This document shows, piece after piece, positions 1 through 64,000 of a DNA stretch of 64,000 nt; within the stretch, counting starts at the first letter, position 1, and each line of letters begins with the position of its first letter. Origin of the DNA: Candidatus Chlorohelix allophototropha (GTDB lineage Bacteria; Chloroflexota; Chloroflexia; Chloroheliales; Chloroheliaceae). Below the pieces are notes generated by a model, which was not told the DNA's origin, searched no databases, and saw only the letters and a list, made by a program, of their open reading frames with translations. Where the stretch lies: assembly GCF_030389965.1 (NCBI RefSeq), contig NZ_CP128401.1:62001-126000 (forward strand). The letters are read 5' to 3'. A program made the translations under genes and the position numbers.

Positions 1-408
1 TTTCCGTTCGATACGGGTAACACAACTGGCACATGTCATGCCCTCAATTTCAAGCTCGGCGGTGAGTACGCCCGATTCCTTCTCAAGTTGAGTTGAAAGG
101 GTGGTTACAAGCGGTGCTGCTACTATTCTCGGTTCCTCGACTTCCAGAGGGGTAGCTTTATACCCGGCGGCTTCAACTGCCTTAACCAATCCTTCCACGT
201 TGGCAAGTGCCGGATCAAAAGAGACAGTACCCTTTTCGGTGGCAAGGTTGACGTTGGCTTCCAGCACACCTACAACTTTTTTAAGTTTTTTCTCAATTCG
301 CATAACACAACTGGCACAGGTCATACCCTCTAGCTCAAGGGTTATGGTTGCCGTCGGCGTATTAGCATTAATCTCATTTATTGTATTTTGATCAATTGTT
401 TGAGACAT
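1..408 (-). CDS. copA: Copper-translocating P-type ATPase, N-terminal part (cut by window edge)
   Basis: Only the first 136 codons lie in the window; the frame stays open to base 1. It contains one complete heavy-metal-associated (HMA) domain with GMTCASC at residues 28-34 and the start of a second with GMTCASC at 123-129, joined by a Val/Thr/Glu-rich linker. Tandem N-terminal HMA domains of this kind are typical of CopA-type Cu(+) exporters in the cytoplasmic membrane. The ATPase core itself is outside the window, so this is inferred from the N-terminus and from the copper-type neighbours upstream (YHS, HMA, SafE/cupredoxin), all on the same strand. The ATG at 408 follows an AGGAAG-type ribosome site by nine bases. 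Confidence 0.85.
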
Positions 409-534
409 TATTTTCCACTTCCTAAAATGGCATGACTAACCGGAAAGCAAGGTGACTCTAATTTAGGACATAGCAAACATAGCTGCTATTCCGGTTGCCC
501 GCTCTACTATTTATTGAAAATCAGTGCTGAAACC

Positions 535-711
535 TTAGTGTCCGGTCTGCTCAGGCTGAGTTTCGCTCAGATATTTTTCTGGCTCTTTATCGAAAGACTT
601 TTTGCAACCGGGGGCGCAGAAGTAGTAAGGGGTATCATTGTATTCGGATTTAAACTTCGCAGTTTCGGTATCCACGCTCATTTTGCATACCGGGTCAATT
701 GCTTGAGCCAT
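535..711 (-). CDS. YHS-domain metal-binding protein, 58 aa
   Basis: A single YHS (TRASH-like) domain: DPVCKM near the start and YYFCAPGC in the middle give three cysteines (C9, C32, C36) that can bind a metal ion. YHS domains are common beside or inside copper P-type ATPases, where they are thought to bind Cu or Zn; no enzymatic role is expected. The start is put at the ATG at 711 because AAAGGA lies eight bases upstream; a longer in-frame reading from 744 would spoil this spacing. It lies 126 bp before the ATPase gene and 111 bp after the HMA gene, probably in one transcript. Confidence 0.85.
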   Translation of the reverse strand: MAQAIDPVCKMSVDTETAKFKSEYNDTPYYFCAPGCKKSFDKEPEKYLSETQPEQTGH

Positions 712-822
712 CTCATGATTCCTTTCGTTGTTGGGATTACCCAAATCTGCTTCAGGATTTGGTGTAATGTTTTAGTACATTAAGCACTTCGCTGATCTTT
801 TCAGCGCCGTTCCCTTGCTTTA

Positions 823-1044
823 TCAGGCAGTCTTTACCGCGCTGACTTTATAACCCACCCCGGAGATGGTGGCTATTATTTTCTGCTCATTCACTTGCTG
901 TTCATCGTATTCCACCTCCGCCTGCTGGCGAGCATAGCTGGTTCTGGCACGGCGAATGCCAGATAGTTCCTCCAACTCCTCGTCAATGAGTAGGGCGCAA
1001 CTGGCACAGTGCATCCCTTCGATTTGAAATAGCTTCTTAGCCAT
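823..1044 (-). CDS. Heavy-metal-associated (HMA) domain protein, CopZ-like chaperone
   Basis: 73 residues forming one HMA fold with the metal-binding motif GMHCASC close to the N-terminus and the usual C-terminal GVGYKV strand. Free-standing HMA proteins carry Cu(I) to P-type ATPases or exporters in the cytoplasm. The ATG at 1044 is preferred over a GTG two codons upstream because AAGAAAG is eight bases before it. It starts about 20 bp after the SafE/cupredoxin gene. In several bacteria an HMA domain is fused to the SafE protein; here the two are separate adjacent genes. Confidence 0.88.
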   Translation of the reverse strand: MAKKLFQIEGMHCASCALLIDEELEELSGIRRARTSYARQQAEVEYDEQQVNEQKIIATISGVGYKVSAVKTA

Positions 1045-1063
1045 ATACACAACTTTCTTAATC

Positions 1064-2344
1064 TTAAACTACCGTGATAGTGCCGGAGTACATTCCCATA
1101 CTACAGGTGTATCGAATGGTGCCGGGCTGTTGCGCCGGTATCTCAACTACCGTTTGTCCGGTGGTAGGCAACACCTTCCGAATGCCAAATTTGTTCAGGG
1201 TAAAGGAGCGAACACAGCCTTGCGTATTCTGGGTGATCAGGTTAAGCCGGATGGGTTGACCGCTTTTAACCTGGACATTACCGGGAAGGTAGGCGCTGCT
1301 GGTGACTTTTATGGTAACTTCCTGTGCATCAATACTTCCTGTGCCGGGAGAGGTCGCGGGTAAAACAGCAGTAGCAACACCTCCCTCTGAAGTATCTGAG
1401 AAAGCGTTGGCTATCGTATTTAGGCTTACCGGAAAGTCCAACAGATTGAGGGAGGTGTTGAGGGAAATTATTGAGAGTAAAATCAAGGAGAAAGCGGCAA
1501 TTTTCATGAAACGAGCATGCATTAGTGCGCCTAGCCGGGTGGCAAAATAGCCCAATGTAAAAAAGAGCGGGGAGGTACCCAGCACAAAGCCGCCCATTAT
1601 AAGTGCGCCGGAGAGTGGATTGCCTGTGCCGATGGCTAACGCTTCCATTGCAATAGTAGTGCCACAAGGAATCAGGATAGTCAGGAAACCAAGAAAGGCG
1701 GGGGCAAAATAATCCTCACTTTTGCTATACCGCCTGAGATACTTTAGCGCGCGCCGGGGCGGTTGGATGGCGAAATAACGAAAGATGGGGTGAACCTGTA
1801 ATAGGTTCAGGGCGGTTGCCAGCATAAAAAGCCCCACGAATAAATTGATCACGCCCTGATCGGTGGTGGTAATGGTAAACAATGAACCCGACCAGCCCAG
1901 CAGTAATCCCAGCAGGGTATAGACCAACAGTTTGGCTCCAAGAAACACTATGATTGGCAGCGCCTGATTCCCTTGCCCAGTAGCAAGGCTCTGGCGAGAC
2001 TCTTCGCGTCGGGCGATTAGCGTGGCTAATAATCCACCCTGTACTGCCATGCAACTAAGCCCTCCGGTGGTCAGTCCTGTGAGGAACACAATCAACAGGC
2101 TGCCTGCTCCGGTAAAATCGGTGACATTCCCGATGTTTAGCGCCGAAGGAATCAGTAAAAGACCGACACATAAGGTTGCCAGAAAACCCAGCAGCCCATA
2201 GGGAATCGGCTTAGGCTGATCTTGCACAACTGGTTGAGGAGTTGAAATTCGAGCCTGCTTTACCACGCCCACGCCAGTAGCAGTAACGTGGTTTGCTTTT
2301 AAGGCTGAAACAGTTTTCTGGGAGTTTTTTCTACGCTTGCTCAT
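1064..2344 (-). CDS. SafE/UreH-type membrane protein with C-terminal cupredoxin domain
   Basis: About 426 residues. After a basic N-terminus come some six hydrophobic segments with the COG2836 (TauE/SafE, DsbD-like) signatures LSCMAVQGG and IPCGTTIAMEAL. The last ~95 residues form a cupredoxin-like domain with a cysteine (QGCVRSF) and a C-terminal YTCSMGM ligand loop. COG2836 proteins accompany copper ATPases and are implicated in copper transfer across the membrane; an exact reaction is not established. The start at MSKRRKN (2344) fits a cytoplasmic basic tail. The frame remains open to 2587, but the extra stretch shows no family resemblance. No good ribosome site supports either start. First gene of the leftward copper operon. 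Confidence 0.8.
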   Translation of the reverse strand: MSKRRKNSQKTVSALKANHVTATGVGVVKQARISTPQPVVQDQPKPIPYGLLGFLATLCVGLLLIPSALNIGNVTDFTGAGSLLIVFLTGLTTGGLSCMAVQGGLLATLIARREESRQSLATGQGNQALPIIVFLGAKLLVYTLLGLLLGWSGSLFTITTTDQGVINLFVGLFMLATALNLLQVHPIFRYFAIQPPRRALKYLRRYSKSEDYFAPAFLGFLTILIPCGTTIAMEALAIGTGNPLSGALIMGGFVLGTSPLFFTLGYFATRLGALMHARFMKIAAFSLILLSIISLNTSLNLLDFPVSLNTIANAFSDTSEGGVATAVLPATSPGTGSIDAQEVTIKVTSSAYLPGNVQVKSGQPIRLNLITQNTQGCVRSFTLNKFGIRKVLPTTGQTVVEIPAQQPGTIRYTCSMGMYSGTITVV

Positions 2345-2677
2345 AATTTTTACGCTTATGTTCCTTCCGGGAATTTCGGGAAGTTGCTCTAATCGGGAAT
2401 AAATTTCAAATATTTCAAAATTAGCATAAAGCCTTTCAGCGCATAAAACCTGATGATTAGCTGAGGATTTGTAAAGGAAAAAGTGGAATCCGGTTATTGC
2501 ATTCCTCGCATACATACTTAAGTCTATTTTCATGGTAGCTCTAATTTCGTTGACTAGATATTTACCAGCTTTAACTGACTTGTTCACCGGGAACTTTTAG
2601 ATTATAGCGAAGATGCTGTTCTTATAATCATCTTTGACCTATTGATAGACAATCTAGGTAATCGAGTTTTAATTAGT
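2345..2677. promoter_or_regulatory. Divergent intergenic region between copper operon and two-component system
   Basis: 333 bp between the SafE/cupredoxin gene (leftward) and the response regulator (rightward). A TATAAT at 2624-2629 could be the -10 of the regulator gene, about 50 bp before its ATG, but its -35 is poor. I could not settle the leftward promoter. The layout suggests that the regulator acts on the copper genes from this region. Confidence 0.4.
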
Positions 2678-3352
2678 ATGGAACATTTGCTTGTAATAGA
2701 TGATGATCCCGCCGTTACCAGCCTACTCAGACGAGGTTTTTCCTACGAAGGTTTTTCTGTGGCTACGGCGGCAAGAGGAGAAGCGGGGTTAACAAGCGCC
2801 AAGGAAGAAACCCCCGACTTGGTAATACTCGATATGATGATGCCCGGTATTGGTGGGCTGGAAGTCTTAAAGCGGTTAAAAGCCAGCTACCCAAAACTCC
2901 CCGTAATTCTCTTGACCGCTAAAGATGCAACTGTAGATCAGGTACAAGGTTTTGAGTCTGGCGCGGACGATTATGTAGTAAAACCCTTCACCTTTGAGAT
3001 TTTGCTGGCTAGAGTAAGGGTGTTGCTACGTCGCCATCATCCAGAAAAATCCGTGCTATTGAAGTTCGCCGATCTGGTGCTGGATGCGAACGAGCATCAA
3101 GTTCACCGTAGTAAACGCCAGATAGCCCTTACCGGACTGGAGTTCAAATTGTTGCAATTATTTCTGGAACATCCCCGCCAGGTACTTTCCAAAGATGTTT
3201 TATTGGATAAGGTCTGGGGCTATGACTTCGGAGGTAACGCCAATGTAGTCGAAGTATATGTGATGCAACTTCGCCAAAAGCTAGAAGAAAAATCGGAACC
3301 GCGCTTGATCCACACCGTTCGCGGCGCTGGTTACATCTTGAAGGAGGAGTAA
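2678..3352 (+). CDS. OmpR/PhoB-family response regulator
   Basis: 225 residues: a receiver domain (VIDDDP near the start, phosphoacceptor Asp52 in VILDMMMPG, Lys in VVKPF) followed by a winged-helix DNA-binding domain ending in HTVRGAGYIL. The ATG at 2678 matches the family start; the reading frame is open a little further upstream from a TTG at 2642. Three bases separate it from the histidine kinase, with which it forms a two-component system. Divergence from the copper operon suggests that it controls metal resistance, as CopR/CusR do; this is context only. Confidence 0.93.
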   Translation: MEHLLVIDDDPAVTSLLRRGFSYEGFSVATAARGEAGLTSAKEETPDLVILDMMMPGIGGLEVLKRLKASYPKLPVILLTAKDATVDQVQGFESGADDYVVKPFTFEILLARVRVLLRRHHPEKSVLLKFADLVLDANEHQVHRSKRQIALTGLEFKLLQLFLEHPRQVLSKDVLLDKVWGYDFGGNANVVEVYVMQLRQKLEEKSEPRLIHTVRGAGYILKEE

Positions 3353-3355
3353 GCC

Positions 3356-4777
3356 TTGTCAATACGGTTGAGGTTGGCGCTCTACTGTGCCGGGATATGC
3401 GCGGTTGTAGTGATATTGGTCGGGCTGGTGGCTTACTCTCTGCATGCACGCGGTCATTACGATGAGCTTGACCGACTGCTCGTAGCCAATGCCGAGCATG
3501 CCGCTGCTGACTCGATGAATTTCGATCATCCTCTGGGCGGTGCAGATGGCACAGGGGTAGGACTGCTATTATATAATCTTGAAGGCAAAGTGGAGTTAAG
3601 TTCACCCGACGCTGAACTATTCCCCACCCTTAGCCCAATCAAGGTTTTAGCCTCCCCTGCGGGTGCTGCTTTCGATCCAGTAGCCGGGCTAGCCCCATCG
3701 TTATCGGGTTCCCTTTCCCAACATGGCGGTTTTGGTCTTATTTCCACACCCAACCAACGCTGGAGGGTATATGTGTTACCACTGGAAGACTCTACCAGTT
3801 ATATCGAGACAGTCACTTCTTTGGGTAAACTAGACGCTTCTATGCAAACCTTTCGGTTGATTTTGCTGTTTGTAGGCTTACTGGGTGTTAGCGCTGCTCT
3901 CATTGGGGCAAGGCTACTCGCCGGTAGAGCACTCCAGCCGGTCTCGAAAATGATTCAGGCTGCCCAGACCATCTCTCATTCCCGAGATTTTTCGCATCGG
4001 CTGGAAGTGCCACTGACCACCGATGAACTTGGTAGGTTGGCTGATACTTTTAATGAAATGCTCCAAAACCTGGAAGGGGCTTATCAGGCACAGCAGCGCT
4101 TTGTCTCAGATGCTTCTCATGAATTGCGTGCGCCGCTTACTGCTATACAAGGAAACCTTGAGTTACTCCGACGACAGCGGTATATGTCGGAAGAGGAAAG
4201 GGAAGAAGCCTTCTCAGAAGCGGAGCGCGAAACAGAAAGACTGACTCGACTGGTAGCGGACTTATTGGTGTTGGCTAGGGCTGATTCCGGCTCCCAGGTG
4301 CGCCATGGTACGGTTGATTTGGATGAAGTAGTATTGGAAGCATTTAAGGAAGCCCGGAAGTTGGCGTATGGGCACAGCCTTACGCTTGAAGAATTGGAAC
4401 CAGTTCAGCTTGAAGGAGACCGTGACCGCTTAAAACAGCTTGTTCTAATACTCTTGGACAACGCCCTTAAATATACTCCTGAAAGTGGCGCGGTTATCCT
4501 AAGTTTAGAAAACTTAGAGGGGCAAGCAAACTTGACAGTTAGAGATAACGGGGTGGGTATTGCCGAACAAGAACTCGCTCATGTTTTTGAGCGCTTTTAT
4601 CGAGCCGACCCTGCCAGAGGTCGAGACCCTGGCGGCACTGGACTTGGGCTACCCATCGCTCGTTGGGTTGTGCAGCAGCACAGTGGTACTATTACGTTGA
4701 CTAGCGTTCTAGAGCAGGGAACCACAGTGCTAGTAGCCCTGCCTGTTAAAGTTGCTACACCATTGGCAACTTCCTAA
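3356..4777 (+). CDS. Sensor histidine kinase of the OmpR-type two-component system
   Basis: 473 residues: TM1 at about 7-28, a periplasmic region of about 135 residues, TM2 at about 166-188, HAMP, a HisKA domain with His255 in SDASHELRAPL, and an HATPase domain with N box (LLDNALKYTP), DNGVGI and GGTGLGL. It autophosphorylates and donates to the regulator just upstream. Translation starts at TTG 3356, fixed by an AAGGAGGAG site six bases before it inside the end of the regulator gene. The periplasmic domain has no cysteine but several histidines, so copper sensing is possible but unproven. Confidence 0.93.
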   Translation: MSIRLRLALYCAGICAVVVILVGLVAYSLHARGHYDELDRLLVANAEHAAADSMNFDHPLGGADGTGVGLLLYNLEGKVELSSPDAELFPTLSPIKVLASPAGAAFDPVAGLAPSLSGSLSQHGGFGLISTPNQRWRVYVLPLEDSTSYIETVTSLGKLDASMQTFRLILLFVGLLGVSAALIGARLLAGRALQPVSKMIQAAQTISHSRDFSHRLEVPLTTDELGRLADTFNEMLQNLEGAYQAQQRFVSDASHELRAPLTAIQGNLELLRRQRYMSEEEREEAFSEAERETERLTRLVADLLVLARADSGSQVRHGTVDLDEVVLEAFKEARKLAYGHSLTLEELEPVQLEGDRDRLKQLVLILLDNALKYTPESGAVILSLENLEGQANLTVRDNGVGIAEQELAHVFERFYRADPARGRDPGGTGLGLPIARWVVQQHSGTITLTSVLEQGTTVLVALPVKVATPLATS

Positions 4778-5426
4778 ACCTATCTTCAAGTTATTCTCAG
4801 CTTGATAAACAGAAAGTGATCGTACCAACGATCTGAAGTGAAACAACTGACAATGACTGGGTACGAAGTAATTAGCGTTTTTTCATTGTAACAGTTCAGA
4901 CCAGAAATTTGGGAAGAAGCGGTTGTCCACAAAAAGAGTTAAGGAGCGCAACCAACAAGTTTTGGCCCTGCTTTTTCATGGTGGAAAGATAGCCTCTAAT
5001 CCGACAAAAGTAACTGGCACCCGCCTGACTGCGAAAACAACCTGAAACCTTTTGTTGCACTTTAACCATTCGAATATCGCGCTTGCTCAAGCACCATTCC
5101 CTCTCATGTCCATTGCCCCGCATTTCGCCGCCCCATGTGGTTACAGCCCTACCCCAACCGCCCGGCTCAAAGCCAGCTTCTTTAGTATTGGCATAGCCAG
5201 CCTGACACGTACCGCATGGATACTCCCGCGCCTCCGCTCCCCCCCTTGCGCCGCCCATTCCCATTCTGTTGGCAGCCGTATCTCCACATTTTTCGGTACC
5301 ATTTGCAGCTTCTCCTAGCCTTATACTTTTTCCAGCCGGAAGTATTCCCCTAGGAATTATAATTGTAAGTAGGACATACAAATATCTGTTTAGTCGTAAT
5401 ACAAATTTGCTAGGTTTTCAAAAGGT
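4778..5426. other. Gene-poor gap with IS66 remnant and a G+C-rich patch
   Basis: Apart from the IS66 transposase fragment at 4896-5087, I see no gene. 5100-5290 is richer in G+C than its surroundings, and its open frames in both directions read as low-complexity chance frames (Gly/Ala/Arg-rich one way, Pro/Ser-rich the other). Confidence 0.5.
4896..5087 (-). pseudogene. IS66-family transposase, C-terminal remnant
   Basis: The last ~63 codons match the conserved C-terminal region of IS66 transposases: RDIRMVKVQQKVSGCFRS, FCRIRGYLSTMKKQG, then a leucine-rich helix. Upstream of this the open frame continues to 5381 but the sequence is unrelated to the family, so the DDE core and N-terminus are lost. 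The stop codon lies inside a terminal sequence reading TTGTAACAGTTCAGACC on the + strand (from 4886). This resembles repeats at 22310, 22419 and 22593, suggesting that all are ends of related elements. Confidence 0.75.
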
Positions 5427-6374
5427 ATGACCATGCGCCATTCAAAGGTTGTAGAACCCGAAAAAAACAATATTCTCCTTATCACTGATTCCCCGTCCGA
5501 TGTTGACTACTTGGTTGAATTACTCAGAGATTCTGCGAAAATCAATTTCGAGTATTGCCTTATCCTAACTGCCCTTGAGCTTGAAATAGCTCTCAAAGAG
5601 CGCGAGTGGGACTTAGTTTTGTGCAATTTTGTGTTAGCTACGCTAAGCTCGGTCGATGTGATTAAGCTAGTCAAACACTCTCAACCCACCACCCCAATTA
5701 TCCTTGTTTCAGAAGGGGCAACGATGCAGGACGCAGTAGATATGATGCGTCTGGGGGCAAGCGGGTTCGTTGAAAAGGCGGAATACCCTCGTCTTATAGA
5801 ATTTGTCAGACAAGCGCTTGAAAAGTGGCACTTAACAAAAGAATCGGAAAGCGTACTCGAATCGAGCATTGTCGCCTATCAGACAGAGCTTATCTGTCGT
5901 TATGATGCCGATTTTCGACTGACCTTTGTCAACCGTCCCTACAGCGAATGGTACAAGCAGCCTATTGAAGCTCTATTGGGTAGTAATATTCTGGATAAAA
6001 TTCCGGCAGAGTATCGAGAGCGGGCAATCGCCCATGTCAAAGCCTTAACGGTTAATAGTCCCCTTGCAAAATTAGTATATCAAGATAGCCTACCTGGTCA
6101 AAAGCCACGCTGGATTGAATGGACAAACCGGGCTATATTTGATAAAAGTGGTCGCTTTATCGAATGTCAAAGTGTCGGGCACGACATTACCGAACACAAA
6201 AGAATTGAAGAAAAGCTACTCTACAGCGAAACTCAGCAGAAAGCGTTACTTTCGGCGAACCCTGATTTATTGTTTCGTATAACGCCTGAAGGAATATTTG
6301 TTCTCTTGTCTGAAATTCGCCAGAACCAATGCCCCTTACTTTGTGCCTATTCTTCTAATGTTCGTTTCACTTAA
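5427..6374 (+). CDS. Pseudo-receiver plus PAS signalling protein, probably truncated
   Basis: 315 residues. Residues ~14-130 form a response-regulator receiver fold, but the phosphoacceptor position is Asn67 (VLCNFVLA) instead of Asp, while the conserved Lys remains in VEKAEYP. A PAS domain with a PAC end (GHDITEHKRIEEKL) follows at ~150-270. A second PAS begins with NPDLLFRITPEGIF, then breaks off into unrelated sequence and stops. Full-length relatives would continue into further PAS and kinase domains, so this looks like the 5' part of a hybrid sensor that lost its C-terminus. The neighbour downstream is convergent. Confidence 0.7.
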   Translation: MTMRHSKVVEPEKNNILLITDSPSDVDYLVELLRDSAKINFEYCLILTALELEIALKEREWDLVLCNFVLATLSSVDVIKLVKHSQPTTPIILVSEGATMQDAVDMMRLGASGFVEKAEYPRLIEFVRQALEKWHLTKESESVLESSIVAYQTELICRYDADFRLTFVNRPYSEWYKQPIEALLGSNILDKIPAEYRERAIAHVKALTVNSPLAKLVYQDSLPGQKPRWIEWTNRAIFDKSGRFIECQSVGHDITEHKRIEEKLLYSETQQKALLSANPDLLFRITPEGIFVLLSEIRQNQCPLLCAYSSNVRFT

Positions 6375-6413
6375 GATCGCCGAAACTAAACTGGCATAAC
6401 TTCCTGTTTGCCA

Positions 6414-7652
6414 CTAATCCAGAAATTGGGTATCAGCAGGTACTACCGGAATATCAAAACTCATGAATTCAGGGTATTTCTGACCCATGCCAGTATTGAA
6501 TAACACTACGCGCTCTTCGGGCGATACCCAGCCTTGCGCCAGCAAATGACGTAATACTGCCAGCGTAGCCGCACCTTCTGGAGCGGGGAACAAGCCTTCG
6601 AGTGAAGCGATTTCCTTCGTAGCATCCATCATCTCTTCATCTGTAACTGCAAGGGCAGTTCCGTTACTTCCTCGCACCGCCCTCAGCATCAGGTAATCGG
6701 CAATAGCGACAGGCACACGAATACCGCTGCTATTAGTCTGGGCGTTTTCCCAAGGACGTGCAAACTCAGCCCCTTCTTCAAAAGCGCGTACAATAGGAGC
6801 GCATCCGGTAGCTTGCGCCACCACCATGCGTGGGCGTTTTGAACCAATCCAGCCCAACTGCTCCATTTCATCAAAGGCTTTCCACATGCCCACAAGACCA
6901 GTTCCGCCCCCGGTAGGGTAGATAATAACATCGGGAAGTTCCCAGTCAAGCTGTTCGGCAATCTCGTAACCAAGCGTCTTTTTACCCTCGACCCGATAAG
7001 GCTCTTTCAAAGTGGATAAATCAAACCAACCTTTACGTTCGCCGTTGGCTTTCAAGATTCGTCCTGCATCGTTTATAAGACCCTGCACTAACCAAGTTTG
7101 TGCGCCAGTTACGGCTGTTTCATTTTTATTGATAATCGGCGCATCTACCGGCATCATCACTGCCGCTGCTATTCCCGCGCGTGCAGCGTAAGCGGCAACC
7201 GCCCCACCCGCATTGCCAGCACTGGGAATACTGACTGCCTTTGCGCCCAATTCTCTGGCTTTAGAAACTGCCATACCCAGACCACGTGCTTTGAAACTAC
7301 CTGTCGGGTTCTGCCCTTCATCCTTGATTAATAAATTTTTCATGCCAAGCTTTTTGCCGAGTCGCGGCGCTTCCAGAAGTGGTGTCCAACCCTCCCCAAA
7401 GGTAATGATATTTTCTTCCCATAGCACCGGAAGAGCTTCTTTGTAGCGCCACATACTGGCAACTCGACCGGGCAATAGCTCACGTTTCAGCCTTTCTTTT
7501 ACTGCTTGCACGTCATAGCGGTAATACAGCACCTTGCCACAGGCAGGGCAGGTATTGTGCAATTCAGCCCCGTTATAGGTTTTCCCACAATAGGTACACT
7601 CCAGATTTTGTACTGCGCTATTTGTTGGAGTTTTCTCTTCGGTTTCGCTCAT
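6414..7652 (-). CDS. thrC: Threonine synthase
   Basis: 412 residues of the PLP fold-type II family. An N-terminal zinc-ribbon-like knuckle (C19xxC22...C35xxC38) precedes the catalytic domain; PLP would bind Lys121 in NPTGSFKARG, with the phosphate loop in PTGGGTGL. The enzyme converts O-phospho-L-homoserine to L-threonine and phosphate in the cytoplasm. The length fits the long archaeal/bacterial class with the Zn knuckle. It lies 48 bp behind the 2-hydroxyacid dehydrogenase and may be co-transcribed, but the neighbouring sugar genes have no obvious link to threonine synthesis. Confidence 0.9.
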   Translation of the reverse strand: MSETEEKTPTNSAVQNLECTYCGKTYNGAELHNTCPACGKVLYYRYDVQAVKERLKRELLPGRVASMWRYKEALPVLWEENIITFGEGWTPLLEAPRLGKKLGMKNLLIKDEGQNPTGSFKARGLGMAVSKARELGAKAVSIPSAGNAGGAVAAYAARAGIAAAVMMPVDAPIINKNETAVTGAQTWLVQGLINDAGRILKANGERKGWFDLSTLKEPYRVEGKKTLGYEIAEQLDWELPDVIIYPTGGGTGLVGMWKAFDEMEQLGWIGSKRPRMVVAQATGCAPIVRAFEEGAEFARPWENAQTNSSGIRVPVAIADYLMLRAVRGSNGTALAVTDEEMMDATKEIASLEGLFPAPEGAATLAVLRHLLAQGWVSPEERVVLFNTGMGQKYPEFMSFDIPVVPADTQFLD

Positions 7653-7700
7653 TTATATTTCCTCCGGCAAGGTTAATTACCCTGCCATTCTGTTTAGTTT

Positions 7701-8663
7701 TCAGCCAATAGAGCCGGGTTTAACCTGATAATACTCACCCTGTCCGCTTAAAACTGCCCAACTGTTGTGGCAAGCCACCTCAAGGCAGGCAAGGCGCGAT
7801 TCGGTAGTGATTCCGGCAACATGTGGTGTCCAAATGACATTTTCCAACGCCATCAACGGGCTATTGAAATCAGGCTCATTTTCCATTACATCCAAGGCTG
7901 CCCCGGTAAGCCGCTTTTCAATCAACGCCCGGTGTAAGGCGATTTCATCCACTACTCCGCCGCGTGCGGTATTAATCAAATATGCTTCTGGTTTGGCAAG
8001 CGCCAATTCATTTTCGCCAACTATATGATGTGTCAAATCGTAATGTGGAACATGCAGAGTAATGAAATCGCTATGGCTTAACAACTCATCTAACTTTACA
8101 TAAGTAAGACCAACTCTATTAGCAAAATCGTTATCAAAAACTATATCAAAACCCAATAACTTCATACCGAAACCGACAGCGCGTTTCGCTACTTCCTTAC
8201 CGATGTTTCCTACCCCAATTATACCAAGTGTTTTGGCATAAACGTCCTTACCTACCATGCGAACCCATTTACCTTCTGAAACAACTTTTGTGTTTTCGGG
8301 GAAGCGATGTGCCAGCATAATCATAAAAGCAATAGTGTGATCGGCAACGGCATGTTTGTTTGCGCCGGGAGTAGTGGTAACAATTACGTTCTTTTCCTCG
8401 GCAGCTTCGAGGTCAATTGCATCAAAGCCGACTCCGGTGCGAGCAATAGATTTTAATTGCGGCAAGCTGAATATAACTTTGCGGGTGAAAGGTTCGACCC
8501 CACACATAACACCGTCGAACCCTTCTACTTTACGAATCAAGTCTTCTTCGGAGATGCCGGGATAACCCGGATCCACCACAACTTCAACCCCCTTTTCTCG
8601 CAACCAACTTAGTGACGGTAGGGAAGAAGGTGCGTTCCAAGAGAGTAATTTGACGCGATACAT
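7701..8663 (-). CDS. D-isomer-specific 2-hydroxyacid dehydrogenase (SerA/GyaR-like)
   Basis: 320 residues with the NAD-binding motif GVGNIG at 150-155, the substrate Arg in NTARGGVVDE and the catalytic His in WTPHVAG. It should reduce a 2-oxoacid or oxidise a D-2-hydroxyacid such as 3-phosphoglycerate, glycerate or lactate; the sequence alone does not settle the substrate. It lacks the C-terminal ACT domain of long SerA proteins. It follows the sugar-binding protein gene across a strong hairpin and has its own AAGGAG site. The context suggests sugar-acid catabolism as much as serine synthesis. Confidence 0.85.
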   Translation of the reverse strand: MYRVKLLSWNAPSSLPSLSWLREKGVEVVVDPGYPGISEEDLIRKVEGFDGVMCGVEPFTRKVIFSLPQLKSIARTGVGFDAIDLEAAEEKNVIVTTTPGANKHAVADHTIAFMIMLAHRFPENTKVVSEGKWVRMVGKDVYAKTLGIIGVGNIGKEVAKRAVGFGMKLLGFDIVFDNDFANRVGLTYVKLDELLSHSDFITLHVPHYDLTHHIVGENELALAKPEAYLINTARGGVVDEIALHRALIEKRLTGAALDVMENEPDFNSPLMALENVIWTPHVAGITTESRLACLEVACHNSWAVLSGQGEYYQVKPGSIG

Positions 8664-8678
8664 TCAAGCTCCTTTAAG

Positions 8679-8705
8679 CTTCTCCCCCATTCGCAGGGGG
8701 AGAAG
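8679..8705. terminator. Intercistronic hairpin behind the binding-protein gene
   Basis: A perfect 10-bp stem (CTTCTCCCCC with GGGGGAGAAG, 7-base loop) lies between the binding-protein stop and the next gene. There is no T-run on the minus-strand side, so it more likely protects the upstream mRNA end, as in many binding-protein operons, than ends transcription outright. Confidence 0.6.
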
Positions 8706-8717
8706 TAACAGGTTGAC

Positions 8718-10151
8718 CTATTTGAACTTTGCCAGAATATCCTCAGTCTTGGATTTCATAGCTTTAACTGCTTCTTTGGGAGTGGTCTGCTTGCTCAGCA
8801 CCTTGCTGACCTGATCCTGTATTACTTCGGCGGAAATCTGAGGGTAAGCCGGAGTCACCGGGCGAGGCTTGCCATTTGCAAAAGCGGCTGGTAGAATCGC
8901 TATTGCCGGGTTGAGCGCCTGAATTTCCTTATCATCGAAGGCAGCTTTAAGGGCAGGGAAAGCCCCCGCGCCCAACACATGGGCTTTCTGCGCTTCTAAG
9001 CTGGACAAATACTCGACCGCTTTCCAAGCTGCTGCCGGGTTTTTGCTGCTGGCACTCACTGCCAAGTTCCAGTTTCCGATACAACCGGAAGCCTGTTTAC
9101 CCTGTGCTGCCAGTACCGGCTTAGCGCCCCACAAACCTTTTACCTTGGAGTCTGCACCGATTGCAGCACCGGACAAATCGGCAAAACCACGGGCAAACAC
9201 GGCGTTACCTTGAATAAAGACGTTCTGGATATCGGGTCCCTTGAACGTAATCATCTTTTCAGGGATGATTTTGTTGGTGAAAATTGCATCTACAAGCCAT
9301 TGCAAGCTGGCTTCCGCTTCAGGACTATCTACCAGCACTTTGTTAGTCGCCGGATCCCAATATTCTCCACCGAAGCCCCACAACACTTCCAGCCACATTG
9401 CGCTCAAGCCTTCGTTTTTGAAGCCGGCGCACACATAGCCATATATATCGGCGGTTTGCAATTTTGTTGCGGTATCTACCAATTCAACAAAGGTGTTAGG
9501 GGGTTGCAAACCTGCTTTGTCCAGAATATCCTTGCGGTAGAATAGAACCCCGATATTTTGATACCACGGAATACCGTAAAGTTTCTCTTTAAAGGTTGCG
9601 CCGGAAAGCGAACCTTCAAAAAAGTTCTTGCGGAAATCGGGAGTTACAAAACTGTCGAGCGGGGCAATATAACCGGCAGCCGCAAACTCAGGTGCCCAAG
9701 GCATATCGGTAGCAATTACATCGTATGTGCCATCTTTTGCGCCCAAAACCGTTACAAACTTGTCGTGCATAGCGGCGCTATCATTAGGGAATTCCTGATA
9801 CTCTATGCTTACCCCGGTATTCTTGGCGTTAAATGTATCAGCAATCTTTTTAGGTGTTCCGGTACTACCCTTGAGCGTAGCCAGCGTCACTTTTCCCGTA
9901 ACATTCTGCGCAGCTGCGGTAGTTGCTGACTGTGTAGTAGCAGCGGCAGTAGTTGCTACTTTTGTAGTGGCGGCTGTAGTCGCTTGCCCACCTGCTGCGG
10001 TGGTAGCGGCAGCAGTAGTATTAGCCGGAGCAGGTGTGGCGGTACTGTCACCGCAAGCTGCCAGAATAGCAGCGCTGGCAGCGCTCAATCCTAGCAAGCG
10101 CACCATCTTGCGGCGGCTAATAATGTGTCCATTTTTGTTAATATCTTCCAT
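8718..10151 (-). CDS. Sugar ABC transporter substrate-binding lipoprotein
   Basis: 477 residues. The N-terminus has a twin-arginine-like SRRKMVRLLGLSAASA stretch ending in the lipobox LAAC, then an Ala/Thr-rich linker of about 60 residues and a family 1 (MalE-type) extracellular solute-binding domain. It would be anchored outside the membrane and deliver a sugar to the two permeases encoded in this operon (10209-11159 and 13154-14020). The low-complexity linker is common in lipoproteins of Chloroflexota. The ligand cannot be read from the sequence. Confidence 0.92.
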   Translation of the reverse strand: MEDINKNGHIISRRKMVRLLGLSAASAAILAACGDSTATPAPANTTAAATTAAGGQATTAATTKVATTAAATTQSATTAAAQNVTGKVTLATLKGSTGTPKKIADTFNAKNTGVSIEYQEFPNDSAAMHDKFVTVLGAKDGTYDVIATDMPWAPEFAAAGYIAPLDSFVTPDFRKNFFEGSLSGATFKEKLYGIPWYQNIGVLFYRKDILDKAGLQPPNTFVELVDTATKLQTADIYGYVCAGFKNEGLSAMWLEVLWGFGGEYWDPATNKVLVDSPEAEASLQWLVDAIFTNKIIPEKMITFKGPDIQNVFIQGNAVFARGFADLSGAAIGADSKVKGLWGAKPVLAAQGKQASGCIGNWNLAVSASSKNPAAAWKAVEYLSSLEAQKAHVLGAGAFPALKAAFDDKEIQALNPAIAILPAAFANGKPRPVTPAYPQISAEVIQDQVSKVLSKQTTPKEAVKAMKSKTEDILAKFK

Positions 10152-10208
10152 AAAAATCTCTCCTCATTTTTTGAACGCAATACTGCGCTTTACATGAAAC
10201 CGAATAAG

Positions 10209-11159
10209 TTAGCGTTGCTGATCCTCTCGATTACCCAATACTTTTATGTAGATAATCGCGATGATCATAATGTAGCAAAAGGTAATTACTGCGAGACTAG
10301 AACCAAAACCAAAATTTTGTTTGCGAAAGAGTTCCTGATAGGTGTAGTAATTAAGCGACTCAGTACCGAAACCACCTTCCGTCAAAACAAAGACCATATC
10401 GAAAATGCGAGAAGCATCAATGGTGCGGAAGAGAAGCGCAACCAAAATAGTAGGGCGCAATCCCGGCAAGGTGATGTGCCAGAAGCTTTGCAACCAAGTT
10501 GCGCCATCTACTCTTGCTGCTTCGTAAAGGTCACCTGAGATAAGTTGTAAACCGGAAAGTAAAATCAAGGCTACGAAGGGAGTTGACTTCCAGACATCCG
10601 CGAATGTAACAGCCCAAAAGGTAATTCCTTTGTTGGCAGTCCACAGTATATCCTTGTCAATTAATCCCAGACTTTTCAAAATAGAATTGAGTACGCCATA
10701 TTCGCTGTTGTAGATTAAGCCCCACATACGCGCCACTACGACAGTAGTTAGACTCCATGGAATAAGCACCACTGCCCGCACCAGTGCGCGTCCCCGAAAT
10801 TGCTGATTAAGCACCAACGCTACGCCCATCCCGAATACAAATTCCAAACCGACCGAGATAAGCGCAAAGCCAGTGGTAAAACCAAAAGCATCCAGCAAGC
10901 GGGTACGCAAACTCTCTTTGGTAAAAGAGTCTATATAGTTTTGCAAACCGATAAAATCAGGCTGTTGTTGGATGCGTTTATCATAATCATTCAGGCTTAA
11001 CCAGATTGTCTGACTAATCGGGAGGAATACCACCAGCACTATAACCAGTATGCTCGGTAAAACCATCAGATAAGCCATGCTCTGGCGCTGGCTGAACTTC
11101 CACCATGGGCGCGAATTGATAATATAGTCTGTTTTTATCTGTTTACCTGTAACTGCCAT
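10209..11159 (-). CDS. Sugar ABC transporter permease, MalF/UgpA type
   Basis: 316 residues with six predicted membrane segments and the EAA loop EAARVDGATWLQSF...LPGL that docks the ATPase. It pairs with the MalG-type permease at 13154-14020. No ATPase gene is in the cluster, so a shared MsmX-type ATPase elsewhere is expected. Located between the binding-protein gene and the epimerase gene. Confidence 0.93.
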   Translation of the reverse strand: MAVTGKQIKTDYIINSRPWWKFSQRQSMAYLMVLPSILVIVLVVFLPISQTIWLSLNDYDKRIQQQPDFIGLQNYIDSFTKESLRTRLLDAFGFTTGFALISVGLEFVFGMGVALVLNQQFRGRALVRAVVLIPWSLTTVVVARMWGLIYNSEYGVLNSILKSLGLIDKDILWTANKGITFWAVTFADVWKSTPFVALILLSGLQLISGDLYEAARVDGATWLQSFWHITLPGLRPTILVALLFRTIDASRIFDMVFVLTEGGFGTESLNYYTYQELFRKQNFGFGSSLAVITFCYIMIIAIIYIKVLGNREDQQR

Positions 11160-11201
11160 TGATTTTTTCCTTCAAGTTTTAGCGCCTATGCGAAGGGTCA
11201 T

Positions 11202-12080
11202 TTAAACCAGAAACTGGCTCAGATATTTATGGCTAAACGCCAAACCACGCTGTATCTTATCCAAAGAGCCTTCCCAAACCGGGTCTTCATGTTCAATTGT
11301 GACCGGACCATCGTAACCAAGTTCATACAGGGTATTAATGAATTTTCCCCAATCCACTTGTCCTAAACCGGGTAAGCGGTAGCGCCACCACCCTTCACCT
11401 AGAATACCTTTCTGATTGAGCTTATCCTGCATAACCTCGGTATCTTTCGCCTGAGTAAGAAACACTTTTGAGGCGAAATTTTTAAGAGCGGCAATATAAT
11501 CTATTCCTAGCCATGCCAGATGAGAGGGGTCGAAGTTCAGTCCAAGCGAATCGGAGGGAATTAGGTTAAATATCTCCTCCCAGTTTTCAGGCGAAAAGGC
11601 AATATTGTAACCGCCGGGCCATTCTTCCAGCATCGGGCAGTTTTCAATTGCAATTTTGCGACCGTGCGCCTCGGCAAAGCGCATCAGTTCGAGCCAGTTT
11701 TGCTTAACCAGTTCATAATTATCTTTTACCGTCAGGCGATGGTCGCGCCCAATGAAGGTAGTCACATAGGGTACATCAAGCGCTTCAGCCGCCAGAATCA
11801 TATCCTTGAGATGTTGTTGACTGGCGATACGCCGCTCTTTATCAGGGTGTAAATGATGCCCGCCTAGCAGAAAGCTAGAAACGGTCAGCTCATATTCTGC
11901 TAAAAGTTCTTTAAAACGGTGCGCCTCGCCCTTATCGGCAGCAATCTTCTTTAAGTTAACTTTCAGGGTGCGTGGGGCAGTATGGATTTCAATATAGCCA
12001 AAGCCGTTGGCATGTGCCCATTTGAGTTGCTCCTCGAAAGTTAGCTCGGATAAACAGGCGTTGATAAACCCGATTTTCAC
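11202..12080 (-). CDS. Sugar phosphate isomerase/epimerase (xylose-isomerase-like TIM barrel)
   Basis: 292 residues of the AP-endonuclease-2/IolE-like TIM barrel: IEIHTAPR near the start, IENCPM, GLNFDPSHLAW and VTIEHEDP supply the acidic and histidine metal ligands of this family. Members isomerise or epimerise sugars, inososes or keto-sugars. Twelve bases separate it from the Gfo/Idh/MocA gene, and such pairs usually oxidise then epimerise the imported sugar. The exact substrate is unknown. Confidence 0.88.
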   Translation of the reverse strand: MKIGFINACLSELTFEEQLKWAHANGFGYIEIHTAPRTLKVNLKKIAADKGEAHRFKELLAEYELTVSSFLLGGHHLHPDKERRIASQQHLKDMILAAEALDVPYVTTFIGRDHRLTVKDNYELVKQNWLELMRFAEAHGRKIAIENCPMLEEWPGGYNIAFSPENWEEIFNLIPSDSLGLNFDPSHLAWLGIDYIAALKNFASKVFLTQAKDTEVMQDKLNQKGILGEGWWRYRLPGLGQVDWGKFINTLYELGYDGPVTIEHEDPVWEGSLDKIQRGLAFSHKYLSQFLV

Positions 12081-12092
12081 TGAATTAATCCT

Positions 12093-13109
12093 TTATAACC
12101 GGATGGTCTGACTTTTTTCAATTGCTTCCAAGGCTGCCAACGAAACCTTCAAAGCAGCGATACCCTCATCAATTCCGATATAGGGCTGTTCACTACCTCG
12201 TAAAATATCGGCAAGAACGTTTACTTCATGTCCCCACCAGTCCAACCCCGTGTTTGAAACGGTATCGGTTTTCCCATCTTCGGTAATCAGCGTAAGCGTT
12301 CCACGAATATCTCCGATGATGTAGCCTTTTGGTCCGATAAAACAATCTCGATCCAGATGATGAGTTTTGAAAACTATAGGCAAGCCCCAACTGGTAGAAA
12401 ATTGCGCTATATCACCGGAGCGATATTTGATATTTACCGCTGCTGTGTCTATTGCCAATTCACCCAGATTCTCGCCAGCAAGTTTGTCTGCCCCGAAGAT
12501 AGCGCCGTATCCACCCAGACTTTCCGGCTCACTTTCAAATAAATAGCTCCATAAATCGAAGTGGTGGCACCAGAAATCAATAACAGGACCCCCGTTGATA
12601 TTTTTAGCGTGCATCACCAATTTTGGTCGAACTTCCATGATGTTTTCGGAAGTAACCATTATGGGTCTGCCGATGTAGCCTTCACTAATCCAGTGTTTGA
12701 GACGGTCAATAGCGGGGGAATAGCGCAGCATAAAGCCGATTGCCAATACCAACCCTTTTCTTTGGGCGGTGGCTTTCATCAATTCTGCTTCTTCAACAGT
12801 AAGCGCAACGGGTTTTTCGCAAAGTACGTGCGCCCCATGTTCCAGCGCAAAGATGGCGGCATGGGTGTGAAAGGAAGTCGGCAAGCACACCGAAACCACC
12901 GCAGGCTTGGTTTCACGGATAGCGTTCTCATAATCACTATAAAGCCCTTTAACTCCATATTTTTCGCCCGCCTCCTGCAAACGCTCAGGGATTCCATCCA
13001 CAACCGCTACCACTTCGCAACCTGAGTTTTGCCAGCCCCTTAGATGCCGGACACCCATATCGCCAGCACCTAGTACACACACTCTCAAAGATTCGCTTGA
13101 GCTTGTCAT
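12093..13109 (-). CDS. Gfo/Idh/MocA-family NAD(P)-dependent oxidoreductase
   Basis: 338 residues: N-terminal Rossmann fold with VLGAGDMGVRH, the conserved CEKPVAL loop with catalytic Lys, and a C-terminal alpha/beta domain. Such enzymes oxidise sugars or cyclitols, or reduce their keto forms. The start is placed at ATG 13109; the frame is open to 13268 but that would overlap the permease gene. Together with the epimerase, binding protein and permeases it forms a catabolic cluster. Confidence 0.88.
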   Translation of the reverse strand: MTSSSESLRVCVLGAGDMGVRHLRGWQNSGCEVVAVVDGIPERLQEAGEKYGVKGLYSDYENAIRETKPAVVSVCLPTSFHTHAAIFALEHGAHVLCEKPVALTVEEAELMKATAQRKGLVLAIGFMLRYSPAIDRLKHWISEGYIGRPIMVTSENIMEVRPKLVMHAKNINGGPVIDFWCHHFDLWSYLFESEPESLGGYGAIFGADKLAGENLGELAIDTAAVNIKYRSGDIAQFSTSWGLPIVFKTHHLDRDCFIGPKGYIIGDIRGTLTLITEDGKTDTVSNTGLDWWGHEVNVLADILRGSEQPYIGIDEGIAALKVSLAALEAIEKSQTIRL

Positions 13110-13153
13110 ATAATTACCCAATCCAGAGTAGGTCAAATAGTTGTATGTTTGCG

Positions 13154-14020
13154 TTAGCCTTTTACTGCACCGCTGGTCAAACCGGATATAATTCGCCGTT
13201 GGAATAGCAGCACTAAAAGTACCAAAGGAATTGTGACAATAACCGCCCCCGCGCTGATTTGATCCCACGGTTCGCTCGATTCGGTAACACCGGTAAATTG
13301 CGAAATTGCCACAGGAGCGGTAAAAGTGCTATCCTTATTCATAAAGGTATTGGCAAATAAGAAGTCATTCCAAGCGTTGATAAAAATCAGGATTGCCGCC
13401 GTTACAATTCCCGGCACTGCGAGAGGTAACATCACCCGGTAGAAAGCGGTAAAAGGATGCGCACCATCCACCTCTGCCGCTTCTTCAAGCTCACCGGGTA
13501 AATCGCGGAAAAATGCCGCCAGCAACCAGACCGTAAGCGGAAGATTAAAGGTAACATAAGGCAACACCAACGCCGGTATCTGGTTAATCAGTTTCAAATC
13601 GCTGAAAAGCAGATACAAGGGACCGATTATAGCGATACCCGGAAACATCGAAACCGCCAGCACCACACCAAGTAAGAAGCGCCTGCCCGGAAAATTTATC
13701 CGTCCCATGACGTAGCCCGCGAATGTGCCGATTAATAGGCAACCGAGTGTTGTTAATGACGCCGCCACGAAGCTATTCCAGATATTTTGTCCAAAATTGC
13801 GACCTTGAAAAACATTTATATAGCTATCGAAGGTTGGAGGAGACGGTAACAAATCGGGTGGCTTCTTAAATACCCGGTCTGAGGTTTTGAAAGAGGTAAT
13901 AATCAGCCACAGAAATGGAACGGTTGCCGCGACCACAATAAATGCCACACCTAAATAAAAGCCGGTAATACCGGCATACTTGCGGAATGGTTTGCGGTTT
14001 GGTTTCAATTCTAACTGCAT
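13154..14020 (-). CDS. Sugar ABC transporter permease, MalG/UgpE type
   Basis: 288 residues with six membrane segments and the EAA loop EEAAEVDGAHPFTAF...LPLAVPG. The ATG at 14020 is chosen over a TTG at 14041 because AAAGGA is six bases before it. First gene of the transporter operon, downstream of the promoter/operator at 14264-14297. Confidence 0.93.
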   Translation of the reverse strand: MQLELKPNRKPFRKYAGITGFYLGVAFIVVAATVPFLWLIITSFKTSDRVFKKPPDLLPSPPTFDSYINVFQGRNFGQNIWNSFVAASLTTLGCLLIGTFAGYVMGRINFPGRRFLLGVVLAVSMFPGIAIIGPLYLLFSDLKLINQIPALVLPYVTFNLPLTVWLLAAFFRDLPGELEEAAEVDGAHPFTAFYRVMLPLAVPGIVTAAILIFINAWNDFLFANTFMNKDSTFTAPVAISQFTGVTESSEPWDQISAGAVIVTIPLVLLVLLFQRRIISGLTSGAVKG

Positions 14021-14263
14021 TCTGTTTCCTTTACCCTGCAAATTCTCACAGCTTGTCTAATAAAATTTCGCAACTACTCAGCCCGGACACAAAATTAACA
14101 AAAATGGGTACAGAAAGAACTCCCCGCTTGGGGTTAGGGATGTCCCTATAAATTCCTCTTTCCCCCCTTTTAGGGGTGAATAATTACATCGCGAAACGGT
14201 ACAGTAGGATTGCAAAGCGTGGATAGCGCACATACTACAGCCGTTAAAGTTTATATTAACGCT
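14021..14263 (-). promoter_or_regulatory. Long 5' leader of the sugar transporter operon
   Basis: About 235 nt between the predicted transcription start (near 14257) and the permease ATG. It holds two short GC-rich hairpins (CCCC-GCTT-GGGG near 14134 and CCCC-TTTTA-GGGG near 14165 on the + strand) and no open frame. I do not recognise a riboswitch class. Confidence 0.4.
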
Positions 14264-14297
14264 AAATTAGCATAACTTGATTATATTTGTCAAGTTA
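14264..14297 (-). promoter_or_regulatory. Sigma70 promoter with overlapping palindromic operator
   Basis: On the minus strand TTGACA (14293-14288) and TAATTT (14269-14264) are 18 bp apart, with a TG extension before the -10. A perfect inverted repeat, TAACTTGA (14273-14280) and TCAAGTTA (14290-14297) with a 9-bp spacer, covers the -35 and most of the spacer. This is the classic position for a repressor. The repressor gene is not in the window. Confidence 0.7.
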
Positions 14298-14346
14298 GTC
14301 ATGTATAATTCTTACTTGTGATTTCTGCTTAGGAATATTGTCAATT

Positions 14347-15687
14347 TTATAACCTGACCACTTCAATTCCGAGTAATTCGCCCCAAGCTGACAAACTATC
14401 GGCATAATGTCCGTATGCCATAACCATATGATGTTCGTATCCACCGTAAACGATGGTGTCTAACAGCTTTTTCCCGCCTACATCAGGTCTTACTTCCGCA
14501 GTATTGCCCATAAATAGAAGTGGTGAATCCAGCGCTTCTCCTTCCAGCACCAGTAGGCGATATTTTCCCTGACTATAACTTAGCCGAGCCAGTGTAACTC
14601 TGCCTGGTTTAAGCGGGAACATCGCGGTTACGCCTACCTTGCGATTGCTGTGAACCCCGGCTTTACGTTCTTTGGGGTTGGCAGACAGCGAGAAAGCCGC
14701 ATTACCACAATGCCACAAAACAATGCTATCCTTCTGGCGATCCATTGAAACGAGGTCAGCCAAGAAAGTTGGCGCACCTGAGAGCAAGCTCAGGGCTTTC
14801 ATTGTTACCGCGCCATGCACATCCGCCTCGCATGCTGCCGTTATACCGTTTTCACTTAAAGCTGCCAGCACCCCGCATGCCGCCGCCTGATGTTCTACAA
14901 AAAATTCGGGCCAGCACTTAACCGCCAGCGCCCCTAGCCCCTCTTTAGTGGCTAACTCGGTCAATGCTTGATAGGTATTGGCAGCGGTGCAAACCACCTG
15001 ATCGGGTAACTCATGCAAACCGTTAAGGCAACTCTGCAACATACTCCGTACTTCTTCGGTGGTATCGGGGGGGATTTCACCCGCTGCGCCAAATATCTGA
15101 TTCAGGTTGTATAGCTGAATGTGGGGTCCGATTTCTTTCCACAATTTCAGTTCATCATAACCGCTTGGAAAGAAACCGGGTGGGCGGCTACCTATTACTC
15201 CAAGCTTTAAGCTCCGTAAAGTACGATCAAGGGAAAGCGCCCCAATATTGCGAGATAGTTCAGTTTTAACTTCAACCTCGCCCGGCAGACCGTACACATA
15301 GCGATATTTGCGCCCTGATGAGGTTAGGGTATAGGCTGCCAGATTTACCCCGCACAATGAGTTCAAGCGGAGTCGCGTAGCATCCCCTATGCTCGGTTCT
15401 GGCATAGCCCACAAGATAGTGGGTACATCCAGTTCGGTAAATAAAGCCGTAATCAAGGAGGAGTCGGTGAAAGTTGCCAAGTGCAATACCAGCGCGTCAA
15501 CTCCGGCGCTTTTCAATTGATGGGCTATATTTATGGCTTGTTCAGGCGTAGTGGCAAGCTCCGCGCCTGTAACTATTTCTGCTTGCGGAAAAGTTTCATT
15601 CAAAAAATTGGCTATCTGTTTATACAGTCGGCTTGCTTCTTCAATATCAAATTGGATACGTCCAAGCCCTGCCAGCCCAATTTTCAT
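14347..15687 (-). CDS. L-fucose/L-arabinose isomerase-fold protein
   Basis: 446 residues resembling the FucI/AraA superfamily: an N-terminal Rossmann-like half, then a C-terminal half with CEADVHGA, a His in WHCGNAAF and YEHHMVMAYGHY, the regions expected to bind the catalytic Mn/Mg ion. These enzymes interconvert aldoses and ketoses; the pentose, hexose or modified sugar used here is unknown. It starts 21 bp after the PFK-family gene. Its end lies upstream of the transporter promoter, so it probably belongs to the PFK transcript, but it likely acts on the same sugar. Confidence 0.75.
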   Translation of the reverse strand: MKIGLAGLGRIQFDIEEASRLYKQIANFLNETFPQAEIVTGAELATTPEQAINIAHQLKSAGVDALVLHLATFTDSSLITALFTELDVPTILWAMPEPSIGDATRLRLNSLCGVNLAAYTLTSSGRKYRYVYGLPGEVEVKTELSRNIGALSLDRTLRSLKLGVIGSRPPGFFPSGYDELKLWKEIGPHIQLYNLNQIFGAAGEIPPDTTEEVRSMLQSCLNGLHELPDQVVCTAANTYQALTELATKEGLGALAVKCWPEFFVEHQAAACGVLAALSENGITAACEADVHGAVTMKALSLLSGAPTFLADLVSMDRQKDSIVLWHCGNAAFSLSANPKERKAGVHSNRKVGVTAMFPLKPGRVTLARLSYSQGKYRLLVLEGEALDSPLLFMGNTAEVRPDVGGKKLLDTIVYGGYEHHMVMAYGHYADSLSAWGELLGIEVVRL

Positions 15688-15708
15688 GCATTGTCTCCTT
15701 GAGATTGC

Positions 15709-16989
15709 TTAGTGAAATCTAAACGGTATTTCTGGCTTAGGCACTATTAGCGGCGCCAGATACTCTTTAATCTTTGCTTCATCAAGTTCCTGATTCTTGA
15801 AAAATTCAGATGTAATTACTCGTTCCCTACCTGTAATTTCAGACAGGCTTATCGGCTCAATCGCATATTTATAAGGGTCATTTGAAATTCTTTTCAAAGC
15901 GGGCATAACTCCGCTCATCCCTTCAAGTAGGTATTTGGCGGAGGCACGCCCTAGCGATAGAGCTTCCTCAAGGTCGATAGATGAACGGCACGCTGCGCTC
16001 CGTTGCAAAGTGCCGGGTTTATCGTAGCGTGCCTTCAAGCCCAATTCCTTGATTACCAGATTGGTCAAATAACCACTAACCCCTTCCCCGATGCTTAATA
16101 AAGCCTGCCCGTTTACATCCCGCCCTATCGCAATGCCTGCTTGTAGCTCTGCTAGAAATTTCCCCTCTTTATTCCTTAAGCCTTCCGAAGCCACCACCAA
16201 CACGCAACCAACCTGTTCGTAAACTTCGGCTACTTTCTGAAGAAACACTTTCTCATCAAAAGGCAATTCAGGAACAAGCACTATATGGGGCGGGTCGCTG
16301 ATTTCTGAGCGTGCCAGAAGGGTAGCAGCAGCCAACCACCCGGCATGCCTTCCCATCACTTCGATTATTTTTACATGGTCAAAGCCGCGCATAGACAACA
16401 AATCCAGACCACTATCAATAGTATGGATAACAAGCCAACGGGCGGCGCTAGGGAAACCGGGAGCGTGATCGGTACCGTATAAATCATTATCTATGGTTTT
16501 TGGAATACCAATACACTTTAGATTATACCCACGCTTTTTGGCTTCTTGCTCAAGACGGAGTGAGGTATTCATTGAGCCGTTGCCACCGATATAGATGAAG
16601 TATCTAATCTGATGCTGCTCAAAAAGGCTGAAAAGGCGATCATAATCCTTTTCGACCAACCTTACTCGGCATGAGCCTAATGCAGCAGCGGCAGTATGTG
16701 CCAGACGGTGTAACTGCTCATCGTTATATTGTGACAAATCAAGCGGTGGTTGCCCCGCCAAATATTGCTCGATTCCACCTTGCATACCGAGAACCTTACC
16801 AGCGAACTTGCGCTCTCGCAACTCAAGGATAACTCCCGCCAGAGAGGCGTTAATGACAGCGCTTGGCCCGCCTGATTGCCCGATTATAAGGTTTTCGACA
16901 ATGTCGCATTCAGAGGTTTTGGGTAGTTCCTCGTTTAGCGAAGATTTGAGCTTGCGCTGATCTTTTGGAATATTAGAATAGTCAGCCAT
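15709..16989 (-). CDS. 6-phosphofructokinase family protein (ATP- or PPi-dependent)
   Basis: About 426 residues with an extended N-terminus. Recognisable motifs are GQSGGPSAVINASL, GGNGS, the catalytic IPKTIDND and MGRHAGWLA. It should phosphorylate fructose 6-phosphate or a related ketose phosphate. The phosphate-loop motif is GGNGS where E. coli PfkA has GGDGS, and PKTIDND replaces the ATP-type PGTIDND. This mixture makes the phosphoryl donor uncertain. ATG 16989 is preferred; a TTG at 17001 is an alternative. Confidence 0.82.
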   Translation of the reverse strand: MADYSNIPKDQRKLKSSLNEELPKTSECDIVENLIIGQSGGPSAVINASLAGVILELRERKFAGKVLGMQGGIEQYLAGQPPLDLSQYNDEQLHRLAHTAAAALGSCRVRLVEKDYDRLFSLFEQHQIRYFIYIGGNGSMNTSLRLEQEAKKRGYNLKCIGIPKTIDNDLYGTDHAPGFPSAARWLVIHTIDSGLDLLSMRGFDHVKIIEVMGRHAGWLAAATLLARSEISDPPHIVLVPELPFDEKVFLQKVAEVYEQVGCVLVVASEGLRNKEGKFLAELQAGIAIGRDVNGQALLSIGEGVSGYLTNLVIKELGLKARYDKPGTLQRSAACRSSIDLEEALSLGRASAKYLLEGMSGVMPALKRISNDPYKYAIEPISLSEITGRERVITSEFFKNQELDEAKIKEYLAPLIVPKPEIPFRFH

Positions 16990-17058
16990 ATACCTGTTCA
17001 ACCCCCACGGGGATTACAAAACCCAATAGAAAATGTAAATGCGGCGGATTGTAAATTT

Positions 17059-17448
17059 TTACTCAAAACGAAACGCGGCACCCTTGACATTTTGTTTTAC
17101 TATTTCCACCAGAGCGGGGCTAAAACCAAGATAGTCGCCGATAATAATCTGTATAGAAGGATTCGCCTTACTCCAATCTGCTATGAGCAACGGAATATCT
17201 TTAAGAACGTGCCTGCCGGGGAGCAGAAAATAGGGGATAACTACTATTCTACCAGCGCCAGCCTCTCGACAAATATCCAATCCTACCGGAATGCTTGGTT
17301 CGTTTATCTCCAGAAAGGCACATTCCACAATAATATATCCGCCGCCAGCTTTTAATGATTCAGCCACATTATACATGGCGCTATTCGCGCCTGCCTGCTT
17401 GCTACCATGTCCAACAATTAAAACTGCAATCTTAAAATTATCTTCCAT
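17059..17448 (-). CDS. CbiX/SirB-type sirohydrochlorin chelatase
   Basis: About 129 residues, the short single-domain form. VGHGSKQAG supplies the N-terminal metal-binding His and PYFLLPGRHV the second active-site region. It inserts Fe (siroheme) or Co (cobalamin) into sirohydrochlorin. Next to SUMT, precorrin-2 dehydrogenase and a siroheme enzyme, iron insertion for siroheme is the natural reading. Start at ATG 17448, seven bases behind the SUMT stop. Confidence 0.88.
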   Translation of the reverse strand: MEDNFKIAVLIVGHGSKQAGANSAMYNVAESLKAGGGYIIVECAFLEINEPSIPVGLDICREAGAGRIVVIPYFLLPGRHVLKDIPLLIADWSKANPSIQIIIGDYLGFSPALVEIVKQNVKGAAFRFE

Positions 17449-17455
17449 ATAAAGT

Positions 17456-18283
17456 TTACTGCAATTGTCCAGCCACCAGTAATGCATGGTCAAACCACTG
17501 CAACCGTTCACTCAGACTTACCACTTGCCCTATCACGATAACAGCAGGAGATTTAATTTCAGCGTTCTTCACCAGTTCCGGCAAATCTTGTAGAGTTCCG
17601 GTAACGTTGCGTTGGCGTTCGGTTGTACCCCACTCTATTGCTGCTGCCGGAGTTTGAGCAGATAGTCCCGCCTCTACCAACCGCGTTGCAATGTCGGACA
17701 ACCGTCCTAATCCCATGAGAAAAACCAGCGTTCCGCCGATTTGCGCAAGGGCACGCCAATTAATATGGCTATCGTCCATAGGGCGATTTGCTTCCTCATG
17801 TCCGGTTATCACGGTGAAAGTGCTGGAATATGTGCGGTGAGTAATCGGGATACCGGCATAAGCCGGTACAGCAATAGCGCTAGAGATACCCGGTACAACC
17901 TCATACTTTATCTCGGCAGCCGCCAAAGCTTCGGCTTCTTCACCCCCGCGCCCAAATACAAACGGGTCGCCACCTTTTAAGCGAGCAACTATTTTACCCT
18001 CCTGAGCGAGTTGGACCAAAAGGTGGTTTATCTTGCTCTGGCTGGCGCTAGGTTGTCCGGCTTTTTTACCCATATAAAATAATTGTGCACCGGGCTTTAC
18101 CTCTTCCAGAAGTACAGGGTTAACCAGATAATCATATACAATGGCATCAGCCCTCCGTAAGATTTCCAGTCCTTTCACTGTAATCAAGCCGGGGTCTCCA
18201 GGACCTGCCCCGATTAGGTAAACCCACCCGGTATCAGTCGATTCAGGCTTGATAGAGAAATTAGAATAAAAATCAAGCGCCAT
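17456..18283 (-). CDS. cobA: Uroporphyrinogen-III C-methyltransferase
   Basis: 275 residues of the SUMT family: IGAGPGDPGLITVKG at the SAM site, then GGDPFVFGRGGEE and PGISSAIAVPAYAGIP. It methylates uroporphyrinogen III twice with SAM to give precorrin-2, the entry to siroheme and cobalamin. It overlaps the end of the precorrin-2 dehydrogenase gene by 11 bp, so the two CysG functions are separate but translationally coupled proteins. Confidence 0.95.
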   Translation of the reverse strand: MALDFYSNFSIKPESTDTGWVYLIGAGPGDPGLITVKGLEILRRADAIVYDYLVNPVLLEEVKPGAQLFYMGKKAGQPSASQSKINHLLVQLAQEGKIVARLKGGDPFVFGRGGEEAEALAAAEIKYEVVPGISSAIAVPAYAGIPITHRTYSSTFTVITGHEEANRPMDDSHINWRALAQIGGTLVFLMGLGRLSDIATRLVEAGLSAQTPAAAIEWGTTERQRNVTGTLQDLPELVKNAEIKSPAVIVIGQVVSLSERLQWFDHALLVAGQLQ

Positions 18284-18953
18284 TTGAAGTCCTTCCGGTA
18301 AACTCTAGAAAAATAGCTTCTAATAAGCTGCGTGCTTCCGCTTCTTTGTTTTCTTTTAGCAAGTCGAGCGCGGAGGATCCAACCATCTGTCGCCACAGCA
18401 ACGGGCGCAACGTAGGTTCGACTGTCGCTTTCACATAGGGGCGTAATTCCTTTAACAAAGCGGATAAACGCCCATATTCAGGACCAATTATTTGCGCCAG
18501 CTTTTCTCTGAGGTGCGCACTTAGAACCGGAGTGGCAGACTCAGAAAAAGTGGATATGGTTATGGTGATTTCACCGGAATGGAGAACTGCCGGGAGAATA
18601 AAGTCGGAACCGGCGGGGTCATCTGCCAGATTTACAAGTCGCCCTGCTGCTTTTGCTTCCTGCGCTATTTCTCGGTTAACGTCCGTCCGATTCGTGGCAG
18701 CCAGTACCACCAAAGCATCAGGGTATTTATGTAAAGTTCCACTTTGCCAGCTTTGTTTATGCCATTTCAGGGAACTCCGGTTGACCAGTTGTTCCAAATC
18801 CTTTGTAATTTCAGGCGCTATCAGTTGGATAGAGGCTCCAGAATCCAAAAGGCTTTTTATCCGACGTTCAGCTACCTGACCTCCGCCCACCACCAGCACG
18901 CTACGATTGTTAAAAAAAGTAGAAGTGAGAAGTATCGGGTAAGGAGTTCTCAC
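18273..18953 (-). CDS. Precorrin-2 dehydrogenase / sirohydrochlorin ferrochelatase (CysG N-terminal type)
   Basis: 226 residues: NAD-binding VLVVGGGQVAERRI at the N-terminus and DPAGSDFILPAV further on, as in Met8p and CysG-N. It oxidises precorrin-2 to sirohydrochlorin and may also insert iron. The separate CbiX protein nearby suggests the chelation step is handled there. It begins 26 bp after the reductase gene that uses siroheme. Confidence 0.92.
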   Translation of the reverse strand: MRTPYPILLTSTFFNNRSVLVVGGGQVAERRIKSLLDSGASIQLIAPEITKDLEQLVNRSSLKWHKQSWQSGTLHKYPDALVVLAATNRTDVNREIAQEAKAAGRLVNLADDPAGSDFILPAVLHSGEITITISTFSESATPVLSAHLREKLAQIIGPEYGRLSALLKELRPYVKATVEPTLRPLLWRQMVGSSALDLLKENKEAEARSLLEAIFLEFTGRTSNGA

Positions 18954-18979
18954 TTCGTGAAAGTCGCTATTGGTGGAAT

Positions 18980-20575
18980 CTACCAGCTTTCTAACTCCTC
19001 TAGGTTGTGGCGATGAATGAATCCACTGAAATTTTCGTCTTCCAGACGGGTTTCAAGGTAACGGCGCAACAGCCCTTCAAGATAAGTTTTTAGCTCTGCT
19101 ACCGGCACACGCCTTTTCAGGTGATGCCCTAGCCGCATCCCTGCGCCCAATTGCCCACCCAGATATATCTGGTAAACTTCCTCTTTCTCGCCTTTATCGC
19201 TGCCGTCTTGCCGTACTTTTGAACCGAGTAACCCAATATCGGCTATCTGGTAGCGAGTGCATGAATTGGGGCAACCGCTGGTGTTGATACTTAGCGGTTC
19301 ATTCCAATCCGGAAATTGCTCTTGCAAGTAGCTAACTATTTCAGCGGTGATGTCTTTGGTTTCGGCAACTGCTTCCTTACAAAATTGAATGCCAGTGCAA
19401 GCCATCGCGCCTCGTCTAAAATAGTTTTTCTCTTCGCTGGGAAGGTCAATATTCCGAACTTCCTCTCTGAGTGCTGCAACATTCGCTTCCGGCACATTCA
19501 GTATTACCAGATTTTGCAAACTGGTAGTTCTGATATGTCCATCCGCATATTGTTCGGCTAACTCGGCTACCCTCTGCAACTGCGCTGCATTCACGCGACC
19601 GCGCAAAGTCGCCAACCCAACTGCAAACAAGCCGGGCTGTTTCTGAGGTGTAACCCCCACATAATCGCGATATTTATCGGTAACAGCTTCATAATCGGGA
19701 TTGTCAATGAGGGCATAACCCAATCGCTCTTCCAAAACCTGCCGGAATTTTTCTGCGCCCCAATCCGCCACCAGATATTTCAGGCGAGCATGCTTGCGGT
19801 TGCGTCTATACCCGAAGTCTCGAAATATAGTGGCAATTTGATAGCAAACCTCCACCACCTGTTCCGGGCGTATAAAAGCTTTTATGCGCTTCCCCAAATG
19901 TGGTTGCGCCCCAAGTCCGCCGCCAACCCATACATCGAAGCCAACTTCTCCCGTAACCGGATGCTTAATACCGACTAATCCTATGTCGTTTATCTCATGC
20001 TGCACCCAGTGGTCGGCACTTCCGCTAATGGAAATTTTAAACTTTCGCGGTAAGTCACTGAATTCATCTTTGCCACACAGAGCGGCGTTCACTTCCTGTA
20101 CGATTGCCCACGAATCGATTAGTTCGCCTTGTTCACAATCTGCCAAAGGGGAGCCAATAATATTACGAACCGTATCACCGCATGAACCTTTGAGAGAGAG
20201 TCCCACTTCAGCCAGAGCTTTATCAATGGGGGAAATTGCTTCAATGCGTAACCAGTGATACTGCACATTCTGTCGATCAGTAATATCGGCAAGCCCGCGA
20301 CCATACTTCTCGGATAAAGCAGCAATAACTTTTAGTTGTTGGCTCGTAAGGTCTCCGTTCGGGATTTTAACCCGCAACATAAAATAACCATCTACTTGAG
20401 GGCGTTGTGTATAAAGACCGTACCATTTGAACCGATCAAAATCATCGGGCTGAATGGATTCAAAGCCGGTTTCGGCGTAACGCTCTATATCAGCCCATAC
20501 CTCAAAAGGATTTTTCTCCTTTTTAATTCGTTCCATTTTATTTAACGAAGGGGCGGGCGTTTCTTGAAACGACAT
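18980..20575 (-). CDS. Ferredoxin-type nitrite/sulfite reductase (siroheme, 4Fe-4S)
   Basis: 531 residues with the two-fold ferredoxin-like repeat of NirA/SirA. The four cluster cysteines are in ACTGIQFC (C-x5-C) and GCPNSC (C-x3-C). It catalyses the six-electron reduction of nitrite to ammonia or sulfite to sulfide. Motifs such as GRGLADITDRQNVQ fit ferredoxin-dependent assimilatory enzymes but do not separate nitrite from sulfite. Start at ATG 20575, eight bases after GGAGG. It leads an operon with three siroheme synthesis genes; no nitrate reductase or sulfate-activation gene is nearby. Confidence 0.9.
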   Translation of the reverse strand: MSFQETPAPSLNKMERIKKEKNPFEVWADIERYAETGFESIQPDDFDRFKWYGLYTQRPQVDGYFMLRVKIPNGDLTSQQLKVIAALSEKYGRGLADITDRQNVQYHWLRIEAISPIDKALAEVGLSLKGSCGDTVRNIIGSPLADCEQGELIDSWAIVQEVNAALCGKDEFSDLPRKFKISISGSADHWVQHEINDIGLVGIKHPVTGEVGFDVWVGGGLGAQPHLGKRIKAFIRPEQVVEVCYQIATIFRDFGYRRNRKHARLKYLVADWGAEKFRQVLEERLGYALIDNPDYEAVTDKYRDYVGVTPQKQPGLFAVGLATLRGRVNAAQLQRVAELAEQYADGHIRTTSLQNLVILNVPEANVAALREEVRNIDLPSEEKNYFRRGAMACTGIQFCKEAVAETKDITAEIVSYLQEQFPDWNEPLSINTSGCPNSCTRYQIADIGLLGSKVRQDGSDKGEKEEVYQIYLGGQLGAGMRLGHHLKRRVPVAELKTYLEGLLRRYLETRLEDENFSGFIHRHNLEELESW

Positions 20576-20677
20576 TAAATTTCCTCCAGCTAGAACTATT
20601 TGCGATTTATATGCTGATTTACTATTCCGATTCTTTTTCCAACACAGGTCAGATAACTGCATGCAAAAATAAAAACA

Positions 20678-20697
20678 GGTACTACTATTGTAGTACC
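20678..20697 (-). promoter_or_regulatory. Perfect palindrome at the start of the siroheme-operon transcript
   Basis: GGTACTAC-TATT-GTAGTACC is a perfect 8-bp inverted repeat located about 5-24 nt after the predicted start of transcription. On the minus strand it is followed by TGTTTTTATTTTT, so the RNA hairpin could also act as an attenuator. Either an operator or a terminator-like leader fits. Confidence 0.6.
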
Positions 20698-20708
20698 CCT
20701 TCTAAGGT

Positions 20709-20737
20709 ATCCTAACTTACTTTATATATGTTGTCAA
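20709..20737 (-). promoter_or_regulatory. Promoter of the nitrite/sulfite reductase-siroheme operon
   Basis: Minus-strand TTGACA (20737-20732), 17-bp spacer, TAGGAT (20714-20709). Predicted start near 20702, leaving a leader of about 125 nt that holds the palindrome at 20678-20697. Confidence 0.6.
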
Positions 20738-20817
20738 GAAATTTATGGTGTGCTCAGGCGGTTGTAAGAAAGGAATTGTCCCCTATAAATCTGAAAATTA
20801 GAGTTCCTTCTTTTCAC

Positions 20818-22263
20818 CTAGATTCCAATCGAAACTGCTTTGGTTTCGAGATAAGCCTGTATCCCTTCCAGACCGTTTTCGCTGGAAAGTCCGCTTTCCT
20901 TGAAGCCCCCGAAGGGGATTTCAGGAGAGACAGGCATCGGATCATTTACGCCTACAATGCCGTAATCTAAACCCTCTGCTACCCGGAAGATTCGCCCCAT
21001 ATCACGGGTGAATACATAGGCTGCCAGACCGTATTCCACATCGTTGGCAGCCGCGGTGGCTTCCTCTTCGGTATCGAAGCGATATATCGGCAAAACCGGA
21101 CCAAATGTTTCTTCATGGGTAATTTGCATTTCGCGAGAAGCGTTGCTGATTACAGTCGGCTCATAGAAAGTGCCATGCGAAAATTCTTCACCAACGGCGC
21201 GTTTGCCGCCTGCCAGAAGCACACCACCTTTTAAAAGCGCGTCAGCTATCTGTTCTTCGACTTTTGAAAGTGACCTCGAATCAATCAACGGTCCAACCTG
21301 AACGCCTTGTTCAAGCCCGTTACCGATTCGCAAACGGAGGGTGAGTTCCACCACTTTTTGTTCGAATTTCTCGGCTATGTTGCGCTGGACATATAAACGG
21401 TTGGTGCAAATGCAGGTCTGTCCGGCGTTGCGGAACTTGGACAGTACCACCCCTTCGGCAGCTTTATCTAGGTCAGCATCTTCAAATACTATAAATGGGG
21501 CATGCCCGCCCAATTCCATTGAAACCCGCTTAACAGTTTTGGCGGACTGGCTGATTAAAAGTTTGCCCACTTCGGTTGAGCCTGTAAAAGTAATCTTGCG
21601 TACCAGAGGACTATCCATCCAAACCTTAGCTACTTCAGCGGCACGCAAGCCTGTCACAAGGTTAACCACCCCTTTAGGAAAGCCCACCTCATCAAATATT
21701 TTGAATATCTCAATGGCGCTTAAAGGGGTTTGTTCGGCGGGGCGCAATACAACAGTACAACCTGCCGCCAATGCCGGACCAAGTTTGCGGGTAATCATGC
21801 TGGAGGGGAAGTTCCAAGGAGTTATCGCAGCTACTACCCCGACAGGTTGCTTGATTACCAACACACGCCTGTGTGGATCGCTTGGAACGATGCGACCATA
21901 CACTCTCCGTGCTTCTTCCGCGTTCCACTTTAGAAAGCGTGCTGCTATCGTGACCTCTCCTCTAGACTCTGCCAGTGGTTTGCCATTTTCTAGCGTCAAC
22001 ACACGCGCTAACTGATCTACCCGCTCTCTCATCAAGGCAGCCGCTTTTTCCAGCAATTCGGCGCGTTCTTCGGCTTTAACCTTACGCCAACTTCCAAACG
22101 CTGCCTCTGCTGCTTCGATAGCAGCCTGAGCTTCTTCTTTGCCACCGTCCGCTACTTCAGCTAATAACTCTCCGGTGGCAGGATTATAGATGGCAAATGT
22201 TTTGCCGGTATTCTGCCACTTGCCGTTGATATATAGACGTTCCAGTTGTGCCGCCTGTGTCAT
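20818..22263 (-). CDS. NAD(P)-dependent aldehyde dehydrogenase, succinate-semialdehyde dehydrogenase-like
   Basis: 481 residues of the ALDH superfamily, closest in pattern to GabD: PWNFPSSMITRK, FTGSTEVGKLL, the general-base Glu in MELGGHAPFIV, the nucleophile Cys in NAGQTCICTNR and the end motif FGGFKESGLSSENG. It oxidises a short aldehyde, possibly succinate semialdehyde, to its acid. The next gene downstream has its own promoter, so this is probably a single-gene unit. The same GabD-like group also includes dehydrogenases for lactaldehyde and sulfolactaldehyde. Confidence 0.9.
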   Translation of the reverse strand: MTQAAQLERLYINGKWQNTGKTFAIYNPATGELLAEVADGGKEEAQAAIEAAEAAFGSWRKVKAEERAELLEKAAALMRERVDQLARVLTLENGKPLAESRGEVTIAARFLKWNAEEARRVYGRIVPSDPHRRVLVIKQPVGVVAAITPWNFPSSMITRKLGPALAAGCTVVLRPAEQTPLSAIEIFKIFDEVGFPKGVVNLVTGLRAAEVAKVWMDSPLVRKITFTGSTEVGKLLISQSAKTVKRVSMELGGHAPFIVFEDADLDKAAEGVVLSKFRNAGQTCICTNRLYVQRNIAEKFEQKVVELTLRLRIGNGLEQGVQVGPLIDSRSLSKVEEQIADALLKGGVLLAGGKRAVGEEFSHGTFYEPTVISNASREMQITHEETFGPVLPIYRFDTEEEATAAANDVEYGLAAYVFTRDMGRIFRVAEGLDYGIVGVNDPMPVSPEIPFGGFKESGLSSENGLEGIQAYLETKAVSIGI

Positions 22264-22309
22264 TTACTGGTCTCCTTATCTCAGAATTCGGTCTCAGATA
22301 GTAATTAAC

Positions 22310-22333
22310 TTGTATCGTTTCAAAAATCTGGGG
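22310..22333 (+). repeat. Solitary IS66-end-like repeat
   Basis: Begins TTGTATCGTTTCAAAAATCT and ends in GGGG. It resembles the repeat at 22419 (TTGTATCAGTTC...) and the IS66 end at 4886 (TTGTAACAGTTC...). Confidence 0.5.
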
Positions 22334-22420
22334 CAATTCGAGGTTTTTAAATGGAAATAAGATCAATTACAAGGGTCTAAACCACTTTTACCACGAAAAA
22401 CTGAGCGGATACGAAGAATT

Positions 22421-22615
22421 GTATCAGTTCAAAAAGTGGGGGGTAAAGTGGCAAAAAAATAATACTGTTAAACTAGTGTAGCCAAGGTCTCATTTCCAGA
22501 CGATGCTAACACGGGCATATTCATCTTGAATTTTAGTCGGGTAATATTCTTCAAGCACCGCTTGATTATATCAATTTTTTCATCTTTGCCTAGCCCCCAC
22601 TTTTTGTACTGATAC
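22421..22615. mobile_element. MITE-like element, 195 bp with 23-bp terminal inverted repeats
   Basis: The left end starts GTATCAGTTCAAAAAGTGGG (22421-22443). The right end (22593-22615) is its reverse complement with 21 of 23 bases matching. No coding capacity inside. The ends resemble those of the IS66 remnant in this window, so an IS66-type transposase may have moved it. No target duplication is obvious. Confidence 0.55.
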
Positions 22616-22784
22616 GTTTCCTAGGTTCATCGCACTTTATGTGGTAATAGTGGCGGACTAATGCTTTTAATCAAATCTGTAGCCTCAAGAGAAGCTCGGT
22701 TCTGAAAAGCTACCACACAATATGATGCTGCTATGAAAATCCGGTTTCCCCCTAACCAAATAGAGAAAGCGGTCAGAAAAATGA

Positions 22785-24149
22785 TCAAGCTAATTTGGGT
22801 TCAGGGTTTTTAAGATTAACCTGATAACCCAACCGCTCTAACCGCCGAATTAACCGATTAGTAATAGTGCCACGTTTGCGTTCGTCCAAGTAATCATAGC
22901 CAAGCTCTTTGTACTCTTCTTTTCGAATAAACATATAATACACACTTACCAGAATGGAATGCGCTACTGCAATAATTGCTCGGCGTTTACCCCGTCTGCC
23001 CGCTAGCTTGGTGTAGAGTGCTCCCAGATAACTTTTCTTACTTTTTGCAGCAGCGTGAGAAGCTTGAATTAAACCCTTTCGTACTGGTCGATCTCCAGAA
23101 GATATACGTCCCGGCAATTGTTTTCCGGCACTCCGATTATTGCCCGGTGCCACTCCAGCCCAACTAGCCAGATGTGCGGCTGAGGGAAAACGGCTCATAT
23201 CAATACCTATTTCAGCGATAAGCAGTTGGGCTACTTTACGGTCAATTCCAGGAATAGTATCTAATAAAGCCACTGCTTCTTCCCAATTCAACGTAGCTAC
23301 AGCGGTAGCTGGGGTGCTGGGGTCTGGAGTGAAATTATTCTGACTACTTTCAAGAGCTTGACCTATTTTAGTAGCAGGGTCAGGACTGACCAAATTAACC
23401 GACGGACCCTCTTTCAATTGTCGTTCAATCTCAGAACTGAAAATCTCAACTTGCTCATCCAGGAAATCAAGATGGGCTAAATGCTGGGTGAGTAGGAAAC
23501 AGTGTTGATCTCGAACCTGGCCTTTCAGAGCTTTAGCTAATTCAGCTCGTTTGGCACGCATTCTACCACGTGCCAGTTCCGCCAGTTTTTGTGGGTCGGT
23601 TTCACCAGCGATGATAGCTTCTAGCATTTGCCTGGCGGATACTCCCCTAATATCTGAAACTACACTAGCCAGTTTTAGGTTGGCCGCTTCCAGAACCTTT
23701 TGTAGACGATTGATCACACTGGCACGTTCCCTGACCAGATTGCTGCGCTGCCGGGTCAAATCCCTCAGATCACGTTGAGCACGTGGTGGAATAAAACTAG
23801 CTCGTAAGAGACCGTGCTGAAGTAATTCTGCCAACCATTGCGCGTCTAGAACGTCGGTTTTGCGACCAGGGACGTGTTTAACGTGCTGAGCATTAACCAG
23901 TAATATCTCAAGTTGACCCTCCAAAATATTATGCACTGGTTTCCAATATTCTCCGGTACTTTCCATCGCTACAATCGTAACTTCCTCTTGTGAGAACCAA
24001 TCCAACAGTTCCAGAAGCTCAATCGTAGTAGTGCCGAAGGTTCGAGTTTTTTGAAGCTGGGTACCATCTGCTTCCAGCTTAAGGCAACAGGCTACTACGC
24101 TCTTTTTATGAACATCCAGACCAGCACAAGAGGGATGAAGCACCAGCAT
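22785..24149 (-). CDS. IS110-family transposase
   Basis: 454 residues. The N-terminal DEDD (RuvC-like) domain shows AGLDVHKKS, AMESTGEYW and GRKTDVLDAQWLAEL; the C-terminal Transposase_20 domain shows LDTIPGIDRKVAQLL, the ASWAGVAPG block and its serine. These enzymes are guided by a bridge RNA encoded in the element's non-coding end. The frame is intact, so the element may still be active. ATG 24149 follows GAGG by five bases. Element ends cannot be fixed because IS110 elements lack clear terminal repeats. Confidence 0.93.
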   Translation of the reverse strand: MLVLHPSCAGLDVHKKSVVACCLKLEADGTQLQKTRTFGTTTIELLELLDWFSQEEVTIVAMESTGEYWKPVHNILEGQLEILLVNAQHVKHVPGRKTDVLDAQWLAELLQHGLLRASFIPPRAQRDLRDLTRQRSNLVRERASVINRLQKVLEAANLKLASVVSDIRGVSARQMLEAIIAGETDPQKLAELARGRMRAKRAELAKALKGQVRDQHCFLLTQHLAHLDFLDEQVEIFSSEIERQLKEGPSVNLVSPDPATKIGQALESSQNNFTPDPSTPATAVATLNWEEAVALLDTIPGIDRKVAQLLIAEIGIDMSRFPSAAHLASWAGVAPGNNRSAGKQLPGRISSGDRPVRKGLIQASHAAAKSKKSYLGALYTKLAGRRGKRRAIIAVAHSILVSVYYMFIRKEEYKELGYDYLDERKRGTITNRLIRRLERLGYQVNLKNPEPKLA

Positions 24150-24424
24150 ATTTACCTCACTTACTAAGTTAGATATAGTTACTCGTTAAGTAGGGTTGGT
24201 TGAATGCCCAGTAAAAAGAACTCTGCTATGCGTGCTCAACTGCTTCTGTTTAACCAAAGCATTGGCAACAATTAAAGGTGCTCAAAGGCATTCCGGTCCG
24301 ACTGTTGTCCAGGCTAGCAGCACCATTATCCATTAACGACCTCTCGCCCAACTCTACCTTTTTAGAATAACATAGAGCCGCTACACTATCTATTAATTAG
24401 AACCCCTAAAATCCATTTTCATGC
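24150..24424 (-). ncRNA. Candidate IS110 bridge-RNA region (5' non-coding end)
   Basis: About 275 bp upstream of the transposase start hold no open frame. In the IS110 group this position encodes the bridge RNA that pairs with target and donor. I did not fold the RNA or identify the guide loops; the call rests on the position and family only. Confidence 0.35.
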
Positions 24425-24884
24425 TTAAAGGTGTCACATGAAAAGTTACATAGTGACTGTTGGCAAACCAAAACTAAGCCGCCAATCTAGCAAAATGACT
24501 AATACGAGTTTTAGCTACAGGCAATCTGGATATTCCTCTTATTATGGGTACAGTGCTTGTGTCAGCAATAGGTATCGTAATGTGCAACCTGCTAATTGAT
24601 TTAATATACCCTGTTCTTGACCCTGGTATTAGACTCTAAAGAGAACTGCATTTTATCTGAAACAACTTTTCTGAGTAATGACAATAGCTGAAGTGAGATA
24701 TACGCCCTCTTTGAACCCCATATTCACTCAATAAGGAAATTTGCCCTAGATTAGATTCTTAGAAAAAGGGTCAGACTTGTTTTACCATTTCAAGCTTTAA
24801 TTATGTGACCGGCCACCTGTTTTGAGTGCCGCTAGTATCCAAGCGCAACCAGCTTGTCCGGCTTGCTCAACTTTATCGGAGGGA
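24425..24884. other. Gene-free stretch between IS110 and IS3 elements
   Basis: 460 bp with many stops in all frames. No gene, RNA or clear repeat is visible. Confidence 0.5.
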
Positions 24885-24895
24885 TGGAATGCCCC

Positions 24896-25801
24896 CTATA
24901 TGACCAGACCACTTTCTAGCCGCTTTTGAGCCAACCAATTATGTTCAAATTCTACTGGGGCTAAGTAACCCAAAGACGAATGTAAGCGACCTTCATTATA
25001 AATCCGTTCTAGCCAATCTTCCAACCCCACTGCTACCTCTGCCAAATTCTGAAATTCCTCTAAATAGAGTTTCTCGTAACTAACAGTCTTGTTAAAGCTC
25101 TCCGCCATCCCGTTCTGCTGTGGTCGCCCCGGTTGGCTATGGCTTACTACCGCCCCGATTGCGGTTAACTGCTCACCATATTCTCGGCTGGTGTAGTTCG
25201 AACCCTTGTCGGTGTGATGGATCAAACCTGCTTCTGGTTGCCTCCGCGCTATCGCCATCTGCAAGGCTCGCAGGGTCAACTGAGTATCGTTGTGACGGCT
25301 CACTGCCCAACCCACCACTTTCCGGCTGAACCCATCCAATAAAGTTGCTAGGTAACCTTCCTCTTTTTTGGTGGCTACGAACAACACATCCCCTACCCAA
25401 GCCCGATTCGGGGCGTTGATCTCCCCAGCTTGTTTAGCCGTCACCAACCGATTTGCCTCTCTGGCAGCTTTAGGATCATTGACACTGGTCAGTGGTTTTC
25501 TCCTTTTCCACCGTTTCCAGCTTAAACCCCATTTCTTCAGCAAGCGCCTCACTCGCTTGTGGTTGATCTTTTCCCCACCCTTCTGTAAGGCTTTGGTTAC
25601 GCGCCGATAGCCATAGCCGCTGTAAGTACCTAGTATTTGCTCCACCCGTTGCTTCAGGCTTTCCTCCTCCGGGTTGGCTTTTTCCACCTTATTTTGGCGT
25701 TGGTAATACCAAGCCCGATTGACCCTAAACAGGTGACATAATTTCCTCAGAGAATAGCCCAGTCCTTGCTTTTGGCTGAGCCGGTATAACCCACCGATCA
25801 T
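24896..25801 (-). CDS. IS3-family transposase, OrfB (DDE integrase domain)
   Basis: 301 residues: an HTH_21-like N-terminal part (YGYRRVTKAL) and an rve integrase core with catalytic Asp in WVGDVLF, Asp in HHTDKGSNY and Glu in NGMAESFNK. Performs the cut-and-join steps of transposition. Its ATG overlaps the OrfA stop (ATGA). Its stop codon lies inside the left terminal repeat. Confidence 0.95.
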   Translation of the reverse strand: MIGGLYRLSQKQGLGYSLRKLCHLFRVNRAWYYQRQNKVEKANPEEESLKQRVEQILGTYSGYGYRRVTKALQKGGEKINHKRVRRLLKKWGLSWKRWKRRKPLTSVNDPKAAREANRLVTAKQAGEINAPNRAWVGDVLFVATKKEEGYLATLLDGFSRKVVGWAVSRHNDTQLTLRALQMAIARRQPEAGLIHHTDKGSNYTSREYGEQLTAIGAVVSHSQPGRPQQNGMAESFNKTVSYEKLYLEEFQNLAEVAVGLEDWLERIYNEGRLHSSLGYLAPVEFEHNWLAQKRLESGLVI

Positions 25802-26139
25802 TTCACACCGTTGGGCGACGCTGAGGTATTCAGCATCTCCGAGACTTTTTTTAAGATAGAAATTTCAAGAGCCTGCTGACCAGCCAGCCGTTCCAGTTCT
25901 GCTACCCGCTGCCTGAGAGCGGTTATCTCCTGCTGCTCAGTGGTAGCAGGGGTAGTACGGGATTGGGTAGCAGTTGTGAAGGCGACTTCTCCCTTTTCCC
26001 GGTATAATTTCTTCCAGTTATGGATCAGGCTCTCACTCAGATTATGCTCTCGGCACACTTGGATTACGGTTTTCTCCCCGCTCAGTACTGCTCTCACTAT
26101 TTTTAGCTTAAACTCGGGATTAAAGCTTCTTCCCTGCAT
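25798..26139 (-). CDS. IS3-family transposase, OrfA (HTH, leucine zipper)
   Basis: 113 residues. An HTH_Tnp_1 domain (FNPEFKLKIVRAV, VCREHNLSESLIHNWK) binds the ends, followed by a heptad Leu region (ITALRQRVAELERL). It overlaps OrfB by four bases in the -1 frame. I see no A6G-type slippery run at the junction; the sequence there is GTGAAATGATC. Confidence 0.93.
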   Translation of the reverse strand: MQGRSFNPEFKLKIVRAVLSGEKTVIQVCREHNLSESLIHNWKKLYREKGEVAFTTATQSRTTPATTEQQEITALRQRVAELERLAGQQALEISILKKVSEMLNTSASPNGVK

Positions 26140-26936
26140 TTTTCCAGTCCTTTCTCAAACTAAGCTCCTTCTATTCTACCCATTTCTTCTTAGTTTGTGG
26201 TCTGGTATTCCAGGGTTCACTCCATTTGCACAATCACAATACTTAAAGAAAGAAGTTACCTAAGGCGATACAAGCGGCGGGTTGACGGGGTAGATTCATC
26301 AAATATTCTGTTTGCAAAGCGGAAGAAGCTGGCAAAAAGTGTATCAAGATAAAACCCCCTGTTAAGTTAGCAGCAAATGCGATTGAGAAAAGCTACTACC
26401 TTTGTTATAGCAGAGAAGGTGTGGTACACCTTTATCGAAAGCTGAGAACTGCCCGCACTTTAGTTGAAATCAGTTCGGAGCGAACTGTGTAGCAAATAGC
26501 TTCAATTGAAGTTATTTCGCAGAAGATTGAGATGGTTCTATCTCTTTCACTTCTATCAGGGACGACGCAAGAGGCTGTAGCTACAGAAATGTAAACAATA
26601 GCCGATTGTGTTTCAAATTCAGAGAAATATCTTTGAATTGGGTTATAAATGACAGTTTTAGTGGTATCTCTCGAGGATACCTGCAAAATGTCCTTTGTAA
26701 TTCCGTTAGCTTTGAAAAACGAAGGAACTGGCATCGATTAGCTCAAAGCATAGCACGAAGCGAGGCATAATATCAACCGAGAGTCGAAAGGATGGTGGAA
26801 TTGTTATCAATTAGATCACCAGCCATAGGTGCTTGCCTACAAATGTTTATTTGCCGAAAAGTTATCAGCGATTAGGTCACCAACTCACCTGAGTCAGGGT
26901 TTCTCGGGCAAGAATTATTGCCATAGCCGTTCTTGC

Positions 26937-26973
26937 TTGGATTTACTCATAGTTAGTTTGCAAGTAAATCCAA
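26937..26973. repeat. Perfect inverted repeat, 11-bp arms
   Basis: TTGGATTTACT (26937-26947) and AGTAAATCCAA (26963-26973) with a 15-base loop. No T-run follows on either side, so it is not a standard terminator. Confidence 0.55.
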
Positions 26974-27553
26974 AGACCTTTATTTGAGATATTACCAGTA
27001 TAGTCGTCTCCTCAGAGGCTTACGGCTATTTAGCGTGTCTTGGGATTCTTAAGTGCCTCGTCAAAAGACTGAATCAGTAAAGCCGAGACATTTTTGGCTG
27101 CTAAAAAATTATTGGACGGTAACTAATCCGCTCATCTCTGCTTTTGACCCCTCTGTTTAAAGCAATATAAGCTTTTTAATCAGGCTAGCGGTTGCCCTTC
27201 GCATTGCGGCTAACTATTAGAAGATTGTGTTTATTGCTCCAGCTGCTGATGAACCCAATTACAATCGGCGGATGCCCTACTATGAAAAGGAGTTGAAGAG
27301 TGGTATTGTAAAGAAAGAGACGTTATTTTTGGTAAGAAAAAAGAGATGAAATACCTAACATCAAGCTAAACGAATTGATTTAAATCCACCAGATTGAAAA
27401 GACTTCAAAAGAGGCATTTGTGTTTTCCGAGGTAGGGATAGAAAGACGAAGTAATCGGTACATTTATTGTGTATTATAGAAAAGAGTTGATTAAACTATT
27501 GCGGTTGTAAAATTTAACTGGTTTTTCTAGATTTAAAGTTAAATTCGTCCTTT

Positions 27554-27601
27554 TTCTACGCTTCTCGTGGAAAAACACAAAATTCTACGTTTCTCGTGGA
27601 A
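27554..27601 (+). repeat. Two tandem near-palindromic 19-bp repeats
   Basis: TTCTACGCTTCTCGTGGAA (27554-27572) and TTCTACGTTTCTCGTGGAA (27583-27601), one mismatch apart, 29 bp from start to start. Each is itself a near-palindrome (TTCTACG facing CGTGGAA). Position 75-120 bp before the next gene suggests a regulator-binding pair. Confidence 0.6.
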
Positions 27602-27675
27602 GTCACAGTAGGCGCGTAGGTCAAACCAACTCTCCTTCCGGTTGATATAAGCCTAGCTTCGTGCTATGCTTACTT

Positions 27676-27999
27676 ATGCGGATAGTAGGAATTAGTGAAT
27701 TACTTAAACGTGCGCAGGAATTCATAGGTTCAGCCCCAAAATGGGAAAGCATTCTGGCAGAAGATCGCCGTGGAGTGCTGACAATGTACGAATACGTAGT
27801 TCCGCATGGATCAAAGCAATGGCAGGGCTATTATGCGCCATGGGCGCGTATCAGCCCCCTAGATGATGGGCATAGCCTTTATATCCTAGCTTATTATCGA
27901 GATAACAAAAAGTGGCAAGATCTCGAAGTAACTGGACATTTGGAAGAGTGCCTACAAGCTATTAAAGATAACGTTTACGGTGTATTTTTTAATAAATAG
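27676..27999 (+). CDS. Unknown protein, 107 aa
   Basis: I do not recognise this family. It is a soluble mixed alpha/beta sequence rich in aromatic residues (GSKQWQGYYAPWARISP, LYILAYYRDNKKW) without cysteine motifs or membrane segments. ATG 27676 (MRIVGISELL) is the likely start; a GTG lies five codons earlier, and neither has a clear ribosome site. It is followed after 9 bp by another unknown gene and then phaR, probably one operon. Confidence 0.6.
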   Translation: MRIVGISELLKRAQEFIGSAPKWESILAEDRRGVLTMYEYVVPHGSKQWQGYYAPWARISPLDDGHSLYILAYYRDNKKWQDLEVTGHLEECLQAIKDNVYGVFFNK

Positions 28000-28008
28000 G
28001 ATTGAAAA

Positions 28009-28203
28009 ATGAAAGTCATTGTAAATATAGAAGGTTCAAAAGATGACCTAAAGATTATCTTGCAGGTACTACGCGATAATATGGACTACGCAAACTCGAA
28101 TGATACTTTCCGGTTGTATATGGAAAATGACCAACCGGGCGGTGAAATCTTTGAAGAACGCTATGACGAAAACGATAACTTGGTTGAACGACGTAGACAT
28201 TAA
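28009..28203 (+). CDS. Unknown small acidic protein, 64 aa
   Basis: Not recognised. A hydrophobic beta-like start (MKVIVNIEGS) leads into a helix and a charged tail ending ENDNLVERRRH. An AGGAT motif lies a few bases upstream of the ATG. It lies in the same direction as, and 4 bp before, the phaR start. Confidence 0.6.
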   Translation: MKVIVNIEGSKDDLKIILQVLRDNMDYANSNDTFRLYMENDQPGGEIFEERYDENDNLVERRRH

Positions 28204-28207
28204 TTTT

Positions 28208-28708
28208 ATGCGAGTAATCAAACGCTATAACAACCGAAAACTTTACGATACCGAGACTCGAACCTATATTACTCTGGATGGAGTAGCCAAACTGGTGGTA
28301 TCGGGCGAAGAAGTTCAGGTAGTGGATAACGATACGGATGAGGATATTACCACCGTAATCTTTAGCCAGCTTCTACTTGAGCGCGAAAGAGAGCAGCGAT
28401 TTTTACCTAGCGGTATGCTCAGCCAACTTTTACGGTTCGGTGGTGAAACCAGCCGCAAACTCGGCACAACTCTAACCCGTCCTTTTACCCTTACATTTGG
28501 GCAGTTTCTTGAACAGGAAGTAGAGCGCACCTTCAAATTTTGGGTGGATATTGCGGAAGGGCGTGAAGAAGATATGCTACGTTTTATTGAGCGACTCATT
28601 GAACAACGCCGCCGTACTCATCAAGCTAGTAGCCCAAATGAGGGCAATCGTAAAAACCCCAATAAAGTAAATCGCCTTGATATTATCGAGGATTTACCGC
28701 CCAAATAA
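28208..28708 (+). CDS. phaR: Polyhydroxyalkanoate synthesis regulator DNA-binding protein
   Basis: 166 residues. The N-terminus has the PHB/PHA accumulation regulator DNA-binding domain signature VIKRYNNRKLYDTETRTYI and then TLDGVAKLV. The rest is helical and charged. In other bacteria PhaR binds both DNA and polyhydroxyalkanoate and represses phasin genes. No polymer synthase gene is in the window, so the target is unknown. The frame is open upstream to 28100 but overlaps the preceding gene; the motif fixes ATG 28208. Confidence 0.85.
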   Translation: MRVIKRYNNRKLYDTETRTYITLDGVAKLVVSGEEVQVVDNDTDEDITTVIFSQLLLEREREQRFLPSGMLSQLLRFGGETSRKLGTTLTRPFTLTFGQFLEQEVERTFKFWVDIAEGREEDMLRFIERLIEQRRRTHQASSPNEGNRKNPNKVNRLDIIEDLPPK

Positions 28709-28716
28709 TCCTTCCC

Positions 28717-29574
28717 ATGATTATTGACTCCCATACCCACATTTTTTCAAAAGATTTGATAGACCGCCGAAACGAGCTAACCGAACGTGATGAGCGTTTT
28801 CGGGAATGTTACGCTTCGCCAAAAGCCAAAATGGTAACCGCGGCTGAACTGGTACAGGAAATGGAGCGTGCCGGAATAGCTAGAGCGGTGGTTACCGGCT
28901 ATGCCTTCGCTGATGGCACACTTTGCGCCGCCTCAAATGATCATATTATTGAAGCAATAAAGGCTTTCCCGGATAAACTGGTAGGGTTGGCAGCGATACA
29001 ACCGCTAGAGGGGGATAAGGCGCTTTACGAAGCGGAACGCTGCTATTTAGCCGGGTTACGTGGTTTGGGTGAACTAACCGCCGACGGGCAAGGCTTTGAC
29101 CTTACCGAACCTGCTTTATTCCGCGATTTGGCAGCATTAACCGCCAAATATAAGGGAGTCATAATGCTACATGCCAGTGAGCCATTGGGGCATCTTTACC
29201 CCGGCAAGGGCAAAACCACCCCGGATAAAATTCTGGCTTTAGCACAACATCACCCGGAATGTAATATCATTGCAGCGCATTGGGGAGGTGGGCTACCCTT
29301 TTACGAATTAATGCCCGAAATAGCCAAAGCCCTTTCCAACCTGTACTATGATACAGCCGCTACCACTTATTTATACCGCTTTGGCATTTTCAGAGCAGTG
29401 TGCGATCTGGCAGGGGCACATAAAATCCTATGGGCAAGCGATTATCCCCTACTTGGACAGGCACGTTTGCTGGAAAGAGTGCGAGGGGAAGCAATGTTAA
29501 ACGAAATTGAATTAGAGCAGATATTGGGTGGGAATGCAGCACGTTTGCTGGGTCTGGAGGAAAAAGGAGAATGA
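28717..29574 (+). CDS. Amidohydrolase family (ACMSD/TatD-like TIM-barrel metal hydrolase)
   Basis: 285 residues of the amidohydrolase_2 type: DSHTHIF at the N-terminus, MLHASE, IIAAHWGGG and the catalytic Asp in WASDYPLLG. Such enzymes hydrolyse or decarboxylate small carboxylates or lactones; the substrate cannot be told. The last four bases overlap the ruvA start (ATGA), so the two genes are translationally coupled. Confidence 0.85.
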   Translation: MIIDSHTHIFSKDLIDRRNELTERDERFRECYASPKAKMVTAAELVQEMERAGIARAVVTGYAFADGTLCAASNDHIIEAIKAFPDKLVGLAAIQPLEGDKALYEAERCYLAGLRGLGELTADGQGFDLTEPALFRDLAALTAKYKGVIMLHASEPLGHLYPGKGKTTPDKILALAQHHPECNIIAAHWGGGLPFYELMPEIAKALSNLYYDTAATTYLYRFGIFRAVCDLAGAHKILWASDYPLLGQARLLERVRGEAMLNEIELEQILGGNAARLLGLEEKGE

Positions 29575-30167
29575 TTGCAGCAGTACGTGGTCAGTTAGAG
29601 CAAATGGGAACCGACTCGGTGCTTATCAATGTAGGCGGAGTTAGCCTGAGAGTGTTTGTACCTACCTCAGTGCTAGACGAACTAGGCGAAATTGGGCGAG
29701 AGGTAAAGCTGTTTACCCATTTTTACGTGCGCGAAGATCAGCTTGCTCTTTACGGTTTCAAAACCACTGAGCAGCAGGAATTATTTGAAATGTTATTGAG
29801 CGTGTCAGGCGTAGGACCACGCGCCGCGCTTAACTTGATAGGAACAGCGGATGTGGGTGCAACCCATCTGGCTATTGCGCAGAGTAACGTAGATTTTTTA
29901 AAGAAAGTATCCGGTATCGGACCCAAAACCGCTGCCCGAATCATTCTTGAGTTAAAAGGGAAGTTGGTAGATGTGCAAACGGCAAAAACAAGCCGGAAGG
30001 TGGAAGCAAATCCCACCGTATTGGAACGACGACAACTGGTAGAAGCGTTAGGCGGTTTAGGTTACACCCCCGCAGAGATACAAACCGCATTGAACGCATT
30101 ACCAGCAGGGCAAGAATTATCGCTTGAAGAGCAAGTGCTGGAAGCGTTGCGGTTTCTAGGACAGTAG
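29571..30167 (+). CDS. ruvA: Holliday junction branch-migration protein RuvA
   Basis: 198 residues in three parts: N-terminal OB fold (MIAAVRGQLEQ), tandem helix-hairpin-helix motifs (SVSGVGPRAALNLI and KVSGIGPKTAARIILELK), and the flexible C-terminal domain III. It binds four-way junctions as a tetramer and loads RuvB. No ruvB or ruvC gene is beside it. Confidence 0.97.
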   Translation: MIAAVRGQLEQMGTDSVLINVGGVSLRVFVPTSVLDELGEIGREVKLFTHFYVREDQLALYGFKTTEQQELFEMLLSVSGVGPRAALNLIGTADVGATHLAIAQSNVDFLKKVSGIGPKTAARIILELKGKLVDVQTAKTSRKVEANPTVLERRQLVEALGGLGYTPAEIQTALNALPAGQELSLEEQVLEALRFLGQ

Positions 30168-30522
30168 AAATTAGCAAGGTGATAATTTCATTCATTTCCT
30201 CAAAAATTGAAATTCTTGCATTATTTATTGAGATTTAAGTGTCGCAAAGCCTCCATTTTTTGTATTATAACTTTAGAAATATTAGGACACCTAGCTTTAT
30301 TTTGAATTGGTAAACAACTTAAAGCCTAAAAACAATAATCTTTATTCAACCATTTTCTAGTAAGAATTTTAGATTTTGGTTCAGTTTATATAGATGAATT
30401 TGTATGTTTTGTAACAATAGTGTTGTAAAATAGCATAATAATAATACTCTACCATGTTGTAACCCTAAAATTTTAGAATTATAATTGATTAATAGTTAGA
30501 TGAATAATTATTTTTAGCTGGA
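30168..30522. other. A+T-rich intergenic region
   Basis: 355 bp, much richer in A+T than the flanking genes and without an open frame. It should carry the end of the ruvA transcript and the promoter of the large regulator, but I cannot point to a convincing -35/-10 pair. Confidence 0.45.
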
Positions 30523-33500
30523 GTGGATAAAGCAATTTTTATTGCAAAGATTACAGCACCTAAAGCACGAGGGTTAGTCAGCCGCCAGCGTTTGATTGAT
30601 GAAATCAACGACTTTGATTCTTATCGTTTGCTCTTAATCTCGGCTGGATCAGGTTATGGTAAAACAGCCCTCCTTGCCGATTTTGTCGCACAAACCACAG
30701 CGCGGTTAATTTGGTATTCCCTCGATGAAGGCGATAGAGACCCCCTAAGATTTTTCCGCTATCTAGTGCAAGCAGTTAAAGTAGCCTTTCCTGAATTTGG
30801 TATTCAGTTTGATGCGCTTTTAGCACAAATCGAATCTGGGCGAAGCCTAGAGCAGGAAAATAATCTCCAACGACTGGCAAATCAGTTTGCAGAAGAATTG
30901 GCAACCCAAATTTCGGTTGATAACAAGATTTCTGTGATGGTACTTGATGATTATCAGTACGCTGAAAGTGAGTTGGTTGGAACCTTTATGCGATTTCTGG
31001 CGCTCAAGTTACCTGAACATCTCAAACTGATTGTTTCCACCAGAAGTGTACCAGACCATTTACCGCTGGCTTATTTATACGCCAAACGCCTGATAAAAGG
31101 TATAGGAGCAGCCGAGTTAAGCTTTACACGTCAGGAAATTGCTGATTTGCTGGTTGATGTGTACAAGATTAAAGACTCCGAGATGGTGGACAAGTTGGTG
31201 GAATATTCCGAAGGTTGGGTCACCGCCGTTATCCTCGCTTTAGCAGGTCGGAAATCATCATTAAGTCGTCTCGATAGACTAAGTGGTCCCTATGGTCAGG
31301 GCTATCTGGACAGTTCGGCTCTGTTTGAATATTTGGGAGATGTGGTTCTAGCTGACCAGCCCCCTGATATAGAGGATTTTCTTCTTCAGACTTCTTGCCT
31401 ACACCTTTTAAGTCCTGAACTATGCAACGAGCTTACCGGTTTACAGGATAGTGAGCGAATATTAGAAAAACTGGACAAGCGCAAGCTCTTCGTGGAAGTG
31501 GTAGCCGAAGTTCCTTCTAGTGACTTCAGCAAACCCGATACTTTTTATTATAAGTATCACTCGCTCTTTAAGCGTTTTCTACAGTCGCGTCTTGCTAATA
31601 AGAAAGAAGTATGGCGAGCATGTAACCTAAAAGCGGCTGAACTGGCTTTGCGTTCAGAATATTATATAGAAGGTGTGCAAAATTACCTTACTATAAATGA
31701 AGGGCGAAAGGCAGCGGAAATAGTAGCCGGACTGGCTACTCCGCTCTATGAGTCAGGGCTTATCAACCGCTTGACCGAACTAATCGGGCTAATCCCGCAA
31801 GAAGCGGTGGAGTCTATACCGGAACTTGCCTTTACATATGCCAGAATTTTGTTTGAAAAAGGGCAGAGCGAGGCTGCTATAAGATTAACCGAGAAAATAG
31901 AAAAGCAACACCTTGAAAATGGATCTGTCGAAGGGGCAGCAATGTGCTTGGCGCTACGCGCTCTCGGTTATTCACGTATGGGAATGGTTGAGGAGGGGGC
32001 ACGCCTGATTGAAAGAGCCTCGGCATTTGTTGCTGGTAGGGGCTTGAGTCGGGAAAAAATCTATGCGCAAGCGCTAATATACACCACCGCAGGGATAGTT
32101 AAAACCGATTCCGGTCAGGCTGAACAAGCTGAAAATTCTTTTAAGAAAGGTCAGGAACTATTCGAACAATTAGAACTAAAATACCGGGTTATGCAAAGTG
32201 ATATTTACCTAGCAACCGTGTATAAGGAAATGGGACGCTTGATACGAGCAGGGATTTACTTTGAAAGAGCTTTGAAATATTTTGCAGAAGTGGGCAACCA
32301 GAACCAAGAAGCCTATTGTCGATTTGGTCTGGCAAATTGTCAGATATTGCGAGGAAACTATCGGGAGGCTACCGAACAGCTAAAACTGACCTATGAACTA
32401 ACTGAACAACTGGGCAGTCATTATCTAAAAACTTTTGTAATTTATCAGCAAGGTAATATAAGTAATTTTATCGGGAAGCATATAAATGCGCGGGAACAAT
32501 ATAACTCGGCACTTAAGCTAAGTCAGCAAATTGGTCTTCACAATCTTGAGCTTGAAACCCTCGCTATGATGGCGTTTAACAGTATGCTGCAAGGAAATCG
32601 AGTTGAGGCACGAGAACTTTTAATACAGGGTAAAGAGCTTAACCAAGAATATGCCCTGAATAATTTCGGCGCAATGCTGGAGACTGTTAGCAGTTTGCTA
32701 GATTTGGAAAACCGCAACTATAAAAAGGCTTTGACGGCTTTGGAGCAGGCGGCGAAAGTTTTCAAGGAATACAAGTGGCTGGATTGGATATGCCGCTGCC
32801 GCCTATACCAAGCGATTGTTTACTTTTCAATGTCCGAATTCAAACGAGCGGTAGGGCTTCTAGAAGAAAGCCTTGAACTGGTACCAAATATCGGTTTCGA
32901 ACCATACCAACCCTTTGACCTAATACGAGCCTCTGCCTTATTGGAATATGCGGCAAAAAAAAGAGCCAGCAACAACCTGCATGAATTTCTGCTGCGCAAG
33001 GGCTATCGTCAAAACGCGATTCTTAATGAAAACGCTGGCGTTGATACCGCTGCTTTTGATGGCACAGTAATAGCCCAATTTGAAAATGAATTTACGCCCC
33101 CACCTTCTGCACCGCCGCTTGAGTATCAAGGCACTCCCAAGCTTACCCTGTTGCGCCCTAATCAGGATTCCAGCCAAAATCGTTACAGTAGCCGTATAGC
33201 CGGGAGTCGCTTCCAACTGGAAGTAAGAGCGTTGGATGGAGGTAGGGTTTGGACGGCGGAAGCCGAAATTGAACATTGGCGCATTAGCAAAGCCAAAGAA
33301 CTATTCTTCTTCTTGCTGGAACAGGGCAAATCAACCAGAGAAGAAATTTTCGAGAAGATATGGCCCGATGTTGAGCACAATGCGGCGGCTAATAATTTCC
33401 ATTTCACCTTGAGCAACCTACGCCGCTTAATTAAACCCGTAGATATTAAATTCTCCAGCCAAAGTTATACCTTGAGCGGTGAAATCTGGTGTGACGCGCT

Positions 33501-33912
33501 GGAAATGGAAAAGGCTGTCAAGGCGGCTTTAGCCAAACCGCAAGAACTAGCACTCGAACAACTGGCAACCGCACTCGATCTATACAAGCGGGATTACTTG
33601 GATCAGATATACAGTGATTGGACTGTACCGCGTCGTCAGGAGCTTTTAAGAACATATCTGGAAGGATCGGCTCTTCTTGCCAAAACTTACGAGAAACAAC
33701 GTCAATTCAGCCAAGCGATTTTAATCTGGAGACGTTATCTGCTAAGAGATGAATACCGCGAAGAGACATATGTGGGCTTAATCAATTGCCATTTGGCATT
33801 GGGACATAAGAAAGAAGCCCAGCATTATTATGAAGAGTGCCGCCGCATTATGAAAGAAATCGACATTGAGCCTTCCCCTGAGGTCAGGGCATTGTTGCCT
33901 AAATTAGCCTGA
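30523..33912 (+). CDS. Large AAA/TPR transcription regulator with C-terminal BTAD domain
   Basis: 1129 residues. A MalT/STAND-like ATPase lies at the N-terminus (Walker A AGSGYGKT at 41-48, Walker B VMVLDDYQ), followed by a long array of TPR-like helices from about 400 to 830. A winged-helix region (ELFFFLLEQGKSTREEIFEKIW) and a bacterial transcriptional activator domain (BTAD, about 990-1129, ending EIDIEPSPEVRALLP) close the protein, as in SARP regulators. Such proteins switch on target promoters after binding a ligand or partner. GTG 30523 is the only sensible start; the frame is closed just upstream and no spaced Shine-Dalgarno is seen. The small genes downstream are candidate targets. 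Confidence 0.9.
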   Translation: MDKAIFIAKITAPKARGLVSRQRLIDEINDFDSYRLLLISAGSGYGKTALLADFVAQTTARLIWYSLDEGDRDPLRFFRYLVQAVKVAFPEFGIQFDALLAQIESGRSLEQENNLQRLANQFAEELATQISVDNKISVMVLDDYQYAESELVGTFMRFLALKLPEHLKLIVSTRSVPDHLPLAYLYAKRLIKGIGAAELSFTRQEIADLLVDVYKIKDSEMVDKLVEYSEGWVTAVILALAGRKSSLSRLDRLSGPYGQGYLDSSALFEYLGDVVLADQPPDIEDFLLQTSCLHLLSPELCNELTGLQDSERILEKLDKRKLFVEVVAEVPSSDFSKPDTFYYKYHSLFKRFLQSRLANKKEVWRACNLKAAELALRSEYYIEGVQNYLTINEGRKAAEIVAGLATPLYESGLINRLTELIGLIPQEAVESIPELAFTYARILFEKGQSEAAIRLTEKIEKQHLENGSVEGAAMCLALRALGYSRMGMVEEGARLIERASAFVAGRGLSREKIYAQALIYTTAGIVKTDSGQAEQAENSFKKGQELFEQLELKYRVMQSDIYLATVYKEMGRLIRAGIYFERALKYFAEVGNQNQEAYCRFGLANCQILRGNYREATEQLKLTYELTEQLGSHYLKTFVIYQQGNISNFIGKHINAREQYNSALKLSQQIGLHNLELETLAMMAFNSMLQGNRVEARELLIQGKELNQEYALNNFGAMLETVSSLLDLENRNYKKALTALEQAAKVFKEYKWLDWICRCRLYQAIVYFSMSEFKRAVGLLEESLELVPNIGFEPYQPFDLIRASALLEYAAKKRASNNLHEFLLRKGYRQNAILNENAGVDTAAFDGTVIAQFENEFTPPPSAPPLEYQGTPKLTLLRPNQDSSQNRYSSRIAGSRFQLEVRALDGGRVWTAEAEIEHWRISKAKELFFFLLEQGKSTREEIFEKIWPDVEHNAAANNFHFTLSNLRRLIKPVDIKFSSQSYTLSGEIWCDALEMEKAVKAALAKPQELALEQLATALDLYKRDYLDQIYSDWTVPRRQELLRTYLEGSALLAKTYEKQRQFSQAILIWRRYLLRDEYREETYVGLINCHLALGHKKEAQHYYEECRRIMKEIDIEPSPEVRALLPKLA

Positions 33913-33954
33913 CTTAAATCTTAGTAAGCCCTAAGCTCCTCATAGCGCAACTAC

Positions 33955-34029
33955 CTAATAGCTATTAGCAATTTCCTATAGCAATATCCTGATTCGATGC
34001 TAAGTTTTTGCTAAGAGTCCGTTTATATC
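33955..34029 (+). promoter_or_regulatory. Putative regulated promoter of the peptide gene: palindrome and SARP-like direct repeat
   Basis: CTAATAGCTATTAG (33955-33968) is a perfect 14-bp palindrome. GCTAAG occurs at 33999-34004 and again at 34010-34015, exactly 11 bp apart. Eight bases further lies TATATC (34024-34029), a possible -10. Direct repeats with an 11-bp period ending eight bases before the -10 are the known arrangement for SARP regulators. A second -10 candidate, TATAGA, is at 34031. Confidence 0.45.
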
Positions 34030-34093
34030 ATATAGATACTAAAAGTGACTTCTTGATGTAAATGGGAAATTTAGTTGAAAGGGAGTCTGGGTT

Positions 34094-34228
34094 ATGCGCA
34101 AGCTAATTAATTTTGTGTCTTCAGAAAAAGGTCTTTCTACTCTTAAGATTTTAACTTTTATAGCATCATTCACGGGTTTCGCACATATTATCAATCCGTG
34201 CGGTGGTACAAATCCATGGGGCGTATAA
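34094..34228 (+). CDS. Small hydrophobic peptide, 44 aa, unknown
   Basis: A clear AAAGGGAG ribosome site lies about eight bases before the ATG. The product has a charged N-terminus (MRKLINFVSSEKG), a hydrophobic segment (LKILTFIASFTGFAHII) and a tail NPCGGTNPWGV with one Cys, one Trp and several Gly/Pro. This could be a small membrane peptide, a secreted signal peptide or a modified-peptide precursor; none is proven. It lies between the BTAD regulator and a 106-residue helical protein and is probably transcribed with the latter up to the terminator at 34719. Confidence 0.6.
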   Translation: MRKLINFVSSEKGLSTLKILTFIASFTGFAHIINPCGGTNPWGV

Positions 34229-34317
34229 ACTTCTTACCACAAAAGACCTTTCTGCCGTAATGTAGCGGTTCTGGGACACTCGGTATAGCTCTCTTTATAG
34301 TGAAAGAGGTGTCGTCA

Positions 34318-34638
34318 GTGTTTTCAATTCAGCAACTTGATAAGCTAGCCGGGGCAATAATACTTGATCGGAAGTTGGAAAGAGATTTCCTCCAGAATCG
34401 TCTTAGTGCACTCGATATGTACAATAGAAATTATGCACTTCGTTACGGAGAGCAACCTATCTATTTGTCTGATGAAGATAAAGAATTAATTCTTTCAGTC
34501 AACGCCAATAGTGTTCCAGAGTTCTTTGCTATATTGCTCGATTTAGTTAGCAGAAAAGCTGCTAATCCGACAAAGGTTTACTTGGAAGACAAAACCTATA
34601 GTCATGAGTTAGCAAAGTTACAAGGTTCAGTCGCCTAA
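34318..34638 (+). CDS. Unknown helical protein, 106 aa, resembling RiPP-leader-like domains
   Basis: The start is set at GTG 34318 because AAAGAGG ends eight bases before it; earlier GTG codons at 34300 and 34309 are possible. The sequence is helical with the pattern LDRKLERDFLQNRLSALDMY and LSDEDKELILSV. This resembles the short leader-like domain found in some ribosomal-peptide precursors (Franean1_4349/Nif11-like), although it lacks a Cys/Gly-rich core. The resemblance is by eye and weak. Probably co-transcribed with the peptide gene upstream. Confidence 0.6.
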   Translation: MFSIQQLDKLAGAIILDRKLERDFLQNRLSALDMYNRNYALRYGEQPIYLSDEDKELILSVNANSVPEFFAILLDLVSRKAANPTKVYLEDKTYSHELAKLQGSVA

Positions 34639-34718
34639 TTTAGAAATATCTGAAAAAACGGAGCCGCCATGGTTCCGCTTTACCTTTTCCACAACTAGTT
34701 TTACCCTATGTCACTCTA

Positions 34719-34752
34719 GCGAGAGCGTTATACCCACGCTCTCGCCTTTTTT
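34719..34752 (+). terminator. Rho-independent terminator
   Basis: Perfect 10-bp stem GCGAGAGCGT / ACGCTCTCGC with a 7-base loop, followed by CTTTTTT. Ends the small-gene transcript. Confidence 0.9.
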
Positions 34753-34758
34753 ATAGAG

Positions 34759-34788
34759 TTGCCAACCGACAAGACTATAGGCTAAAAT
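34759..34788 (+). promoter_or_regulatory. Promoter for a probably leaderless gene
   Basis: TTGCCA (34759-34764), 18-bp spacer, TAAAAT (34783-34788). The ATG of the next gene begins seven bases after the -10, which is where transcription should start. Confidence 0.55.
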
Positions 34789-34795
34789 ACCCCAT

Positions 34796-35083
34796 ATGAT
34801 AAACAATAATCTTAAACAAAAAGCCCAAGAATTGATCGAGGAAAAATTAAGACGCGCGGCAGAAATAACCTATTCCGAGCTTATGTCCATTAACATGAAT
34901 CTCCCCACCGAATACCAGTACAATTCGATCAGAGAAATCCAAACGGTTATGGTTAAAGGCGCATTCGATGCGCTTGGTTTTTCGGTTGAACTTGAGCTAT
35001 TTACCAACGATGAAGCCACAGATTTCTGGAAGGTATTACACGAACGCTATAGTCAGCTATGGCCCTCACAAACCCAAAGTTAA
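34796..35083 (+). CDS. Unknown protein, 95 aa
   Basis: Not recognised. A soluble, mainly helical sequence (LKQKAQELIEEKLRRAAEIT) ending in LHERYSQLWPSQTQS. There is no ribosome site; the ATG coincides with the predicted start of transcription from the promoter at 34759-34788, so the mRNA may be leaderless. Stands alone between the terminator at 34719 and the glgC-like promoter. Confidence 0.6.
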   Translation: MINNNLKQKAQELIEEKLRRAAEITYSELMSINMNLPTEYQYNSIREIQTVMVKGAFDALGFSVELELFTNDEATDFWKVLHERYSQLWPSQTQS

Positions 35084-35145
35084 AAGGAATAAAAATAGCC
35101 TTCCTACCTTTCAGCCCTTCCTCAAAGAATTGAGGTTGAAACTCT

Positions 35146-35174
35146 TTTACATTTATCCGATTACCCTTTATAAT
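35146..35174 (+). promoter_or_regulatory. Promoter of the glgC-like gene
   Basis: TTTACA (35146-35151), 17-bp spacer, TATAAT (35169-35174). Predicted start near 35181, leader of about 90 nt. Confidence 0.65.
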
Positions 35175-35270
35175 AAGGTAATTGTGAGTTTAACTGCGTT
35201 CAAATACGTGGTTTGCCTGTATCAATAATAATTTCCGTTCATTTATAAATATTTTGGAGGGCAAGTTGGG

Positions 35271-36548
35271 ATGAGTAAGCCAAATAGTGAGGTAATGGCG
35301 ATAATACTTGCGGGTGGCAAAAGTGAACGCCTGAGCGTATTTACTGAAAAGAGTGCCTTACCGTCGTTGCCGTTCGCCGGGAAATTCAGGATAATTGATT
35401 TTACTTTAAGTAATTGCGTTAATTCTGGGCTTGACGATATTATGCTTCTGACTCAATACCGCCCTCTTTCCCTTAATGAACATATCGGCAATGGTAAACC
35501 TTGGGACCTTGACCGCCAACACGGTGGCGTGCGAATTGTATCACCCTATCTCGGAAGGAAAGAGGGCGGTTGGGACAAAGGAACTGCCGATGCGGTTTAC
35601 CAGAACATTGAAGAATTACTGGAAGAAAATAGCGATAATGTATTGATACTGGCAGGCGACCATATTTACAAAATGGATTATAGCAAGATGCTCAATTTTC
35701 ATCTGGAAAACAAAGCAGATGCTACCATCGCCGTTATTGAAGTGCCAGCAGAAAGCGCAAGCCGTTACGGCATCATCTCCGTAAACAAAAAGGGCGAGGT
35801 TGAAGATTTCGAAGAAAAGCCGCGCCGCCCACGCAGTAACCTCGCGTCAATGGGTATTTATATCTTCAACAAAGAAGTGTTGATTTCGGTGCTTAACCGT
35901 GATGCGGGTGACCCGAACAGCCAGCACGATTTTGGTCGCAACATTATTCCGTTAATGCTCGATAATGGCAATCGGGTTATGGCTTATGCCTTTAAGGATT
36001 ACTGGCGCGATGTTGGGACAGTCCAATCTTACTGGGAAGCGCATATGGAATTGCTAGAGTCGCCACCACGCTTAGATCTATATGAGCGGGATTGGGTTAT
36101 TTACACGCGCAGTCAAGAACGCCCCCCCGCTATCGTTAGCTCCAAAGCGCATTTAGAACGCAGCCTGATTTCACATGGTTGTCAGGTACGCGGCACAGTA
36201 ATTCATAGCGTGCTTTCTCCCGGCGTAATCGTAGAAGAAGGGGCAGTAGTACGCGATTCGGTTATCATGGGTGATGCCGTTATCGGTAAAAACTCGGTGC
36301 TTGATCACGTAATTGTGGACAGCGAAGCGGTTATAGGCGCAAACAGTTTGATAGGCTACGGCGAAGATAATACGCAAAATAAGCTGGAACCTCGCAACCT
36401 ACATACCGGCATCACTGTAATCGGAAGTCGGGCGCATCTGCCGGAAGGCGTTAAAATCGGACGTAATTGTAAAGTTGGGCACGATCTCAGACCTGAAAAC
36501 TTTGGTCAGTTGGAATTACCTAGCGGTGGAACCATAGAAGCCAGATAG
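35271..36548 (+). CDS. glgC: Glucose-1-phosphate adenylyltransferase-like protein (GlgC family)
   Basis: 425 residues: nucleotidyltransferase domain followed by a left-handed beta-helix. Family motifs include FRIIDFTLSNCVNSG, GTADAVYQN, ILAGDHIYKMDY and MGIYIFNKEVL. GlgC makes ADP-glucose from ATP and glucose 1-phosphate for glycogen. The N-terminal signature is odd: LAGGKSERL replaces the usual GGxGxRL, and SALPSLPF replaces RAKPAVPF, so a glycine and the Lys of the KP motif are missing. It may be a regulatory subunit or an altered enzyme. GGAGG lies ten bases before the ATG. An L,D-transpeptidase follows within 6 bp. Confidence 0.78.
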   Translation: MSKPNSEVMAIILAGGKSERLSVFTEKSALPSLPFAGKFRIIDFTLSNCVNSGLDDIMLLTQYRPLSLNEHIGNGKPWDLDRQHGGVRIVSPYLGRKEGGWDKGTADAVYQNIEELLEENSDNVLILAGDHIYKMDYSKMLNFHLENKADATIAVIEVPAESASRYGIISVNKKGEVEDFEEKPRRPRSNLASMGIYIFNKEVLISVLNRDAGDPNSQHDFGRNIIPLMLDNGNRVMAYAFKDYWRDVGTVQSYWEAHMELLESPPRLDLYERDWVIYTRSQERPPAIVSSKAHLERSLISHGCQVRGTVIHSVLSPGVIVEEGAVVRDSVIMGDAVIGKNSVLDHVIVDSEAVIGANSLIGYGEDNTQNKLEPRNLHTGITVIGSRAHLPEGVKIGRNCKVGHDLRPENFGQLELPSGGTIEAR

Positions 36549-36553
36549 AGTTG

Positions 36554-37327
36554 ATGAAGAAATTAGTTTTCTCTCTGTTTACAGGACTTCTGGTTCTGGG
36601 CGGTGTGATTTTTCTGGGTTGGATACAAGTTAATGAAAGTCGCGCACTTGCACCTAGTACGCAGGTTTCAGCTACTACACCCGTATTGCTGAAACCTACG
36701 CTTGTTGTTTCCACAACTACTGATAGCCCTGAAACTCAACCACCGACTCCTGAAGCCACACCAACCACAATTGCGCTCGCGACACCTGAAACCACGCCAA
36801 CGCCTGAGCTAAATTCTGCGCCTACCCCTTTAACTACTACCGAACCGACTCCTGTTGAAGATATTGTAACGCAGGGATTGGTAGCTACGCCACCCGTTGA
36901 GGGTAAATGGATAGACCTAAACCTGACAGACGGCACAACTCGTTTATTGAACGGTCGGGAATTGGTCAAGGCTTTGCCAAGTGCATGGGGTGAAGGTGAA
37001 CCGGGCACAGCTACCGACTTTTACGCCACTGTGCCGGGTACTTACACCATTTATAGCCGCTCTGACACATTCTGGTACGATTATAACTACTCTATGCTGT
37101 GGATTTATGGTTTTATTGGGTTCGATCCTGAACGCGCTAACGGCTTTCACTCCTTCCTCTATAATAATAATGGTAATGTGGTAGATAGTAGGCTCGGACC
37201 TGTTTCGCATGGCTGTGTAAGAGTAGAGGATTGGCGCGCAGTATATGACTTCTCAGAATACGGAATGACTGTAATTGTGCACGGCAAACCTCCTAGAATC
37301 ATTCCCCGACTAGTGTCACCAAATTAA
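36554..37327 (+). CDS. L,D-transpeptidase (YkuD) with Thr/Pro-rich linker
   Basis: About 257 residues. A signal anchor (LVFSLFTGLLVLGGVIFLGW) is followed by a Thr/Pro/Ala-rich stalk of about 80 residues and a YkuD catalytic domain with FHSFLYN and the active-site GPVSHGCVRVED. It cross-links peptidoglycan peptides (3-3 bonds) or attaches proteins outside the membrane. A YkuD protein implies meso-DAP or similar peptidoglycan. ATG 36554 is used rather than the TTG just before it. Confidence 0.88.
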   Translation: MKKLVFSLFTGLLVLGGVIFLGWIQVNESRALAPSTQVSATTPVLLKPTLVVSTTTDSPETQPPTPEATPTTIALATPETTPTPELNSAPTPLTTTEPTPVEDIVTQGLVATPPVEGKWIDLNLTDGTTRLLNGRELVKALPSAWGEGEPGTATDFYATVPGTYTIYSRSDTFWYDYNYSMLWIYGFIGFDPERANGFHSFLYNNNGNVVDSRLGPVSHGCVRVEDWRAVYDFSEYGMTVIVHGKPPRIIPRLVSPN

Positions 37328-37350
37328 ATGTGTGGAAAAGTCCTTAAAGT

Positions 37351-37379
37351 TTGGCGCAGGTGTTGAAGCGTGGTATAAT
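37351..37379 (+). promoter_or_regulatory. Promoter of secF
   Basis: TTGGCG (37351-37356), 17-bp spacer ending TGG, TATAAT (37374-37379). The ATG is about 55 bp further. Confidence 0.65.
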
Positions 37380-37434
37380 TTATCCCGTTTAATGGCTGAT
37401 AGTCTGACAAAATAAACTCTCACGGAAAGAAGAA

Positions 37435-38457
37435 ATGCCTAATCTTGTAAATAAGCGTGGTTGGTTTTACCTCTTATCTCTCGCGTTGGTGCTACCGGGG
37501 CTTATAGCCATCCTGTTAGGCGGTTTGCGCTTCGGGATAGACTTCACAGGGGGTTCTACATGGGATCTCTATTTTACTAATACCCCTACCAGCGCCGAAG
37601 TTGAAAAAGTTATTGTAACCGCCGAAAACGATTATTTAAGCCAACTTCGCAACAAGCAACCGCGTAGCGAGGCAGAAAATAAATTGCTGACGCAACGAGA
37701 CGGTCAGGCTTTTACAGCCATTGCTACCCCAAGCGATACCGGCTTGATAATCCTACGTACCAGTGAAATTTCCGGTAATACCGATGAACGCAACCTGTTA
37801 GATAATGCCCTTAAAACCGCTTATCCTAATAATTACATACCCGGTCGTACCAGTATTCTAACGGTAGGCTCGGTGGTAGCAAGCGAAATCGGGGTGCGCA
37901 CCTTCTTAGCAATCGCCTTGATTTCACTGGCAACCTTGGCTTATCTGGCGTGGAGCTTCCGAAATGTAAAAAAACCATTGCGGTATGCCGCCTCAACAGT
38001 GGGTGCAATGGTGTACAACGTTTTGCTGGTAATCGGAATCTTTGCAGTGCTCGGCGCATTTTTCCGGGTAGAAATTGACTCGCTCTTTATCACTGCCTTA
38101 CTGACGGTGGTAGGTTTCTCAAACCATGACACAATCGTGGTGTTTGACCGGATTCGGGAAAACGAATTGCGCAATCCCGGTGAATCGATGGACAGTGTGG
38201 TTAATTACAGTTTGTGGCAAACTCTTGCACGTTCGATTAACACAAACCTGACCATCATTTTCCCGCTCATTGCTCTTTACCTTTTTGGTGGTCCCAGTAT
38301 TCGGACGTTTGTGCTGGCTTTGATGATTGGTATGATCAGTGTCACTTACTCTTCGATTTTTAACGCCAGTATGTTCCTAGTTTCGTGGGAGAAAAACGAC
38401 ATAGGGCGGTTCTTGGGTCGTAAGAATATAAGAACTACAAGCGCGGCTGCCAGATAA
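37435..38457 (+). CDS. secF: Protein translocase subunit SecF
   Basis: 340 residues with six membrane segments, the first periplasmic loop after FGIDFTGGS, and the conserved VVGFSNHDTIVVFDRIREN. Together with SecD it uses the proton-motive force to help proteins leave the Sec channel. SecD is not next to it in this window, although the two are usually adjacent or fused. The gene is a single transcription unit with its own promoter and terminator. Confidence 0.95.
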   Translation: MPNLVNKRGWFYLLSLALVLPGLIAILLGGLRFGIDFTGGSTWDLYFTNTPTSAEVEKVIVTAENDYLSQLRNKQPRSEAENKLLTQRDGQAFTAIATPSDTGLIILRTSEISGNTDERNLLDNALKTAYPNNYIPGRTSILTVGSVVASEIGVRTFLAIALISLATLAYLAWSFRNVKKPLRYAASTVGAMVYNVLLVIGIFAVLGAFFRVEIDSLFITALLTVVGFSNHDTIVVFDRIRENELRNPGESMDSVVNYSLWQTLARSINTNLTIIFPLIALYLFGGPSIRTFVLALMIGMISVTYSSIFNASMFLVSWEKNDIGRFLGRKNIRTTSAAAR

Positions 38458-38468
38458 GAAAATGCTAC

Positions 38469-38501
38469 GCGGGGACGATATAAGTGCGTCCCTGCTTTTT
38501 T
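38469..38501 (+). terminator. Rho-independent terminator behind secF
   Basis: Stem GCGGGGACG / CGTCCCTGC with one G-U pair and a 9-base loop, then TTTTTTG. Confidence 0.85.
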
Positions 38502-38513
38502 GTTTCTAACGCT

Positions 38514-39278
38514 ATGTACCGTATAATTCACTACCGGGATCTTCTTACCGACCTTACCCTGCGACAGGTAAAAATTCATTATCGCCGCAGCATACTCGGT
38601 ATTTTATGGTCGTTACTTAACCCGCTGCTTACGCTGGTAGTTTTTAGCTTTGTCTTTCAACAGGTCGTACCGCTAAATATCAAACATTACTCCGCTTATG
38701 TTTTTTGTGGTTTACTCGCCTGGAACTGGTTTAGCAGCAGCATCAATATGGCAGCTTATACCATAACATTTAACCGTGAATTAGTACGCCGCCCCGAATT
38801 TAACACGGAAATACTGGTTGCCGTGAATGTCGCCAGTAACATGGTTAGCTATCTGCTGGCGCTCCCAATACTGTTAGGTCTATTACTCTTAGATGGGCTA
38901 TATCCGGGCTGGAATTACCTCTTTTTGCCCCTTATCCTGCTGATTCAATTCATGTTCACGTTTGGACTCTCCCTTATCATCTCCGCGCTTAACGTCTATT
39001 ATCGTGATATTGGTCATCTCGTTTCAGCGGTAATAGTTATCTGGTTTTATGTAACGCCCGTGTTTTATCGGGTTGGCGATACAAAACGCGGGTATGAATG
39101 GGTCTTCAATATTAACCCTATGGCGCTGATTCTTGATATGTATCGCAATATATTCGTAAATGCCGAGATACCCGATGTTATGAATTTAGGTATTGTCAGT
39201 GTGGTATCCATTTTGATGTTATTGATCGGATACCTGATTTTTAGTCGATTGAAGCATAACTTTGTGGATGAACTTTAA
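38514..39278 (+). CDS. Polysaccharide ABC exporter, permease subunit (TagG/Wzm-like)
   Basis: 254 residues with six membrane segments and the ABC2_membrane pattern RRSILGILWSLLNPLLTL near the start. With the ATPase three bases downstream it exports lipid-linked polysaccharide or teichoic-acid-like polymer. ATG 38514 (MYRIIHYRD) is the family start; the frame is open upstream but runs through the secF terminator. Confidence 0.92.
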   Translation: MYRIIHYRDLLTDLTLRQVKIHYRRSILGILWSLLNPLLTLVVFSFVFQQVVPLNIKHYSAYVFCGLLAWNWFSSSINMAAYTITFNRELVRRPEFNTEILVAVNVASNMVSYLLALPILLGLLLLDGLYPGWNYLFLPLILLIQFMFTFGLSLIISALNVYYRDIGHLVSAVIVIWFYVTPVFYRVGDTKRGYEWVFNINPMALILDMYRNIFVNAEIPDVMNLGIVSVVSILMLLIGYLIFSRLKHNFVDEL

Positions 39279-39280
39279 AT

Positions 39281-40510
39281 ATGGATCCGCAAAATGTCAT
39301 CGAAATAGTGGGTCTTAAAAAGTGCTACACCCGCAAAGAAGGAAACAGCGGGTTGAAAGACTTGCTGGTGCGCCTGCGAGGTAGAACCAAGACTGAAGAA
39401 TACTGGGCTTTGCAGGGAATCGACCTGACCGTAAAAAGAGGCGCTACGCTTGGTATTATCGGCAATAACGGCGCGGGCAAAAGCACCCTCCTGAGAATGA
39501 TTTGCGGACTGGGGCGACCCACCAAAGGTTCGGTAAAACGGCGTGGAAACCTTGCCAGCCTACTAGAACTGGGGTCAGGTTTTAGCCCTGAGTTTACCGG
39601 GCGCGAAAATGTTATGACTATCTTGATGCTTTCAGGGCTAACCCGGAAGGATGCCCTGAAACGCTTACCTGAAATAGTGGAATTCAGCGAGATTTCGGAT
39701 TTTATTGATGTGCCTGTTCGCACCTATTCCAGCGGTATGTGGCTGAGATTGGCTTTTTCTGCTGCCATTTGTATTGATCCAGATTTGATTGTGGTGGATG
39801 AAGTGCTGGCGGTGGGCGATTTGCGTTTCAAAAAGAAGTGCCTTGAACGCATGCTCAAAATGAAAGAAACCGGAAAAACAATTATACTGGTATCGCACTC
39901 AATGGATCAGATTGAAACGCTGTGCGATCAGGTACTTTGGCTTGAAAACGGGCGTATTCGTGAGCATGGCAGGTCTGCCGAAGTAGTAGAAAGTTATAAG
40001 AATCGGGCTTTCACTGCCACCGTGGCACCGGAAAAGGTAGCCGTAGTAGGTTCTGGTCCTGTAGCACAATTTCGGGAGGGTGTATCGGAAATAGAGCTTA
40101 AGCGGGTATGGCTTTCGAATGAGCAGCGCCAACCGATAGATGCTATTTCGCCTAGCGACCCGCTGAATGTGCATATTGAATACAGCCCAAACGGACTGAT
40201 TGCAGAACCTAACTTTTTGGTAGGGCTTTATCGAGAAGATGGAATCAAACTATATGAAACTTCTACAGAAGCGGACAATGTTTCTGTAGGGGATATAGCA
40301 ACTGATGGTAGTATTACACTGACTTTTAGTGAATTACCACTCTTAGAAGGTCATTATTATTTGGATGTGGGTATTTTTGAGCAGAACTGGAACCGCTCTT
40401 ATGTGTACACAAGCCGGATTAGCGCATTTCACGTAATCGGGCATACACCCGGCAAAGGTGTGTTCCAGCCTCCTCACCGCTGGGAAGCTAATAAAGGGGA
40501 TGAGAGATGA
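39281..40510 (+). CDS. Polysaccharide ABC exporter, ATPase with C-terminal Wzt-like domain
   Basis: 409 residues. ATPase domain with Walker A GNNGAGKST, signature YSSGMWLRL and Walker B IVVDEVLAVGD. The last ~150 residues form a beta-rich Wzt_C-like domain, which in Wzt proteins recognises the polymer's non-reducing end. This suggests a substrate-selective exporter rather than a simple TagH. It overlaps the purB start by four bases. Confidence 0.93.
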   Translation: MDPQNVIEIVGLKKCYTRKEGNSGLKDLLVRLRGRTKTEEYWALQGIDLTVKRGATLGIIGNNGAGKSTLLRMICGLGRPTKGSVKRRGNLASLLELGSGFSPEFTGRENVMTILMLSGLTRKDALKRLPEIVEFSEISDFIDVPVRTYSSGMWLRLAFSAAICIDPDLIVVDEVLAVGDLRFKKKCLERMLKMKETGKTIILVSHSMDQIETLCDQVLWLENGRIREHGRSAEVVESYKNRAFTATVAPEKVAVVGSGPVAQFREGVSEIELKRVWLSNEQRQPIDAISPSDPLNVHIEYSPNGLIAEPNFLVGLYREDGIKLYETSTEADNVSVGDIATDGSITLTFSELPLLEGHYYLDVGIFEQNWNRSYVYTSRISAFHVIGHTPGKGVFQPPHRWEANKGDER

Positions 40511-41802
40511 TTGAACGTTATACACGCCCCGAAATGGGACGTATCTGGTCTGAGCAAAACCGAATTAATAAGTGGCTTGAAGTTGAAATTGCTGTGTGTG
40601 AAGCATGGGCAGTGCGGGGAGTGATTCCCGAAGAAGATATAACTGCTATTCGCAAAGCAACCGTTAGCTTGGAGCGTATGCTGGAAATTGAAAAAGAAAC
40701 CGATCATGATGTCATAGCTTTCTTGCGCGCTACTGGCGAAACAGTCGGGGAAGCTGCCCGCTTTATACATCTTGGACTGACCAGCACCGATGTAGTGGAT
40801 ACAGCCCTATCATTACAAGTAAAAGAGGCTGGCGCATTATTACGGCAGGATGTAGTTGAGCTTACCGAAGCAATCACCCGACGCGCCCTTGAGCATCGCA
40901 ATACCATAATGATTGGGCGCACTCACGGCATGCACGCCGAACCGACCACCTTTGGCTATAAACTGGCGATATGGGTAGATGAGATGCGCCGCCACCTCGA
41001 ACGCCTTGATGCGGCTTGCGATACTATGGCGGTAGGCAAACTTTCGGGCGCAGTTGGTACGCACGCCAATATACCACCGGATATTGAAGCGGATGTATGC
41101 AAATTGCTAGGGCTGTCCACCGCGGCGGTTTCCACCCAAACCTTGCAACGTGACCGACATGCCGATTTTATTACTACTCTGGCGTTAATCGGGGCATCGC
41201 TTGAGAAATTCTCAACCGAAATTCGCCACCTGCAACGTACCGAAGTGCGCGAAGTGGAAGAACCCTTCCACGAAAAACAGCAAGGTAGTTCGGCTATGCC
41301 CCACAAACGCAACCCGCACCGCTCTGAGCGAATTGCCGGATTTGCCCGTATGTTGCGAGGGCACGCCATCACTGCTTTGGAAAATGTGGCGCTCTGGCAC
41401 GAACGCGACATCAGTCACAGTTCTACCGAGCGGGTTATCTTCCCCGATGCCTGCATTTTGCTGGATTACGCGCTGGCAGAAATGACCGAGATTATCGGCA
41501 AACTGGTAGTATTCCCTCAGCAAATGCTCTACAACCTTGAGAGTAGCGGCGGGTTAACCTTTTCGCAACAGGTATTGCTTAAACTGGTAGAGAAAGGGCT
41601 TGGCAGACAAGAAGCTTACAAACTGGTGCAAAAGCATGCTATGAAAGCTTGGAGGGAACGCGGCAGCTTTATCGAGAATCTAAGAAGTGACCCTGAAATC
41701 ACTACCCGACTTTCAGATGAGGAGATACAGGGCGTTTTCGATTATGCCTATCACTTGAAATATATTGATGTAGCCTTCGAGCGGCTTGATCTAAAGAATT
41801 AG
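40507..41802 (+). CDS. purB: Adenylosuccinate lyase
   Basis: 431 residues of the fumarase/aspartase superfamily: TSTDVVDTA, IGRTHGMHAEPTTFG with the catalytic His, and the flexible signature GSSAMPHKRNPH with the catalytic Ser. It acts twice in purine synthesis, releasing fumarate from SAICAR and from adenylosuccinate. ATGA overlap with the exporter ATPase gene means translational coupling despite unrelated roles. A palindromic terminator follows. Confidence 0.96.
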   Translation: MIERYTRPEMGRIWSEQNRINKWLEVEIAVCEAWAVRGVIPEEDITAIRKATVSLERMLEIEKETDHDVIAFLRATGETVGEAARFIHLGLTSTDVVDTALSLQVKEAGALLRQDVVELTEAITRRALEHRNTIMIGRTHGMHAEPTTFGYKLAIWVDEMRRHLERLDAACDTMAVGKLSGAVGTHANIPPDIEADVCKLLGLSTAAVSTQTLQRDRHADFITTLALIGASLEKFSTEIRHLQRTEVREVEEPFHEKQQGSSAMPHKRNPHRSERIAGFARMLRGHAITALENVALWHERDISHSSTERVIFPDACILLDYALAEMTEIIGKLVVFPQQMLYNLESSGGLTFSQQVLLKLVEKGLGRQEAYKLVQKHAMKAWRERGSFIENLRSDPEITTRLSDEEIQGVFDYAYHLKYIDVAFERLDLKN

Positions 41803-41820
41803 CTGGTTTTTCGCTTCAGA

Positions 41821-41841
41821 CAAGGGGTTTAAAACCCCTTG
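41821..41841. terminator. Bidirectional palindromic terminator
   Basis: CAAGGGGTTT A AAACCCCTTG, a perfect palindrome between the converging purB and SUKH genes. Confidence 0.7.
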
Positions 41842-41850
41842 CCGCCATTT

Positions 41851-41881
41851 CTTTTATTCTTCGTTAGCGACTCGTCTCCAG
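41851..41881. repeat. 31-bp direct repeat, left copy
   Basis: Identical to 42410-42440; both start CTTTTATTCTTCGTTAGCGA. It covers the last codons (LETSR, stop) of the SUKH gene. A weaker match (CCTTGCC-CC) extends about ten bases to the left in both copies. Confidence 0.9.
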
Positions 41882-42316
41882 TAAGTCTTCTTCTGTTAAT
41901 GAATTGATAAATTCTTCAAAAGTATTAGCGATAAGATAGACATTTTCGTAACTATCCACGCTGCTCTTATCCAGTTCCCCTTCATGATCCCAATAATATA
42001 CTTTTCCGGCATCGACTCCCTTAAAGGAAATACATATCAAATTTCCTCCCGGATCAGCTGCTATTGTTAGAAAATTTGAGGGGACTCTATCCTCATAAGT
42101 TCTCATTTTTTTTCTAATATCATATACGCTACTCTTGTCAATACAAAAGAACCAATGAATAGAACCTCGTGGAGTTAATAGCTCCTCTGTAAGCGGAAAA
42201 CTACTTTGCAGGGGATGCCCACCATTATGCTCCAATAAGAAAGCGCAATAAGAATCAGGAAATTGAACCCCCAATTCCTTTTCCGCTTGTTGAATAGCGG
42301 ACACAGTCAACTGCAA
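41864..42316 (-). CDS. SUKH-superfamily protein (SMI1/KNR4), possible immunity protein
   Basis: 150 residues as read from TTG 42316. SMI1/KNR4 features are EKELGVQFPDSYCAFLLEHNGG and the later FLTIAADPGGNLICISF with an acidic C-terminus. Bacterial members often protect against contact-dependent or polymorphic toxins; no toxin gene is adjacent. The frame extends upstream without an ATG to an AAGGAG site, where an ATA at 42346 has ideal spacing. The gene ends in the same LETSR as its upstream neighbour because both 3' ends are copies of the 31-bp repeat. Confidence 0.8.
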   Translation of the reverse strand: MQLTVSAIQQAEKELGVQFPDSYCAFLLEHNGGHPLQSSFPLTEELLTPRGSIHWFFCIDKSSVYDIRKKMRTYEDRVPSNFLTIAADPGGNLICISFKGVDAGKVYYWDHEGELDKSSVDSYENVYLIANTFEEFINSLTEEDLLETSR

Positions 42317-42409
42317 GCTTGACTTTTTAATGAGTAGTTTCTGTATGACATTCTCCTTAAAATTCTAGGGGGTAAACAGTTTTTGGTGAGTCGTCCTTGC
42401 CACCGCAGC

Positions 42410-42440
42410 CTTTTATTCTTCGTTAGCGACTCGTCTCCAG
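42410..42440. repeat. 31-bp direct repeat, right copy
   Basis: Identical to 41851-41881 and covering the last codons (LETSR, stop) of the GAF protein gene. The 559-bp unit between the starts of the two copies contains only the SUKH gene. Confidence 0.9.
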
Positions 42441-43847
42441 CGTATTGATACCGGGCGCGGATTCCACCATATTAATTTCCATTATCTGCTGATATGCTCT
42501 GATTCGCTGGCTTATCTCGCGAATGGCTTTTAGCATGCACTGCATTGTTTCTTCTGAGGGGTGTTTTCTGGTTATACCAATAAGCTCAAGTTCACCTTGC
42601 AAAATCGTAAGGGGTTGGTTTATCTCATGGGCGGCGGTTCGCGCCAACGCCAGCACCGATGCCAATTTCTCCTGTTCCTTCTGGATTTCAATGTGAGAGA
42701 CCCGCACTATTGCGGCGGCTATCTGATTTCCCGCCATCTCGCAAAAGTTGAGTTGGTCTTCATTGAACTGATTAGGATTAACTCCAATCAGCCCCATTAC
42801 CCCAATCGGGGCTTTGCCATCAAATAATGGTATGACAATAGCAGAGCGCCAACTTGGGCGCGGTTCCCCGGTAGCATATTTTCTCCAAATTTTGCTCAGG
42901 TCATTTACCAATTTGCTTTTTCTGCTAGTTGAAACTTTGGAAAAGAGTATATCAGCGGGCAGAATCGCTTTTTCCCACTCTATCTTGCTTAACTTGATGT
43001 TGCTATCATAGCGATGAGTCGATACCAGCAATTCCAATTGCTGAGGGTCGTTGTCGCGAACCAGATAGACAGCCCCAGCATTAGCTTTAATCATTTCCAA
43101 AACAAGGTTCAAAGCCCGTTCCGCCGTAGGTTTTAACTCAAGTGGTCCTCGCAAACGTTTGTTGAAATCCTGAAGAGTTTCGAAATCCAAATTACGCTCT
43201 TCAAGTTCGCGATTACGGCGCTGAAGTTGTAATCTGGAATTGTATAAATCGTGATATAGCTTTGCATTACCAAGTACAGCGCTGGCAGTAGCGGAAAAAC
43301 GGGCGACTCGCTCAATTTCTTCCGGCTTCCACTCGTAAACGGAATTTTTACTGAGCCATAGCACAGAAACAACTTTGTCATTCAGCTTGATAGGAGCAAC
43401 CAGAGAAGCGACCACGTTCAATTTTTTTGCGAGGACATCCAGCTTTATATGATGCGAAATATCCGGCTCATTAATATAATCTTTGGTATAACAAATTTCG
43501 CCGCTATGGTAAGCCTGCGCTATCAAGCCCACTCCATCATTGATAAAGCGGGATTCTGGAGCTAGTTCAAACAAAAGTTGATTCTGTTCCAAACTCGCAT
43601 AATCTATATTTAGCTCAGGAGCGACTCCGATTCGGATACCATCGGTGTTAAAAAAACGTTGGGCGTACTTAAGAAGCTGGCTAATAACCTCCTCAAGGGA
43701 AAGGTTGGCGCTCAATTCCCGGCTCATATCGAGCAACATGCTTTGTTGCTGATTTATGTCAAGTAATTGACAGTATAGTTCTTCAAAGTTATCAGAATTG
43801 GTTGAGTAAGTAGTAACTGGCTCCGCCCCCTTGCCGATTGTCATCAA
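42423..43847 (-). CDS. GAF-domain signalling protein with HisKA helix but no ATPase domain
   Basis: 474 residues: two GAF domains (about 40-210 and 240-400), a coiled linker, then a histidine-kinase phosphoacceptor helix ARTAAHEINQPLTILQGELELI. The protein stops about 50 residues later, without N, G1 or G2 boxes. The product may be a phosphotransfer partner or sensor acting with another kinase, or the gene may have lost its end at the repeat boundary. The last five residues (LETSR) are shared with the SUKH gene. Confidence 0.8.
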   Translation of the reverse strand: MMTIGKGAEPVTTYSTNSDNFEELYCQLLDINQQQSMLLDMSRELSANLSLEEVISQLLKYAQRFFNTDGIRIGVAPELNIDYASLEQNQLLFELAPESRFINDGVGLIAQAYHSGEICYTKDYINEPDISHHIKLDVLAKKLNVVASLVAPIKLNDKVVSVLWLSKNSVYEWKPEEIERVARFSATASAVLGNAKLYHDLYNSRLQLQRRNRELEERNLDFETLQDFNKRLRGPLELKPTAERALNLVLEMIKANAGAVYLVRDNDPQQLELLVSTHRYDSNIKLSKIEWEKAILPADILFSKVSTSRKSKLVNDLSKIWRKYATGEPRPSWRSAIVIPLFDGKAPIGVMGLIGVNPNQFNEDQLNFCEMAGNQIAAAIVRVSHIEIQKEQEKLASVLALARTAAHEINQPLTILQGELELIGITRKHPSEETMQCMLKAIREISQRIRAYQQIMEINMVESAPGINTLETSR

Positions 43848-43909
43848 GATACCCTCGGAATTTTAGTCCGTTTAATGCAAGATACATATTATAAAGTTAT
43901 TCGTTAATA

Positions 43910-44833
43910 TTATAACAACCACGTTTTAAAGAATTCAATAGCACGTTGCCTGTATTCTTTACGGTATTTGAAATAGATTCCACAATGCCCTATGCCATCT
44001 TCAAGCCATAATTCCTTAGGACCCAGAGCAGCCGCATAAAGGCGATGAACATGGCTGACAGGGGTTGTAGCATCATCTAGAGCATGCATAAAAAATATAG
44101 GGCGCGGCACCATTTTGCTGATTTCCGCCAGCGGTGAAAAATCAACTAGAGCTTTCCCGGTGCGAAATTTAAACATGAGGTTAGCTAAATCCATAACCGG
44201 GCGTTCCGGCAAGTGAGAAGTAGCCGTCCAGTTATGCGCTATAACCTCTTGACGGCTGGCAAAGCTGCTATCTGCCCAAACTGCCTGTATATCAGGGTCT
44301 TTTGACGCACCAACCAACACCACTGCTGCCCCTAACGAGCCGCCTAATGCCCCAATTATTGGCTTTCTCGAACCTTCTTCGGCAAAACGGGTTCGAACAA
44401 AGGCTACTGCCGCCAGAAAATCTTCCAATTCGCCATGCCCTAGAGTTATAATTTCATCGCTTCGGCGTTCTAGACCATGACCGCGACAATCAAACATCAG
44501 CACGTTAAACCCGGCTTTCCAAAGAAAAGTGCTTATACCAAGCATGTCCTCTTTTCTGCCTCTGTGCCCATGCACCGTAATGATTACGCGGCTTTCTCCA
44601 AAGTGAGGCAAATACCAGCCCGACAAAAGTCTGCCATTCGCAGTAGGAAATAGCACTTCTTCGTATTCGGAATCTAGCTCGTAAGGGGTAAAGTTATATT
44701 TCTCGGCTTGGTTTAGCGCGGTTGGCGCTACTATCTTTGAAACGAGATAATTAGCAGCGCCCAGTGAACTTGCTCCGAATAGGGCGACCCCTGCTACGGC
44801 TCCACCTGCTATTTTTTTCCACATATTACCCAT
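43910..44833 (-). CDS. Alpha/beta hydrolase with N-terminal membrane anchor
   Basis: 307 residues. A hydrophobic N-terminal segment (about 6-30) is followed by an alpha/beta hydrolase fold: VHGHRGRK oxyanion region, nucleophile Ser166 in GGSLGA, acid Asp in HALDDATTP and His in GIGHCGIY. It resembles membrane-anchored peptidase/esterase-like hydrolases; the substrate is unknown. Transcribed away from the ArsR-like gene. Confidence 0.85.
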   Translation of the reverse strand: MGNMWKKIAGGAVAGVALFGASSLGAANYLVSKIVAPTALNQAEKYNFTPYELDSEYEEVLFPTANGRLLSGWYLPHFGESRVIITVHGHRGRKEDMLGISTFLWKAGFNVLMFDCRGHGLERRSDEIITLGHGELEDFLAAVAFVRTRFAEEGSRKPIIGALGGSLGAAVVLVGASKDPDIQAVWADSSFASRQEVIAHNWTATSHLPERPVMDLANLMFKFRTGKALVDFSPLAEISKMVPRPIFFMHALDDATTPVSHVHRLYAAALGPKELWLEDGIGHCGIYFKYRKEYRQRAIEFFKTWLL

Positions 44834-45033
44834 TCACATCAATTATATCAATAATAAATACTCTTAAATTTTTTACCTAATATTAATAGATTAATTTGTG
44901 ATAAATGTTGAATTTATATTTTAGCGCATACTGACCAATTAATCGAATTAAATTTCTCTAATGATAGAGCGTTTGACAGGAGATACAGGTGGAAGCCTCC
45001 CGGAGTTGCCCTAAAAACGTTTCTTGCAATATA

Positions 45034-45062
45034 TTGACAATTGCCCGGATGCCTGCTAAAAT
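45034..45062 (+). promoter_or_regulatory. Promoter of the ArsR-like regulator gene
   Basis: TTGACA (45034-45039), 17-bp spacer, TAAAAT (45057-45062). Predicted start near 45069. Confidence 0.7.
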
Positions 45063-45106
45063 TATTTTAGATGCTCTAATTTATTTGAATGATAAAGAAT
45101 TATTAA

Positions 45107-45742
45107 ATGTCAGAAAATAATCAAACAAAATACACTCCAGAAGCAGAACTCGTCATTTCCGATATCGAGACCTTGAAAGTTCTGGCAGATCCAATGCGAC
45201 AGCGCATATTGGAAAAGGTATGCGATGTGCCGATTACTGCCAAGCAAATTTCGGCAAATCTAAAAATCCCCGTGACCAAGCTTTATTACCATCTCAATAT
45301 GATGGAAGAACATGGGCTGGTAAAAGTGGTAGGTACTCGCTTGGTATCGGGCATCGTTGAAAAGCAATATCAAGCCAGCGCATATTTTTTTCGCCTCGAC
45401 CGTTCGCTTTTCGATTTCTCTAAAGGCGGCTCAAAAGAGGGTATAGATTTGGCATTATCAACCGTATTCGATATTACCCGCGAGGAAATTAAAGAAAGTG
45501 TTGAAAAAGGGCTAATAACAGCCGATGCCGATAATGCCGATGCCCACAAATTGACTTTGAGACGCATAAACCGTGCAATGTCGGACACTGAGGCGAAGGA
45601 ATTTATCGGCAAATTGAATGAGCTTTTGGCAGACTGGAATATTACTGATAAAGAAACTAAAGAACAGGACAGTAACAAACAACAATTTACTTTGACATTG
45701 GCTTTTTATCCGGTAAGTTCTGAAGAAACCAAACAGGAATAA
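45107..45742 (+). CDS. ArsR-type winged-helix transcription regulator
   Basis: 211 residues. The N-terminal winged helix shows LKVLADPMRQRILE, ITAKQISANLKIPVTKLYYHLN and a wing with GLVKVVGTR. The C-terminal ~110 residues are charged and helical with no metal-binding Cys pair, so it is not a classic metal sensor. Relatives in the HTH_20 group control stress or transport genes. The small membrane protein and 67-residue protein downstream may form its operon. Confidence 0.85.
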   Translation: MSENNQTKYTPEAELVISDIETLKVLADPMRQRILEKVCDVPITAKQISANLKIPVTKLYYHLNMMEEHGLVKVVGTRLVSGIVEKQYQASAYFFRLDRSLFDFSKGGSKEGIDLALSTVFDITREEIKESVEKGLITADADNADAHKLTLRRINRAMSDTEAKEFIGKLNELLADWNITDKETKEQDSNKQQFTLTLAFYPVSSEETKQE

Positions 45743-45767
45743 TTTGATTTTATCCAAAGGTAATAGC

Positions 45768-45869
45768 ATGGATAGGCTAAAAATATTTGGAATGTGTGTA
45801 TGGGCTTCTACCTTTATCATAATTATGCTAATGCTACTCGTTATATTTGCATGGCCCCATACCTTCTAG
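45768..45869 (+). CDS. Single-pass small membrane protein, 33 aa
   Basis: ATG with CCAAAGG seven bases upstream. The product MDRLKIFGM... is almost entirely hydrophobic (STFIIIMLMLLVIFAW) and ends PHTF. It starts 25 bp after the ArsR-like gene and is probably co-transcribed. Family unknown. Confidence 0.55.
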   Translation: MDRLKIFGMCVWASTFIIIMLMLLVIFAWPHTF

Positions 45870-45932
45870 TTTCAAAGTGTGCTTGCATTGAGCAAGAAGG
45901 TTCATCTGAAGTAATAAAATGGGAGGTCTGAA

Positions 45933-46136
45933 ATGTTTTCGATAAATCCCGACATTGTAAAAGCTGAAATAGATTATAGATGTAACGCTTATCACAACGA
46001 AGCACATAATATGCGTCTGTACCAACTGGCTAAAAACAGCAGCGCTAATACTGATGCTGAAATTAATCCTATGCGAAAAAAACTGGGGAAATTATTGATA
46101 CGGTGGGGTATGCAACTCGCCGGATATACTTTATAA
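45933..46136 (+). CDS. Unknown small protein, 67 aa
   Basis: A GGGAGG site six bases before the ATG supports translation. The sequence contains YRCNAYHNEAHNMRLYQLAK and a basic C-terminal helix (KKLGKLLIRWGMQLAGYTL) that may touch a membrane. Not recognised. The terminator at 46160 ends this transcript. Confidence 0.65.
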   Translation: MFSINPDIVKAEIDYRCNAYHNEAHNMRLYQLAKNSSANTDAEINPMRKKLGKLLIRWGMQLAGYTL

Positions 46137-46159
46137 AGTAGCATCCTCAATAATTAATA

Positions 46160-46199
46160 AGTGGTCTGGCAAGTTATTACCAGACCACTCGTCTTTTTA
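46160..46199 (+). terminator. Rho-independent terminator
   Basis: Perfect 10-bp stem AGTGGTCTGG / CCAGACCACT, 10-base loop, then CGTCTTTTTAT. Separates converging transcripts. Confidence 0.88.
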
Positions 46200-46221
46200 T
46201 AGCGCAATAAAAGCGAGCAAC

Positions 46222-47217
46222 TTAAATAGTACCGACCAATTTACCGGCTTCTTCTTCCTTATTGGATTTAACGTGAGGATAGGTATGCACCAGCATAACC
46301 GGCAGGTGCGTTTTCCGAACAACTTCATCCGCCACGCTACCCATCATGAACTGACCCCATCTGCCGCGCGCATGCGTTGCCATCATTATGATCGAAGCAT
46401 GGCAATGATTGGAATAGTTAATGATCTCAAAAGCGGGATTACCGACAAAGACAACCGAGCGACATTTCACGCCCTGCCCTTCAATTTTCAGTTGCAATTT
46501 GTTGAGATAATCAAGCCCGGCATCGCGGCGTTCTTCTAGGTCTTTATCCAAATCGAAGCTATATGACGAAATAGGCGCGCCATATTCCACGGGTATAATT
46601 GGATTAATCACTTGCACAAGCTGGATTTCAGCGCCCGTTTCTTCCGCAAAATGAATAGCAGCGGGCAATACCGATTCGGATTCATGCGTGCCATCCAATG
46701 TCACAACCAAATGCTTAATGCCATCTTGAATACTGGAAGGTTCTAACATCAATTCGCTAATAAGCTCGGAAGTATCCACCGAATCAGGACGAATTAACAC
46801 CATCGGAACATTGCAATTTCTCAGTACGCGGTTTGCCATACTACCAACTACCACTCGCGCCAGTCCGGTTCGACCGTGGGTAGTCATAACCACCAAATCG
46901 GCTTTCTCACGCGCAATCAAATCAATAAGGTCTTTATCATGCTCTCCGTAAACTGCCAGCGCTGTAACTCGCCCTGAGTTAGCGCACAAATCCAGCGCGG
47001 AGTCACAAATATTCTGTTTAATATTTTCAAGGTATTCTTCGGCGGTTTTTACAGCGTAAAGCTCATGTTCAGAGGTATCGGTGGTAAAAGCTGGAAGTTC
47101 GGCGACACGTAACAATATTAGTTGCGCTTTATAAATGTTGGCTAATTTAATAGCACAGGGTAAGGCTTTTTCTGCCAGCGGTGAACCATCCAGTGGCACC
47201 AGAATTTTAGTAAACAT
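46222..47217 (-). CDS. Tandem universal stress protein (two Usp domains)
   Basis: 331 residues with two UspA folds. Each begins with an ILVPLDGS or VVTLDGT strand and ends with an ATP-loop (GRTGLARVVVGSMANRVL and GRWGQFMMGSVADEVV). Cytoplasmic stress protein that probably binds ATP. Single gene with a GGAGG site just upstream of the ATG. Confidence 0.93.
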   Translation of the reverse strand: MFTKILVPLDGSPLAEKALPCAIKLANIYKAQLILLRVAELPAFTTDTSEHELYAVKTAEEYLENIKQNICDSALDLCANSGRVTALAVYGEHDKDLIDLIAREKADLVVMTTHGRTGLARVVVGSMANRVLRNCNVPMVLIRPDSVDTSELISELMLEPSSIQDGIKHLVVTLDGTHESESVLPAAIHFAEETGAEIQLVQVINPIIPVEYGAPISSYSFDLDKDLEERRDAGLDYLNKLQLKIEGQGVKCRSVVFVGNPAFEIINYSNHCHASIIMMATHARGRWGQFMMGSVADEVVRKTHLPVMLVHTYPHVKSNKEEEAGKLVGTI

Positions 47218-47365
47218 GAGAAACCTCCTTATGTACCTTACTAACAGACGTCATTGTCATGTACTACTCTGTTACAAGTTTAACAATGTTTAGTGAAAAT
47301 ATCGGTCAATAAAGGTGTATATAAGGTAGTGGTAGGTTGAAGTTGTAATTTTTAAGGGAACGAGG

Positions 47366-47394
47366 AAAATAAAAACCTCCCAGTGGGGGAGGTT
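47366..47394 (-). terminator. Terminator of the tRNA operon
   Basis: On the minus strand AACCTCCC / GGGAGGTT stem with a 5-base loop, followed by TTTATTTTCC. It lies 12 bp behind the last tRNA. Confidence 0.85.
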
Positions 47395-47405
47395 CTAACT
47401 TTAGA

Positions 47406-47479
47406 TAGCGCATACGGGATTCGAACCCGTGGTCTCATCCTTGAGAGGGATGCGTCCTAGGCCGCTAGACGAATGCGCC
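47406..47479 (-). tRNA. tRNA-Glu (CTC)
   Basis: Cloverleaf on the minus strand: acceptor GGCGCAT with ATGCGCT, anticodon loop CT-CTC-AA, T-arm GGGTTCGAATCCC. No encoded CCA. Confidence 0.93.
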
Positions 47480-47490
47480 AGATTGAAGGA

Positions 47491-47573
47491 TGCGCAAGGA
47501 GGGATTTGAACCCTCACGCCCGTACGGGCACTACACCCTGAATGTAGCGCGTCTGCCGTTCCGCCACTTGCGC
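47491..47573 (-). tRNA. tRNA-Leu (CAG)
   Basis: Acceptor GCGCAAG / CTTGCGC, anticodon loop TT-CAG-GG, long variable arm with GCCCGTACGGGC as expected for Leu. No encoded CCA. Confidence 0.94.
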
Positions 47574-47586
47574 AGGGAAATTATGA

Positions 47587-47668
47587 TGCGGAAGGAGGGA
47601 TTTGAACCCTCACGCCTTACGGCGCAGCCCCCTCAAGACTGTGTGTCTGCCAATTCCACCACTTCCGC
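47587..47668 (-). tRNA. tRNA-Leu (GAG)
   Basis: Acceptor GCGGAAG / CTTCCGC, anticodon loop TT-GAG-GG, long variable arm (GCGCCGTAAGGCG). T-arm nearly identical to the neighbouring Leu gene. Confidence 0.94.
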
Positions 47669-47686
47669 AGTTGGGCTTTTTTAATA

Positions 47687-47763
47687 TGGTGGGCGCAACT
47701 GGTCTCGAACCAGTGACCTCATTCTTATCAGGAATGTGCTCTAACCAACTGAGCTATGCGCCC
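47687..47763 (-). tRNA. tRNA-Ile (GAT)
   Basis: Acceptor GGGCGCA / TGCGCCC, anticodon loop CT-GAT-AA, 3' CCA encoded. Confidence 0.94.
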
Positions 47764-47792
47764 AAATAAATAAGCCCTGTATTTAATTGTGA

Positions 47793-47864
<72 letters not shown>

Positions 47865-47898
47865 CCTGTACTCTTTAGACTGAGGGTTTCGTGTTAGG

Positions 47899-47971
47899 CA
47901 GGGGCGAGAGGATTCGAACCCCCGACCGGCCGTTTTGGAGACGGCTGCTCTACCAGCTGAGCTACACCCCT
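47899..47971 (-). tRNA. tRNA-Trp (CCA)
   Basis: Acceptor AGGGGTG / CGCCCCT, anticodon loop CT-CCA-AA, discriminator G as usual for Trp. Confidence 0.94.
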
Positions 47972-47998
47972 ACGTTCAAACCAACGAGTCGCACAAAG

Positions 47999-48072
47999 TG
48001 GGCGATACTGGTCTCGAACCAGTGACCTCAGCGATGTCAACGCTGCGCTCTAACCAACTGAGCTAATCGCCC
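47999..48072 (-). tRNA. tRNA-Val (GAC)
   Basis: Acceptor GGGCGAT / ATCGCCC, anticodon loop TT-GAC-AT. Body very similar to the tRNA-Ile in the same operon. Confidence 0.93.
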
Positions 48073-48102
48073 GTGTAAGACATAAATCGACAACATTCTT
48101 TA

Positions 48103-48177
48103 TGGTTGCGGGGGCAGGATTCGAACCTACGACCTTTGGGTTATGAGCCCAACGAGCTGCCACTGCTCCACCCCGCG
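48103..48177 (-). tRNA. Initiator tRNA-fMet (CAT)
   Basis: 5' CGCGGGG with a C1-A72 mismatch against CCCCGCA, anticodon CTCATAA flanked by three G-C pairs, 3' CCA encoded. All are initiator hallmarks. Confidence 0.95.
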
Positions 48178-48211
48178 TCGGTATTGTTGCCGATTGCCTA
48201 TTTTTTGTTTA

Positions 48212-48283
48212 TGGCGAGGGAGAGATTTGAACTCTCGACCAAGGGCTTATGAGTCCCCTGCTCTACCACTGAGCTACCTCGCC
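48212..48283 (-). tRNA. tRNA-Met (CAT), elongator
   Basis: Acceptor GGCGAGG / CCTCGCC, anticodon loop CT-CAT-AA, paired position 1. The anticodon stem has one A-G mismatch next to the loop. A lysidine-modified Ile-CAT cannot be fully excluded but is less likely. First gene of the operon. Confidence 0.88.
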
Positions 48284-48357
48284 GCATCGCGGAGCCACGA
48301 TTGCTTTGCGGTTGGATCGCTCGCTTTTGCACCGGGCATTGCTCAATTGCAGGGGTT

Positions 48358-48386
48358 ATTATATCAGCCTGATCTAAGCTTGTCAA
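48358..48386 (-). promoter_or_regulatory. Consensus promoter of the tRNA operon
   Basis: Minus-strand TTGACA (48386-48381), exactly 17 bp, TATAAT (48363-48358): a perfect sigma70 promoter. Predicted start near 48351, about 70 nt before the first tRNA. Confidence 0.85.
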
Positions 48387-48512
48387 CAAACTTGACCGTT
48401 GATTGTTTCAGGTTTAGAATGCGCTATAGCCTGGTTGTCTTTGCAACCAGACCGGATGGTTACTCGTTAATTATATCAAATGAAATTTGATTTATCCTGC
48501 AAACGGATTTAA

Positions 48513-49640
48513 ATGAAACTTGTAATACAGATTCCTTGCTTTAACGAAGAAGAGCAACTCCCTGTCACCCTTTCTACCATACCAAAGCAGATCGAGGGAA
48601 TTGATTCTATTGAGTTGCTCATTATTGATGATGGCTCTACCGATCGCACCGCCGCGGTAGCGCGCCAATGGGCTATTGATAATAATTTCCCCTTGCAAAT
48701 CGCCCACCATACCCGCAATCGGGGGCTTGCCGTCGCCTTTCAGACGGGCTTGAATACTGCGCTGGCGATGGGTGCGGATATTATTGTTAATACTGATGCC
48801 GATAACCAGTATCCCTCCGAATCTATTCCAGACCTGATTCGCCCTATTCTACTCAAGCAATTGGATTTGGTTATAGCCGATCGCCAAACTCAGAACATTG
48901 AGCATTTTTCGCCCATCAAGAAATTCCTGCAAAAAGTAGGCAGCTATACCGTCAGCATTTTCAGTGGCTCAAAAGTTACCGATGCAGTTAGTGGCTTTCG
49001 CGCTATGAGCCGTGAAACTGCCCTAACTTTAAATGTTATCACCAATTACACCTATACCGTTGAGACTATTTTCCAAGCCAGCAAGCGCAATCTGGCTATC
49101 GGTAGCATCCCCATTTTTACCAACCCTAAAACCAGAGATTCAAGGCTGGTTAAGAGCGTTTGGGGCTATGTAAAGCGCATGGGCGCAACTATAGTGCGGA
49201 TTTATGCTATGCACGAACCGCTCAAAGCTTTTTTCTATATCAGCATCCCTTTCTTTCTGGTCGGCGGTTTTTATATATTTCGCTTCCTGCTACTGACAAT
49301 AATTGAACGCAACATTGGGGCGCGTTTTATCCAGTCGGTCATACTTGGCGGAGTGAGTGTAATGCTAGGGGTAGTGCTGATAATGATCGGCTTGCTGGCA
49401 GACCTCATCAGTCGCAATCGCCGCTTGATAGAAGATTCGCTCTTTCGTGTCAAGCGCATTGAACTGGACATGATAAAGCAACGCGAGCGAGAGGAAGATT
49501 TGCTGGCAGAAATTAAGGCGCTAAGAGCAGATTTAAAAGTCGAAGCCTCCGCGCCAAACCCGCTTAAAAGTGAAAGCCATCACCACCTAACACAGGTGGA
49601 AGAGATAATAATCGAAGATGTGGTTTCGGGAAAGAGTTGA
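48513..49640 (+). CDS. Family 2 glycosyltransferase with membrane segments (dolichyl-phosphate-sugar synthase-like)
   Basis: 375 residues. The GT-A domain has IPCFNEEEQL, IDDGSTDRT and VNTDADNQYP (DxD). Two membrane helices follow (about 235-260 and 275-300), then a coiled C-terminus. Such enzymes transfer a sugar from a nucleotide donor to a polyprenyl phosphate or lipid. It converges with folC, three bases away. Confidence 0.88.
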   Translation: MKLVIQIPCFNEEEQLPVTLSTIPKQIEGIDSIELLIIDDGSTDRTAAVARQWAIDNNFPLQIAHHTRNRGLAVAFQTGLNTALAMGADIIVNTDADNQYPSESIPDLIRPILLKQLDLVIADRQTQNIEHFSPIKKFLQKVGSYTVSIFSGSKVTDAVSGFRAMSRETALTLNVITNYTYTVETIFQASKRNLAIGSIPIFTNPKTRDSRLVKSVWGYVKRMGATIVRIYAMHEPLKAFFYISIPFFLVGGFYIFRFLLLTIIERNIGARFIQSVILGGVSVMLGVVLIMIGLLADLISRNRRLIEDSLFRVKRIELDMIKQREREEDLLAEIKALRADLKVEASAPNPLKSESHHHLTQVEEIIIEDVVSGKS

Positions 49641-49643
49641 CCC

Positions 49644-51041
49644 TTAATCGGGCGAACCGTCACTTTCCAACGCCAATCCGTAATATTCCCGCGCTTCTGC
49701 TGCCACAAAAAGCGACCCGGTAACGCAAATCAGGTCGTTCTTTCCGGCGAGTTTATGCGCCTCCTCAAGCGCCATTGCTATGTTTTGTACCAATTCCGGT
49801 GCTTGAGGATTATCACTAAAACCCCTGTCTCTTAGCATAGTAGGCACAGCCGCACGCGGATGCCGTGAGCGGGTCAGGATAAAGCTCACCGGAGCAGTAA
49901 AACGGCGCAATTCCCGAAAAACTCCTTCTATATCCTTGTCGGATGAACTGCCGACCACAAATACCAGCTTTTCAAAGTTGAAAGTACTTGCCAACGCCTC
50001 CCGCAAACGCGCTGCGCTTTCGGCGTTATGCGCCCCATCTGCTATGACCAGCGGCTTATTGGACATATCTTGTAGAACTTCAAGACGCGCTTCCCAGTGG
50101 GTTTTCTCAAATCCGGCTTTTATCGCGCCTGTAGTAATCCGCAACCCCTTTGGGCTTTGCGCTTGCAACAATAATGCGCCAAATGCCAGCGCAGCGTTGG
50201 CGTATTGATGCGCCCCCCGCAGTAACAAACGCACCTCTATTTGAGCATTATTAGCGGGCGCTGACAGAATAATAGGCTCTACAGGCTTTATTCGCTCACT
50301 AGTTATGTCAACTGAATCAGTAGCATTGAACGTAAAATCTTCGCCTACCCGATACAGCTTTGCGCCTTGTTCCCGGCTGATACTCTCGATTACTGCCATT
50401 GCTTCGGGCGGTTGCGCTGCGCTGATTACTAATCCCCCCGGCTTGATGATACCCGCTTTCTCAGCCGCGATTTTAGCAAGGGTGTCGCCCAACACTTCAA
50501 CATGGTCGTAGGAAATTGAGCTAATCACCGAAAGCAGCGGCGTAACCACATTTACCGCATCCAGCCTACCCCCCAAGCCCACTTCCAGAACCGCAATATC
50601 TACTCCCCCATCCGCGAAATGCTGCAAGGCAAGCGCAGTGCCAAGCTCGTAGGTAGTAATCCGCCCGATGCTCGCTTCTGCCTCCAGCGTTTGCTCCACG
50701 TAAGGCTTGAGACGTTCTACCAGCGTCACCACTTCCTCGCGACTGATTAACGCGCCATCCACCCGGATTCGCTCGCGGTAAGTGTGCAAGTGCGGTTGGC
50801 TATACAGCCCCACCCGGTAGCCTGCCTCTTGCAAAGCCGAAGCGCACAATACCGCCGTTGAACCCTTCCCTTTGGTTCCGGCAATCATAATAGAAGGATA
50901 ATTGGCTTGGGGATTACCAAGCAATTCCAACAAATAGGCAATCCGTTCAAGGTTGTAAGCGGCAGGATTAGCGGCAGGCATTCCGCTTTTCTCGTAGTTG
51001 ATGAAGCTATAAAGATAATCCAGAGCTTGCTGGTAGTTCAC
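49644..51041 (-). CDS. folC: Folylpolyglutamate synthase / dihydrofolate synthase
   Basis: 465 residues of the Mur-ligase superfamily: ATP loop GTKGKGSTAVL, SISYDHVEVLG, EKAGIIKPG and the C-terminal DGAHNAESA. It adds glutamate to dihydropteroate or folates in the cytoplasm. Four bases separate it from the membrane glycosyltransferase gene, so it is last in a leftward three-gene unit. Confidence 0.94.
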   Translation of the reverse strand: MNYQQALDYLYSFINYEKSGMPAANPAAYNLERIAYLLELLGNPQANYPSIMIAGTKGKGSTAVLCASALQEAGYRVGLYSQPHLHTYRERIRVDGALISREEVVTLVERLKPYVEQTLEAEASIGRITTYELGTALALQHFADGGVDIAVLEVGLGGRLDAVNVVTPLLSVISSISYDHVEVLGDTLAKIAAEKAGIIKPGGLVISAAQPPEAMAVIESISREQGAKLYRVGEDFTFNATDSVDITSERIKPVEPIILSAPANNAQIEVRLLLRGAHQYANAALAFGALLLQAQSPKGLRITTGAIKAGFEKTHWEARLEVLQDMSNKPLVIADGAHNAESAARLREALASTFNFEKLVFVVGSSSDKDIEGVFRELRRFTAPVSFILTRSRHPRAAVPTMLRDRGFSDNPQAPELVQNIAMALEEAHKLAGKNDLICVTGSLFVAAEAREYYGLALESDGSPD

Positions 51042-51045
51042 GTTT

Positions 51046-52542
51046 TCAATCCTTCAGTTTGAATACAGCCATATTTTTCTGGTCGAACTTCTCAAGGTAA
51101 GTTTCCTGCGGCTGGAATACTTTGCGCCCTTCCAGTTCCAGAAGGTCGTTCAGGCTAGGATACCATGTGGGCAGCATGGCAAAATAATTTACCCCATCGG
51201 CGCGCACTCGCTTCAAGATTTCAGACTGGTTTAGCACAATCGGGATGTAGGCGGGCGTAACCAACCCGGCTGTATCCACAATGCGCCGTCCGCTAAAGTA
51301 ACCGATTGCCCCAATATCATGGGTTGCCACTATCGCCCCGGTGGGAGTGTTATCGTGCAGCCATTTGCCCACCCGCACTTGCTCATCGTTGATATATTTT
51401 ACGTCAAAGCGGTAGGTTTCTGCCCCGGTCAAAAGGCTTATAAATACCAGCAACGCCGCCAATCCCGGCAACAAACGCGCCAGCCTGAAAAAGCGCGAGT
51501 CGCGCAACGCTTGTAACAATTGTCCGCTGCCCTTCACCCCGTATAGGATAAAGATCGGAATCAAAGGCATCAGGTAACGGGCGTGATGGTAAACTACCGG
51601 CAACCGCCAAGCATAAAGCAGCAATAATGCGCTCGCCCACACCAGCGGTAGCCAATTAAAACGTACTGACCTACGCGCTATCAGCCAGACAAAGCCGGGA
51701 AATAGCGCGATTGCGCCCCCCCTGAGACAAATTTCCACAACAGCGTTTAGCAGATATGCCAGCGCATTCAGCAAATTATGGTCGGAAGTGTAAAAAGCGG
51801 TTTTGGCAGAAAAGGTATTGGGCAGCACCGAACCGCTCACGCTGTAATTAAACAGGGCGTAGGGCAGCAACGGCAATAATAAGCCCAAACCCATCAAACC
51901 CCATGTTTTGGATAAAACGATTAAGGGCTTGCCTTGCACTGAACGGTTTGCGAAGATTCTGCGTCCCGCTTCGAGTCCAACCAAACCCGCCAACACGATT
52001 CCTTCCGGGCGCGTAAGGGTTAGCAAGCCCCCCGCCAGACCCGTCCAAAAAACAGGAGCGTTCGAGAGTGAGAGGCGCAACACCAACATCGAGAGCCACG
52101 CAAATAATAGCGTTTCCATGCCGCTTACGCTCGCCCAACCCAATCGCCATTCAAACACGGTAAAAATCAGGGCGACCAGCGCGGCAAAATCCTGTCCCTT
52201 TCCGAACAGCAAGCCATATACCCGGTACACCTCCAACGCAGTCAACGCCAGACAAGCTATGCCAAGTAAATACGCCCAAATCATGTAGGTGTCGTTAAAC
52301 AGGTAGCTCGGAACCAATAGCAGCGTCCAAAGCGGCGCAGTAGAACCGGAGGCAAGTTCGCCGGGGTTATAGCTGAACTCGCCATGCAAAAACAGGTTGC
52401 GCGCAAACACCTGATGAATCCAAGCATCATCGAGCGGGAAACCGAAAGGAGTGGCAAGATACGCCCACAGGAGAAATAGCAGCGCCACTGTAAGCGCACC
52501 CCCGAAAGCAATTAGGTATGTTCTCGGCTGTAGCTTGCTCAT
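51046..52542 (-). CDS. Polytopic membrane glycosyltransferase-like protein (ArnT/PMT type)
   Basis: 498 residues with about ten membrane segments. A first outside loop with PLDDAWIHQVFARNL carries the acidic pair typical of GT-C enzymes that use polyprenyl-phosphate sugars. The C-terminal soluble part has ATHDIGAIGYFSGR. It likely glycosylates a surface lipid or protein. ATGA overlap with the GT2 gene upstream. Confidence 0.8.
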   Translation of the reverse strand: MSKLQPRTYLIAFGGALTVALLFLLWAYLATPFGFPLDDAWIHQVFARNLFLHGEFSYNPGELASGSTAPLWTLLLVPSYLFNDTYMIWAYLLGIACLALTALEVYRVYGLLFGKGQDFAALVALIFTVFEWRLGWASVSGMETLLFAWLSMLVLRLSLSNAPVFWTGLAGGLLTLTRPEGIVLAGLVGLEAGRRIFANRSVQGKPLIVLSKTWGLMGLGLLLPLLPYALFNYSVSGSVLPNTFSAKTAFYTSDHNLLNALAYLLNAVVEICLRGGAIALFPGFVWLIARRSVRFNWLPLVWASALLLLYAWRLPVVYHHARYLMPLIPIFILYGVKGSGQLLQALRDSRFFRLARLLPGLAALLVFISLLTGAETYRFDVKYINDEQVRVGKWLHDNTPTGAIVATHDIGAIGYFSGRRIVDTAGLVTPAYIPIVLNQSEILKRVRADGVNYFAMLPTWYPSLNDLLELEGRKVFQPQETYLEKFDQKNMAVFKLKD

Positions 52543-53582
52543 TTTGGTTTACCGGGGATAGCTATTGCCAATTCGTCCATTGTTCGCTGCAAAGCAAGAT
52601 TGTTGCCAAAGCCGGAAGAAGCCAGCCAACGTCGTAGCTCAGCAATACTAACGCGCCGATTCTGCTGAATTTCGCGCCGTTGTTGCCGGAGGCGTTTCAA
52701 GTGGTGCGGATGTAATGCCGCCAATCTTCCCCGCAGAGCGTGAATATCGCGCCGAAATAGCAGCGTATATAGCACAGCCGCCAAATCGTAAAAGAGGATG
52801 AGCGGCAAGTAACGCAACAGCAACGCGCCGGGCATATCCTTAAGAATAACCCACAAGCGGTTGCGCCCAAGCTGAAAGCTCTTGAAGGGCGAACCCTGCC
52901 CGCCTGTCCCGCTATACAGATGTATCACCTTCGCATCCGGCACATACAGGCTGCGATAGCCCCGCAAACGCAAACGCCACGCTAAATCGGCATCTTCTAG
53001 ATAGGCAAAGAAAGCCGGGTCAAAAAAGCCTGTTTCCTCGATAGCTTTCCGACGATATAACGCCGCCCCCGCGCACACTCCAAAAATTTCTTCTTCTGCG
53101 CCGGGCTTCCACAATTCCCCACCGCGCCCATCCAACGCTAAGCCGTTTTTTCTCACTTCGATTCCCGCGCTGGCGATTCGGGCGCTATCAGAGGCGAACA
53201 GCATCGCGCCACAAACCGCCGCCCATTCGTCCGAGCGGTTTTCAAGGCTGTTAACCAGCGTTTCCAGCCAGCATTGGTCGGCTTCGGTATCATTATTCAG
53301 AGTGGCAATATAACGCGCTTCGGGGTCGACATGCTTCAAGCCTTCCAGATTGCCACCCGAAAAACCTGTGTTTTGCGCCAATTCCACCAGCTTTAACGTG
53401 CCTTCTGCCAGCCACTCCCCGAATTTCTCACGCACCAACGCCGCCGAGCCGTCCACCGAACCATTTTCGACTAGAATGACTTCAAAAGCTCGGTAAGTTT
53501 GCCCACGCAGCGCATTAAGACACGGCTCAAGGTAGTCGCGCCCGTTCCAGTTGAGGATTAAAACTGATACATTTATCGGCAT
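52539..53582 (-). CDS. Family 2 glycosyltransferase (rhamnosyltransferase-like)
   Basis: 347 residues from ATG 53582: VLILNWNGRDYLEPCL, VENGSVDGS, LNNDTEAD and YLEDADLAWRLRLRGY are the GT2 donor and metal motifs of rhamnosyl-type transferases. A C-terminal hydrophobic region (LLLRYLPLILFYDLAAVLY) may touch the membrane. An in-frame ATG at 53600 is an alternative start; no clear ribosome site decides. Confidence 0.9.
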   Translation of the reverse strand: MPINVSVLILNWNGRDYLEPCLNALRGQTYRAFEVILVENGSVDGSAALVREKFGEWLAEGTLKLVELAQNTGFSGGNLEGLKHVDPEARYIATLNNDTEADQCWLETLVNSLENRSDEWAAVCGAMLFASDSARIASAGIEVRKNGLALDGRGGELWKPGAEEEIFGVCAGAALYRRKAIEETGFFDPAFFAYLEDADLAWRLRLRGYRSLYVPDAKVIHLYSGTGGQGSPFKSFQLGRNRLWVILKDMPGALLLRYLPLILFYDLAAVLYTLLFRRDIHALRGRLAALHPHHLKRLRQQRREIQQNRRVSIAELRRWLASSGFGNNLALQRTMDELAIAIPGKPK

Positions 53583-53613
53583 GGATAAATAGTACCACAT
53601 ACCGGAAGTTTAG

Positions 53614-54513
53614 TTAATTCGCCTGACTCCCCCGCATGAAAGCAATTATCACCTGCGCCAATTCCTCGCCCTTATCTTCTTGCAGGAAATGAGCAGCCTC
53701 GCTTAGGGTAATGTGCGGTTGATTTTGTGCGCCCGGCACTTTCTTCTGAAAATAGCGGTCACCTCCGCGCGTAATCGGGTCAGAGTCCCCGAAGGCAGTC
53801 AAAAAAGGCTTGTCCCACTTTTCTAGCACTTCCCAAGCTTTACGATTCGGCATGCTGGCAGGGTCATCGGGCGTAATCGGAACTAACGCCGGGAATTGGC
53901 GCGCCCCGGCTTGATAACGCTCATCGGGAAACGGCGCATTGTAGGCTTGAATTACCTCAGTGGTCAAAGCGGTAGCGCATGCCCCTTTGACTACTCTTCC
54001 CGCATCAAAAGTCGGCGCTTCCTGAGAAAAACGCCGCCAGCGCAAAAAAGCTTCGTTAGGCGGTTCATCTCCGGTAGGGAGAAAAGTATTAGCGGTTACA
54101 ATCCGGGCAAAGCGTTTTTCTTCTTCTGCTGCCACGCGCAACCCGATTAGCCCGCCCCAATCCTGCCCCACCAGCGTAATATTTTTCAAATCAAGTTGCT
54201 CGATCAGGCTTTTAACCCAATCCACATGGCGTTGGTAAGTATAATCGGCGCGTTCTGTTGGTTTGTCGGAACGCCCAAAGCCGATTAAATCCGGCGCAAT
54301 CACGCGATAGCCCGCCTCAACAAAAAGCGGTATCATCTTTCGATAAAGATAACTCCACGATGGCTCACCGTGCAGCAGTAAAACGGTTTCGGCTTCAGGT
54401 GCGCCCTCCGCCACATAGTGCATCCGCAAGCCTCCCACCTCTACATAATGGGGGGCGAAGGGGTAGCCGGGCAGATTTTCAAATCTTTCATCAGGGGTTC
54501 GTAAATATTCCAC
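53614..54513 (-). CDS. Haloalkane dehalogenase-like alpha/beta hydrolase
   Basis: About 299 residues. HGEPSWSYLYRKMIP is the oxyanion signature of this family, the nucleophile is Asp118 in GQDWGG with the halide-binding Trp119, and the His is in EAAHFLQED. It would cleave carbon-halogen bonds to give an alcohol and halide, although some relatives act on other substrates. The start is GTG 54513: AAAGGAGAG is five bases before it, and the frame further upstream is poor. Confidence 0.85.
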   Translation of the reverse strand: MEYLRTPDERFENLPGYPFAPHYVEVGGLRMHYVAEGAPEAETVLLLHGEPSWSYLYRKMIPLFVEAGYRVIAPDLIGFGRSDKPTERADYTYQRHVDWVKSLIEQLDLKNITLVGQDWGGLIGLRVAAEEEKRFARIVTANTFLPTGDEPPNEAFLRWRRFSQEAPTFDAGRVVKGACATALTTEVIQAYNAPFPDERYQAGARQFPALVPITPDDPASMPNRKAWEVLEKWDKPFLTAFGDSDPITRGGDRYFQKKVPGAQNQPHITLSEAAHFLQEDKGEELAQVIIAFMRGSQAN

Positions 54514-54665
54514 AATTTCTCTCCTTTCGTAACTTTGGTAAAGAAAGATTAGTGCAAAGCTGCGCGGCTTGCAAATTCCTGCGAGATTTGCCAGCGTCAA
54601 GGGTCAGGGATAAAATGCGCTTGGATTTATAGCTACCGGAAGTTGAAAAATTTAAGGAGAATTAA

Positions 54666-55142
54666 ATGGCTATAGCAAGGGAAAAGCTAATCACGCAGCT
54701 TGAGCAAACCACCTCCGCACTTGTTAAGCTGGTAAGCGGTTTAGAGGATAACGCGCTCGATTTCAAGCCCGAAACGGATAGTTGGAGTATTCGCGAAATT
54801 CTGGCGCATCTGGTAGATGATGAAATGTATGTAATGCGCTTACGCCTTGTGCGAATTGTAAGAGAAGATTTACCCAATCTCGTACCACACGATGAAAAGA
54901 AATGGTATCTCCATCGCAATACCAGCCGCGATAAGTTGGAAGAATTGCTGGAAGATTTCTCAATACAAAGAAGGGCGAGTCTCGGCATAATCCAGATGAT
55001 GCGAGAGTCTGATTGGATTCGGGAAGGCATTCAGCCTGAATACGGGCAATTCAGCGCGGAGAAATGGCTGGAAAAGTGGGCAGGGCATGACGTAGTCCAT
55101 CTTAAGCAGATAAACCAGAATCTAGCAGCCTTCCAAAAGTAG
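54666..55142 (+). CDS. DinB-family metal-binding four-helix protein
   Basis: 158 residues of the DinB/YfiT fold with metal histidines in ILAHLVDDE and GHDVVHLKQI. Relatives include thiol transferases that use bacillithiol or mycothiol; the substrate here is unknown. A strong AAGGAG lies five bases before the ATG. Confidence 0.88.
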   Translation: MAIAREKLITQLEQTTSALVKLVSGLEDNALDFKPETDSWSIREILAHLVDDEMYVMRLRLVRIVREDLPNLVPHDEKKWYLHRNTSRDKLEELLEDFSIQRRASLGIIQMMRESDWIREGIQPEYGQFSAEKWLEKWAGHDVVHLKQINQNLAAFQK

Positions 55143-55238
55143 CCGGCAGATATAAACTTTAACAAGCGTAACCCTGTTTTAGAGTTATAATTAATATAGG
55201 GCTATATATTATTGTTTCTTAAAGTCAGGAGGTGTCCA

Positions 55239-56342
55239 ATGGGGTACACTGAGCGCCTGGAGATTTACCACAAAATTGAGCAAGCCCGTTCGCGCCCACT
55301 CATTACCTACGTTACCAGCATCCGACCCAATGTAAACGCCTACATCGCCGGAGATGCTATCTCTGAGCTTATAAAACAAATCAATCTTATTCCACTGAAG
55401 GAAACCGCCGTTGATTTTTTAGTCATCAGCAATGGTGGTGACGCTATTGCGGCTGCCCGTATAATCAGCCTATTGCGAGAACGCTTTGAAAAAATAGCGG
55501 TGCTAATACCCTATGTCGCTTACAGTGCGGCAACCTTGTTGGCGATGGGAGCGGATGAAATTATAATGCATCCTTACTCCAATCTTGGTCCGGTTGACCC
55601 CCAACTGACCGTTATCCGCAAAAGCGGCGATGGCAATATTGACAGCATCAATTACGGTGCAGAGGATTTGCGCAATTATTTCAACTTTGTGCGCCAAGAT
55701 GTGGGGATAAGTGATCAAGAGCAGATGACCAGAGCTTTTGAGATGCTCTGCGCCGAAACCGGTCCAATACCCATCGGCATAGCCAAGCGCAGCACCCAAC
55801 TATCGCTGGCATTGGGCGAAAAGTTGCTCAGCTTGCACATGAAAGATAACAGCAAAGCCAAAGCCATCACCGAAACGCTCAGCCTGTCGTATCATCATCA
55901 CGGCTACCCGCTCGGACGCACCGATGCTGAAAAGGTAGGGCTTCCGGTTAAGAAACCGTCTGATGAGATTGACCATTTGATGTGGGAAATCTGGGAAAAT
56001 TTTCAAGCAGAAATGTTATGCGATACAGCCTTTAACCCACTAGAAATCGTTTTAAACAGCCGTTCCGCTGAAATCCTACTAGCGCCCACCCCACAGGTGT
56101 TTGTGCCGCTAAATCTGCCGCCAAGCCTTGCTAATGCCGCGTTACAACACATCTTGCAAACAATCACTGTTCAGGATGTGTTGCCGGTGGATTACGAGCT
56201 TTTGCTATCCACAATGGAAAGTATCCGTTGTCGCAGCGAGAACCGGGTCAAGGGTAAAATTTTAGCAACCCGTATGCCTGACCTCAATATCAGAATAAAT
56301 CTGGTACAAACTTCGCAGGGCTGGACATATTTTAAAAACTAG
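55239..56342 (+). CDS. Serine dehydrogenase-type proteinase (SDH/ClpP-fold)
   Basis: 367 residues of the SDH_sah family (ClpP/crotonase fold): VISNGGDAIAAARI forms the oxyanion strand and Ser96 in YVAYSAATLLAMGADEI is the expected nucleophile, with HPYSNLGPVDPQ following. Usually soluble or membrane-associated proteases of unclear substrate. ATG 55239 has AGGAGG six bases upstream; the frame is open slightly earlier. A small unknown gene follows in the same direction. Confidence 0.85.
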   Translation: MGYTERLEIYHKIEQARSRPLITYVTSIRPNVNAYIAGDAISELIKQINLIPLKETAVDFLVISNGGDAIAAARIISLLRERFEKIAVLIPYVAYSAATLLAMGADEIIMHPYSNLGPVDPQLTVIRKSGDGNIDSINYGAEDLRNYFNFVRQDVGISDQEQMTRAFEMLCAETGPIPIGIAKRSTQLSLALGEKLLSLHMKDNSKAKAITETLSLSYHHHGYPLGRTDAEKVGLPVKKPSDEIDHLMWEIWENFQAEMLCDTAFNPLEIVLNSRSAEILLAPTPQVFVPLNLPPSLANAALQHILQTITVQDVLPVDYELLLSTMESIRCRSENRVKGKILATRMPDLNIRINLVQTSQGWTYFKN

Positions 56343-56385
56343 GGTATATAAATAGTGAGAAGGTATTTTGTGGAGGTGATTGCCG

Positions 56386-56610
56386 ATGTATTTGAAAGTG
56401 TCCTTTAATAATAATCAGCCATTTAAATTCACGGGCCCGTTTAGGTTTTCTACAACAGACCAAACCTTACGCGGTGTTATTGATTATAATAATACCGAAA
56501 CTATTACAGCCTTTGATTATGGCAATACGCTTGAGTACAAGGGTAACAATTATGGATATTCCAGAATCCATCTTCAGGATGAAGAAGAAAGCAACCCGTC
56601 TCAAGAGTAA
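56386..56610 (+). CDS. Unknown small protein, 74 aa
   Basis: Not recognised. A polar, beta-rich sequence (FKFTGPFRFSTTDQTLRGV) with many Asn/Tyr and an acidic tail. The ATG at 56386 is nine bases after GGAGG; a TTG at 56380 is less likely. Follows the SDH protease by 43 bp and ends before the terminator at 56636. Confidence 0.65.
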   Translation: MYLKVSFNNNQPFKFTGPFRFSTTDQTLRGVIDYNNTETITAFDYGNTLEYKGNNYGYSRIHLQDEEESNPSQE

Positions 56611-56635
56611 GATTTTCTGCTAGAATAGCATCAGT

Positions 56636-56664
56636 AATGCTCGGTTTACCACCGGGCATTTTTT
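56636..56664 (+). terminator. Rho-independent terminator
   Basis: Stem AATGCTCGGT / ACCGGGCATT (one G-U pair), 5-base loop, then TTTTAA. Confidence 0.85.
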
Positions 56665-56702
56665 AACACACCGCTTCGTAAACACTATCGAGGTATGCAA
56701 TT

Positions 56703-59700
56703 TTGTCTTCAGAGCGCAAATCCGACCTAGACTCTAAAGGTCGCCGCCTGACCCTTGCCCCCACCGGACTGGCACAATACCTGAGCTTGGATAGCTGCGA
56801 TCGCTATCTGCGCTTTTACCTGTACAAAGGCGAAACCGAAGCCCTTGCCAAACGCCTTTCCCAAAGCGGTTTGAGGCTGGCTTTGCAGCCAATCAGTCCC
56901 CTCATGTCTGAATTGGGCGACCGGATTGAATCGCAAGTAATCGACAGCCTCAAGACGCTCGGCTATAGAGTTTTGGATTTGACGAATCAGGAACGCCGCG
57001 CCACGGTAGAAGCTATCCAGAATGTCCCAGTAGGGATTACCTATCTTTATCAAGCGCACCTGTCCGAAACCTTGAACGGCTGGCGCTTTGAAGGCAATGC
57101 CGACCTCATTCGGGTGAAACGCGAGGCGAATGGCGCGCTAGATTTGCTGGTGGGCGATGTGAAATCCACCCGCAAGGATAAGGTTAATCACCGCTTGCAA
57201 GTGGCGGTTTATGTGATGCTGCTCAAGCAGATGGCAGAACAAGCCGGATTGTCGGTGGTTGATTATGCCGGAACAGTGGTGCGGCGCAACCCGGACGGCG
57301 CGTTGAACGACCCCGAAACCGCCCCACGCTTTGATTTAGCGCCCTATTTCGGCGCAATTGACCAACTTACCGAGGGCGAAGAGTCGGCATTGGCGCGAGT
57401 TGACCAGAATCCGCTCGACCAATTGCATTATTATCTTGACCAAAAATGCGATGGCTGCTTGTTTAACCCCATCTGCTTCGTGGATAGCGATGAACGCAAA
57501 GATGTGGCGTTGGTGCCGTTCCTAGAGAGCGCGGAAAAACGAGTGTTGGTGGAAAACGGAATCCGCAGCGTGAATGACCTTGCGGAGCTCAAGCAAATCC
57601 CCGACCTGAAACGCGATGAAAACGCCCCGCCGCCCGAACGCAAACTTGCTACCACACCGGGTAAAGAAGCGTTGGTCAAAAAGCTGTCCGATTCTTGGAT
57701 GATTGGCGCAAAACTCGACCGGATGGTACAGCGTTCGGCGCGGGTGCTACGCCGTCTCGACCCTGAACATGCGCCACGTTCCCTCTCCTATTTTCTTGAC
57801 TCAGGGCGCAGCATCCTGCCCGATGAAAAGCAGTTCCCCGATTTGATAAAAGTCTTTCTGGACGCACAAACCGATTATCTGGAAGACCGGATTTATCTGG
57901 CAGGGGCATTGGTAAAAGGATCAAAGGGGCAAGAAACGATTGTGCAGATGACTCCGGGCGTGCCGGACGAACAAAGCGAGCGGGAATTGCTGGTAAATTG
58001 GATTGGCGGTATCTTCAAAGCGGCGGTTTCGCTGGCTGATGACGCTACCAACGCGCCTATACATCTGTACCTGTACAATCGCCACGACCAGAAAGCGCTG
58101 CTGGAAGCCTTGCGCCGCCATCTGGAGGTGTTCGCTTCGATACCCACCCTCTATAACCTACTAACCGATTCTCCTGCCCTCAAACAATCGGCGGTTTCTT
58201 TTGTGTATGATGAGGTTAAAGAGCGGCAGAATTTACCCTCAACCGGGCATACCATGCAAGCGGTGGCTTCACAGCTTGGTTTTAAGTGGGATGATGGCGA
58301 GAAGGCGCAATACTATCGCCTTTTCGAGCAAGGGATGTTCGATTACCTATGGCGGCGCGAAAACAAGCGCACCATTGAATCTTCGGCGCGTTTCTATTCT
58401 TCTATTCCGCTGGAATACGCTTATAGCGCTTGGGGCATTTTAAAAGCGGAGAATTTCAAAACTTCGCAGCAACGTGGGCGTATTTCGCGCTTTTCCCACG
58501 CTAGCCCGGAAGTTATACGCGCTTTTCAGGCAAAACGGCTGGAAGCGTTGGCGTATATCGAAAACAATTTCAAATTCAAAAACGCTTACATAAAAAAAGA
58601 ACCGCTTAATCTGCTGCAATTGGGCGCATATATCGCCTCGCCGCCCCCTTTCCGCAGGGTGTTGGAAGAATTTTTGTTTATCGAGCATTACGCCGGACTA
58701 CAAGAATCTTTGGAGTTATTCAGCCAACCGATTTTGAAAAGAGCGCAGCAAGGACGCGCCCTTCTCGCCCGTTGCGTAAACATTTATGACGAAGAGTATC
58801 ACGGCAAACCCTCGGTAATCGTACAGTTCAAGGTGGACTTTAGCGGCTTACCGCTCGACCCTGTTTTGCTAATGCAATTCAACAAAATAAAACAGGGCGG
58901 TTTTGTGGCACTAAATACGCTGGAGAAAGACGCACAACCGTGGGAGTTGGTGCGCGGCAGATTGTGTATTGTAAACAGCTTAGAGAGCGATAATCTGTTT
59001 TTGAAATTGCTGGATATGTCATTCTCAAATAATGGCAAGCAAGACCCACCTTTTCGCTACTCACATGCTACCAAACTGATGCCTGAACCGGGCGAATATT
59101 ACACGGTTGATGAAATGGTGGATGATTTGAACGGTGACAAATTGCTGGAAGCCTGTCGCAATGCCGAGCAAAACCCCTTTTATCACCTAATCGCGCAAAC
59201 CTGTACCCCCGAACGCAATTTACGCGCAAGTATGGCGCAAGAGAAAGCGGAAGCATTTGCGGGATATGTAGCTGAAGTAGAAGGCAAGCACGCCCCCACC
59301 GACAACCAACGCGAAGTTATAGCCGGACACCTGCAAGATAAGCTCTTTCTGGTGCAAGGACCGCCCGGAACAGGCAAGAGCCATACGCTAGGTTGGGCAG
59401 CCTTGGCGCGTATCTATGCCGCGCTGGCAACGGGCGGTACTATGCGGATAGCCGTTTCCTGCCAAACGCATAATGCCGTTAATATCGTGCTAGGAAGTAT
59501 CGCCGATAAGCTCGAGAAGTTGCGCCGTAAATACGGTTGGGAATGGACTGAAAACCTGAAGCTCTACAAAACGGGCGACCCTGAAGAAAGTATGTCGTTA
59601 ACAGGGGTGCACGCCCTTGATCCGTGGGAGAACCGCAAAGAGCTTTTCAGGATTTTCAATGCGCCTACGTTGGTGGTAGGCGGCACTCCTGGCGGTCTTT

Positions 59701-60683
59701 ACAAATTGCTCAAGCAAAAGACTGGCGGTAAAAACGGCGAGGCAATGTGGACGGACAAACCCTTTGACTTGGTTATACTGGACGAAGCCAGCCAGATGAA
59801 CCTACCCCAAGCCTTACTGGCAACGGCATGGCTACATCCGCAAGGGCAAGCGATAGTGGTGGGCGACCATCGCCAAATGTCGCCAATTCTGCTGCATAGC
59901 TGGGAAGATGAAGAGCGTATTAGCGCAATCGCCAATCAGCCCTACCGTTCGGTTTTCCAATACCTAATAGACCAGAAATTCCCGCGTGTGGCGTTGGAGG
60001 AAAGTTTCCGGCTGCATCGCGTCCATGCCGAATTTCTGCACGAGCATATCTATCGGCAGGATGGCATCCTGTTCCATTCGCGGCGTGAACAGTTGTTACC
60101 GGATTATGCGGAGGACGTAAAGCTAGAACCTTATCTTAGAGCGGTTATGAATCCGGCTTATCCGGTTATAGTGATAGTCCATGATGAGAAAGTCTCACAG
60201 CAAGCAAACCCGCTTGAGGTTGAGCTTATCGCCCCAATAGTGGATTATTGCCTGAGCAATCTCGAACTGGACGGCGCTGATGGAATCGGGGTAGTAGTGC
60301 CGCACCGCGCTCAGAAATCTTTATTGCGCGACCATTTCCCAGATTTGGCAGCCTGTAATGCCATTGATACGGTGGAACGTTTTCAAGGAGGCGAGCGCGA
60401 AGTCATTATCGTTTCTGCCACCGCTTCCGACCCGGATTATGTGCGCGCCGAAGCCGATTTCCTACTCAATCCCAACCGACTAAACGTGGCGTTATCCCGC
60501 CCCCGCAAAAAGCTGGTGGTGGTAGCTTCCAGCGCCGTCTTTAAATTCCTCTCCTCCGACCTTGAGGTATTCAATCAGGCAGTACTATGGAAAAGATTGC
60601 TGCTACAATGCGCCGGAAACGAGCTATGGAAGGGGGATTTCACCGGAATTAACGTCACGGTTTACGGCAAGCCTGCAAATTAA
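56703..60683 (+). CDS. Dna2-like protein: Fe-S RecB/Cas4-type nuclease fused to SF1 helicase
   Basis: 1326 residues. The N-terminal TM0106/Cas4-like PD-(D/E)XK nuclease has Asp134, Asp152-x-Lys154 (GDVKS) and Q166...Y170. Cys32 with C249-x2-C252-x5-C258 forms the expected 4Fe-4S site. The C-terminal SF1 helicase has GPPGTGKSH (about 887), DEASQMNLPQ (about 1026), VGDHRQMSP, DTVERFQGGERE and NVALSRPRKK. It should unwind and cut DNA in repair or replication-fork processing, or possibly in phage defence. Start at TTG 56703, nine bases after GAGG. Confidence 0.9.
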   Translation: MSSERKSDLDSKGRRLTLAPTGLAQYLSLDSCDRYLRFYLYKGETEALAKRLSQSGLRLALQPISPLMSELGDRIESQVIDSLKTLGYRVLDLTNQERRATVEAIQNVPVGITYLYQAHLSETLNGWRFEGNADLIRVKREANGALDLLVGDVKSTRKDKVNHRLQVAVYVMLLKQMAEQAGLSVVDYAGTVVRRNPDGALNDPETAPRFDLAPYFGAIDQLTEGEESALARVDQNPLDQLHYYLDQKCDGCLFNPICFVDSDERKDVALVPFLESAEKRVLVENGIRSVNDLAELKQIPDLKRDENAPPPERKLATTPGKEALVKKLSDSWMIGAKLDRMVQRSARVLRRLDPEHAPRSLSYFLDSGRSILPDEKQFPDLIKVFLDAQTDYLEDRIYLAGALVKGSKGQETIVQMTPGVPDEQSERELLVNWIGGIFKAAVSLADDATNAPIHLYLYNRHDQKALLEALRRHLEVFASIPTLYNLLTDSPALKQSAVSFVYDEVKERQNLPSTGHTMQAVASQLGFKWDDGEKAQYYRLFEQGMFDYLWRRENKRTIESSARFYSSIPLEYAYSAWGILKAENFKTSQQRGRISRFSHASPEVIRAFQAKRLEALAYIENNFKFKNAYIKKEPLNLLQLGAYIASPPPFRRVLEEFLFIEHYAGLQESLELFSQPILKRAQQGRALLARCVNIYDEEYHGKPSVIVQFKVDFSGLPLDPVLLMQFNKIKQGGFVALNTLEKDAQPWELVRGRLCIVNSLESDNLFLKLLDMSFSNNGKQDPPFRYSHATKLMPEPGEYYTVDEMVDDLNGDKLLEACRNAEQNPFYHLIAQTCTPERNLRASMAQEKAEAFAGYVAEVEGKHAPTDNQREVIAGHLQDKLFLVQGPPGTGKSHTLGWAALARIYAALATGGTMRIAVSCQTHNAVNIVLGSIADKLEKLRRKYGWEWTENLKLYKTGDPEESMSLTGVHALDPWENRKELFRIFNAPTLVVGGTPGGLYKLLKQKTGGKNGEAMWTDKPFDLVILDEASQMNLPQALLATAWLHPQGQAIVVGDHRQMSPILLHSWEDEERISAIANQPYRSVFQYLIDQKFPRVALEESFRLHRVHAEFLHEHIYRQDGILFHSRREQLLPDYAEDVKLEPYLRAVMNPAYPVIVIVHDEKVSQQANPLEVELIAPIVDYCLSNLELDGADGIGVVVPHRAQKSLLRDHFPDLAACNAIDTVERFQGGEREVIIVSATASDPDYVRAEADFLLNPNRLNVALSRPRKKLVVVASSAVFKFLSSDLEVFNQAVLWKRLLLQCAGNELWKGDFTGINVTVYGKPAN

Positions 60684-60706
60684 AGGTTAGCGGGGATGAT
60701 AGGCAA

Positions 60707-61474
60707 TTGATTGCGCTTAAATTGGTTCTAACCCCGCTACTGGTAGGCTTTATCAGCTTGGCAGGACGGAAGTGGGGTTCAAGGGTGAGTGGCTGGCTGA
60801 TAGGATTACCGCTCACTTCCGCCCCTGTTACCTTGTTTCTGGCATATGAGCAAGGCACAACCTTTGCCGCTAAAGTAGCGCAAGGTATTTTGTTTGGACT
60901 AATTTCACAAACGCTATTTTGCGTGGCTTATAGTTGGCTATCTTTCCGATGGAGTTGGCTTGCCTGCTGGCTGAGTGGTTGGGGCTTATTTTTTATCGCC
61001 ACTTTATGTTTTGAACAGATTAATGTACCCTATCCCCTCGCCTTTGTAAGCGTCAACACTGCCATAATAATAGGACTGCTTATCTTACCAAAGCCAAAAG
61101 GCGCAGTAGTAGAAGCAAAAGCGCCCGCATGGGAAATAGCCGCCCGTATGCTAATAGCCACCGGGTTGGTGCTGACCCTTACCACTGCCGCTCCCGCTTT
61201 AGGCTCGCAACTTAGCGGGTTGTTATCGCCCTTGCCCGTATATGCTACCATCTTCGCCATCTTTACCCAACGTTTTCAGAGTCAGGAAGCTACCTTGCTG
61301 GTATTGCGCGGCGTGTTGGTAAGCTCTTTCGCATGCGCCGTATTTTTCTTGGTAGTGATACTGGCTATCCAAAATTGGGGCATACTCGCCGCCTTTTTAG
61401 TCGCAACGCTGGCGGCGATTGTGACACAAGGGGCAGCATTGCGGTTATCTCGCCCTTCTCTCAGCATTAAATAA
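60707..61474 (+). CDS. Unknown multi-pass membrane protein, 255 aa
   Basis: About eight hydrophobic helices in pairs, with GWLIGLPLTSAPVTLFLAYEQG in the first half and a similar helix pattern (LSGLLSPLPVYATIFAIF) in the second, so it may be an internal duplication. No family assigned; it could be a transporter. It begins at TTG 60707, 23 bp behind the helicase gene, and may be co-transcribed with it. Confidence 0.65.
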   Translation: MIALKLVLTPLLVGFISLAGRKWGSRVSGWLIGLPLTSAPVTLFLAYEQGTTFAAKVAQGILFGLISQTLFCVAYSWLSFRWSWLACWLSGWGLFFIATLCFEQINVPYPLAFVSVNTAIIIGLLILPKPKGAVVEAKAPAWEIAARMLIATGLVLTLTTAAPALGSQLSGLLSPLPVYATIFAIFTQRFQSQEATLLVLRGVLVSSFACAVFFLVVILAIQNWGILAAFLVATLAAIVTQGAALRLSRPSLSIK

Positions 61475-61943
61475 TTTAGGTCTTTTGGACAGTTGACAGA
61501 GTTTGGGGGCTTTGCTATACTCATATAGTAAATCCATCTAAGCAAGTATTTGCGCGGTTTTACTTGGACAATCACCTCATGATAAAGGAGTGCAGTTGAT
61601 GAGAGCTTTGCCACTTTTTCCAGAGTATCGCGATTAGTTATCGCTGCTCGAAGGCATAAGCCGGTTTCTAGGTTATCAGGCAAACCGAATTTTATATTGT
61701 ATTTTAGTTTGCACGCTTAACAGTGGAAACCCCATCAAGCTGACGCACTTTTCTTTCAAGCCACTAATTTATACCAAAATCAGGCAGAGAAGAGCTTCAC
61801 CCTTCAAACAGCGAAATTTAATCAATCGCTGCGATGGATTCTTTGCGCCTGTCTATCAAGCACATATTTCAAATTTTGCAGATACAGGAAGGCTAAATAT
61901 ATCCCCGCTATACTTTTGTAAATATAAGGAGGATTTTCAGTAA
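61475..61943 (+). promoter_or_regulatory. Promoter and long leader of the ABC-2 exporter operon
   Basis: TTGACA (61493-61498), 17-bp spacer, TATACT (61516-61521): a near-consensus promoter starting near 61528. The leader is about 415 nt long. It holds a short open frame with a strong ribosome site (61599-61637) and a possible stem CGGTTT / AAACCG around 61660-61690. No other gene is seen. Confidence 0.7.
61599..61637 (+). CDS. Leader peptide, 12 aa (MRALPLFPEYRD)
   Basis: An AAAGGAG ribosome site lies nine bases before an ATG that opens a 12-codon frame inside the exporter leader. The position suggests translational or transcriptional attenuation. No functional peptide is expected. Confidence 0.4.
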   Translation: MRALPLFPEYRD

Positions 61944-62987
61944 ATGAAAACAATTATAGAGACACAGGATTTAACTCGCATTTTCCGAACTTATAAAAAG
62001 CGAGAGGGTTTGAAAGGTTCGGTAATCGGTCTGTTCAAGCGAGAATATACCGAGAAGAAAGCCGCTTACGACCTTAATTTTAAAATTGAAGAAGGCGAAA
62101 TTGTAGCGTTCCTCGGACCAAACGGCGCGGGCAAGACTACCACGCTAAAAATGTTGAGCGGCTTATTGCACCCCACCAGCGGCGAGGCACAGGTTTTGGG
62201 TTATCGCCCATGGAAACGCGAGTATGCCTTCCTGAAACAGGTTTCGCTGGTAATGGGACAACGCAACCAGCTTTGGTGGGACTTACCGGCAATCGAAAGC
62301 TTTAACCTACAACGCGATATTTACGAAGTGCCGAACGAGGCGTACCGCAAACGGCTGGATGAGTTGGTCGAATTGCTTGACCTCAGCAAAATACTAAATA
62401 CCGCAGTGCGCAAGCTCAGTTTGGGCGAGAGAATGAAATGCGAAATGGTGGCGGCTTTGTTGCATCGCCCTAAAGTATTGCTGCTGGACGAGCCAACTAT
62501 CGGGCTGGATGTGGTGATGCAGAAAAAGATTCGCAACTTTATCAAGGATTATAACCGTGAGCATGGCGCAACGATTTTGCTAACCAGCCACTATATGGAA
62601 GATGTAGCGGCGTTGGCTAAACGTGCGTTGGTCATCAACTTCGGAAGACCCGTTTATGAAGGTAGCCTCGATGCCCTTACCGAAAAGTATGCCCCTAACA
62701 AGTTGCTAGTGGTATCTTTCATGAAAGTGGTTGAATCTGCCGAACTAGCCCCAATCGGGCAGGTTATCTCAAATGAAAGTGGGGTCATTCGGATACAAGT
62801 ACCTCGAAATTCAGTGGCAGAGCGTGCCAGCGCCCTATTCAACCGTTTCCCGGTAGCGGATTTATCCATAGAAGAGCCACAGCTTGACGATATTATCCAT
62901 GATCTTTTCACCGATACCAGTCATAACGAAAGCGAAAAGATTATGGAAACCGCCCAACCAAGAGACCAACTGGCAGCAATAGCCTGA
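61944..62987 (+). CDS. ABC-2 exporter ATPase subunit
   Basis: 347 residues: Walker A GPNGAGKTT, Q-loop VMGQRNQLWWDLP, signature LSLGERMKCEM, Walker B VLLLDEPTIGLD and a C-terminal regulatory extension (about 240-347). Together with the two PF06182-type permeases downstream it forms an exporter; the substrate may be a drug, lipid or peptide. GGAGG lies about ten bases before the ATG. Confidence 0.94.
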   Translation: MKTIIETQDLTRIFRTYKKREGLKGSVIGLFKREYTEKKAAYDLNFKIEEGEIVAFLGPNGAGKTTTLKMLSGLLHPTSGEAQVLGYRPWKREYAFLKQVSLVMGQRNQLWWDLPAIESFNLQRDIYEVPNEAYRKRLDELVELLDLSKILNTAVRKLSLGERMKCEMVAALLHRPKVLLLDEPTIGLDVVMQKKIRNFIKDYNREHGATILLTSHYMEDVAALAKRALVINFGRPVYEGSLDALTEKYAPNKLLVVSFMKVVESAELAPIGQVISNESGVIRIQVPRNSVAERASALFNRFPVADLSIEEPQLDDIIHDLFTDTSHNESEKIMETAQPRDQLAAIA

Positions 62988-63000
62988 AAGGAAGACAAGC

Positions 63001-63837
63001 GTGCTGGTTAATAAAAAAATAGAACCATTAACACCGGGGCGTTGGCGTTTTGTATTCCGGCGCTACTGGACTCTCTGCAAAGTGGCGTTTCAGGAACGCA
63101 TGGAATATCGCTGGAACGTCCTATTCTATTCTATGCTGGCTTTGCTTCCAGTGATGGTGGGTATCTACTTGTGGACAACGATTTTCAACAGTCGTAATGA
63201 CCCACAAGCAGTAAAGTATATCACTACCTATTATTTGGTGGCAGGCTTTCTGGGCTGGCGCATCGCGCAATATCAGTGGACTATCATGTTTGAAATCCGC
63301 GAAGGACGAATGGCTACCGGGTTGTTGCGCCCAATGTCCTACCCGGCTAAAACCTTCTGGTTCGAGGTAGGCGGACGCACATGGAGTACCATAATCACGA
63401 TTCCGGTATTTGTCCTTGCCGCTGTTTTTCTAGGCGAAAATTTCAAATTGCCTGAAAATGGTTGGACATGGGCGCTAGTGCTGCTTTCTTTTATGCTGGC
63501 ATACGTGTTGAACTTCTTCATTACCGCCTCGTTGGGATTACTGACAGTTTGGCAGAACCAACCGGAAGGCTTTTTCGCGCTATACGGCTTTGGTTCAGGG
63601 GCGTTGGGTGGCACTATGGTTCCACTCGCGCTAATGCCCGGTGGTATTGGCGATATTTTACAATGGCTACCCTTCGCCTACATCTACAGCTTGCCTGCCC
63701 GAATCTTTCTAGGCATTTCGGCGGAACAACTCGTGCAAGGGCTTGCCGTACAGGTGGTGTGGCTTGTCATAGCAGCCCTATTTTTCAAATGGATGTGGCG
63801 GAAAGCTATCCAAGGCTTTGAAGTTTACGAGGGATAA
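63001..63837 (+). CDS. ABC-2 exporter permease (PF06182 type)
   Basis: 278 residues with six membrane segments and the motif FQERMEYRWNVLFYSML near the N-terminus, then GRMATGLLRPMSYP. GTG start at 63001 after AAAGGAAG. Starts 13 bp behind the ATPase gene and is followed by a second permease. Confidence 0.9.
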   Translation: MLVNKKIEPLTPGRWRFVFRRYWTLCKVAFQERMEYRWNVLFYSMLALLPVMVGIYLWTTIFNSRNDPQAVKYITTYYLVAGFLGWRIAQYQWTIMFEIREGRMATGLLRPMSYPAKTFWFEVGGRTWSTIITIPVFVLAAVFLGENFKLPENGWTWALVLLSFMLAYVLNFFITASLGLLTVWQNQPEGFFALYGFGSGALGGTMVPLALMPGGIGDILQWLPFAYIYSLPARIFLGISAEQLVQGLAVQVVWLVIAALFFKWMWRKAIQGFEVYEG

Positions 63838-63842
63838 AATAA

Positions 63843-64000
63843 ATGCGTGTTATTAAGCGTTATGTAAAGTTGTATAGTTCTTTTGTGCGCATTAACCTGA
63901 TGCGAGAAATGGAAGCGCGGGGCAACTTCGTGGCAAGTTGTCTCGTTATACTGTGTTTCCCCATGTTCTCGCTGATCTTCGTAGGGGCTATATTCAGCCA
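63843..64000 (+). CDS. Second ABC-2 exporter permease, N-terminal part (cut by window edge)
   Basis: The first 52 codons are present: MRVIKRYVKLYSSFVRINLM, then EMEARGNFV and the beginning of a membrane helix (CLVILCFPMFSLIFVGAIFS). This is the N-terminal pattern of the partner permease in PF06182-type exporters. GAGGG lies about nine bases before the ATG, partly within the previous stop region. Confidence 0.8.
   Translation, partial: MRVIKRYVKLYSSFVRINLMREMEARGNFVASCLVILCFPMFSLIFVGAIFS

Follow-up and report, generated by a model that had tools for sequence, protein, structure and literature searches.

Ca. Chlorohelix is a type I reaction-centre phototroph of the Chloroflexota. The stretch of DNA analysed here, called the window below, is 64 kb long (G000:C3:62001-126000) and lies on the chromid of 'Ca. 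Chlorohelix allophototropha' L227-S17. The genome counts 6,086,194 bases (6.09 Mb) in 5 contigs, with replicons of 2.96 Mb, 2.45 Mb, 375 kb and 241 kb among them, and the 375-kb replicon has been described as the chromid (PMC10972752). The family set comprised five genomes, namely the window genome (G000) and G001 to G004; the relatives that carry the module described here are the Chloroflexi MAGs RYN_336, 54-19 and 'isolate 14' (G001, G003 and G004). Elsewhere in the window are two transposase-like ORFs (22785-24149 and 24896-25801), which from their appearance we take to be IS110-like and IS3-like, and a further unlisted intergenic ORF of 67 aa at 45933-46136, with a GGAGG ribosome site (MFSINPDIVKAEIDYRCNAYHNEAHN...). 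The features of the locus, in window positions, are as follows.

30523..33912, + strand: STAND (MalT-like AAA ATPase)-TPR-winged helix-BTAD regulator of 1129 aa and candidate activator for the peptide operon (Pfam, NCBIfam)
33998..34015, + strand: predicted SARP-type operator TGCTAAG-TTTT-TGCTAAG, a perfect heptamer repeat of 11-bp period (from the sequence)
34024..34029, + strand: putative -10-like hexamer TATATC, 8 bp past the second heptamer (4/6 to consensus)
34080..34085, + strand: ribosome site AGGGAG, 8 nt upstream of the ATG
34094..34228, + strand: 44-aa peptide gene (ORF; 34-40-aa ORFs at the equivalent place in three relatives; dN/dS ~0.14 between G003 and G004)
34318..34638, + strand: small helical protein of 106 aa from its corrected start, probably a distant relative of the Os1348/NHLP clan (homologues, GAGG site)
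34659..34677, + strand: weaker terminator-like hairpin (hairpin)
34719..34745, + strand: strong intrinsic terminator, likely the operon end (10-bp stem, T run)

The short ORF starts 181 nt behind the regulator and translates to MRKLINFVSSEKGLSTLKILTFIASFTGFAHIINPCGGTNPWGV. The complete start-stop frame and strong ribosome site announced in the preliminary description are present as described. Of the window's intergenic ORFs of 30-70 aa that start with ATG, 24 in all, only 3 have a comparable ribosome site. Codon usage did not discriminate, as the ORF ranks 14 among these 24. The peptide has one hydrophobic segment (ILTFIASFTGFAHII, 15-residue mean 1.87), CGG stands before TNPWGV, and PW is found near the end, yet the terminus itself is not PW. 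Searches against Pfam and NCBIfam returned no match, in line with the earlier statement that no family is recognised, and the tblastn check proposed for its conservation came out negative, with chance-level matches only and none significant across 61 genomes. A Flp/type IV prepilin, suggested by an EKG-LSTLK pattern, was dropped on sequence grounds: there is no Glu at +5, and the peptides of close relatives have no hydrophobic segment. We conclude that the 44-aa peptide gene is very probably real.

The upstream gene was correctly recognised as a 1129-residue AAA/TPR/BTAD regulator. Its residues 991-1124 match Pfam BTAD (PF03704) at 6e-11, over the cut-off, TPR_12 (Pfam) is found at 4.4e-20, and residues 9-855 match the NCBIfam MalT model at 2e-65 (221 of 537 bits, below the cut-off); the winged helix was assigned by eye from the sequence. 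Orthologues were found only in G001, G003 and G004, and not in G002, with scores of ~2000 bits vs 298 for the next match. Between window and relatives, conservation is lowest in the TPR part (26-28%, vs 39-48% for winged helix and BTAD), as would be expected for the sensor of a changing ligand; TPR regions often diverge fast without being peptide sensors. A search behind the other BTAD genes of the window genome for paralogues of the cassette gave none that was convincing.

The gap between regulator and peptide reads TGCTAAG-TTTT-TGCTAAG-AGTCCGTT-TATATC at 33998-34029. It is the only case, on both strands of the 64-kb window, of a perfect heptamer repeat with an 11-bp period followed at 8 bp by a -10-like hexamer, a distance between repeat and -10 that is a classical feature of SARP promoters. 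This layout was reproduced in 34 of 20000 shuffles of the gap, and the exact TGCTAAG repeat occurs once in the 6.09-Mb genome. At the equivalent place the relatives have GTGATTT-n4-GTGAGAA-8 bp-TATACT, a 32-nt element present once per genome, whose weaker GTGATTT/GTGAGAA repeat, taken alone, was not above shuffles. When nine module promoters were pooled, the 11-bp period stood out, with a pair score of 56 vs 45-50 and a triple score of 141 vs 97-109 for periods 8-10 and 12-15. The DNA sites of SARP regulators consist of two or three heptamer repeats separated by 4-bp spacers (PMC5930380, PMC10972967), and by sequence only such repeats are what precedes the predicted promoter of the peptide gene.

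The small helical protein that follows the peptide was also correctly foreseen, except for its start: it most likely begins at the GTG at 34318 and not at 34300, because that codon has its own GAGG ribosome site and aligns with the N-terminus of the relatives (MFSIQQLDKL / MISLSTIDQL). Homologues of ~40% identity are found in G001, G003 and G004. The window copy has no significant family in Pfam or NCBIfam and does not match NF038399, the Os1348-family model of the NHLP clan; its distant counterparts do match this model (see below). A weak link joins the Os1348-like proteins of other modules to the window helical family (hhalign P 1e-4, probability 56%), and on these sequence comparisons an NHLP-clan relationship of the window protein is probable. 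AlphaFold gave a helical model of low confidence for the family (pLDDT 65), a PDB fold search with this model found no match, and weak phylum-wide matches of the helical-protein profile were left out of use. In G003 the helical protein gene (L017 1531-1734, G003:C85) is interrupted by an in-frame TAA (residue 68 or 69) at a place where the relatives read on, either by decay or by sequencing error. The strong terminator of the preliminary description was found at the likely end of the operon, and an Rfam search gave nothing.

Four family genomes (the window genome, G001, G003 and G004) share the gene order regulator, short peptide, small helical protein, and in the three relatives a receiver-domain-like protein comes after the helical protein; the window module has no two-component gene. 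The peptides of these three relatives (MNANIIGFVSTEEGVEARTEEGNLLVVHSTSLLEGPIVPW, MEAMVMEFVAAEAQVEESSKLVITLPEDGPLTPW and MKAIVTESVAAEAQIEESSKLIVTLPEDGPLTPW) are 34-40 aa long, end in ..PW, are acidic and have no signal-like or hydrophobic segment; the Gly-Gly of the window peptide is absent from them. Between G003 and G004, dN is 0.10 and dS 0.74 (dN/dS ~0.14), and the last 11 codons differ by synonymous changes only; the peptide frame is therefore under protein-level selection in the relatives. A motif common to the window and G001 peptides, FVSSEKG/FVSTEEG, was reached in 17 of 5000 shuffles and was the best among 1147 small ORFs examined. A profile built from the three relatives' peptides alone did not retrieve the window peptide at E 0.5, and the one significant profile match to it came from a profile that contained the window sequence and was not independent. 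For these two reasons we limit the claim to positional equivalence, and on sequence homology is probable but unproven. The frame conservation that the preliminary description had made decisive thus holds for the position of the ORF and, in a single pair (G003/G004), for selection; the window sequence is too diverged for homology to be established by profile alone.

In other families of the Chloroflexia, distant regulator relatives of full length show the same arrangement, often with a two-component gene; receiver or kinase genes close several modules. Among 153 genomes from outside the window's family, close relatives of the regulator occur in 8, these helical proteins in 8 and both in 6 (P 5e-8, a value that treats genomes as independent and is thus overstated). 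In G375, G433, G436 and G453 the order is regulator, peptide of 41-49 aa, DUF5317 protein and small helical protein; the peptides have a basic head, a hydrophobic segment and a LAGGAPxDFG-like junction, and DUF5317 was assigned at 5e-22 in G453 and by resemblance in the three others. G381 carries the same set of peptide, DUF5317-like and helical genes, on a contig that lacks the regulator end. In one branch of the module, peptide and helical protein are separated by a membrane protein of DUF5317 or a similar type (L106 3821-4435; L104, L123, L126, L128).

In G449:C2 the regulator is followed by a 49-aa peptide, a 98-aa helical protein and a response regulator. In G449:C23 the place of the peptide is taken by two tandem, near-identical ORFs of 17 aa (MQDYTVSYYGDDYGDTI / MQDNTVSYYGDDYGDTI), both hydrophilic, before the helical protein and a receiver protein; each of these ORFs (L108 about 4161-4332) has the same GGGAGGCAAGATC ribosome site. 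G447:C733 has an 88-aa peptide, a helical protein, a kinase and a response regulator, with the BTAD regulator convergent. This 88-aa ORF (L107 459-722) has a signal-like head and then four units containing ADDFTNG, an arrangement like that of pheromone propeptides that hold their product in tandem copies. Peptides of the distant modules often have a signal-like hydrophobic head and a tail, and in several of these modules the hydrophobic segment is stronger than that of the window copy. No clear peptide ORF was found in G449:C14, and the peptide assignment is weak in G447:C850 and G448:C28. In these last two (L124 and L125) a BTAD regulator and an Os1348-like protein are followed, as in a natural-product cluster, by a thioesterase-like gene, with an ABC transporter as well in L124. 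The helical proteins of distant modules match NF038399 with E values of 1.6e-6, 2e-5, 6.6e-4 and 0.05, at 13.7-28.1 bits, all below the model cut-off of 40 bits.

We conclude that the locus is one instance of a gene module of the Chloroflexota that is apparently undescribed. The earlier proposal of a small regulated module is strongly supported by the order kept in four family genomes, its recurrence in other Chloroflexia and the predicted SARP-type operator in the gap. In the literature searched, with most subscription journals outside the search, we found no description of cell-cell signalling by peptides in Chloroflexota, no paper that connects short peptide genes with BTAD regulators, none describing the combination of regulator, peptide and helical protein, and no mention of DUF5317.

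Among known systems, the module is like RRNPP cassettes (Rap-Phr, PlcR-PapR, Rgg-SHP, ComR-ComS) in that a short ORF, preceded by a ribosome site of its own, comes directly after the gene of a TPR regulator; here, in addition, a predicted regulator-type operator precedes the peptide. Validated RRNPP propeptides are 21-50 aa long and their receptors 250-500 aa (PMC10075063). The TPR receptor and the adjacent short propeptide gene with its ribosome site are found here, but the putative receptor has 1129 aa with a STAND ATPase and BTAD, the phylum is another one, a helical protein and often a two-component gene are added, and the signal is a putative one. By analogy, it would work like an RRNPP receptor-peptide pair without being a member, because its receptor is far longer than 250-500 aa and is a STAND-SARP protein.

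With SARPs, including large SARPs and SARP-LAL proteins (AfsR, PimR), the regulator shares BTAD, ATPase and TPR, and the locus shares heptamer direct repeats with 4-bp spacers. In large SARPs the SARP domain (winged helix and BTAD) is N-terminal (PMC10972967), whereas here the order is reversed, with the DNA-binding/BTAD part C-terminal, at 991-1124 of 1129, behind a MalT-like STAND part and the TPRs; the apparent target, in addition, is a peptide operon and not an antibiotic pathway. The STAND activator MalT is matched over most of the regulator, but the score lies below the model cut-off and the DNA-binding end is of SARP and not of LuxR type. Gly-Gly cleavage motifs have been described for NHLP/Nif11 leaders (PMC2887384). 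The resemblance to Os1348-family NHLP-clan proteins and NHLP/Nif11 leaders lies in the NF038399 matches of module helical proteins outside the family and in the NHLM transporters of the family genomes, but the scores are below cut-off, the peptide gene is separate, and the helical protein has neither Gly-Gly nor core, with LSDE..SVNAN in place of LSDEELEAVAGG.

That the locus is a regulated module is well supported; the role of the peptide, as a signal, a modified-peptide product or a nascent-chain regulator, we infer. Of the three roles first proposed for the peptide, none has been settled on, and that of a membrane protein has lost ground, given the acidic peptides of close relatives, which have no hydrophobic segment. 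The module suggests, and does not prove, peptide signalling or a secreted-peptide system. Our preferred reading, held tentatively and at a little under an even chance, is an autoregulated peptide cassette, an RRNPP-like receptor-peptide signalling built from a SARP-STAND regulator. The gene order, the predicted operator layout, the terminator and the selection on the relatives' peptide are the parts of it supported at the sequence level. The STAND-TPR-BTAD regulator, as a SARP-type activator, would bind the heptamer repeats behind its own gene and switch on a short operon for the 44-aa peptide and the NHLP-clan-like helical protein, the latter presumably a helper. The peptide, either intact or trimmed to its C-terminal tail, would probably leave the cell and serve as a signal. 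Its sensor would be the TPR part of the regulator or else, in other species, the two-component protein that closes the module. The presence of TPRs in the regulator, and their being its least conserved part, were counted for signalling, and secreted propeptides would fit with the signal-like heads, and with the repetition or duplication of peptide units, in other modules. Counted against it were the relatives' peptides, which have no signal-like segment, the failure of their profile to find the window peptide, its neutral codon usage and the lack of a two-component gene in the window module.

A rather unlikely alternative is that the peptide is a RiPP or bacteriocin-like product, secreted or modified, with the NHLP-clan protein as leader or carrier in trans and an NHLM transporter as exporter. 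Among the five family genomes, those with an NHLM transporter scoring above the model cut-off are precisely the four that carry the module, and G002 has none; with so few genomes, this co-occurrence may reflect one or two events only. In G001 and G003 the transporter lies within 10 kb of the module on the same contig, whereas in the window genome it is on another replicon. The Os1348 matches of other modules' helical proteins, the CGG before TNPWGV and the thioesterase-like genes adjoining two modules would all suit a product, but no modification enzyme was found among the ORFs listed around the clusters examined, and the relatives' peptides have no Gly-Gly. The idea of an NHLM substrate is kept only as a rival because Gly-Gly is not conserved and, in the window genome, transporter and module are not physically linked. 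The NHLM ABC2-type exporter (L051 9794-13981, G000:C2; L052 5634-9908) is a protein of ~1400 aa with an extra N-terminal half that by eye resembles repeated FHA domains; no obvious precursor gene adjoins the HlyD/ABC1/ABC2 set of the window genome.

It is unlikely that the peptide is a regulatory leader whose translation, perhaps stalled at a C-terminal Pro-Trp, controls that of the downstream helical protein: in close relatives the peptide always lies a short gap upstream of that protein, and selection at the amino-acid level has preserved the ..PW end, but the gap of ~36 nt in G001 leaves scant space for an attenuator, and the terminus of the window peptide is not PW. The peptides of distant modules precede DUF5317, are doubled, or have signal-like heads and repeats, which a leader would not require. 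We hold it to be distinctly unlikely that the product is a small membrane protein acting inside the cell, as the hydrophobic segment of the window peptide, and stronger ones in several distant modules, might suggest; the acidic peptides of the three closest relatives and the hydrophilic 17-aa peptides of one module argue against it. Little credence can be given to a chance ORF, with a gap made of promoter and 5' leader only and a window frame untranslated or decayed. Neutral codon usage and the lack of any significant sequence match would agree with it, but not the good ribosome site, the recurrence of length (34-49 aa) and position at most related loci, the purifying selection on the relatives' peptide, or the FVSxEkG match with G001.

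In its broader form, the preferred signalling reading would be an undescribed peptide communication system of the Chloroflexota, with a STAND-SARP receptor, a hypervariable exported peptide, an NHLP-clan helper and often a two-component link; we see this as possible and as doubtful enough to be put forward with reserve. The ligands of large STAND-SARP regulators are mostly unknown. If the signalling reading is true, these regulators would gain a concrete candidate ligand encoded next door, and stand-alone Os1348/NHLP-clan proteins would gain a genetic partner, in a module that is relevant to Ca. Chlorohelix.
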